A stretch of 34,020 bases of DNA from assembly GCA_003216295.1 (NCBI GenBank), contig QCJB01000014.1, positions 1 through 34,020 on the forward strand, in the 5' to 3' direction. Positions 1-34,020 of the stretch are shown here, one piece after another; the first letter of the stretch is position 1, and each line of letters begins with the position of its first letter. Both the position numbers and the translations under genes were made by a program. A model generated the notes under the pieces. The model had not been told where the DNA came from, did no database searches, and saw only the letters and a list, made by a program, of their open reading frames with translations. The stretch comes from Prochlorococcus sp. AG-402-P16. Its GTDB lineage: Bacteria; Cyanobacteriota; Cyanobacteriia; PCC-6307; Cyanobiaceae.

Positions 1-250
1 CTATTGTTTGTTCCTCTTCTATTGGTTTAATTTCTACAATATTCTCAATTGATAAAGGGGCATTACTTCTATTTAGCTTTTCAACATAATCTTTAGATAA
101 ATCAATTTCTGAGCCTTTCAACAAAACTTTCAAGACATAACCAAGTGAGACAATCATTGCAATTGGCAAAACAATTCCTAAAAGGAATTTATAGAGAATT
201 AATCCTGCCCCAACTATGCCAAAAGAAATAAGAATATTTTTGTAGTTCAT
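1..250 (-). CDS. Small membrane protein, C-terminus cut by window edge
   Basis: The frame opens with ATG at 248-250 and stays open for 83 codons to the left edge, so the stop lies outside. The visible part has an N-terminal hydrophobic stretch of about 40 residues (NILISFGIVGAGLILY, then a second apolar run through LPIAMIVSLGYVL). A more polar, acidic tail follows and ends in EEEQTI. This suggests one hairpin or two membrane helices with a soluble tail. I recognise no family. It is divergent from the NTF2-like gene at 370, and the 119 bp between them probably hold both promoters. I infer that it is a gene from the clean start and membrane-like composition. Confidence 0.6.
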   Translation of the reverse strand, partial: MNYKNILISFGIVGAGLILYKFLLGIVLPIAMIVSLGYVLKVLLKGSEIDLSKDYVEKLNRSNAPLSIENIVEIKPIEEEQTI

Positions 251-369
251 CTAGTCTATTTATAAAGACAATGCAAATCTAAGCTATTTCTAAGCTGTCT
301 TCATAATTAACCTCATTATCGCAAAGACAATTTAAATAATCTAGATTATTTCAAACAAGCAATCTTTAA

Positions 370-795
370 ATGCTTATCAAAGAAAAAGAACTAAAAAAAC
401 TCTTCAACTTAGCTTACGGGGATAGTGCTCCTTCAAGAGAGGACTGGGAATCTTTATATAACAAGAAAGTAAAATTTATAGACCCTACTCAAGAAAAAAA
501 TGGTATTGATGAATATATAAAGGCTCAAGATGGATTAATCAATAAATCTGATGACATCTATTTAGAATCCCACTCAATTGCCATAAATAAAAAAGTGGCA
601 TTTGTTGAATGGACTATGGGTTTAAAAATTAAAGGTATAGAATTTTTATACCATGGGACAACAAGGTTGCTTTTCGACGAAGAAGGAAAGGTTAAGGAAC
701 ACCGAGACTATTTTGACTTCTGCTCTGGCACATTTGGAAATATACCTATCATAGGAAATTTTTTTCGTTGGCTCTATGCAAGATTTGTTGATTAG
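370..795 (+). CDS. NTF2-like / SnoaL-fold protein
   Basis: This 141-residue protein has the layout of the NTF2/SnoaL cone fold. An N-terminal helix contains YGDSAPSREDWESLY, followed by KVKFIDPTQE, GIDEYIKAQDG, a central strand pair (VAFVEWTMGLKIKG), and a C-terminal strand ending in KVKEHRDYFDF. The pattern of a predicted pocket closed by a late strand with HRDYFD is typical of small cyanobacterial nuclear transport factor 2 family proteins, which are often annotated only by fold. There is no signal peptide. The ligand or reaction cannot be told from sequence. It stands alone, with 255 bp before the next gene. Confidence 0.75.
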   Translation: MLIKEKELKKLFNLAYGDSAPSREDWESLYNKKVKFIDPTQEKNGIDEYIKAQDGLINKSDDIYLESHSIAINKKVAFVEWTMGLKIKGIEFLYHGTTRLLFDEEGKVKEHRDYFDFCSGTFGNIPIIGNFFRWLYARFVD

Positions 796-1050
796 TTTCA
801 AATATTTCTGAATAATATCTAAAATAAATTTCATAAAGTACATATGACTACTTCCAGAAAATTTAAACTTCTATAAAAATTCGCCAACTGATTCTTTATC
901 TTATTATCAGTTAAAAGCCTTCAATATATATTTCATAACCAAAACGCAGAGAAGAAGCAATAATCAATAGTTTATCTAGATTAATTTGAATTAACTGCTA
1001 ACGAACGTCTTCCTTTTTTAGCTATAACAATAGAGCTATTGGATTTTCTA

Positions 1051-1413
1051 ATGCAAAACCTTGTAGAAATAATCAAAGAAACCTATGACCTCAAAGCATG
1101 TATAGAAATTGCTAGCAGTGGATGTTCAAACGGAGCATGCACAAGGCATAACTATCAAGCAGATACCCTCTTACTCTATATGAGTTATTCAGATGAAATC
1201 ATCGAATATACCTCTAAAAGTCTTGGTTATTCATATCTTTCAAATCTTGCCAGAGATTTTGGATCTCCCTTAAAAGTAGATAAAGATGGAGACCACTTTT
1301 CATGGCAAGAGGTAGTATCTGCATGTCCTAACAAAGACGACTTTAAGCATGCTTTAGTATGGAAATTCATAGAGTTAGTTGCTGAAGAAAAAAGCAAAGA
1401 GAATCAAATTTGA
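1051..1413 (+). CDS. Conserved-looking hypothetical protein with paired cysteines
   Basis: I recognise no family. The open frame could start at a TTG at 1039, but the ATG at 1051 gives a more natural N-terminus (MQNLVEIIKETYDL) and a protein of 120 residues. Near the N-terminus is a Cys-rich segment, CIEIASSGCSNGACTRHNY, and a further Cys occurs in VSACPNK. These could form a metal site or a disulfide. The rest is mixed polar helices ending in VAEEKSKENQI. It has no membrane helix or signal peptide and is probably cytoplasmic. The frame is clean and codon use matches the neighbours, so I think it is real. Confidence 0.6.
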   Translation: MQNLVEIIKETYDLKACIEIASSGCSNGACTRHNYQADTLLLYMSYSDEIIEYTSKSLGYSYLSNLARDFGSPLKVDKDGDHFSWQEVVSACPNKDDFKHALVWKFIELVAEEKSKENQI

Positions 1414-1445
1414 TTAATAACTTAAACACCAAATAATTTTTTTCT

Positions 1446-1637
1446 TCAAAAACTAAATAAATTTATTTTCTTTAAAATAAAATTTATTGCTGGATTCATC
1501 CATAGAGGCTTGAAAAGTAGGTATATGGAAATAAAAAAAATTAATGCAACTGTTATTCCATAAAATTGGACTTCTATTTCCTCCCAAATTTCTTCTAACC
1601 AAATATTTGAAAATATATTTTTATTTTTTTTATTCAT
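1446..1637 (-). CDS. Possible small single-pass membrane protein
   Basis: This 63-residue frame starts at an ATG followed by a Lys/Asn-rich stretch (MNKKNKNIFS). It then has an acidic amphipathic piece (WLEEIWEEIEVQF) and one clear membrane helix (YGITVALIFFISIYLLF), and ends in NLFSF. That organisation is common among small membrane proteins of picocyanobacteria. In DNA this AT-rich, however, short hydrophobic frames also arise by chance. No family is recognised. It is convergent with the gene ending at 1413, with 32 bp between them. Confidence 0.4.
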   Translation of the reverse strand: MNKKNKNIFSNIWLEEIWEEIEVQFYGITVALIFFISIYLLFKPLWMNPAINFILKKINLFSF

Positions 1638-1854
1638 TGATATAATTAATGTGAGACTAAATTAATATTAAAATTTTAGAAGTAACAACAAATAATATAA
1701 GATAAATTCATATCAATCTAGGCATGAGCAAAGATGGTTTAAGAATTATTTAAGATTAAATACTTGAAGTTAATAAATTGATTATAAAATTATTTCTAGA
1801 AACACTCAATAAAAAGCTTTTATATTTAAATTGAACTAAGTAACAAGATAAAAA

Positions 1855-2055
1855 GTGAAAAATGATCCATCTTTAGAAGAAATCATCTCTGTAACTCTTA
1901 ATTGTGTCTTGATCAGAATGACTGAGTTAAATAGAATAGATAGATCGGTACTTTATCAAGAATTTAGAGAATGGATTGTCAACACTGAAGAAAAAGATCT
2001 AAATCAAGAAATTTTATGCCTTAGATACTTGAAAAATGATAAAAAACGAAATTAA
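1855..2055 (+). CDS. Small hypothetical protein
   Basis: This 66-residue frame starts with GTG (GTG AAA AAT GAT). It is predicted to be mostly helical and charged: DPSLEEIISVTLNCVLIRMTEL, then DRSVLYQEFREWI, and a basic end (KNDKKRN). No family is recognised and no membrane segment is seen. The 217 bp upstream are gene-free and very AT-rich, which fits an own promoter. It is plausible as a short cytoplasmic protein, but the evidence is only the open frame and an amino-acid composition typical of real helical proteins. Confidence 0.4.
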   Translation: MKNDPSLEEIISVTLNCVLIRMTELNRIDRSVLYQEFREWIVNTEEKDLNQEILCLRYLKNDKKRN

Positions 2056-2131
2056 CTCCATTAATATATTTACTTAAATCTAAAGTCTCAATTTCAGAAA
2101 GAAAGCACTAAGATAAAAAAAACCTTAAGAA

Positions 2132-2383
2132 ATGTTTGCTTCTATTTTTAGTTTTGTTTTCTCAACACTCCTTTGGGTCCAAGTTCCTCAATGGAATGAT
2201 GATTGGTCAAAATGTGCTGTAGATATTCCTGATGCAGCTTGCCATTGGTATATTGTCTCTCCTGACAATACCTTTGGAAAAGGTTTTAAGTGGGAAACAG
2301 CTGCATGGTTTGATGCAAACGGACTAAACGATGTTGCAAAAATCTCTGCAAAAACCGTGGTTGAAAATCTACAAAATACTTAA
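2132..2383 (+). CDS. Small hypothetical, probably exported or membrane-anchored
   Basis: This protein of 83 residues has an N-terminal hydrophobic stretch (FASIFSFVFSTLLWVQV) that could be a signal anchor. A Trp-rich soluble part follows (PQWNDDWSKCAVDIPDAACHWYIVSPDN), then GFKWETAAWFDANGLNDVAKI. The two cysteines, 10 residues apart, could form a disulfide outside the cytoplasm. The unusual Trp and Cys content and well-formed C-terminal helix argue that the frame is really translated. I do not recognise a family. It is convergent with the peroxiredoxin gene, with 72 bp between. Confidence 0.55.
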   Translation: MFASIFSFVFSTLLWVQVPQWNDDWSKCAVDIPDAACHWYIVSPDNTFGKGFKWETAAWFDANGLNDVAKISAKTVVENLQNT

Positions 2384-2455
2384 ATCATTTTTTTCAATAC
2401 CCATGAAGATGAAATTTAAAAGCTAAAAGTTTGAATGAGATAGAGTTTTAAAAAT

Positions 2456-2911
2456 TCAATTTCTGATTTCTCCTAATACCCTCAAAGCTTCATTGACATG
2501 AGCTGGTCCATTTAGAAGGTCATTAAAAATATGTCTTATGATCCCTTTAGAATCGACAATGTAAGTAACTCTTCCATCAAGCAAACCTAGGACCTTAGGC
2601 ACTCCAAAAGCTTTTCTTAACGAGTTATCGGTATCACATAACAAAGGGAAAGGAAGTTTATTCTTATCAGCAAAAGATCGGTGACTTGCTTCATCATCTC
2701 CACTTACACCCCAAACTTCAGCTCCAAAAAGCTTAAATAAATCATATTTATCTCTAAAACCACAATTCTCCGCTGTGCATCCAGGCGTATCATCTTTTGG
2801 ATAGAAAAATAAAACTAGTGGCTTCCCTTTTGCTTGCTTGGTTGTCCTAGAAACACCTAATTGATCAGAAAGTGAAAAATCAGGGATTGAATCACCTAAT
2901 TTTAGAGGCAT
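2456..2911 (-). CDS. bcp: Peroxiredoxin, PrxQ/BCP type
   Basis: This thiol peroxidase reduces hydrogen peroxide and organic peroxides with electrons from thioredoxin. It is 151 residues, the usual length for the BCP/PrxQ subfamily. The AhpC/TSA thioredoxin fold is evident from LVLFFYPKDDTPGCTAENC. The peroxidatic Cys is Cys45 in the TPGCT motif. The resolving Cys is Cys50, five residues on, which is the atypical 2-Cys spacing of PrxQ. GVSGDD and the later FPLLCDTDN segment also fit. There is no signal peptide, so it acts in the cytoplasm. In an oxygenic phototroph it would guard against photosynthetic peroxide. It is transcribed alone, and its upstream region (2912-3108) separates it from the divergent TPR-methyltransferase gene. 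Confidence 0.93.
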   Translation of the reverse strand: MPLKLGDSIPDFSLSDQLGVSRTTKQAKGKPLVLFFYPKDDTPGCTAENCGFRDKYDLFKLFGAEVWGVSGDDEASHRSFADKNKLPFPLLCDTDNSLRKAFGVPKVLGLLDGRVTYIVDSKGIIRHIFNDLLNGPAHVNEALRVLGEIRN

Positions 2912-3108
2912 TTGAATCCTAAATTGCGTTAAGTTATTATAGAAAAAATCAGAGCATATTGGAGTTTAAAAGAGTTAATAGAACAGTATTAAATCTATAT
3001 TATAAAACTCGATATATAGTAATTATAGTTTAAAAATCAAACATTTATTAAGGTTAAATAATAAGATTATTGAATTTTAGTATAATGATATTAATCAAAT
3101 AAAAGTCA

Positions 3109-5448
3109 TTGGGTGGTTTCGGACAAAGGAGGAAAGAGAATAAAACCTCTTCTAAAAAACTCCTAAATCTTTCAGAAAAAGATCTGAAGGTAAAATCAAT
3201 CAATAATCATATTAAAGGAAATATAGATGAAGCTGAAAAAGGTTATATAGCTTTTTTAAAAAATGGATATTCGGATGCAGATATAATTTCGAATTATGCA
3301 CTTATATGTGAAAACAAAGAAGAAAATGACAAAGCTGTTAAATTATATGAAAGATGTATTAATAGCTATCCCAATCATATTTACTCAAAATTAAATTTAT
3401 CCTTTTTGTATTATAAGTTAAATAATTTTAAAAAAGCAGAATTAATGATTGATGAAGCAATTAAATTAAAACCAGATTTACCAAATGGATATTGTATTAG
3501 AGGGTTAATTTTAAAAAGTCTAAACAAATACGATGAGTCCAAATCATCACTCAAAAAAGCAATTGAAATAGATGAGAATTACTTTGATGCCTATATAAAT
3601 CTAGGTTTATTAAATAAAGATTATAATAGATATAATGAGGCAGAGGAATATTATTTAAAAGCCTTAGAAATAAACAATAAATCTGCTATCGCTAATTTAA
3701 ACCTTGGTGCATGCTACAAAGAAAAACAAGAACTAGAAAAGGCCCTATTACATACAGAAATAGCAATAGAACTAGATAGTAAATTAGAAAATTCTTATTT
3801 AAATTTAGCTACAATATACAATCAAAAAGGAGACTTAACTAAATCACTCTCGTTTGCTAAAAAAGAACTTTTGCAAAATAAGAATAGTGATTTAAGTTAT
3901 CAACTTATAAGTGAGTTAATAAAAAAAGGTGAATTATTGAATTTTTCAGATAAAGATAATAGAGAGTTACTTAAAGAGATATTAAATCGAAAAGATATTT
4001 CTCATCGAGAACTATTTGGTAATATAAGCAGCCTTATCTGCAAAGACATCTTAGAAAATTTATCTATTTTAGAGAATGGATTATTTGAGAATAAGGAGTT
4101 TAAAATTCTTATAAAGGACAAGGAATTAATAAAAGCACTTTCACTATTAATATTTTGCTCCCCATTATGGGAAAAAGTTTTAAGAAATATACGAAAGAAT
4201 ACTCTTATGCGATACTCAGATAAAGAGAAAATAAATAATAGTATTCTTAACTTTACTATTGGCCTTGGATCACAATGTTTCTTAAATGAGTATGTCTATT
4301 ACATCTCCAAAGAGGAAAAATTTAAACTTAAAGAAGTTATGAAAACAATAACTAATAAAAATAATCAAGACTATAAACTAGCATTAATCTCATGTTACCA
4401 ATCATTATCTTCGATTAACCATCAAAAAATTAATTTAAATACTTATAAATCAAATAATAAGGAATTCAATAATCTTCTTAATTTACAATTTAAAGAGTTC
4501 TATAATGAAAAAAAGATTTCACAAGAGATCAAAAAGATAGGAGATATAAAAGATGCAATATCTATGGAAGTAAAAAATCAGTATGAATTAAATCCATATC
4601 CTCGATGGAGATATAATTCATATGCTAGAGATAAAAAATTAAATCATTTATTAGTTATTAATTCTGAAATTCACCCTAATATAATCAACTCTAATTCAGT
4701 TAAATTAACAAATAAAAAGATAAGGATACTGATAGCGGGATGTGGAACAGGAATTCAAATACTTGAAGCATCACGATATAGTAATTGTGAAATAACAGCA
4801 ATTGACTTAAGTAATTCAAGTATCTCATATTCAAAAAGAAAAGTCGAAGAATATGGATTGAAAAATATCGATTTTATAGAGATGGATATACTTGAATTGC
4901 CAGAACTAAATAAAAGATTTGATTTAATTGAATGTTCAGGTGTACTTCACCATATGCAAAATCCTTCTGAAGGATTATCAAATCTACTTAATGTAATAGA
5001 ACCGAATGGTTTTTTAAAGTTAGGTTTATACAGTAGATATGCAAGAGAAGAAATACTAAAAGCAAGAGAACTAATTAAAGGGAAAGACATCAAACCAAAT
5101 CTTGATGAAATAAGAAGCTTTCGAAATGACGTTCTTAATGGAGAAATAAAAAAGTTAAATGAAATAACTAATTGGTCAGATTTCTACTCAACATCAATGT
5201 GTAGAGATCTCTGCTTTCATAGTCAAGAAAACTGTTACTCGTTAATTGAAATTAAAGAGCTATTAAAATTATCTAATCTTGAATTCCTAGGTTTTACTCT
5301 TTCAAAAGATATAAAAGATAAATATCAGAGAACTAATAAAGATATAAAAGCTTTAAAAGATTTAGAATTATGGGATAAATTTGAAAAATTAAATCCTAAT
5401 TCTTTTAGAGAAATGTATCAATTTTGGTGTAGAAAATCAATTAAATAG
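3109..5448 (+). CDS. TPR-repeat protein fused to class I SAM methyltransferase
   Basis: The product has 779 residues. The start is a TTG (3109-3111), chosen because the frame opens there with MGGFGQRRKENK; no ATG occurs earlier in frame. Residues about 35-270 are tandem 34-residue TPR motifs, for example NLGLLNKDYNRYNEAEEYY and NLGACYKEKQELEKALLH. A long helical linker follows. From about residue 485 comes VKNQYELNPYPRWRY, then a Rossmann methyltransferase with motif I at about residue 537 (ILIAGCGTG), an acidic end of strand 2 (TAIDLS), FIEMDI and SGVLHHM. TPRs plus a LHHM-type methyltransferase point to modification of a protein, lipid or glycan presented by the TPR scaffold; the substrate is unknown. 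Its paralogue-like partners lie at 28-34 kb. Confidence 0.85.
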   Translation: MGGFGQRRKENKTSSKKLLNLSEKDLKVKSINNHIKGNIDEAEKGYIAFLKNGYSDADIISNYALICENKEENDKAVKLYERCINSYPNHIYSKLNLSFLYYKLNNFKKAELMIDEAIKLKPDLPNGYCIRGLILKSLNKYDESKSSLKKAIEIDENYFDAYINLGLLNKDYNRYNEAEEYYLKALEINNKSAIANLNLGACYKEKQELEKALLHTEIAIELDSKLENSYLNLATIYNQKGDLTKSLSFAKKELLQNKNSDLSYQLISELIKKGELLNFSDKDNRELLKEILNRKDISHRELFGNISSLICKDILENLSILENGLFENKEFKILIKDKELIKALSLLIFCSPLWEKVLRNIRKNTLMRYSDKEKINNSILNFTIGLGSQCFLNEYVYYISKEEKFKLKEVMKTITNKNNQDYKLALISCYQSLSSINHQKINLNTYKSNNKEFNNLLNLQFKEFYNEKKISQEIKKIGDIKDAISMEVKNQYELNPYPRWRYNSYARDKKLNHLLVINSEIHPNIINSNSVKLTNKKIRILIAGCGTGIQILEASRYSNCEITAIDLSNSSISYSKRKVEEYGLKNIDFIEMDILELPELNKRFDLIECSGVLHHMQNPSEGLSNLLNVIEPNGFLKLGLYSRYAREEILKARELIKGKDIKPNLDEIRSFRNDVLNGEIKKLNEITNWSDFYSTSMCRDLCFHSQENCYSLIEIKELLKLSNLEFLGFTLSKDIKDKYQRTNKDIKALKDLELWDKFEKLNPNSFREMYQFWCRKSIK

Positions 5449-5604
5449 TTGTTCTTCCAATCCTGGAATAAACATTTTACATAGGGAGAAAATAAATAAT
5501 ATTGCTAAAACATTACCTAGCATTGCTATTGCAAAGCGTATTCTTAGATCCTTAGCAAATGGTAGTAGGTTTTCCCAAAGTTGTAATAATGGTCCGCCTG
5601 CCAT
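5437..5604 (-). CDS. Small membrane protein (55 aa)
   Basis: On the minus strand an ATG at 5602-5604 opens a 55-residue frame ending with TGA at 5437-5439. It has an N-terminal amphipathic piece (MAGGPLLQLWENLLPFAKDL), a basic turn (RIRF), one membrane helix (AIAMLGNVLAILFIFSLCKMF) and a short tail IPGLEEQLFN. The balanced amphipathic-basic-hydrophobic layout looks like a genuine one-helix protein. The last 12 bp overlap the 3' end of the converging TPR-methyltransferase gene. I do not recognise a named family. Confidence 0.6.
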   Translation of the reverse strand: MAGGPLLQLWENLLPFAKDLRIRFAIAMLGNVLAILFIFSLCKMFIPGLEEQLFN

Positions 5605-5702
5605 AAGATATTAATGTTTAATTACCAATAGCTTACAGTGAGACTACCTTATTGGCTACATAAAAACCAAGATTTAAAGTAAAAAGATTCTATTATTACT
5701 TT

Positions 5703-5969
5703 CTACTTCAATTTGCTTCTCATAACAAATAAAAGTATCAACCCTATCAATATTAGGGCTAAAGGGTAAAGAAGTATAAATAATATATCTATTATTTTTT
5801 CTGGTCTATTCACAATATATAAACCCACCATAAAAATTATTATTGGCAAAAGGATAAGTGATTTTATTAATAGGCCTTCATTCCATTTTTTAATCTCATT
5901 ATCTTCATCTAATAAAATTTCCAATTTCTCTTTTAAAACTTCATCATTGAATCCAGACTGATCACTCAT
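5703..5969 (-). CDS. Two-helix membrane protein, hypothetical
   Basis: This 88-residue protein has an acidic soluble N-terminus (residues 1-30, with EKLEILLDEDNEIKKW) and two membrane helices, SLILLPIIIFMVGLYIV and ILFILLYPLALILIGLILLFV. It ends in the basic MRSKLK. The positive tail suggests both ends are cytoplasmic. No family is recognised. It lies 98 bp from the small membrane protein at 5437-5604 on the same strand and is divergent from the SemiSWEET gene at 6067. Confidence 0.55.
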   Translation of the reverse strand: MSDQSGFNDEVLKEKLEILLDEDNEIKKWNEGLLIKSLILLPIIIFMVGLYIVNRPEKIIDILFILLYPLALILIGLILLFVMRSKLK

Positions 5970-6066
5970 ATGATTTTGATAGTAATACTGGGAATCAGGA
6001 TAAGGCTATATACCAATTTATTCATTACTATATAGTCTTAATTCATATTAATACCGATAAGAAAAG

Positions 6067-6345
6067 ATGAATCACTTTAATTATATCGATTTATTTGGTT
6101 TTTTAGCTGCTTTACTAACTACCATAGCTTTTTTACCCCAGCTATATAAGACATGGAGAACAAAATCAGCTGATGATGTTTCATTAATTATGTTGATTCT
6201 ATTTATAACAGGGCTTATTTGTTGGATTATTTACGGCCTAAAAATTCATTCAATTCCTATTCTAGCTGCTAATGTTGTTACCTTTATTTTTAATTTTTCG
6301 ATTTTAATTTTAAAGCTTAGTTATAATAAAAAAAATAATAAGTAG
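6067..6345 (+). CDS. SemiSWEET-type PQ-loop sugar transporter
   Basis: SemiSWEETs are small three-helix proteins that dimerise to give a facilitative sugar channel in the inner membrane. This 92-residue protein has the family pattern. Helix 1 (LFGFLAALLTTIAFLPQLYKTW) carries the Pro-Gln pair followed by the basic KTWRTKSADDVS. Helix 2 is LIMLILFITGLICWIIYGL with the conserved Trp and Tyr-Gly. Helix 3 is IPILAANVVTFIFNFSIL with the conserved Asn. The length is normal for a single SemiSWEET unit. The natural sugar cannot be predicted. It is a single-gene unit, with 76 bp to the following small frame. Confidence 0.88.
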   Translation: MNHFNYIDLFGFLAALLTTIAFLPQLYKTWRTKSADDVSLIMLILFITGLICWIIYGLKIHSIPILAANVVTFIFNFSILILKLSYNKKNNK

Positions 6346-6374
6346 ATTCTTTTATATATATTAAATTATTTTTT

Positions 6375-6396
6375 TATAGCTTCTTTACAAGCTATA
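6375..6396. repeat. Perfect 8-bp inverted repeat
   Basis: TATAGCTT and AAGCTATA flank the 6-base loop CTTTAC between the SemiSWEET gene and the 53-residue frame. There is no T-run after it on either strand (plus: GTTAATT; minus: A-run), so it is not a classical intrinsic terminator. It could be a leader hairpin for the frame at 6422, 25 bp downstream. Confidence 0.4.
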
Positions 6397-6421
6397 GTTA
6401 ATTCAGAATTAAACTAATTAA

Positions 6422-6583
6422 ATGTCAGGAGAAGAGCTTCAACTTATTGGCAGATCTTTGGCTCTGCATCCACCTGTAATGATAATTACACTTGGTTTAT
6501 TTATGTATATTAGAGGCAAAGCTATTGCAAGTAGTAATCCAACTAAGAAAGTTACTCCCTTTTTCCCATTTAGAAACGTCTGA
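6422..6583 (+). CDS. Small single-pass membrane protein (53 aa)
   Basis: ATG at 6422 opens a 53-residue frame ending in TGA at 6581-6583. It starts with MSGEELQLIGRSLALHPP, continues with one membrane helix (VMIITLGLFMYI), and ends in a basic, Pro/Phe-rich tail (RGKAIASSNP and FFPFRNV). Size and layout match the small one-helix subunits common in photosynthetic complexes, and it sits beside a photosynthesis-like cluster. I cannot align it with a named Psa, Psb or Pet subunit. It converges with the gene at 6639-7160. Confidence 0.55.
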   Translation: MSGEELQLIGRSLALHPPVMIITLGLFMYIRGKAIASSNPTKKVTPFFPFRNV

Positions 6584-6638
6584 AAATATAATTAACTTTC
6601 AAGAGCTATAAAATCACAGAATATTGTTGAATTAACTT

Positions 6639-7160
6639 TTAGCCAAATGGGTTAGTACCCATAAGTGGTCCTACAAATAAAAATTCCATAACCGCTCCAG
6701 TTATTGCAACAGGGAAAACCCAAATAGACATAAATCTAATTCCCATAAATTTTATTCCTCCTTTCCCTGCAAATGCATCTTTGGTCATTGTGTACACAGT
6801 TTCAGTATCTTGAACTGTGTATGTACTCTCTCCAGGGTTTGAGTAAGGCTGTGCAAAATTCAAGTTATTAATTAGATTTCTTACTTTGTTATGAAAAACT
6901 ATGGGCCAAACCCATAAGAAGAATATACGACTTGCAAATGCAAAAGTATCAGATTGAGGAATACCTAATTGCTGATTAGCTTTATCCTTTGGGAAAGCAT
7001 CCTCGATAATAGATGAAATTAAATTTTGATCTGTTGGAAATAATTCTTTTTCATTAAATTCTTTTGATGGATTATCTACTGAAAGAATATCAGCATCTTT
7101 TTTTTCTAAAACAGCCGTTGAGCTATTATTTTCATTCAGATTTGATTTCTGACTTTCCAT
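6639..7160 (-). CDS. Two-helix membrane protein of the PsbF-like cluster, unknown function
   Basis: This 173-residue protein has a Ser/Asn/acidic, probably disordered N-terminus (1-45) and a soluble segment (46-70). A first membrane helix spans about 73-91 (FASRIFFLWVWPIVFH), followed by a polar loop with YTVQDTETVYTMT. A second helix spans about 143-167, entered by KFMGIRFMSIWVFP and ending in EFLFVGPLMGTNPFG. I do not recognise a named family. The entry to helix 2 (IR, aromatic, I, a Pro a few residues on, then FLFV) faintly resembles PsbE, the alpha subunit of cytochrome b559, but with Trp where PsbE has its haem His; that is a guess. It lies 160 bp downstream of the PsbF-like gene on the same strand, but a terminator separates them. 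Likely location: thylakoid membrane. Confidence 0.7.
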   Translation of the reverse strand: MESQKSNLNENNSSTAVLEKKDADILSVDNPSKEFNEKELFPTDQNLISSIIEDAFPKDKANQQLGIPQSDTFAFASRIFFLWVWPIVFHNKVRNLINNLNFAQPYSNPGESTYTVQDTETVYTMTKDAFAGKGGIKFMGIRFMSIWVFPVAITGAVMEFLFVGPLMGTNPFG

Positions 7161-7268
7161 GACAATCTCTTTTCTTACAAGATTATAAGCTTTATAAGTT
7201 GCTTTTGATTAAAGAAATATATAATTTAAAAATTATCAATAGAAATTTAAAGATCTCTTTTTATTCCA

Positions 7269-7310
7269 TAAAAAAAAAGGCTCATCAAAAAATAAGCCTT
7301 TTTTAATTTT
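7269..7310 (-). terminator. Intrinsic terminator downstream of the PsbF-like gene
   Basis: AAAAAAGGCT (7273-7282) pairs with AGCCTTTTTT (7295-7304) around a 12-base loop. Read on the minus strand, the hairpin begins 17 bp after the stop of the gene at 7321 and is followed by a T-run. Because the stem is A/T-flanked it could act in both directions, but only the minus-strand gene ends here. Confidence 0.8.
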
Positions 7311-7320
7311 GATTTTGATT

Positions 7321-7614
7321 TTATGCGTTTATTACACCACGGCGAATAAATTGCATAGCAAAGATTGCTCCAAGGAAAAACACTGTTGGAATTCCTAATG
7401 CATTCACGGCCAAAGTTCTAACTGTAAATACAGGGTATCCATCTGTTGGTCTACCTTTATCTGCAACGATTGCTGTATCTTCCCAAACCTGCTGGTTTTG
7501 AATAGTAGGACCATTATCCCAGACAAATACTCCCCATCTTCTCAACCAATAATCAGTAAAGGCAACTGAAAAAATGACTGGTGTTAGTACCAAGAGTAAT
7601 TTGAGGTTGATCAT
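7321..7614 (-). CDS. PsbF-like (cytochrome b559 beta) protein lacking the haem-ligand His, N-terminally extended
   Basis: The C-terminal half (residues about 59-91) matches PsbF closely: [18 protein letters not shown], then [16 protein letters not shown]. PsbF is the small beta subunit of cytochrome b559 in photosystem II, with a single His in the VRWLAVH motif that ligates haem. Here that position is Asn71 (codon AAT, 7402-7404), and the conserved Trp two positions after Arg is Thr67. A normal PsbF has about 45 residues. This protein has 97, with an extra N-terminal helix ([16 protein letters not shown]), [15 protein letters not shown] and a polar linker. The N-terminal LLVLTPV run is loosely like PsbY. 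It cannot make the usual b559 haem site, so I do not call it psbF; a canonical psbEFLJ set is expected elsewhere. It is probably a thylakoid membrane protein. It is divergent from 7805 and has its own terminator. Confidence 0.85.
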
Positions 7615-7804
7615 CCATCTATATATTTATCCAATAAATATTGGCATATGAGAGCCAAAAAGGCTGATTGATTGGGTGACCTTATGAATTCTGTAACAAA
7701 TTGGGCCGAATTTAGAAGCTTTAATAACTCTCTAAGTTGACTCGCTTTACTTCTGATATTGTGGAGGCATTGCCCTAAAAGGCGTAAATTAATTGGTTTA
7801 ATTT

Positions 7805-8242
7805 ATGGAATTCGGTTTTAAAGAAATTCTCTTCGGATTAGCTGGCGTAAGCATGATTGCTTGGGCTGGGGTAATCGGTCTCTGGCATACATATATGTTT
7901 CCAAGATTTTTCAGAGAAGATTCAAGTCGAATTAATAACGCCTCTCCTATAACTTCTGAGAATCAGTCAGCTCCTGAAAAAAATGGGCCTAATAAGCCTT
8001 GGTTCCTTGATGATGAAGGCGGCACTCTTACACCTCAGGCAGCCTTGGGAGCAATAGGTCTCAACGATAGAGGAAAATACAGCAAAAAATCTTTTGTAGT
8101 TGCTGATTTCAATCCAGTTGAAGCTGGTTATGGAGTTAATAGGCTTTACACTTCTATTTTAATTGGTTTAGCTATTAGTACTTTTGTAATAATTTCCTTT
8201 GGACTTCAAAGTGGATTTGGAATGATGGGACCAAACTTATAA
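7805..8242 (+). CDS. Two-helix membrane protein of the PsbF-like cluster, unknown function
   Basis: The product has 145 residues. An N-terminal helix (about 8-30, ILFGLAGVSMIAWAGVIGLW) is followed by HTYMFPRFFRED. A polar, Pro/Ser-rich loop comes next (40-105), with NKPWFLDDEGGTLTPQAALG. A second helix spans about 113-135 (RLYTSILIGLAISTFVII), and the tail is Gly-rich, FGLQSGFGMMGPNL. No named family is recognised. The stretch FNPVEAGYGVNRLYTSILIGL is loosely like PsbL (NP..PVELNR, then one helix), a suggestion only. It is divergently transcribed from the PsbF-like gene across 190 bp and lies upstream of flavodoxin, so a photosynthesis-related role is the best contextual inference. Confidence 0.7.
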   Translation: MEFGFKEILFGLAGVSMIAWAGVIGLWHTYMFPRFFREDSSRINNASPITSENQSAPEKNGPNKPWFLDDEGGTLTPQAALGAIGLNDRGKYSKKSFVVADFNPVEAGYGVNRLYTSILIGLAISTFVIISFGLQSGFGMMGPNL

Positions 8243-8655
8243 AAATATAAATTCAAAAAAAGATAGAGCTAATCAAAAATTTAAATTCTCTAAGTGACCA
8301 ATTGGCTTAATACAAGCAATAAAATGTTTTCAGATAAAGATCTTTAAAAAGGTTATTTTTGACTAATTTATAAATCTTTTCTATTCAGCCAACTAAAAGT
8401 CGATAGCAATTAATTTTTTTTTTTAGTGTTTCTGAAGAGTTTTCCTTGAAAATCCTTTTGAGCACTACATTTAAAAATAATCATTAACACCTGAAACAAT
8501 CTTAGAAATTAGTTTCCTAAAAACTAAGAGCAGTAAATATTGACTTATTGATGTATCAAAAATCAATATTCAATAGACAAGAAAATTTAAAAAAAACCAA
8601 ATTCACTCTAAATGTGCAAAGCTGCTTTAAAATATTCTTGATTTTAAATTGCTCC
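8243..8655. other. 413-bp intergenic region upstream of flavodoxin
   Basis: No gene is supported. Near the middle is a run of 12 T (8414-8425 region) without a convincing stem, and 40-60 bp further on a Fur-box-like site (separate entry). An in-frame TTG at 8548 would extend the flavodoxin by 36 residues, but that extension is Lys/Asn-rich and unlike any flavodoxin, so this is taken as leader DNA. It probably contains the flavodoxin promoter. Confidence 0.5.
8470..8488 (+). promoter_or_regulatory. Candidate Fur box upstream of flavodoxin
   Basis: The sequence TTTAAAAATAATCATTAAC matches 14 of 19 positions of the classical Fur consensus (GATAATGATAATCATTATC), with the TAATCATTA half intact. 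It lies about 170 bp before the flavodoxin ATG. Flavodoxin is a well-known iron-starvation gene in cyanobacteria, so the site is plausible. In AT-rich DNA, partial matches arise easily by chance. Confidence 0.4.
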
Positions 8656-9171
8656 ATGACTGTAGGAATCTACTTTGCTACAACGACAGGTAAAACCGAA
8701 GATATAGCGGAAAGGCTGCACGGCTTACTTGACTCTGCTGAAGGTCCTAAGGATATTTCAGATGTCGATGACCTTAGTGAATTAGCTGGACATGATGGGG
8801 TTATTTGTGGAATCCCAACATGGAACACAGGTGCTGATTCCGAGAGATCAGGAACCGCTTGGGACTCAATCCTTGAAGACATTGGCGAGCTTGATCTCAA
8901 CGGAAAGAAAGTTGCTATTTTTGGTTTAGGAGATTCTTCTACTTATACCGAAAACTATTGCGATGCAATGGAAGAATTACATAGGTATTTCCAGCAAGCA
9001 GGGGCCTCAATGGTTGGATACGTATCTAAATCTGATTACACATTTGATGAGTCAAAGAGTGTAGTTGGAGAACAGTTTTGCGGATTACCACTTGATGAAG
9101 ACAGTGAGTCTGACATGACTGACGAAAGGCTTTCAGGATGGGCAGAGAAGCTCAAAGGAGAAATGTTCTGA
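8656..9171 (+). CDS. isiB: Long-chain flavodoxin
   Basis: Flavodoxin is an FMN-containing electron carrier that replaces ferredoxin between photosystem I and its acceptors when iron is scarce. The ATG at 8656 is chosen because it starts MTVGIYFATTTGKTEDIA exactly at strand 1; the longer TTG start adds nonfamily sequence. Residues 8-14 (ATTTGKT) form the FMN phosphate loop. GIPTWNTGADSERSG carries the Trp that stacks on the flavin, and FGLGDSSTYTENYCDAM is the second flavin loop with its stacking Tyr. The length, 171 residues, is normal for long-chain flavodoxins with the extra strand loop. It is monocistronic and ends in a strong terminator. A Fur-box-like site upstream would fit iron control. 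The product is strongly acidic, as usual. Confidence 0.96.
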   Translation: MTVGIYFATTTGKTEDIAERLHGLLDSAEGPKDISDVDDLSELAGHDGVICGIPTWNTGADSERSGTAWDSILEDIGELDLNGKKVAIFGLGDSSTYTENYCDAMEELHRYFQQAGASMVGYVSKSDYTFDESKSVVGEQFCGLPLDEDSESDMTDERLSGWAEKLKGEMF

Positions 9172-9195
9172 TTTTTTAAATTTGAATAAATCATT

Positions 9196-9230
9196 AATCT
9201 TCCTAAGAATACTTAGGAAGATTTTTTTTT
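9196..9230 (+). terminator. Intrinsic terminator of flavodoxin gene
   Basis: A perfect 12-bp stem AATCTTCCTAAG / CTTAGGAAGATT with an AATA loop is followed by a run of T. It begins 25 bp after the flavodoxin stop. It is the clearest rho-independent terminator in the window. Confidence 0.95.
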
Positions 9231-9360
9231 GAACTTTTTCCATATGAATTAAACCAATAAAAAAGGGGAGGGAGTAATTAAAAAATTCTTAAAAGTAACT
9301 ATTTATAGGGAATTTAAAGAAATTCCCCAAATAGCGTCGCAATATCTTAAGATTTTCTTT

Positions 9361-9600
9361 ATGAATACGAACGAATTCTTAAGCCAAAACGTCTCTATTG
9401 GCGTAAACCTTTCTCTAAAAGAAGAAACACTGCGCATGTTGATAGAAATGGCAGATGATATGGGAGCAAGCCTTGAAGATGTTTTGAGCTCCATAGCTGA
9501 AGATTCTGTAATTGACTTAAAGAGGCTTCAAAACGATTTAGGTATTGTTATTATCCCAGAAAAATGTAGCCAACAAGATTTAATCAATTCGCTTCAATAA
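9361..9600 (+). CDS. Small conserved-looking hypothetical protein (79 aa)
   Basis: This small acidic protein is predicted to be mostly helical. An N-terminal strand-like SQNVSIGVNLSLKEETLRML leads to IEMADDMGASLEDVLSSIAEDSVIDLKRLQ and a hydrophobic strand LGIVIIP, ending in CSQQDLINSLQ. The first part, a strand followed by two helices, is reminiscent of ribbon-helix-helix or antitoxin-like proteins, but no motif is decisive. No membrane or signal segment is present. It converges with the GT39 gene, whose stop lies 3 bp beyond its own. Confidence 0.6.
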   Translation: MNTNEFLSQNVSIGVNLSLKEETLRMLIEMADDMGASLEDVLSSIAEDSVIDLKRLQNDLGIVIIPEKCSQQDLINSLQ

Positions 9601-9602
9601 AT

Positions 9603-11435
9603 TTAGAACCGTTCTGGTTTTGGCATTTTCCAAGTGGATACAATACCTTCTGATTTTAATTCTTCAGCTCTTTTATCTAGTTCTTGTCTGTTAACTCTCC
9701 AAGCTAAATACACCCCAAATTCTCCTAAAACTTTAGGATCAAGTCCATGCCAATAAGTCTTTTCAACTGCTCTTTTATCAATTAATAAAAGAGCAGTCTC
9801 TGAACCATTCGCTCCAAATAGAGGTCTTCCTTTCCAACCTCTACGACTCTCATTTTTAAGTCGTTCAGAAACATTTACCAAAGCATTTTTAGATCGACCC
9901 TCAAAAACAATTACTTCATTAGTGTAAAAATGAACGGAAGGTTTCATTGCGCCAACCATTACTAAAGGTTCATTGTTCCTTTGAGAATTTAAAAGTAATT
10001 CAGACGCTTGACGTAAAGGAAGTTGACGTAATCTATCTGCTAAATCAAAAGTTGGTAATACAACAAAGTAATGAGAAAGCACTAAAGGCAACTGCAAAAT
10101 AAGTAATTTTCCATAAATATCCCTTGTGAAAAAAACAATTCCTAAAATTGAAATTATAAAAAAGACAAATCCTGCTTTGTAAGTTAAGAAGCTATTCAAT
10201 AATTCTTTTGAAAAATTTGGGATCTCTGGATCACTAATAAAACTTATCCATAATTTCGAAGAGAAGAAAATTATAGATAAAATTATTGATAAAAATATTG
10301 TAAATTTCCATGCAAAAGATTTCAACAAATCCTCCTTATTATTACTAGTTAATGCAATTAAAATAGCTGCCGCAGGAGTTGCAGGAAGCCAATAACTTGG
10401 AAGTTTCGTTGCTGAAATAGTAAAGAATATAAATACAGAAACCAACCAAAAAAAGGAAAATTCAAATAATGACTTATCTGGTCCCTTTATTACTCTTTCA
10501 CTAAAACTAAAAATGTTATGAAGATTTCTCCAAATACTAAGTATTAAAAATGGAGTAAAAGGTAAAGATGCTATACACAAAACTATTAAAAAGAACCACA
10601 AAGGTTCACCATGTGAATTTACTACTGAAGTAAATCTCTGAAGATTATGGTATCCAAAAAAACTTTCAAGAAATGGTTTTCCCTCTATTAATAATTCAAT
10701 TAAATACCAAGGCAAACTAATAATAAAAACAATAAAAAATCCTGGAATTATCTTTAATATATTTAAAATTCTATTTAAATCATTTTGAAATAAACCAAAA
10801 AGGCAAATTGTTAACCCTGACAAAACTAAAGCTACAGGACCTTTAGTTAAAACTGCCAATGACAAAAAGACCCAAGAAAGCCACCAAATTTCCCCTTCTG
10901 GATTTACATATCTTCTCCATTGGAGTAGTAAACAAATTCCTAGATTGCTACAAAGCAATGCATCACTAACAGCAATTCTTCCCCAAACAATTACTAAAGG
11001 AGATAGAGCAAAAGCCAAAGCAGCAATAATTGCTGTTCTTCTGTTGAAATAATCATTTTTTTGGGGATATCTCATCATTGTGTCCCCTAAAAAAAGCATT
11101 AATAAAATTGTTGACAAGGCAGAAGGAAGCCTTGCAGCCCAAGTTCCTAAAGGATCCCAAAAATTATTCCCTGGGATTGAAAAACCTATCCCCATTAACC
11201 AATAGACCAATGGAGGCTTATCAAAACGGGGTAATCCATTTACTTGAGGAGTTAACCAATTTCCAGTTTCTACCATTGCTTTACTAGCTGCGGCAAAAAG
11301 GGGTGGAGTCTCATCAACTAAACCTGTTGCTCCTAATTGCCAAATAAAAATAATAAATCCAAAACACAAGATACAAAGAAGACCTCTTCTTCTTTGTTTA
11401 AAAGTCGGTGTAAATAACTTAGTTAAACTTTTCAA
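9603..11435 (-). CDS. GT39-family (ArnT/PMT-like) membrane glycosyltransferase
   Basis: This large integral membrane glycosyltransferase has 610 residues and transfers a sugar from a polyprenyl-phosphate donor to an acceptor facing the periplasm. After helix 1 comes the family signature: LVDETPPLFAAASKAM with the catalytic-type Asp41-Glu42 pair, then NGLPRFDKPPLVYWL, as in ArnT and protein mannosyltransferases. Some ten hydrophobic helices follow to about residue 470, and the last 140 residues are a soluble domain ending in WKMPKPERF. The start is TTG (11433-11435), immediately after the stop of the upstream GT4 gene, so the two are translated in series. Acceptor and sugar are unknown; candidates are lipid, O-antigen or protein. 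The chain DMT-GT4-GT39 suggests an envelope-glycan role. Confidence 0.9.
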   Translation of the reverse strand: MKSLTKLFTPTFKQRRRGLLCILCFGFIIFIWQLGATGLVDETPPLFAAASKAMVETGNWLTPQVNGLPRFDKPPLVYWLMGIGFSIPGNNFWDPLGTWAARLPSALSTILLMLFLGDTMMRYPQKNDYFNRRTAIIAALAFALSPLVIVWGRIAVSDALLCSNLGICLLLQWRRYVNPEGEIWWLSWVFLSLAVLTKGPVALVLSGLTICLFGLFQNDLNRILNILKIIPGFFIVFIISLPWYLIELLIEGKPFLESFFGYHNLQRFTSVVNSHGEPLWFFLIVLCIASLPFTPFLILSIWRNLHNIFSFSERVIKGPDKSLFEFSFFWLVSVFIFFTISATKLPSYWLPATPAAAILIALTSNNKEDLLKSFAWKFTIFLSIILSIIFFSSKLWISFISDPEIPNFSKELLNSFLTYKAGFVFFIISILGIVFFTRDIYGKLLILQLPLVLSHYFVVLPTFDLADRLRQLPLRQASELLLNSQRNNEPLVMVGAMKPSVHFYTNEVIVFEGRSKNALVNVSERLKNESRRGWKGRPLFGANGSETALLLIDKRAVEKTYWHGLDPKVLGEFGVYLAWRVNRQELDKRAEELKSEGIVSTWKMPKPERF

Positions 11436-12545
11436 TTAATCTTGTAAATTCCCAGATAAATTTTTATTTAAGCCCTTTTTAATCCAACTCTCAACTCGTT
11501 TTGCAAAAACTTTATTTGAAGCTTTTTTCTCAAACCAGGCTCTACAATTATGTCTTTTTATTTTTGAAACTGATTTTATTGCTTTAATCATTCCCTCAAT
11601 ATCATTTGGCTGAACCAAAAAACCATTTATTCCATCTTCAATCAATTCGCCAGGACCTCCAAGATCATATGCAATTACTGGAACTCCGCAAGCCATGGCC
11701 TCAGCAATAACGTTACCGTAAGCTTCATTCCATTTAGGAGTATTTAAAAATGCTCTGCATCGCCCTAATTGTTTTTGAAACTCATCTGTAGGCAGGAAAC
11801 CTTTCCATTCAATTATTCCTTGTCTGAAATCCTTCTCGATTTTAGATGCATATTCTTTATTTTCTAAAAGGCCCCAAACTAATAATTTTTCTCCTAAATA
11901 ACTTGCAACCTTGACTGCATCTTCCAATCCTTTTTCTGGGGCAATTCTTCCAGCCCAACCTAAAGGTCCATTCTCATTTTTATTGAAAAAGTAATCTTCA
12001 TTATCAAAGCCATTCCCAACAATTATAGGATCTGTATTTAATAAATAATCTTGCGATTGTCTTCTTGAATGAAAAGCTATTTGGAAAGGCATTAATTGAG
12101 ATACTTCACTAATAATTTCTTTCATTACTAATGATTCAGCACCCATACTAATCAAATGGAATATTTTAATATCTACTATTTTTGTCAGCCACAAAGGAAG
12201 CCAATCATATGCAAAATTAATTATTGCATCATATCTATCTGCTAATTCCATTGCTATTTCCCATGATTTTGGCAAAACACTATTGCAAGGTATTGAAACT
12301 GGAGATTCCTTAGATTGATGCTGCCAACTCGGTTGATCAATCCCTTCAACTAGCCTTATTTCAAGATGTTCATTATCGAAAGGTAATTTTGTTCCTTCTG
12401 GCGCAATCAAAATTATTTCATGACCTAAGAAAAGCAATCCTTTTATTAGAGAAATAATTGTAAGCTCAACTCCACCACCTTTTCCACTTCCTAAAAATCC
12501 GATAGGCGTACTAACAAGAATTAGCTTTAATTTAGTTTTTAGCAC
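11436..12545 (-). CDS. GT4-family glycosyltransferase, resembling UDP-glucose:tetrahydrobiopterin glucosyltransferase
   Basis: This is a retaining GT-B glycosyltransferase of 369 residues. The N-terminal Rossmann domain opens with LILVSTPIGFLGSGKGGGVE (Gly-rich acceptor/donor loop at residues 18-25). The C-terminal GT4 domain shows GWAGRIAPEKG (about 196-206) and the E-x7-E donor motif in EAYGNVIAEAMACGVPVIAY, followed by LGGPGELI. The opening STPIG..GSG.GGGVELT is, from memory, like cyanobacterial UDP-glucose:tetrahydrobiopterin alpha-glucosyltransferase, which glucosylates a pterin in Synechococcus. I hold that as likely but unproven, since other GT4 enzymes share the fold. There is no membrane segment. 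It abuts the GT39 gene with no gap and lies 5 bp after the DMT transporter gene. Confidence 0.85.
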   Translation of the reverse strand: MLKTKLKLILVSTPIGFLGSGKGGGVELTIISLIKGLLFLGHEIILIAPEGTKLPFDNEHLEIRLVEGIDQPSWQHQSKESPVSIPCNSVLPKSWEIAMELADRYDAIINFAYDWLPLWLTKIVDIKIFHLISMGAESLVMKEIISEVSQLMPFQIAFHSRRQSQDYLLNTDPIIVGNGFDNEDYFFNKNENGPLGWAGRIAPEKGLEDAVKVASYLGEKLLVWGLLENKEYASKIEKDFRQGIIEWKGFLPTDEFQKQLGRCRAFLNTPKWNEAYGNVIAEAMACGVPVIAYDLGGPGELIEDGINGFLVQPNDIEGMIKAIKSVSKIKRHNCRAWFEKKASNKVFAKRVESWIKKGLNKNLSGNLQD

Positions 12546-12550
12546 TTTTA

Positions 12551-13501
12551 TTATCCCTCTTCTGTTAATTCATTATTAGTTTGATTTCCCCAAAATCTTT
12601 CTCTTTGGCTTACAAAAAGTACAGAAATTAAAACCAAAATCACTCCTATCCATTGTAAGAGAAATAGTCTTTCACCTAACCAAACCCCACCAGTAATTAA
12701 AGCAAAAACCGGGGTCAAGAAAGCAAGTGTACTAAAGCTCGTTAATTCTTTACGACTAGCAAACCAAAAGAACAACCCATAAGCAAGTGCACTGCCAAAC
12801 AAACTTGAATAAGACATCAATGTCCACTCAAAAGCTGACCAATTAGGAATTAGAGGCCAATTCTTATCAAATATATGCCAGAAGAGCAGAGGAACACTCC
12901 CTAAAACCATATGCCATCCGGTTACTGCAACAGGATCACTATTCCTACATGCAAATCGAATAAGTACTGTTCCAAGTGCCATAGAAGTTGCCGCACATAT
13001 CATCCAAATCTCGCCATGGCTTAAAAAATTAGTTCCTGATTCAAATTTGCCAAGCAAAAACCAATTTCCGAGTAATTCGGTAGGGACGCCAAGACAAATT
13101 ATCCCCACCAAACCAAGAACCAATCCAATCCATCCGATTGGGTTTATTGCATCTCCAAATAAAACTCTGGCCAATAAAGCTACCATCAAAGGCTGGGAAT
13201 CAATAAGAACTGAACCCAATCCCGCCCCCGTTTCCATTAATCCTTTTGCTAAAAAAATCTGAAACAAAGTTGCATCAACAAGCGTAAATACAAAAAACCA
13301 AAACAAATCATCTTTTGAAATATTCCAGTTCCTTTTCAATAAAGGAACTGATATTAAAACCACAACACCTGCCGGCAAAAGCCTTAGTGAGGCAACTATC
13401 TCAGGCCCTGCAACATTCACAAGAGGTGCCATTGCCGCCATGGAAGTACCCCATAAAGCGAATGGCAATATCATTAAAAACCAACTCCAAATGACAAACA
13501 T
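12551..13501 (-). CDS. DMT-superfamily transporter (EamA type)
   Basis: This ten-helix inner-membrane exporter has two EamA repeats. The ATG at 13499-13501 (MFVIWSWFLMILPFALWG) is chosen: a longer frame to 13597 adds 32 nonhydrophobic residues, crosses the divergent sppA start and does not resemble an EamA N-terminus. Repeat 1 has FALWGTSMAAMAPLV, then PEIVASLRLLPAG and GAGLGSVLIDSQPLMVALLA. Repeat 2 has LGTVLIRFA, YSSLFGSALAYGLFFWFASR, STLAFLTPVFALITGGVWLGE and a last helix. At 316 residues it is the usual size. The substrate is unknown; such proteins export amino acids, nucleosides or other metabolites. It is the first gene of the leftward DMT-GT4-GT39 unit, 53 bp from the divergent sppA. 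Confidence 0.92.
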   Translation of the reverse strand: MFVIWSWFLMILPFALWGTSMAAMAPLVNVAGPEIVASLRLLPAGVVVLISVPLLKRNWNISKDDLFWFFVFTLVDATLFQIFLAKGLMETGAGLGSVLIDSQPLMVALLARVLFGDAINPIGWIGLVLGLVGIICLGVPTELLGNWFLLGKFESGTNFLSHGEIWMICAATSMALGTVLIRFACRNSDPVAVTGWHMVLGSVPLLFWHIFDKNWPLIPNWSAFEWTLMSYSSLFGSALAYGLFFWFASRKELTSFSTLAFLTPVFALITGGVWLGERLFLLQWIGVILVLISVLFVSQRERFWGNQTNNELTEEG

Positions 13502-13554
13502 GAGGTCAGAAAGCGATCTCTTTTTTAAGATCAATAAAGTTATGCATAAAATGA

Positions 13555-14364
13555 ATGATTTGGCCCTTGAGCCGCAAATCCAAAAAAAGGATGGCACGAA
13601 TCTGTATTGAAGGACCCATCAATGCAGAAACTCGAAAAAATGTTCTCAAAGCTATAAAACAAATTGAGGAAAGAGAATTCCCAGCACTATTGCTCCGCAT
13701 TGATAGTCCAGGGGGAACAGTCGGGGATAGCCAAGAAATCCATGGTGCTCTTTTAAGACTAAGAGAGAAAGGTTGTCATGTCGTTGCAAGTTTTGGCAAT
13801 ATCTCAGCCTCTGGAGGAGTCTATATAGGAGTTGGAGCGGAGAAAATCGTTGCCAATCCTGGGACAATAACAGGATCGATAGGAGTAATTTTAAGAGGAA
13901 ACAACCTTTCGAAATTATTAGAAAAAATAGGGGTTAAATTTGAGACTGTAAAAAGTGGGATTTATAAAGACATACTTTCTCCTGATCGCTCGTTATCTAA
14001 AGAAGAAAGAGAACTTCTTCAATCATTGATTGATAGCAGCTATGAGCAATTTGTTTTAGCCGTATCAAAAGGTAGAAATTTAACTCCCGAAGTTGTCAAA
14101 AGTTTTGCAGATGGAAGAGTATTCACTGGAGAGCAAGCTAAAGAATTTGGCCTAGTAGATGAAATTGGCGATGAAAATGATGCGAAATTGCTCGCTATAA
14201 AAATCGCAAACTTAGATGAAAAAACAAAGCCAATTACATTTGGCAAAACAAAAAAGAAATTACTTGGGCTTATACCAGGGGGAAAATTAATTAATAACCT
14301 ATTAACTTCAATCAACCTAGAGTTGGGGGCTAATGGACAAATTCTTTGGCTATACAACCCATAA
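13555..14364 (+). CDS. sppA: Signal peptide peptidase SppA, 36K type
   Basis: SppA is a Ser/Lys-dyad protease that degrades leftover signal peptides in the membrane. This short-form protein (269 residues) contains the S49 domain. Its motifs are LLLRIDSPGGTVGDSQEIH, then NISASGGVYIGVGA with the likely nucleophile Ser86, then NPGTITGSIGVI, and VKSGIYKDILSPDR with the likely general base Lys138. There is no clear N-terminal membrane helix; the start (MIWPLSRKSKKRMAR) is basic. That resembles cyanobacterial SppA2-type rather than thylakoid SppA1 proteins. The ATG at 13555 fits the family N-terminus. aroH starts 3 bp after its stop, so the two are probably cotranscribed. Confidence 0.93.
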   Translation: MIWPLSRKSKKRMARICIEGPINAETRKNVLKAIKQIEEREFPALLLRIDSPGGTVGDSQEIHGALLRLREKGCHVVASFGNISASGGVYIGVGAEKIVANPGTITGSIGVILRGNNLSKLLEKIGVKFETVKSGIYKDILSPDRSLSKEERELLQSLIDSSYEQFVLAVSKGRNLTPEVVKSFADGRVFTGEQAKEFGLVDEIGDENDAKLLAIKIANLDEKTKPITFGKTKKKLLGLIPGGKLINNLLTSINLELGANGQILWLYNP

Positions 14365-14367
14365 TCA

Positions 14368-14745
14368 ATGAGCTTAGAAAATGAATCTACTCATCTTTGT
14401 GCATTAAGAGGTGCTACTACCTCTGAAAGCAATTCTGTTGAGTCAATAACTTCAGCAGTAGAAGAGCTTTTATCCGAATTGGTCTACAGAAATAATTTGA
14501 CTCCTGATCAAATTATTTCTGTTACTTTCTCAGTAACTTCAGACTTAGACGCTTGTTTTCCTGCCTCTATTGCTAGAAAAAAATTAGGATGGGAAAATAT
14601 TGCACTTTTAGATTGCCAACAAATGTTTGTCAAAGGAGACTTATCAAGATGTATTCGTTTGCTTGCATATGTTTCATTACCAAATGAAAAAACACCTCAA
14701 AATCCTTATCTCAGAAAGGCACAAAATCTACGTCCAGATAGATAA
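14368..14745 (+). CDS. aroH: AroH-type chorismate mutase
   Basis: AroH rearranges chorismate to prephenate, the branch step to phenylalanine and tyrosine. The 125-residue length fits the monofunctional trimeric AroH family. Matches to Bacillus subtilis AroH (from memory) are CALRGATTSE with the active-site Arg14, SVTSDLDACFPA (Bacillus SATPDLHAVFPA), GWENIALLDCQQM with Cys83, SRCIRLLAYV with active-site Arg97, and PYLRKAQNLRPD. The segment that in Bacillus reads CMQEMD, with catalytic Glu78, reads CQQMFV here and seems one residue shorter, so the usual Glu is not obvious. Function remains likely by overall match. It lies directly behind sppA (3 bp gap). Confidence 0.88.
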   Translation: MSLENESTHLCALRGATTSESNSVESITSAVEELLSELVYRNNLTPDQIISVTFSVTSDLDACFPASIARKKLGWENIALLDCQQMFVKGDLSRCIRLLAYVSLPNEKTPQNPYLRKAQNLRPDR

Positions 14746-14844
14746 TTCCTAAAAATTGAGCCTATAAGCGATTATATTTAAAAAAGTTCAAGCTAATGCA
14801 CTTGAAAATGTTCAAGTGATGAATATTTTCTAAAAATTTAAATC

Positions 14845-15420
14845 ATGTTCAAAACGCAATCACTTTCAATTTTCAAGAAAGTTTTTTTTATTGGATTTTC
14901 AACTTTTTTGTTTAGTTCAGGGGCTTCTTTTTTAGTTCCCAGATCTTCAGCATCACCTGGTTTTTTTGAATATCAATGGGATCCAGAGCCTGGCTACAGA
15001 AGATTAAAATACTATCAATCATCCTCTGAAAGACTTGAAAGAGCGACTTATTACTTTTTTCTTAGAGGTAAAGAAAGAAAAGAAGATATTATTAAATTGA
15101 CACTTAAAGTTCCTGATTATTTTGAAGCAAAGATAAAAAGCGAAAAATTAAGTTTATGTAAAGTAAAAGTAGGTGGGTACACAGCAAGAACTAGATGCCT
15201 TGAAAAGGTACCTTCTCTAATAGAGGTTAATAATAACCAAACTTCGATTGAAATCTTTCCAGAGCGACCCATCCCATCAAATAAAGACAGTTATGCAGTT
15301 GTAATGAAAATTTTCAATCCTCGAAAAAGGGGTATGTTTCAATTCCAGGCTCTTTCTCAACAGACTGGAGACATTCCTATCTCAACATATTTGGGCACAT
15401 GGAATGTAGACATACAGTGA
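14845..15420 (+). CDS. DUF2808 exported protein
   Basis: The 191-residue protein begins with a basic N-terminus and a signal sequence (VFFIGFSTFLFSSGASFLV) ending near SSASP, so it is exported. The mature part fits the cyanobacterial DUF2808 family: SPGFFEYQWDPEPGYRRLKYY, ERATYYFFLRG, IKLTLKVPDYFEAKI, then LCKVKVGGYTARTRCLEKV with a Cys pair, EIFPERPIPSNKDSYAVVMKIFNP, and the late YLGTWNVDI. The family is found almost only in cyanobacteria and its function is not established. It lies 48 bp upstream of rpmH on the same strand and may share transcription with the rpmH-rnpA group. Confidence 0.9.
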   Translation: MFKTQSLSIFKKVFFIGFSTFLFSSGASFLVPRSSASPGFFEYQWDPEPGYRRLKYYQSSSERLERATYYFFLRGKERKEDIIKLTLKVPDYFEAKIKSEKLSLCKVKVGGYTARTRCLEKVPSLIEVNNNQTSIEIFPERPIPSNKDSYAVVMKIFNPRKRGMFQFQALSQQTGDIPISTYLGTWNVDIQ

Positions 15421-15468
15421 ACTGGTAAATTAACCTTTATATCTATTGCAAACCGAGCATAAATAAAA

Positions 15469-15606
15469 ATGACAAAACGGACATTGGGAGGAACCAGCAG
15501 AAAGAGAAAAAGAGTTTCTGGATTCAGAGTGAGAATGAGATCTCATACTGGAAGAAGAGTCGTAAGAACTAGAAGAAAGCGAGGGAGAGCTCGTTTAACT
15601 GTTTAG
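15469..15606 (+). CDS. rpmH: 50S ribosomal protein L34
   Basis: L34 is a very basic large-subunit protein. ATG at 15469 opens 45 residues: [20 protein letters not shown], then [20 protein letters not shown] and ARLTV. The core ([15 protein letters not shown] and RRKRGR) is the universal L34 pattern. The start TKRTLGG is the cyanobacterial form. It precedes rnpA, as in most bacteria. Between them a weak hairpin (15615-15641, with CTC and GAG arms before a short T-run) might attenuate transcription. Confidence 0.98.
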
Positions 15607-15645
15607 ACAGTCTCAAAGACTCCTTTTATTAGAGGCTTTTTAACT

Positions 15646-16032
15646 ATGGTCTTGCCAAAAAACATGAGGCTAAAAGGTCATAAATGTTTTGACTTAATAT
15701 ATAAACAAGGTTCAAGGTTCTACGGTTCTTCGATGGTTCTAAGGATTACAAAAGCAAACCCAAAACTCCAAACCAACAGAATCAGCTCAAAAAATGAATG
15801 CTCCATAAAATGTGCAATTTCAATAAGCAATAAAGTAAGTAAAAAATCCGTTACTAGAAATAAGCTTCGACGGTTATTCCACCAACACTTATCTAATCGA
15901 CTATCTAATATCAGACTTGATGATGAAATCTGGGCATTTATTTCTTTGAAACCTAGTTGCATGAACAATCACAATGAAAACTTACTCAAAGAGTGTGACA
16001 AACTACTTTTCAAAGCTGGATTAGCACAATGA
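15646..16032 (+). CDS. rnpA: Ribonuclease P protein component
   Basis: RnpA is the protein cofactor that helps RNase P RNA bind and cleave tRNA precursors at the 5' end. It has 128 residues. It begins MVLPKNMRLKGHKCFDLIYK and contains CAISISNKVSKKSVTRNKLRRLFHQ, which is the conserved basic RNR helix motif. IWAFISLKP corresponds to the later strand. The N-terminus fits RnpA better from 15646 than from the internal ATG at 15664. Its TGA overlaps the ATG of the PH-domain gene by 4 bp, indicating translational coupling. The rpmH-rnpA-PH-yidC order is a conserved bacterial/cyanobacterial neighbourhood. Confidence 0.96.
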   Translation: MVLPKNMRLKGHKCFDLIYKQGSRFYGSSMVLRITKANPKLQTNRISSKNECSIKCAISISNKVSKKSVTRNKLRRLFHQHLSNRLSNIRLDDEIWAFISLKPSCMNNHNENLLKECDKLLFKAGLAQ

Positions 16033-16439
16033 CTACTTTAAACGAAGATATTTTCTATGAAGGTGGTCCAGCAAGCGGGGATTTGGTAATAAATTTGATG
16101 GCGGGGATAACCTTAATAGGTTTACCTTTCACTTTTGGCGCTTTGGTAAGAGCAATTTGGGTCCGTTACAAAATTACAACCCGAAGAATATCAGTCACTG
16201 GTGGTTGGTTTGGAAGAGATAAAACACAAGTTGTTTACAATCAAATATCAGAAATTAGAGCTATTCCGAGGGGTTTAGGATCTTACGGTGATATGGTTTT
16301 AGTCTTAAAAGATGGGGCTCGTCTTGAGATGAGATCAATTCCAAATTTTCGTGAAGCAGAAAATTATATTCTTGAAAAAATACAAAAGTCATCTTCAAAT
16401 AAAATGGAAAAAGATGTTCAAGGTTTTTCAAACCAATGA
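16029..16439 (+). CDS. PH-domain (YdbS/bPH2-like) membrane protein
   Basis: This 136-residue protein has an N-terminal soluble piece (NEDIFYEGGPASGD) and a membrane segment (LVINLMAGITLIGLPFTFGALV). A bacterial PH domain follows: WVRYKITTRRISVTGGWFGRDK, TQVVYNQISEIRAIPRGLGS, and MVLVLKDGARLEMRSIPNF. Proteins of this type sit between rnpA and yidC in many cyanobacteria. The overlap of start and stop codons with rnpA and the short spacing to yidC suggest one unit concerned with membrane or ribosome functions. The biochemical role is not known. Confidence 0.85.
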   Translation: MTTLNEDIFYEGGPASGDLVINLMAGITLIGLPFTFGALVRAIWVRYKITTRRISVTGGWFGRDKTQVVYNQISEIRAIPRGLGSYGDMVLVLKDGARLEMRSIPNFREAENYILEKIQKSSSNKMEKDVQGFSNQ

Positions 16440-16520
16440 GCACTCACTTAAATGTGAGACAAGAGAACATCTTCTAAGGCAAACTGGCTTAACAACCAAA
16501 ATCTTTCAACACTAAAAACC

Positions 16521-17669
16521 GTGATCGGGTACATCTCAGACAATCTACTTATCCCGATCCTAGATTTTTTCTACGGATTAGTTCCAAGTTACGGACTAGC
16601 GATTGTCGCTCTAACCATAGTTATTCGTCTAGCACTTTTCCCTCTTAGCGCAGGCTCAATCAGAAGCGCAAGAAGAATGAAAATAGCCCAACCTGTTATG
16701 CAAAAAAGACAGGCTGAGATAAAAAGTCGCTATGCGAGCAATCCTCAAAAACAGCAAGAAGAACTAGGTAAATTAATGGGTGAATTTGGAAGTCCTTTAG
16801 CGGGATGTCTTCCTCTTTTAGTTCAGATGCCAATTTTGTTTGCATTATTTGCAACTCTTCGTGGGTCACCTTTCGCTGATGTGCCCTATTTGGTAAACCT
16901 TAAAGTTCTCCCATCAGAACAAATAGCTGCCGTTGAGCCCAAGCCATTTAAGACCGCCAAGCATTCAATATTCATAACTGAAAAAAATCACTTTCCTGTA
17001 ATTGCTTCACTCCCAGGCGGAACAAAAATCGGCTCAGGAGAGTCAGTAAAGATTAATTTGCAAACAATGAATGGTGATCCGTATGCTAATGAATTGAAGA
17101 AATATGAAAATGGTTCAAAGTTTTCCCCTTCTTGGAAAGTTACCAAAGGAGAAGAAATAGTTAAAGTTACCTCTGATGGAACAGTTAAAGCACTTACACC
17201 CGGTGATGCAACTGTAGAAGCCAAAATCCCTGGTTTAGCTGCTAAAAGCGGTTTCTTATTTATAAAAGCTTTAGGAAACGTTGGATTTTATGTTGATGGA
17301 GCTATCCATTGGGACATTGCCATTCTAGTAGCAGGTTTTGGATTAACTCTAGTAATTTCTCAAGTCCTCTCTGGCAGAGGAATGCCTGTCAACAAACAGC
17401 AATCCACCGCCAACAAAATAACTCCTGTGATGATCACGGGAATGTTTTTATTCTTCCCTTTGCCAGCAGGGGTTTTGCTCTATATGGTTATTGCTAATAT
17501 TTTTCAAGGGATACAAACATTTATACTTAGCAAAGAATCATTACCTGACAATTTACAAAAAATTCTTGACGAACAACTTAAAAATGAAAATAAACCTGCT
17601 GTCACAGTAAATTCGGAAATAATTTCTGATTCAGATAGGCTTCCATTTGAACCAAAAAGTAATAAATAA
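16521..17669 (+). CDS. yidC: YidC/Oxa1/Alb3 membrane insertase with Ig-like lumenal insertion
   Basis: YidC inserts proteins into plasma and thylakoid membranes, alone or with SecYEG. The start is GTG at 16521 ([12 protein letters not shown]). The first core helix ([20 protein letters not shown]) holds the conserved groove Arg. [21 protein letters not shown] is the conserved amphipathic piece and helix 2. [17 protein letters not shown] and [21 protein letters not shown] form the later helices. At about 116-250, between helices 2 and 3, is a large non-cytoplasmic insertion. Its last part ([30 protein letters not shown]) looks like a bacterial Ig-like Big_2 domain. E. coli has its large domain elsewhere (after the N-terminal helix). 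At 382 residues it is within the cyanobacterial range. Confidence 0.95.
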
Positions 17670-17736
17670 TTAATTTCTTCTTATGAGCTTAAATTTATTA
17701 TTTAATTTAACTTTATCAGGCATGATCTAATAACTA

Positions 17737-19215
17737 ATGTCTAATTGGGAAGAACAACTTGATCTATTAATTAGAGCTAGAACTCCTATTATTTGGATTA
17801 GGAGTAGAGAAGAGGAAAGAGTTCAAAACCTTTTAGAAAATTCCACCAAAAGGCTTGGTCCAAGAAGACTTGCTACATGGGATTATATTGATGGATTAAG
17901 TAACATTCTCAACTCAAATAATCTTGGTTCTAGACAACCAATGGCAGTTCTAGACTGGTTAAAAAAACTGGAATCAAATTCTCCAACAATACTTCTTCTG
18001 AAAGATTTCCATCATTTCTGTGAAGATCCAGGTATTTTAAGAATGCTAAAAAATTTAAATATTCACCTTAGATCAAAACCCCATACGATAATCATCAGCT
18101 CAGGTTTTTGGAATCCTCCTAATGATTTAGAAGAAGACCTAACTATTCTGGACCTACCTTTACCTAAAGAAAAAGAAATTCAAACACTTTTATCAAACAT
18201 TTCGGATGCAAGTAATTCTGAATTAAAGGATGATGATCTAAAGGAACTTACTAATGCATGCAGTGGTCTAAGTGAATCCCGAATTCGCAAAGTTGCAGCT
18301 AGAGCTCTTGCTCAAAGAGGTCAAATTGGCAAGCAAGATCTAATAGAAGTACTAGAAGAAAAACGTCAATCTATTGCTCGAAGTGAAGTTTTGGAATACT
18401 ACAAAACAAAAAAATCCCCTAAAGATGTTGGCGGTTTAGATGTATTAAAAGATTGGTTAAAGCAAAGGAAACAAGCTTTTTCACAAGAAGCAAAAGATTT
18501 TGGATTACCATTACCAAAAGGTGTTTTACTAGTTGGCCCACAAGGCACAGGAAAATCACTCGTAGCCAAAGCAATAGCTAATAGTTGGTCTATGCCTTTA
18601 TTAAGGCTAGATGTAGGAAGGCTATTCGCAGGTCTTGTTGGCGCAAGCGAAGCTCGCACTAGAGAAACTATTCAACGTGCAGAAGCCATGGCACCTTGCA
18701 TTTTATGGATAGATGAAATTGATAAGGCCTTTGGAGGTGATGGAAGAAGTGATGGCGGAACAAGTCAAAGAGTTCTCGCGAATATTCTCACTTGGATGTC
18801 AGAAAAAAGCTCCTCTGTTTTTCTAGTTGCGACTGCGAATGGAATAGATAAGTTGCCTGCTGAACTTCTTAGGAAAGGAAGATTTGATGAGATTTTCATG
18901 CTGGAATTACCTTCTCAAAACGAGAGAAATAGTATCCTTAAGCTTCACCTTCAAAAGAGAAGACCTGATTTAAATATTTCACTTAAAGCAGCTGTTGATA
19001 GAACTGAAGGGTTCTCAGGCGCAGAATTAGAACAATCAGTTATTGAAGCAATGTATTTTGCTTTTGCAGAGAAAAGAGAACTCATGGAAAGCGATCTAAT
19101 TTTAGCCATCAATCAACTAGTACCTTTATCTAAAACAGCTAGAGAGCAACTAGAGTCTCTAAAAAATTGGGCCTCCAGTGGAAGAGCAAGAGCAGCCTCA
19201 CCAAAACTTTTTTGA
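17737..19215 (+). CDS. AAA ATPase, Ycf46-type
   Basis: This 492-residue protein has an N-terminal alpha/beta domain (1-230). That domain starts WEEQLDLLIRARTPIIWIRS and includes TILLLKDFHHFC, a degenerate nucleotide-binding fold. The C-terminal AAA domain (about 230-490) has Walker A GPQGTGKS at about residue 267, Walker B CILWIDEIDKAFGG near 321, sensor 1 VFLVATAN, an Arg finger in LLRKGRFDEIF, and sensor 2 near EGFSGAELEQSV. The layout matches the cyanobacterial/plastid Ycf46 family, implicated by others in inorganic-carbon responses; the mechanism is unclear. It lies 67 bp after yidC on the same strand. Confidence 0.92.
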   Translation: MSNWEEQLDLLIRARTPIIWIRSREEERVQNLLENSTKRLGPRRLATWDYIDGLSNILNSNNLGSRQPMAVLDWLKKLESNSPTILLLKDFHHFCEDPGILRMLKNLNIHLRSKPHTIIISSGFWNPPNDLEEDLTILDLPLPKEKEIQTLLSNISDASNSELKDDDLKELTNACSGLSESRIRKVAARALAQRGQIGKQDLIEVLEEKRQSIARSEVLEYYKTKKSPKDVGGLDVLKDWLKQRKQAFSQEAKDFGLPLPKGVLLVGPQGTGKSLVAKAIANSWSMPLLRLDVGRLFAGLVGASEARTRETIQRAEAMAPCILWIDEIDKAFGGDGRSDGGTSQRVLANILTWMSEKSSSVFLVATANGIDKLPAELLRKGRFDEIFMLELPSQNERNSILKLHLQKRRPDLNISLKAAVDRTEGFSGAELEQSVIEAMYFAFAEKRELMESDLILAINQLVPLSKTAREQLESLKNWASSGRARAASPKLF

Positions 19216-19326
19216 TTTTTTGTCCTAGTGATTCAAAAAATCTTTCTTAACTAAAAGAATTTTACAATTACAATTATTTTGAGGAACAATTAGGGATTAG
19301 GCTCTAGATACTCCCCAAAATTAATA

Positions 19327-20607
19327 GTGATAGATCTGCGACTTTTAAGAATCAATCCTTCTTTAATTGAGGAAGGGCTAAAGTTAAGAGGAATTAATTT
19401 AGATTTAGGTCCGTTACAGAAGCACTGTGAAGATCTCAAAGAGCTTGAAGAGAAAAGAAATATCCTCCAGGCTCAAGGGAATTCAATCGGCAAAGAAGTT
19501 GGACAAAAAATAAAAAAAGGTTTGTCTCCAAATTCTAAAGATATTTCAGACCTGAGGATTAAAGGAAATCAAATAAAAAAACAAGTTGGAATTGTTGAAG
19601 AAGAAGAAAAATTAATCACAAAAAAACTCAATGATCAAATACTTTGTTTACCCAACCTTCCTGGCAAAGACTCTCTTAAAGGAAAAGATGAAAAAGATAA
19701 TAAGGAGATAAGAAGATGGGGAGACCCTTTCTCGGGGCAAAACCTTAAAGAACATTGGGAAATTGCAAATAAATTAAGCCTCTGGGATAGTGAGAGATCT
19801 GCCTTAATAGCAAAAAGTCGCTTCGTAACTCTTTTCAATCAAGCTGCAAAACTTGAAAGATCGCTTATAAATTTCATGCTTGATTTACATGTTAAAAAAG
19901 GATATTTAGAAGTTCTTCCTCCAGCACTTGTAAATACAGCCAGTCTTACTGGCTCAGGACAGCTTCCAAAATTTGCAGAAGAGAGTTTTAGATGTGCTGA
20001 TGATGATTTGTGGCTAACTCCTACTGCAGAAGTTCCTTTAACTTCTCTGCATAGAGGTGAAATTATTCCTAAAGAATTACTACCATTGAGATATGTAGCT
20101 TATAGCCCTTGTTTTAGAAGAGAAGCTGGAAGTTACGGTAGGGATACAAGAGGTCTTATTCGACTTCATCAATTTAATAAAGTTGAACTTTATTGTTTTT
20201 CAACTCCGGATAAATCCGAAGAAGCTTTAGATCAAATTACAGCTGATGCTGAATCTGTATTGCAAGAGCTTGAACTTCCTTATCGAGTAGTTGAGCTTTG
20301 CACTGGAGATCTAGGTTTCTCTGCAATGAAAACTTATGACCTAGAGGTCTGGCTTCCTGGATCAAAAACATATAGAGAAATATCTAGTTGTAGCAATTGT
20401 GGAGATTTTCAAGCTAGACGTTCTTCAATACGAACAAAAGATAACAATAAAAAAAATATACTTTTGCATACATTGAATGGTAGCGGATTGGCCATAGGTC
20501 GTACTATGGCTGCGATTTTAGAAAATGGACAACAATCTGACGGAAGTATCAATTTACCAAGAGCTTTAATACCTTACTTCGGTTCGAGCAAATTAAAGCC
20601 AGAATAG
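19327..20607 (+). CDS. serS: Seryl-tRNA synthetase
   Basis: SerRS is a class II aminoacyl-tRNA synthetase that charges tRNA-Ser, and tRNA-Sec where present. It has 426 residues. The start is GTG at 19327, giving [20 protein letters not shown], the usual N-terminus. Residues 30-110 form the long antiparallel coiled coil ([16 protein letters not shown] and following) that reads the tRNA long arm. The catalytic domain shows motif 1 ([12 protein letters not shown]), [10 protein letters not shown], motif 2 at about 261 ([21 protein letters not shown]), [15 protein letters not shown], and motif 3 ([16 protein letters not shown]). No residue appears to be missing. rseP follows 19 bp later on the same strand. 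Confidence 0.98.
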
Positions 20608-20626
20608 TCTAATCAAAATCTAATTA

Positions 20627-21709
20627 ATGAACGTTCTTTTATCTATAGCTGTACTTGGCCTTCTAATTTTTTTTCATGAAGCAGGTCATTTTTTAGCAGC
20701 AATAACCCAAAAAATTAAAGTTAGTGGCTTTTCAATTGGTTTTGGACCAGCTCTTTTTAAAAAAGAAATAAAAGGGATTACATATTCAATACGATGTCTT
20801 CCTTTGGGTGGATTTGTTTCCTTCCCAGATGAAGAAGCAGATAAGTTGGTTTCACCCAATGACCCTGATCTTCTAAAAAATAGACCAATTTATCAAAGAG
20901 CAATAGTAATTTCAGCAGGCGTAATAGCAAATTTATTACTTGCATGGATAGTACTTATAGGTCAAGCCAGCTTCATAGGAATTCCTAATCAACCTGATCC
21001 AGGTGTAATAATCATGGGGATTCAGGCAGATGAACCTGCCTCGAAATCAGGATTAGTTGCTGGAGATAAGATAATTAGTGTAAATGGTGAATTATTAGGC
21101 AGCGGAAAACAAGGAATATTGAATTTAGTCAATGTTATTCAAAATTCTTCAGGGAAAGAATTACTTTTCGAAAAGGTTAATGAAGATAAAAGCGAAATAA
21201 TATCTATAACTCCGGCGGATAATGAAGGTAATGGAAGGATAGGGGCACAATTACAACCAAATCTCCCAAATAAAGTATCTAAAGCGAAGGATATAGGAGA
21301 AATAATTAATAGCTCAAATTCCCAATTTTATGAATTATTAAGCAGGACTGTCGTTGGCTATAAGAGTTTGATTACTAATTTTTCTTCAACTGCCCAGCAA
21401 TTGAGTGGCCCAGTAAAAATTGTTGAGATTGGAGCTCAACTTTCAGAACAAGGTGGCTCAGGTCTAGTCCTTTTCTCTGCATTAGTTTCAATTAATCTTG
21501 CAGTACTAAACTCTTTACCTTTACCGCTTCTTGATGGAGGACAACTAGTTCTCTTGATTTTAGAAACTATTCGTGGAAAACCTGTACCTGAAAAACTTCA
21601 ATTAGCTTTTATGCAATCTGGATTTGTATTACTTGTAGGACTTAGTGTCGTTCTAATAATTAGAGATACAACCCAACTATCAGTCGTTCAGCAACTGGTT
21701 AATAGATGA
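20627..21709 (+). CDS. rseP: Site-2 zinc metalloprotease RseP
   Basis: RseP cleaves transmembrane segments inside the membrane and releases regulators such as anti-sigma factors. It has 360 residues. Helix 1 contains the zinc site HEAGH (residues 17-21: His17, Glu18, His21). A conserved SGFSIGFGPALF and LPLGGFVSF follow. One PDZ domain lies at about 120-190 (GIQADEPASKSGLVAGDKII, SVNGELL). The second metal-site segment is LNSLPLPLLDGGQLVLLILE at about 294-313, with the third zinc ligand Asp. A final helix ends the protein. Cyanobacterial members have a single PDZ, as here. It is 19 bp behind serS. Confidence 0.95.
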   Translation: MNVLLSIAVLGLLIFFHEAGHFLAAITQKIKVSGFSIGFGPALFKKEIKGITYSIRCLPLGGFVSFPDEEADKLVSPNDPDLLKNRPIYQRAIVISAGVIANLLLAWIVLIGQASFIGIPNQPDPGVIIMGIQADEPASKSGLVAGDKIISVNGELLGSGKQGILNLVNVIQNSSGKELLFEKVNEDKSEIISITPADNEGNGRIGAQLQPNLPNKVSKAKDIGEIINSSNSQFYELLSRTVVGYKSLITNFSSTAQQLSGPVKIVEIGAQLSEQGGSGLVLFSALVSINLAVLNSLPLPLLDGGQLVLLILETIRGKPVPEKLQLAFMQSGFVLLVGLSVVLIIRDTTQLSVVQQLVNR

Positions 21710-21841
21710 TTAATTTAATTTGAATTTTAACTTTGGTTAATTCAAACTAAAACCCTTTAAGAAAAAATCTAGAAAGTAATTTATAAAAACATTCGGGCCA
21801 GGAGTTAAAATGATTTCTATATAAATTGATCAAGCCCCTGA

Positions 21842-22144
21842 ATGGCCAAAAAGTCAATGATAGCGCGTGATGTAAAGCGCAAGAAACTTGTAGAAAGATA
21901 CGCAGCTAAGCGTAAAAATCTTATTGATGCTTTCAAATCTGCTAAAGATCCTATGGAACGATTGGAAATTCATAGGAAAATTCAAGCTTTACCCAGAAAT
22001 TGCGCGCCAAATAGAATTAGAAATCGTTGTTGGGCAACAGGCAAACCAAGAGGAGTTTATAGAGATTTTGGTCTTTGCAGAAATCAACTTAGAGCAAGAG
22101 CGCACAATGGAGAATTACCAGGAGTAGTAAAATCAAGCTGGTAG
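21842..22144 (+). CDS. rpsN: 30S ribosomal protein S14 (zinc-free long form)
   Basis: S14 binds the 3' major domain of 16S rRNA. This is the 100-residue form without the CxxC zinc motif: [20 protein letters not shown], then [40 protein letters not shown], and the C-terminal LPGVVKSSW. The start ATG at 21842 is the family start. It is transcribed rightward with 132 bp upstream, so it may have its own promoter, and a terminator-like hairpin follows. Confidence 0.98.
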
Positions 22145-22165
22145 AAAATTAATACAATTTAATTA

Positions 22166-22207
22166 CAAAAAAAAGAGGGATAAATTATCTTTACCCCTTT
22201 TTTTTTG
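22166..22207 (+). terminator. Intrinsic terminator after rpsN
   Basis: The A-rich arm AAAAAGAGGGATAAA pairs, with two bulges, with TTTACCCCTTTTT, and a T-run follows. It begins about 22 bp after the rpsN stop and precedes the pnp leader. The imperfect stem lowers certainty. Confidence 0.7.
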
Positions 22208-22326
22208 TTTTTTATTTTCCTCAATAATGGTAAATATTTCCTCTAACAAACAAATCCATCCAAATTTTCACTCAATTAGTCCCATCAAGTGTAAGAATGT
22301 ATAAAGACAAAAAGCTATAAAGTCAC

Positions 22327-24492
22327 GTGCAAGGTCAGACAAAATCCGTTTCCTTTGATGGTCGGGAGATAAAGCTCACTACAGGGAGATTCGCTCCACA
22401 GGCTGGTGGTTCAGTAATGATTGAATGTGGGGACACCTCAGTTCTCGTTACAGCTACAAAATCAACAGGTCGTGAGGGTGTTGATTTCCTACCTTTAATG
22501 TGTGACTACGAAGAAAGGTTATATGCAGCTGGAAGGATTCCAGGTAGTTTCATGCGTCGAGAAGGTCGCCCCCCTGAAAGAGCGACTTTAATTTCAAGAC
22601 TAATAGATCGCCCCATGAGACCTCTTTTCCCAGGATGGATGAGAGATGACATACAAATAGTTGCTACATGCCTTTCCTTGGACGAAAGGGTTCCAGCAGA
22701 TGTTTTAGCAGTTACTGGAGCTTCAATGGCAACATTGCTTGCAGGCATTCCTTTTCAAGGTCCTATGGCTGCTGTTCGCGTTGGACTTTTAGGAGATGAC
22801 TTTGTTCTTAATCCAAGTTTTAGAGAAATTGAAAGAGGTGATCTAGATCTTGTTGTTGCAGGTACACCTGATGGGGTTGTAATGGTTGAAGCTGGTGCAA
22901 ACCAACTTTCAGAACAAGACGTAATTGAAGCTATTGATTTTGGATACGAAGCTATTACGGAATTAATTAATGCTCAAAAAGAAGTTTTAAAAGATTCAGG
23001 AATTAAACATGAGATCCCTGAATCTCCTAAAATTGACGAAACAGTCTCAAATTATTTAGATAAAAACTGTACAAAAGCAATTAGCGAAGTTCTAAAAAAC
23101 TTCGAACAAACAAAAGAAGAAAGAGATAATAAAATCGAAGAAATTAAAACAAATATTTCATCTAAAATAGATGGATTAAAAGATGATAATTCTGTAAAAA
23201 AATCTTTAGCTTTAAATAACAAGTTATTAGAAACTAGCTATAAAGCATTAACTAAAAAATTAATGAGAGATCAAATCATTAAAGAAGGTAAAAGAGTTGA
23301 CGGCAGAGAATTAAATGAAGTCAGAGAAATTGATGCTGCCGCTGCCATTTTGCCAAATAGAGTTCATGGATCTGCTTTATTTCAAAGAGGCTTAACCCAA
23401 GTTCTTTCTACTGCAACCTTAGGGACTCCAAGCGATGCTCAAGAGATGGACGATTTAAATCCAAACACAGATAAGACTTATATACATCATTACAACTTTC
23501 CACCTTACTCAGTTGGAGAAACTCGCCCAATGAGAACTCCTGGAAGAAGAGAAGTCGGTCATGGAGCTTTAGCTGAAAGAGCTTTAATTCCTGTCCTTCC
23601 TGAAAAAGACACTTTTCCCTACGTTCTAAGAGTTGTTAGTGAAGTTTTGAGTTCAAATGGTTCTACTTCAATGGCTTCAGTATGCGGAAGTACCCTCGCA
23701 TTAATGGATGCTGGAGTTCCTTTAAAAGCTCCTGTAGGAGGAGCAGCTATGGGTTTAATCAAAGAAGGGAAAGAAGTGAAGATATTGACTGATATTCAAG
23801 GCATTGAAGATTTTCTGGGTGATATGGATTTCAAAGTTGCAGGTACAGAAAAAGGGATCACCGCATTGCAAATGGATATGAAGATAACTGGACTTCCAAT
23901 TGAAACAATTGGAGAAGCAATAAATCAAGCGCTTCCTGCTAGAACCCACATCTTAGGGAAAATGCTTGAAGCAATTGACACTCCAAAAGAAAATTTATCT
24001 CCTCATGCACCCAGACTTTTAAGTTTTAGAATTGATCCTGAACTTATTGGAACCGTGATAGGACCTGGTGGAAGGACCATAAAAGGAATTACAGAAAGGA
24101 CCAATACAAAAATAGACATTGAAGATGGAGGAATAGTAACAATTGCATCCCATGATGGAGCTGCTGCTGAAGAGGCTCAAAGAATTATTGAGGGACTAAC
24201 AAGAAAAGTTCATGAAGGAGAAATTTTTTCAGGCTCAATTACGAGAATCATTCCAATTGGTGCATTTGTAGAAATACTTCCAGGCAAAGAAGGAATGATA
24301 CATATTTCTCAATTATCTGAAGCAAGAGTCGAAAAAGTTGAAGATGTTGTAAAAGTTGGCGACCAAGTGACAGTTAGAGTAAGAGAAATAGATAACAGAG
24401 GAAGAATAAATTTAACTTTAAGAGGAGTGCCTCAAAATGGAGGAATGAATTATCCGGAGCCCACTCCTACACCTGTCGCTCCTCTTACTTAA
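22327..24492 (+). CDS. pnp: Polyribonucleotide nucleotidyltransferase (PNPase)
   Basis: PNPase degrades RNA 3' to 5' by phosphorolysis and can also add tails; in cyanobacteria it is a main polyadenylating enzyme. It has 721 residues. The start is GTG at 22327 ([20 protein letters not shown]). The first RNase PH domain spans about 1-220. The helical middle domain (240-310) is Lys/Glu-rich. The second RNase PH domain (about 320-545) holds [20 protein letters not shown] and the catalytic-site [30 protein letters not shown] and [21 protein letters not shown] domain follows at about 560 ([16 protein letters not shown]), then an S1 domain at about 631-695 ([19 protein letters not shown]). It converges with cysQ, and the two stops overlap by 4 bp. 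Confidence 0.98.
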
Positions 24493-25385
24493 TTACTACC
24501 AAAAAAGTTTTTAACTTTGTGGCATATCTTTTCATGAGATTTACCATGACTTGCGATTAAACAACCTGACTGTTCATAATTAGAATTTTGATAACTCAAA
24601 TCAGTTCCATCTGCATGAGTAAAAGCTCCACCAGCGGCTTGAATAATTGCATGTGGAGCGGCCATATCCCAATCCTTTGGTGATGTTTTTCCAGATAAAG
24701 AAATATAAATATCTGACTCTCCCCTTAAAATTGATGCAACTTTGCACCCAACGCTTCCTATTTTTTTTGTTTTCGCAAAGTTCAATTTTTGAATAAGGTT
24801 TTGAAGTTTTGATTCTTGATGATTTTTGCTTGAGACAAGAATTAAATCAGAGATTTCTTCCCTTTTACTAAAAGAAATTGCTTTTTTAATACCATTACGA
24901 TTCTCGCACCAAGCTTCAATACCAACAATTCCGAACCAAAGCTCATTTCTTTCAGGGATCAAAACCATCCCGATTTTAGGAAATTTTTTATACATTAAAG
25001 CAAGATGAACAGCATAGTTTTCTGAACCCTGCAGAAAATCTTTTGTCCCATCAAGTGGATCTAGAATCCAGCACCAATCTTTTTGAAAGCTTCCTTCTTG
25101 AAAAGTTTTTTCTTTAGAAGTTTCTTCACTTAAAAAATCCCATATATTACTAATGAATTTAGACTTTAACCGCGATAAAATTAATTCATTAACCGCCAAA
25201 TCAGCCGCTGAAACAGGGCCATCTCCTCCTTCTTCAACACTTAAATATTTTGGGAAACCATGAGGAGGCGTCTCTCCACGAGCATACGCCATTAAAACAT
25301 CAGCAGCATCCCAGCTAAGATTTCTAAGTTCGTCCAACAATGTCGTTAATTCGACACCCTCCGGTAAAAAAAGATCAACTGACAT
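24489..25385 (-). CDS. cysQ: 3'(2'),5'-bisphosphate nucleotidase / inositol monophosphatase family (CysQ)
   Basis: This is a Mg-dependent phosphatase of the IMPase superfamily, 298 residues. The metal-binding motifs are present: [18 protein letters not shown], and [15 protein letters not shown] (DPxDGT core). The C-terminal signature [19 protein letters not shown] also fits. The order and the LDGTKDF variant are closest to CysQ, which removes the 3'-phosphate from PAP during sulfate assimilation; a role on inositol phosphates is possible too. It begins 1 bp from the divergent rsmI start, so both promoters must overlap the other gene. Its 3' end overlaps pnp by 4 bp. Confidence 0.9.
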
Positions 25386-25386
25386 A

Positions 25387-26277
25387 ATGGATTTAATTGA
25401 TGGAACCCAGCTTCAACAAGCCAGATCAGAACCGTGCCCAGGAACTCTTTATATAGTAGGCACACCTATTGGGAACCTAGGTGATTTATCTCCAAGAGCA
25501 AAATCAATCCTCAAAAACGTTTCACTAATAGCTTGTGAGGATACTCGGAGAAGTGGTCAACTCTTAAAAGTAATAGGATCCCAAATTCCACTTCTTAGCT
25601 ATCACAAATACAACCTTAAAAGCAGGCTAGAACAATTATTAGAAGTTTTAGAACACAATGGAAGTATTGCACTGATTAGTGACGCTGGCTTACCAGGAAT
25701 TAATGACCCTGGAGAAGAGCTTGTTAATGCCGCAAGATTAAAGAATTATGAGGTGATTTGCATTCCCGGTCCCTGCGCCGCTACAACGGCTTTAGTTATT
25801 AGTGGATTACCCTCTCAAAGATTTTGCTTTGAAGGATTTCTTCCTAAGAAGCCGAGTACAAGACAAAAACGACTAAAGGATATTGCACAAGAAGAGAGAA
25901 CCACAATCATCTATGAATCGCCTCATCAGTTGGTAAGTTTATTAAAAGATTTATCGTCTTTATGTGGAAAAGAACGTCCGATTCAAATCGCTAGAGAACT
26001 TACTAAAAGATACGAAGAATCAATGCTTACAACAGTAGAGAAGGCAACAGAATATTTCCGAATTAATAAACCGAAAGGAGAATTCACTCTAATTCTTGGA
26101 GGCAATAGAGATGTTAGTAATGAAAATAAAATAAGTGAATCGGAAGCATTAAATAGACTTAATATCCTTATTAATAAAGGAGAGAAATCAAATATTGCTG
26201 CAAAAAAAATTGCCAATGAAACAGGTTATGAGAAAAAATGGCTATATTCAAAATTACACAAGCAACTTGACAAATAA
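25387..26277 (+). CDS. rsmI: 16S rRNA (cytidine1402-2'-O)-methyltransferase
   Basis: RsmI methylates the ribose of C1402 in the decoding centre of 16S rRNA using SAM. It has 296 residues and the tetrapyrrole-methylase fold. Visible motifs are GTLYIVGTPIGNLGDLSPRA, LIACEDTRRSGQLL, LLSYHKYN, ALISDAGLPGINDPGEELV, CIPGPCAATTALVISGLPSQ, and IYESPHQL. The C-terminal quarter (about 240-296) is a helical, Lys-rich tail typical of the family. It is divergent from cysQ across a single base pair. Confidence 0.96.
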   Translation: MDLIDGTQLQQARSEPCPGTLYIVGTPIGNLGDLSPRAKSILKNVSLIACEDTRRSGQLLKVIGSQIPLLSYHKYNLKSRLEQLLEVLEHNGSIALISDAGLPGINDPGEELVNAARLKNYEVICIPGPCAATTALVISGLPSQRFCFEGFLPKKPSTRQKRLKDIAQEERTTIIYESPHQLVSLLKDLSSLCGKERPIQIARELTKRYEESMLTTVEKATEYFRINKPKGEFTLILGGNRDVSNENKISESEALNRLNILINKGEKSNIAAKKIANETGYEKKWLYSKLHKQLDK

Positions 26278-26329
26278 AGTTTTTCGTTCAATGCTAATAA
26301 AAAATTATCATTAATCAAAATTCTTTTAT

Positions 26330-26566
26330 ATGTTTTTAAAATTACAACTTTTCAGTATAAATATAGCTACTGCAATATTATTGATTTTTTTTCTTTGTCT
26401 TGGATCCCAAAACCTAGAAGAAAGATATAGATTAGATTTTCTCATAGGTAAATCTGTATCTCTTCCTTTAGGCTTTATAATTGGTTCTTCTTTTGCCTTT
26501 GGTATTATATCTGGTGGATTAACTTCAACCTTAATGATTAATAATAAAGTCAATGAAGAAAATTGA
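26330..26566 (+). CDS. LapA-domain-like small membrane protein
   Basis: This 78-residue protein has two membrane helices: INIATAILLIFFLCLGSQN and LPLGFIIGSSFAFGIISGGLTSTLMI. The pattern of helix 1, then GSQN with a short polar strand (RYRLDFLIGKSVSLP), then helix 2 opening with a Pro is that of the LapA/DUF1049 domain in cyanobacteria. The function in this group is not known. It begins 52 bp after rsmI on the same strand and converges with the HTH gene. Confidence 0.7.
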   Translation: MFLKLQLFSINIATAILLIFFLCLGSQNLEERYRLDFLIGKSVSLPLGFIIGSSFAFGIISGGLTSTLMINNKVNEEN

Positions 26567-26578
26567 TATTATAATTAA

Positions 26579-27388
26579 TCAACTATCAATGGAAATAATA
26601 GAATCTTCAAGAATTAATCTAGTAATACCCTTTGAAAGTAAAAAAGGTTTAGAAATATTAAAAACACTCGTATTAGGTACTTTAATAACACGCTGGTTCC
26701 TTGAACAACTTCTTTTAGCAGATCGTTGATTAGAAAATAGGATAATTGCTTTTCTTTTCAACTCGTTCTCAGGCAAGAAACTCCACTCTGGTAAAGAAGA
26801 TATGGATTGGCATTCCAGCTCAACTTTTTTATCAACAATCATATAAACACTATCAGGCAAACTATCTTGATTAAGTATCTCAAAATCAGATTTCTGTTTT
26901 TCCTCTTCAAAATCAAAATCAGAAACTAAAGGAGCTATTTCCTCAAAATTATTATCAAAGTCATGACAAATTTTATTCATATTAAAATCTTCATTATTAG
27001 AAATTTCTGACGCCAAATCATCTCCAAAATCTTCAGCATCTTCAAGGGCTATTGAAACTTTTTCTAAAGCCTTGTTATCATCAAAATTATCATCTAATAA
27101 AATAGATTCTTCTAGTTCATTAGATTTCCCAGGTGTCATGAGATCTAATTCTTTTTCTTCTTGATTCAAAATTTGTTTATTATCAAATTTTTCTTTTTGA
27201 TCATAATTCCTTGATCTTTTTCCTTTTAAAACTCCATAATCATGTTCTGATAATAAAGTCTTAACTGTTCTATTTATAGTGTTTGGACTACAATTATATT
27301 TTTTTGCAAGATGATTTGTATTCGCCCCAGCTTTATAAGCTTCCAAGATTTCAACTTTTTGAGTCTTTGTTAGTCTTCGTGAAATCAT
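26579..27388 (-). CDS. Transposase-type HTH protein with acidic linker and unknown conserved-looking C-terminal domain
   Basis: The ATG at 27386-27388 is chosen (MISRRLTKTQKVEILEAYKA). The frame stays open upstream for 31 codons, but that part is hydrophobic and unlike the rest. The protein then has 269 residues. At 7-50 is a helix-turn-helix of the IS-transposase/Hin type: KVEILEAYKAGANTNHLAKK then YNCSPNTINRTVKTLL. Residues about 60-190 are an acidic, Asn/Asp/Glu-rich, probably disordered linker. At about 200-269 a compact region follows: LPEWSFLPENELKRKAIILF, SNQRSAKRSCSRNQRVIKVP, then ITRLILED. No DDE catalytic core is present, so it is not an active transposase; a domesticated DNA-binding regulator is the likely reading. 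It is a single gene next to tRNA-Arg. Confidence 0.8.
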   Translation of the reverse strand: MISRRLTKTQKVEILEAYKAGANTNHLAKKYNCSPNTINRTVKTLLSEHDYGVLKGKRSRNYDQKEKFDNKQILNQEEKELDLMTPGKSNELEESILLDDNFDDNKALEKVSIALEDAEDFGDDLASEISNNEDFNMNKICHDFDNNFEEIAPLVSDFDFEEEKQKSDFEILNQDSLPDSVYMIVDKKVELECQSISSLPEWSFLPENELKRKAIILFSNQRSAKRSCSRNQRVIKVPNTSVFNISKPFLLSKGITRLILEDSIISIDS

Positions 27389-27702
27389 GTGTATTGTTTT
27401 TATTCCTCTAAGATAAGACCTAAACCTATGAAGTAGTAAAAAAGTACTTACAAGTCCATAGAAAAGATACTTGCATATCAAAGAGGTAGAAGTTGCAAAA
27501 AATTAAAGCAATAAGATCAGTTTATAAAACCATAATAAAAATAAAATCCCAACAAATTCAAAAGGATATCTCAAGTGCAGAAGAGTCAAACTATTGTTGA
27601 TCTGCTTAATTCAGTTTGAAGTGGGCCATGTCAGTGTGTAATCTAAAATGGTTTAATTTTGATCTTATTTCTCTAGGAGTTCTATTTTCAAAGATCCTAT
27701 TA
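27389..27702. other. Gene-free region between HTH gene and tRNA-Arg
   Basis: I see no supported gene in these 314 bp. The left part is the leader of the leftward HTH gene and includes the palindrome AAGTACTT. The right part should hold the tRNA promoter; no good -35/-10 pair stands out. An open frame here is only the upstream extension of the HTH gene. Confidence 0.5.
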
Positions 27703-27776
<74 letters not shown>

Positions 27777-28019
27777 TATTCAAGCTTAATTCTTACCAAC
27801 CTATTACTGTAGAACTCCCAAGTTCTACACCATGTCGTGCGACAAAACGCATGGACATCAAACATCTTTGGAGGACATCAACTCCAAAAAGAAGTTCTTG
27901 AGAGACAAATCTGAAAAAAACCTTTATAAAAACTGTAAAAAATACTATTTGTCTTTAAAAGGTTAAACCATAGTTCAAGATATAATTTATCTTAATATAT
28001 CCTTTACGATATTATAAAA

Positions 28020-30173
28020 ATGATTGAGAGAAAGATAGTTCAGAATAAAGAAGCATCTAAATTTCAAACATTCCCAATTCCATTTGGCTTGGGAGAAATA
28101 AAAGAAAATTTTAATATCAATACGAATAGCAATCTAAGTTCATCAAAAGAAAAGCTAATTACTCAAGCATTATCTCTTCATTCAAAGGGAGATTTAAGAG
28201 GAGCGGCAAAATATTATCAAGATTTTATTAATGAAGGTTTTACAGACCCATATGTTTATTCTAATTATGGTGTAATTTGCAAACAAACAAACCAAATAGA
28301 TTTAGCAATAAAAATATATAATAAATCAATAGAATTATTTCCAAATAATCCAGAATCTTTTTGTAATCTTGGAAACTTACTAAAAGATATTGGCAGATTA
28401 GAAGAGGCAGAAATATCAACACGTAAAGCAATTAAAATCAAACCTGATTTCGCAGAAGCACATTCTAACCTAGGAATTATATTGAAAAATCTTGGAAAGT
28501 TAAAAGAAGCAGAGATATCAACTCTAAAAGCAATAAAATATAAACCAGATGTTGCAATATACTATGTGAATCTAGCAAGCATATTTCATTATTCATCTAA
28601 ATTAGAAGAAGCTCAGTCCTCAATTAATAAGGCTATTAAAATTGATCCTTATCTAGCAATTGCTCATTCTAGTCTTGGCGATATATTAGATGAACTTGGA
28701 AAAAGAAAAGAAGCAAGTTATTCTTATGAAAAAGCTCACAAAATTGATCCAGGAAATCTTTCCTATCAAATAAAGAGTAAACTTTATTTGTCTCCAATTC
28801 CTTTCGATCAAATACAAATAGACAAAGAACGAAAGAATTTCAAAGAGCAATTATTAATCATCAAAAATGATAATAGACTAATTTATAAAGATGAAATCTT
28901 TAAGACAAGTAGTTTTTATCTTGCCTACCATAATTGTTCTGATGACGTTCATATACTTAAGGAACTATCAAGAGCATTATCCAATAAAGAAGGAATAGTT
29001 AATAAAAATTTTAATAAGAAAGAACGAGTTTTGACTAGAAATGGAAATAAAATTAGATTAGGGATTTGTTCAGACTTTCTATATTCTCATTCAGTTTGCA
29101 ATTTTTTTGGAAATATTATAAAGGATATCACTTCTTCAGAATTAGAAGTTATTCTTTTCAGAAGGCATAATGCTAAAGAAGATGAAATTACTCAATCAAT
29201 CGATTCCTTAGTATCAGAAGTTGTAAGAATACCAGATTCAATTAATGATGCAGCAAATCTAATACTGAGCAAATCTATAGATATTCTTTTTTATTTAGAT
29301 ATTGGGATGTCCAATATTACATATTTACTTTCATTGTCAAGATTAGCTTTAGTGCAAGTTACTACACTTGGTCATCCAAACACTTCGGGTTCAGATGAAA
29401 TCGATTATTTTATTTCATGCGAAAATTATGAAACAAAAAATTCTGAAGAGTTATATTCAGAGAGGGTAATCAAATTAAGTAGGATTCCTGTTAACTATAC
29501 TTTACCTTTAACACAGAAAAGCACTTTTAATCTCCATAAATTTAATCTACCTGAGAATTCATTCTTAATTGGGATAGCACACTCTCCTTTTAAATTTCAT
29601 CCTGATTATGACTTGATTTTAGATAAGATCCTGCAAGAGATTCCCAACGCTATATTCATATATGCCGATGGAATAGAATCAATTCAAACTAATCAATTAA
29701 AATCAAGATGGGATAAGCGTACAAATTTAATTTTAAAGAGAACAATATTTCTTCCAAGAATGAAATTCAATGACTTTTTAGAATTGATTAAGTTATTAGA
29801 TATTATAATAGATCCATTTTATTTTGGTATGGCAAATACTTTCTACCAAGCAATGGCATTAAACACTCCTGTTGTAACGATGCCAGGAATACATATGAAA
29901 TCTAGACATGCATTCGCAGGATATAAACAAATGTGTATAGAGAACGCTCCTATAGCAGAATCTCCAGAGGAATATATTGAAATATGTAAAAAGCTTGCGT
30001 TCAACAAGTCATATCTAAATCATATTAAATCTCAGATAAATAATAAATCAAGGAGTCAGATTTTCAATGATAAAACAATTTACAAAGAGTATTTAGAATT
30101 TTTCAGATCATCAATATATGCCGCAGAAAAAGATACCTTACTTCCACGAAACTGGAAAGCACAGTTCAGATAA
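28020..30173 (+). CDS. TPR protein with O-GlcNAc-transferase-like (GT41) catalytic domain
   Basis: The product has 717 residues. Residues about 40-260 form six or seven TPR units of 34 residues, among them NLGNLLKDIGRLEEAEISTR and NLGIILKNLGKLKEAEISTL. The C-terminal half (about 345-690) resembles the GT41 family of eukaryotic OGT and plant SPINDLY: LGICSDFLYSHSVCNFFGNI with a His in the place of the OGT active-site His, VTTLGHPNTSGSDEIDYFIS, FKFHPDYDLILDKILQEIPN, and the donor-site segment QAMALNTPVVTMPG then SRHAFAGY. By family it should transfer a sugar from a nucleotide donor to Ser/Thr of proteins. Substrate and sugar are unknown here. It is cytoplasmic, with no signal peptide. It sits alone, 243 bp after tRNA-Arg. 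Confidence 0.9.
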   Translation: MIERKIVQNKEASKFQTFPIPFGLGEIKENFNINTNSNLSSSKEKLITQALSLHSKGDLRGAAKYYQDFINEGFTDPYVYSNYGVICKQTNQIDLAIKIYNKSIELFPNNPESFCNLGNLLKDIGRLEEAEISTRKAIKIKPDFAEAHSNLGIILKNLGKLKEAEISTLKAIKYKPDVAIYYVNLASIFHYSSKLEEAQSSINKAIKIDPYLAIAHSSLGDILDELGKRKEASYSYEKAHKIDPGNLSYQIKSKLYLSPIPFDQIQIDKERKNFKEQLLIIKNDNRLIYKDEIFKTSSFYLAYHNCSDDVHILKELSRALSNKEGIVNKNFNKKERVLTRNGNKIRLGICSDFLYSHSVCNFFGNIIKDITSSELEVILFRRHNAKEDEITQSIDSLVSEVVRIPDSINDAANLILSKSIDILFYLDIGMSNITYLLSLSRLALVQVTTLGHPNTSGSDEIDYFISCENYETKNSEELYSERVIKLSRIPVNYTLPLTQKSTFNLHKFNLPENSFLIGIAHSPFKFHPDYDLILDKILQEIPNAIFIYADGIESIQTNQLKSRWDKRTNLILKRTIFLPRMKFNDFLELIKLLDIIIDPFYFGMANTFYQAMALNTPVVTMPGIHMKSRHAFAGYKQMCIENAPIAESPEEYIEICKKLAFNKSYLNHIKSQINNKSRSQIFNDKTIYKEYLEFFRSSIYAAEKDTLLPRNWKAQFR
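28350..28560 (+). repeat. 102-bp TPR-coding tandem repeat
   Basis: Two adjacent TPR units are nearly identical. GAAGAGGCAGAAATATCAAC at 28401 recurs as AAAGAAGCAGAGATATCAAC at 28503, exactly 102 bp (34 codons) later. The encoded KEAEIST.KAI motif is also found in the TPR gene at the right edge, so the repeats may be substrates for recombination or gene conversion. Confidence 0.75.
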
Positions 30174-30202
30174 ATCCAAAGAAAATAATAAATAAACTAA
30201 AC

Positions 30203-30670
30203 TCAAGTTAAGCCAACCCCCCTTGCCATAAGAGTTGCTAAAAATGGAATGGATGCGAAACCTACGAGTTCTATATTAATTATTAGCCTTAATCTGGAAA
30301 CTAAATTTTCGGTAACTCTAGGGAGTGAACCTTTACTTAGAGGTATCGCCCACAAAATATAGGTGATAGTGGGGTAAAGTGACAAAGATCCTACCAGAGC
30401 AAAAACTATAACTTTTGTCCAAAAAATAGGGTTTTCTGTATAGAATTCGGAACCCTGACCAAACTTAATAACTCTATAAATTCCACTCACCAAAAGAGCA
30501 ATGCCTGCAATTCCATAAATAATATCTGCTATTACCATCGAAATAGCTTCTTGCCTATTTGGATCTTTTTTTAACGAAATACGTTCATAAATTAAAGCTC
30601 CAAAACAAACCATAAAGCTTAAATAATGAACATAGGCAACAGAAGCAGACTTTAGTAGCTGAAAATGCAT
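30203..30670 (-). CDS. DUF2214-family membrane protein
   Basis: This four-helix protein of 155 residues matches the DUF2214 family of cyanobacteria and proteobacteria. Helix 1 is SVAYVHYLSFMVCFGALIYE with a conserved His. Then come a basic loop (RISLKKDPNRQEAI), helix 2 (ADIIYGIAGIALLVSGIYRV), the segment KFGQGSEFYTENPIFWTKV, helix 3 (VFALVGSLSLYPTITYILW) and helix 4 near the C-terminus (IELVGFASIPFLATLMARGVG). His25-like and Trp residues in helices recall small membrane haem or quinone proteins, but the function of the family is unknown to me. It is convergent with the OGT-like gene, 29 bp away. Confidence 0.85.
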   Translation of the reverse strand: MHFQLLKSASVAYVHYLSFMVCFGALIYERISLKKDPNRQEAISMVIADIIYGIAGIALLVSGIYRVIKFGQGSEFYTENPIFWTKVIVFALVGSLSLYPTITYILWAIPLSKGSLPRVTENLVSRLRLIINIELVGFASIPFLATLMARGVGLT

Positions 30671-30929
30671 AGCAAGTCGAGGAAAGATTGCAATATATTG
30701 ATTAATTTATACAATAGCAAAAATCAAAAAGCACAGTGATCACGAAAGGAGAGGCTGATCTTGCCAGAAAACAGCCAGAGGAATCAGTTGGGATTTTTTT
30801 TTAAATCATTGAAAAGGTGAAAATATTATTTTTCATCTTATTGGTAGTATTCGAAGACAATGATGGATTATGACAAAATTTATAATCGGAAATAAAAACA
30901 ATTAGATTTAATTTATTTATAATTTAAAA

Positions 30930-31313
30930 ATGAAAGAAACATTAAAGAAAATAATTTACAAAATTCTCTCATTAATCATCATAAGTACATTTATAATTTC
31001 ATTCAACGTTAAAACAGTATCAGCAAAAGAAGATCCGTCTACAGATTTAATCCGAAAAATTTCTAAGGACTACACAAAGAAATTTTGCAACTCAATTGCT
31101 TTTGGACTTTCAAAAGAGAGTGCTATGAAATTCTCACTGGAAGAAAATAAAAAGGTATTTGAAAAAAGAAAAGGTGTAAAAGATCTAGATAAGGAATTAC
31201 TATCTGACGAAATAGCGAACTCAATTGTTGGAACATGTGGATATCCGTTAGATTTATCTGGAGAAGAGGGTATTCAAGAATTCAAAAATTATTATCAATC
31301 AAAAGTAAATTAG
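30930..31313 (+). CDS. Small secreted protein with a Cys pair
   Basis: A clear signal peptide (KIIYKILSLIIISTFIISF) leads to a likely cleavage site after NVKTVSA, before KEDPS. The mature part of about 90 residues is predicted to be helical and charged: STDLIRKISKDYTKKFCNSI, AFGLSKESAMKF, and DEIANSIVGTCGYPLDLSGE. One Cys lies near each end, so a single disulfide is likely. It would act in the periplasm or thylakoid lumen. No named family is recognised. The 259 bp upstream are gene-free and contain a GC-richer patch with a T-run (30740-30802). Confidence 0.7.
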   Translation: MKETLKKIIYKILSLIIISTFIISFNVKTVSAKEDPSTDLIRKISKDYTKKFCNSIAFGLSKESAMKFSLEENKKVFEKRKGVKDLDKELLSDEIANSIVGTCGYPLDLSGEEGIQEFKNYYQSKVN

Positions 31314-31467
31314 ATATCACCATAAATTCAATATTTTAAAGAAAAGGTAGACTAATTCGAAAACATGTGATGCAAAAACATATATATTAAGAAATTTATA
31401 AGACTTATTAGTATAAAAAATATTCTATAGCATAATTGTATTATTAAAACTATATTATAAAATTTTT

Positions 31468-32391
31468 ATGCCAGAAAATCACTATTCTAAACTACTGCAA
31501 TTTAGAAAATTAACATTTGAAGCTCATTGTAAGATCTTATTATCAGGTTTATTAGATGATTGGTCAAAAAAGACTTTAATGAAGAAGATACCTCCTAAAA
31601 GTAGCGAAAAAGAAAATACTCCTTTAATAATATATATTGAGGATAGAATAGAATATTTGAAAGTTTTAAGATTTTCGATTCTAAATTCATTGATAATGTG
31701 TAGATTAAAAATGCGAGTAATAGTTTATACGACAAATTCAAAACTTTCTTATTTACAATCATTCTTTAAGGATATTAGTGCTTGGGTTAATATATTATCC
31801 TTAGATGAAGAGTTAATAGAAAGCATAAATATTAGTAGCTATAACAAACTTCTGAAGAATAGTTTATTTTGGTCTCAAATACCATCAGAAAGTATTTTAC
31901 TTATGCAAATAGATGCTCTTTTAATTGAACCCATAGAATTTTCTTTCTTTAAATATGATTATATAGGAGCTCCATGGACTCACGAAAAAAATATCTCTAC
32001 AATGTTTTATACATATTCAGAAGATTTATTAAATGAAGTTTATAGTCATTGGGAAACATTAGTATTCAATAAAGGTTTATCACATGAAATGAAGTTCGGT
32101 AATGGTGGACTCTCTATTAGGAATATAAACAAAATGAAATTAATCTGTGAACTTGAATCCTCAAGTGAAGACGAGTCTGAAGATAAATACTTCAGTCGAT
32201 GCTTAAAGAAACATAACGCAAATTTACCTACAATAAATGAAGCTAGAAGATTTTCTTGCGAAACAGAATATTTTCATAGTTTTGGTTCTCATAACAGCCA
32301 TTTATATTTAAGAGCAGAAGAACAAGCAAAAATATATGAAAGGCATTTTATAAATTTAATGGCTTTGCTCAATGCTAGTAGAAAAATATAA
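31468..32391 (+). CDS. DUF5672 protein, putative glycosyltransferase
   Basis: The DUF5672 family is thought to be GT-A-like glycosyltransferases and is common in surface-glycan clusters. The protein has 307 residues. Family motifs are visible: LLMQIDALLIEP (146-155, with a QxD in place of a DxD strand end), FFKYDYIGAPW (160-170), KFGNGGLSIRNI (209-220), EDKYFSRCLKKH (238-249), and a late FGSHNSHLY (272-280). The N-terminal part has a Rossmann-like strand order (LIIYIEDRIEYLKVLRFSIL, MRVIVYTT). Donor and acceptor are unknown. It is 154 bp after the secreted-protein gene, with no tight operon. It is probably cytoplasmic. Confidence 0.85.
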   Translation: MPENHYSKLLQFRKLTFEAHCKILLSGLLDDWSKKTLMKKIPPKSSEKENTPLIIYIEDRIEYLKVLRFSILNSLIMCRLKMRVIVYTTNSKLSYLQSFFKDISAWVNILSLDEELIESINISSYNKLLKNSLFWSQIPSESILLMQIDALLIEPIEFSFFKYDYIGAPWTHEKNISTMFYTYSEDLLNEVYSHWETLVFNKGLSHEMKFGNGGLSIRNINKMKLICELESSSEDESEDKYFSRCLKKHNANLPTINEARRFSCETEYFHSFGSHNSHLYLRAEEQAKIYERHFINLMALLNASRKI

Positions 32392-32703
32392 TTTCTTATT
32401 AAAATTAAGATTAAATTTTAGTTATTAATACTAAAATTTAAATACAGAAAGAATTTATTAGCTTAAAAAAATTTTTATATCCTAAGATTGATAGCTAATC
32501 TATTATTGATAAGATATCAGAGAGAGAAAGTTAAGAGTTTAATTTAGAGTTTTAGCTTTCTAGTTAATTCTTAGTCTATTTTGCGAATTAATTTAAAATT
32601 TTAAAACTAATTAATTTTTTTCCTTTGATAGGTATTAAAGACTTCAAAAATAATGTTATTCTTGTTACCTATTAAGTAATAATATATACCTATAATAAAT
32701 TAA
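32392..32703. other. AT-rich convergent intergenic region
   Basis: These 312 bp lie between two convergent genes. They consist almost wholly of A/T with many TTAAT runs. I see no convincing gene, strong hairpin with T-run, or repeat. Confidence 0.5.
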
Positions 32704-34020
32704 TTATAATTTCTGATAGGTATCAATTCTCCTATTTAGATAATTAAAAATCTCAGGTCCTTTTAGCTTTTCGTTAGTTATATCATGTACACTTTTATCT
32801 CCTATCTTTTGTGCATATGCAAGCCAATTTCTCATTATAAGAAAGTTGTTTAAGTTGAAGCCATCAATACTAGTATTCGATTTACCCCAATCTTTAGATT
32901 CTTTATCTACCTCTTTTTCTATTATTCTCCAGTTTTCATTATAATTCATTGGCTGATCACCAGATTTTCTTATCTCTTTATATTGAGGATATTCCAATGG
33001 ATATTCAGAACAACCTCGTTTTACTTTTGAAATTAAATTAATTCTAATATTATTTTTAATTTTAATATTTATAAGATCTGAAATCTCTTGTGCTTCATCT
33101 AAACCTAAACAGTATATTAACCCTTTATAAAAACCTGGAATATTTTTTCTTAGCTCGATCAAACATTTTCTTGTATTGTTACGATTGAGTTCTAAGGTAT
33201 TAAAAACCAAGAAAAGCTTTATCAGTTCAATAACTGAATCTAATTCTACCTGTACTTTATAGCATCCAAAACAAAATTCAGGAATAACTTTATGCTGATT
33301 AAATATAAGTTTATGTCTTTTACAATTCAAGTTGAAGTTATTTCTTTTATAAATTTGTGTCAAATTACTTTCTAAATCTAAATTATATTTCTTGTAGATT
33401 TGAAGTCCATTTTCATAAATTGTTATAGCTTCCATATCGCTTATAATATTTTTTTTTGTAAAATGAATATTAATTGAATTAAATTCCTCATTGATTATAT
33501 ACAAAGGGTTTGAATGTATATCATTAGGTTTATAAATTGTTAATAAATTAATTAAATTATTTTTAAAGTTATCATTTTTAGGTTTTAGATTAATTGCTTT
33601 TAATAGATATTTTTCTGCTTCATTTAATCTACCAATATCAATCAATATTCCTCCAAGATTGCTATATGCATTAGCAAAAACAGAATTAATTTCAATTGCT
33701 TTACGAAATGATGATTCTGCTTCTTGTAATTTACCGAGACTGCTTAAAATTGTTCCCATATACGAATGTGCTTTAGCAAAATCAGGTTGTAAGTCAATCG
33801 CTTTTTTAGTAGATATTTCTGCTTCATATGGTTTACCAAGATCATTTAATATAATACCTAGATTATAATGAGCATTTGCAAGATCAGGGTTAATCTCAAT
33901 TGCTTTTCGCGTAGATATTTCTGCTTCTTTTATTTTACCACTATCTCTTAATAAAGATCCAAGATTGGCATGTGCTATTTCGGAAGCAGGATTAATTTTA
34001 ATGGCCTCGCGAATAAAGAT
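32704..34020 (-). CDS. TPR protein with Cys/His C-terminal domain, N-terminus beyond window
   Basis: The frame is open from the stop at 32704 to the right edge (438 codons visible), so the real start lies outside; an internal Met at 33759 is not the start because TPRs continue upstream in frame. About 155 residues show TPRs, including NLGSLLRDSGKIKEAEISTR, NLGIILNDLGKPYEAEISTK, and MGTILSSLGKLQEAESSFR. The remaining 280 residues are an unrecognised domain. It carries a CKRH motif and, 14 residues later, CFGC in EFCFGCYKVQVEL, which together could bind zinc. It ends with GPEIFNYLNRRIDTYQKL. The TPR repeats are close in DNA and protein to those of the OGT-like gene. Function unknown. Confidence 0.85.
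   Translation of the reverse strand: MFIREAIKINPASEIAHANLGSLLRDSGKIKEAEISTRKAIEINPDLANAHYNLGIILNDLGKPYEAEISTKKAIDLQPDFAKAHSYMGTILSSLGKLQEAESSFRKAIEINSVFANAYSNLGGILIDIGRLNEAEKYLLKAINLKPKNDNFKNNLINLLTIYKPNDIHSNPLYIINEEFNSINIHFTKKNIISDMEAITIYENGLQIYKKYNLDLESNLTQIYKRNNFNLNCKRHKLIFNQHKVIPEFCFGCYKVQVELDSVIELIKLFLVFNTLELNRNNTRKCLIELRKNIPGFYKGLIYCLGLDEAQEISDLINIKIKNNIRINLISKVKRGCSEYPLEYPQYKEIRKSGDQPMNYNENWRIIEKEVDKESKDWGKSNTSIDGFNLNNFLIMRNWLAYAQKIGDKSVHDITNEKLKGPEIFNYLNRRIDTYQKL
33700..34020 (-). repeat. 102-bp TPR-coding tandem repeats
   Basis: The run GTAGATATTTCTGCTTC occurs at 33809 and again at 33911, exactly 102 bp apart, and a degenerate third copy lies near 33710. Each unit encodes one 34-residue TPR (EAEIST.KAI). 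The array continues to the window edge. Confidence 0.8.

What the first reader, a model, noticed from the sequence alone, without database searches (positions are those of the whole stretch)
7321..7614. PsbF-like protein with the haem-ligand His replaced by Asn and an extra N-terminal helix
Seen: residues 59-91 match cytochrome b559 beta almost position by position ([11 protein letters not shown], then [16 protein letters not shown]), but the His that ligates haem in every b559 beta I know is Asn71 (AAT, 7402-7404) and the Trp before it is Thr. The protein is about twice the normal length, with an added helix whose LLVLTPV run is loosely PsbY-like. Known: b559 haem is held by one His each from PsbE and PsbF. 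Inference: a haem-free paralogue, perhaps an assembly or photosystem-associated factor.
Basis: partly seen in the sequence, partly recalled or inferred. Interest (0 to 1): 0.75.

Follow-up and report, generated by a model that had tools for sequence, protein, structure and literature searches.

The report
Photosystem II subunit missing haem ligand
In one branch of the ocean bacterium Prochlorococcus, the normal gene for one half of a haem-holding photosystem II cytochrome is gone, and the only copy found is a longer relative whose haem-holding histidine is an asparagine; this could be a natural test of what that haem does.

Summary
Window 7321-7614 (-) encodes 97 residues. The C-terminal half is PsbF (cytochrome b559 beta) with the haem His replaced by Asn71 and Trp by Thr67. 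NCBIfam already names the family "cytochrome b559 subunit beta, long form".

The interpretation changes. Here it is no spare copy: the operon reads psbE-psbL-psbJ without psbF, and this is the only PsbF-like sequence found. Most other Prochlorococcus with the long form also show canonical psbF. All 101 distinct long-form genes read carry Asn, with both codons used.

The N-terminal helix is PsbY-like, suggesting a PsbY-PsbF fusion. Three other genomes have lost the opposite ligand (PsbE His to Gln).

Best reading: the long form takes the PsbF place in photosystem II, where bis-histidine haem ligation is impossible, so b559 is haem-free or singly ligated. Iron saving is plausible (flavodoxin neighbour). 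No protein or spectroscopic data were available.

The parts
7321..7614 (-). Long-form PsbF-like gene (LF), 97 aa; the only PsbF-like sequence found in this genome
7402..7404 (-). Asn71 codon (AAT) at the position of the haem-ligating His of PsbF; Asn in all 101 distinct long-form genes read (88 AAT, 13 AAC)
7414..7416 (-). Thr67 at the position of the Trp beside the haem site; Trp is kept in one of the 101 long forms
7339..7440 (-). PsbF-like segment (residues 59-92, [34 protein letters not shown])
7519..7614 (-). PsbY-like N-terminal helix (residues 1-32)
   Evidence: predicted helix 4-26 in a low-confidence model
7805..8242 (+). m145: divergent neighbour, hydrophobic protein with an invariant Trp-His; found in 23 of 23 long-form-bearing non-g31 genomes tested; no credible Pfam or PDB relative
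6639..7160 (-). m173: neighbouring protein with two hydrophobic stretches, co-occurs with LF; no credible Pfam or PDB relative
6422..6583 (+). s53: small hydrophobic protein with an invariant His-Pro-Pro, near m145 in many loci
8656..9171 (+). Flavodoxin (FldA), next to m145 here, in other g1 loci, in G045, L024 and in two g24 genomes

Best explanation
The gene is a fusion of a PsbY-like helix to a copy of PsbF in which the haem ligand His became Asn. In this clade the canonical psbF is gone from psbEFLJ and no psbY was found, so the fusion protein most likely sits beside PsbE in photosystem II, taking the PsbF place with its C-terminal helix and perhaps the PsbY place with its N-terminal helix. 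PsbE keeps its His, but with Asn opposite, the usual bis-histidine haem cannot form. The b559 of these cells is therefore either haem-free (the form I think likelier) or holds a weakly bound, singly ligated haem. Shown by sequence: homology, His to Asn, absence of canonical psbF from the operon and from the genomes searched, conservation of Asn, PsbY-likeness. Inferred: assembly into photosystem II, absence of haem, and an iron-saving benefit.
For: 1) Only one PsbF-like sequence in the window's genome and in seven 99-100% complete genomes of its genus. psbE runs directly into psbL in 14 genomes read: ten of genus g1, G301 (genome of L013), G045, G159 and G160. 2) The C-terminal segment stays nearly identical to canonical PsbF outside the haem site; 35 columns of a 19-sequence alignment are invariant, Asn71 among them. 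3) Asn in 101 of 101 distinct long forms, with both codons in use; His in 33 of 33 distinct canonical psbF genes caught by the same pattern. 4) The N-helix is PsbY-like. PF06298 finds no psbY over cut-off in 8 of 8 g1 genomes tested nor in G045. [quoted passage not shown] 5) A standalone PsbY-like ORF in G042 scores on both profiles (52.2 and 21.2 bits) and lies beside a gene whose relatives flank LF in G047, G048 and four g31 genomes. 6) Three genomes of two other genera (G041, G042, G046), without the long form, have Gln for the PsbE haem His; against G049, 8 of 11 residues of that stretch differ in G042 and 4 of the other 71 (stretch chosen after the fact). 7) Apo-b559 mutants of Thermosynechococcus grow photoautotrophically and accumulate active PSII at wild-type level (PMC9214863 section 4).
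Against: No proteomic, structural or spectroscopic evidence for this protein in PSII was found. In most g22 genomes that have it, match counts indicate a canonical psbF as well, so its original job need not be that of PsbF. It co-occurs with unknown proteins (m145, m173), which points to a module with a function of its own. psbY is also below cut-off in genomes that keep canonical psbF (G042, G049, G298, G300, G303), so its absence is not specific to the psbF-less genomes; G159 and G160 were not tested for psbY. In Synechocystis, haem-ligand mutants regained PSII accumulation with tandem amplification of psbEFLJ (PMC9214863 section 4). Two draft g1 genomes (G008, G018; 93 and 90% complete) show neither psbF nor the long form; a gap is likely but not shown. 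Pfam's PsbY model does not detect the helix.
Confidence: 0.62

Rival explanations
1. It is an accessory or assembly factor in a separate Prochlorococcus membrane module (LF, m145, m173, s53), perhaps tied to iron stress; PSII in this clade manages with PsbE alone or with a PsbE homodimer that still holds a bis-His haem.
For: m145 in 23 of 23 long-form-bearing non-g31 genomes and in 2 of 21 without it; m173 in 23 of 23 versus 7 of 21, fragments included. Flavodoxin next to m145 in g1 loci, G045, L024 and two g24 genomes. In many genomes the long form coexists with canonical psbF.
Against: The C-terminal segment keeps almost every PsbF residue outside the haem site, which is hard to explain unless it fits the PsbF place. 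Four long-form-bearing g31 genomes have neither m145 nor m173. All 14 psbE-psbL junctions without psbF that I read are in lineages that carry the long form.
Confidence: 0.2
2. It is an ordinary cytochrome b559 beta subunit: Asn71, or another residue or water, serves as the second axial ligand and a haem is still bound and redox-active.
For: NCBIfam annotates it as cytochrome b559 subunit beta, long form. The Arg before Thr67 is invariant; I take it as the counterpart of Arg18 of PsbF, which touches a haem propionate (PMC9214863 section 5). PsbE keeps its His.
Against: The Trp beside the site is also lost in 100 of 101 long forms. PsbE of twelve psbF-less genomes (ten g1, G301, G045) has Ala instead of Thr three residues after the His (12 of 63 distinct psbE), suggesting a changed pocket, though G159 and G160 keep Thr. 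I know of no b-type haem with an Asn ligand (recalled, not searched).
Confidence: 0.13
3. Decaying pseudogene, sequencing error or assembly artefact.
For: None found.
Against: Same Asn, with both codons in use, in 101 distinct genes from many assemblies; no internal stop in any of the 31 matches.
Confidence: 0.01

Closest known systems
Cytochrome b559 beta subunit, PsbF (PF00283, TIGR01333)
   Same: Residues 59-92 align without gaps; above the cut-offs of both models
   Different: Haem His is Asn, Trp is Thr, about twice the length, extra N-terminal helix, encoded outside psbEFLJ
NCBIfam NF002717 / NF002720, cytochrome b559 subunit beta, long form
   Same: NF002717 at 182.3 bits over a cut-off of 153: this is the same family
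   Different: The name says cytochrome subunit; the name and description shown do not mention the missing ligand, the PsbY-like helix or the loss of canonical psbF. NF002720 is below its cut-off for this protein
PsbY (PF06298)
   Same: N-terminal helix aligns over 31 columns, probability 95.2
   Different: Not detected by the Pfam model; 13% identity in the profile alignment; the Phe-Asn-Ile stretch of PsbY is Tyr/Phe-Trp-Leu in most long forms
Chain F of PDB 7ymi / 7ymm, labelled Photosystem II protein Y
   Same: A PsbF-like and a PsbY-like stretch in one chain
   Different: Order reversed (PsbF first, PsbY second), and the haem His is present
Apo-b559 site-directed mutants of Thermosynechococcus (PsbE H23A, H23M)
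   Same: PSII with one haem ligand removed (PMC9214863 section 4)
   Different: Laboratory mutants of the alpha subunit, not a natural fixed state

Membership tests
Cytochrome b559 beta (PsbF) | Sequence above the family cut-off | tested here: met
   PF00283 35.8 bits (cut-off 30), TIGR01333 64.2 (61.15)
Cytochrome b559 beta (PsbF) | Haem-ligating His in the helix | tested here: not met
   Asn71 here and Asn in 101 of 101 distinct long forms read
Cytochrome b559 beta (PsbF) | Short single-helix protein of about 44 residues | tested here: not met
   97 aa; helices 4-26 and 62-91 in a low-confidence model, mean pLDDT 65.7
Cytochrome b559 beta (PsbF) | Encoded in psbEFLJ | tested here: not met
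   psbE-psbL-psbJ on another contig without psbF
Cytochrome b559 beta (PsbF) | Present in PSII with PsbE, sharing a haem | not testable with these tools
   No protein or spectroscopic data
NCBIfam NF002717 long form | Score above the curated cut-off over the whole length | tested here: met
   182.3 bits, residues 2-97
PsbY (N-terminal helix) | Score above the PF06298 cut-off | tested here: not met
   No PF06298 match at E up to 10; long forms of G300 and G303 score 14.4 and 15.6 bits, cut-off 24
PsbY (N-terminal helix) | Profile-level similarity to PsbY | tested here: met
   hhalign probability 95.2, E 2.8e-8 for the single comparison of hand-picked sets; 10 of 13 beat all shuffles each way; seven other small membrane proteins at most 4.2 bits

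The most novel reading that the evidence does not exclude
Whole natural lineages of Prochlorococcus run photosystem II without the b559 haem: one route replaces PsbF by a PsbY-PsbF fusion carrying Asn and drops canonical psbF (LLI, g4 and an HL-like pair), another replaces the PsbE His by Gln (g2, g5). Both put an amide residue in place of one ligand. The likely gain is one iron atom saved per photosystem II in iron-poor water.
Probability: 0.42. Interest if true: 0.92.

Novelty: new variant of a known kind. Interest (0 to 1): 0.8.

Why it matters
Whether cytochrome b559 has a physiologically relevant redox role is still without consensus (PMC12661325, passages). A culturable lineage of an abundant ocean phototroph that appears unable to form the bis-His haem would make that question directly testable without mutants. 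It would also mean that 'cytochrome b559' in this clade is misnamed, and that haem and iron budgets per PSII differ between Prochlorococcus clades.

Tried and rejected
Pseudogene or artefact: rejected by conservation of Asn with both codons in use. SS120 proteomics as evidence for the long form: PMC5451487 (passages) quantifies PSBF_PROMA with two peptides, but the genome whose length fits SS120 (G227) also has canonical psbF, so that protein may be the canonical one; dropped. Phage origin: one scan of viral contigs with A1 gave 31 pattern matches and no relative. Known families for m145, m173 and s53: Pfam, NCBIfam and PDB gave nothing I believe. The strongest was PF01578 Cytochrom_C_asm for 1 of 15 m145 relatives at 0.0032. 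PHROGs was run for LF, m173, m145, s53 and the 55-aa ORF; best E 0.019, unknown function. Pattern for canonical psbF across the family: too strict (154 of 272), so its negatives are only supportive. Pattern for PsbE with its His: 254 of 272; of its misses, G126 and G130 do have the His, and g2 and g5 are the Gln cases. Promoter scan: 5 found, 8.6 expected; terminators 3 found, 1.3 expected; not used. Structure model: low confidence, no fold search run. Tree of the 30-residue core: long forms monophyletic with support 0.79; too short to lean on. No species tree was built, so the independence of the losses is judged from gene content only.

Print check: nine searches of the held library. Twelve papers were opened: PMC9214863 as outline and sections 4-6, the other eleven as passages. 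Nothing I saw reports the missing His, the PsbY-like fusion or the loss of canonical psbF. The other listed papers were not opened, subscription journals are mostly not held, and UniProt notes could not be checked.

Full report
What is there. The ORF at 7321-7614 (-) encodes 97 residues. Residues 59-92 are a PsbF helix: PF00283 at 5.2e-9, TIGR01333 above cut-off, NCBIfam NF002717 'cytochrome b559 subunit beta, long form' at 1.4e-54, and PsbF chains as the top PDB matches. The haem-ligand position is Asn71 (codon 7402-7404 on the minus strand), and the Trp four residues before it is Thr67.

Is it the only one? In the window's genome (G000, 83% complete) PF00283 finds two places, psbE and this gene. 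The operon on contig C15 (L001) reads psbE (1483-1731), psbL (1761-1880), psbJ (1892-2089) with no room for psbF. The same two hits, and no third, appear in G001-G007 of the same genus (99-100% complete, six of the seven as single contigs). A search with a canonical PsbF at E up to 10 returned only the long form and, weakly, psbE in these eight genomes. I read the psbE-psbL junction in ten g1 genomes (G000-G008, G018), in G301 (genome of L013, kinship not told), in G045 (genus g4, one contig, 100% complete) and in G159 and G160 (genus g22, one contig each, 90 and 95% complete, G160 with 4% contamination): psbF is missing in all 14. In the drafts G008 and G018 the long form was not found either. 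By contrast MIT 9401 (L082, in G295) and G296, G298, G299, G300 and G303 have psbE, canonical psbF and the long form. G297 and G302 show only the long form, without psbE, and G146 likewise; I take these as gaps. Six of 272 genomes show no PF00283 match at all. So g1 would be the LLI clade, while SS120 and MIT 9211 keep both genes.

Distribution. NF002717 finds the long form in 31 of 41 genomes of the genus (30 above cut-off; 15 of 17 that are at least 90% complete). Family-wide with alignment A1 (272 genomes), counting best E of 1e-20 or less by hand, I count 81: g1 16 of 18, g4 1 of 1, g6 1 of 1, g7 1 of 1, g22 53 of 87, g23 2 of 2, g24 3 of 3, g31 4 of 24. I take the weaker best matches of that call as canonical psbF; they were not all read. 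A scan of viral contigs found none.

Selection. Over all loci then held, 101 distinct long-form genes encode Asn at the ligand position (AAT 88, AAC 13) and 33 distinct canonical psbF genes caught by the same pattern encode His. Thr replaces Trp in 100 of 101; the exception, G048, has VRWLAIN. It branches first among the long forms in a weak tree of the 30-residue core, where long forms are monophyletic with support 0.79. Different codons with an unchanged residue suggest that Asn is kept by selection; no dN/dS was computed.

The N-terminal helix. Profile comparison of 13 long-form N-termini with 13 PsbY sequences, both hand-picked, gives probability 95.2 and E 2.8e-8 over 31 columns. With the PsbY profile, 10 of 13 N-termini beat all 500 shuffles and the other three were matched by 4-5; in reverse, 10 of 13 PsbY beat all shuffles and the other three were matched by 1, 18 and 36. 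Seven other small membrane proteins scored at most 4.2 bits with either profile. In the PDB the one hit outside PsbF-containing chains at E up to 1 is a PsbY chain (E 0.43), over positions 2-34. G042 has a 42-residue standalone ORF that scores 52.2 bits with the long-form N-terminus profile and 21.2 with PsbY. It lies beside a gene that I take for a pentapeptide-repeat protein (label recalled). Its relatives flank the long form in G047 (87% identical), G048 (72%) and four g31 genomes (28-31%). So the long form probably arose by fusing a PsbF copy to a PsbY-like gene at this locus. PF06298 finds no psbY over cut-off in G000-G007 or G045, but does in 12 of the 26 genomes searched, among them MIT 9401, G138, G225 and G227 (G299 and G047 in that list look like one genome). 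It is also below cut-off in G042, G049, G298, G300 and G303, which keep canonical psbF, so the loss is not specific. In recalled topology PsbY ends and PsbF begins on the cytoplasmic side, which fits such a fusion.

A second lesion. In G041, G042 (genus g2; G042 one contig of 2,032,419 bp) and G046 (g5) psbE reads IKFWVIQIVTLP: the alpha-subunit haem His is Gln, while PsbF keeps His with Trp replaced by Phe. Against PsbE of G049, 8 of the 11 residues 15-25 differ in G042 and 4 of the other 71 (Fisher p 2e-6, stretch chosen after seeing it). Of 63 distinct psbE genes read, 60 have His and three Gln. Twelve, all from psbF-less genomes (ten g1, G301, G045), have Ala instead of Thr three residues after the His. 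G159 and G160, also without psbF, keep Thr, so that change is not required.

Neighbours. Three unknown hydrophobic proteins keep company with the long form: m145 (7805-8242, invariant Trp-His), m173 (6639-7160) and s53 (6422-6583, invariant His-Pro-Pro). In 52 hand-picked genomes, 44 of them outside g31: m145 is in 23 of 23 with the long form and 2 of 21 without (G042, G162; p 1.5e-10, though the genomes are related and not independent). m173 is in 23 of 23 and 7 of 21, fragments included. None of the eight g31 genomes has either, four with the long form among them. s53 was not searched genome-wide. Flavodoxin sits next to m145 in g1 loci, in G045, in L024, and in G227 and G228, and was not found in the HL loci examined. 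This is the main sequence hint at iron.

How it probably works. PsbE is retained with its His, so a partner with the PsbF shape is needed; the long form is the only candidate found. It keeps an Arg that I take as the counterpart of the PsbF Arg touching a haem propionate (PMC9214863 section 5), and almost all residues outside the haem site. With Asn opposite His, a bis-His haem cannot form; apo-b559 or a five-coordinate haem is left. Apo-b559 PSII is viable in Thermosynechococcus mutants, while Synechocystis ligand mutants regained PSII with tandem gene amplification (PMC9214863 section 4). PsbY is near PsbE and PsbF (PMC4823308 passages), and Arabidopsis without PsbY has only the low-potential form (PMC9214863 section 6). 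PMC6517427 (passages) lists PMT9312_RS06075, 'PsbF-like protein', among photosystem II associated genes with reduced transcripts under HDPE leachate in MIT 9312, so a gene of that name is transcribed there; I did not verify that it is the same gene.

What is known. The family has a database name. Nine library searches and the twelve papers opened, eleven of them as passages only, showed me nothing on the missing ligand, the PsbY-like fusion or the loss of psbF. The finding is a new variant of a known kind. Membership in cytochrome b559 beta fails on the haem ligand, the length and the operon, so I do not file it there, though I think it works in that place. On re-checking I corrected several counts; none required a change of odds.

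Noticed in passing
L208 1639-1887 (-) (G042), L281 1360-1632 (-) (G041), L280 1360-1632 (-) (G046): PsbE with the haem His replaced by Gln (IKFWVIQ) in three genomes of two genera; PsbF there keeps His but Trp is Phe.
   Followed up: partly
L242 6337-6570 (-), also L193, L195, L243, L244, L247: HL-type genomes carry, at the 3' end of the long form, a further gene resembling its PsbY-like N-terminal helix (MDIRYLIVGAPFIIAFFYTLYWLRKWGAF).
   Followed up: partly
L243 and L244 (G172, one contig): Two complete copies of the cluster (m173, N-like gene, long form, m145, s53) in one genome.
   Followed up: no
L283 (G162): m173, m145 and s53 are present in the usual order but no long form was found between them.
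   Followed up: no
L262 and L263 (G160, G159): HL-like single-contig genomes without canonical psbF; whether they belong to low-iron clades is unknown.
   Followed up: partly
L270 (G146, 2 contigs, 100% complete): PF00283 finds only the long form here, neither psbE nor canonical psbF; assembly gap or loss not settled.
   Followed up: no
PDB 7ymi chain F: A solved PSII chain with PsbF and PsbY stretches in one polypeptide, in the opposite order.
   Followed up: no
window 5437-5604 (-): Small hydrophobic protein without Pfam match, 96-100% identical in the other g1 loci and 58% in L182.
   Followed up: no
window 6067-6345 (+): SemiSWEET-type sugar transporter (NF037968, 1.6e-30) inside the region.
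   Followed up: no
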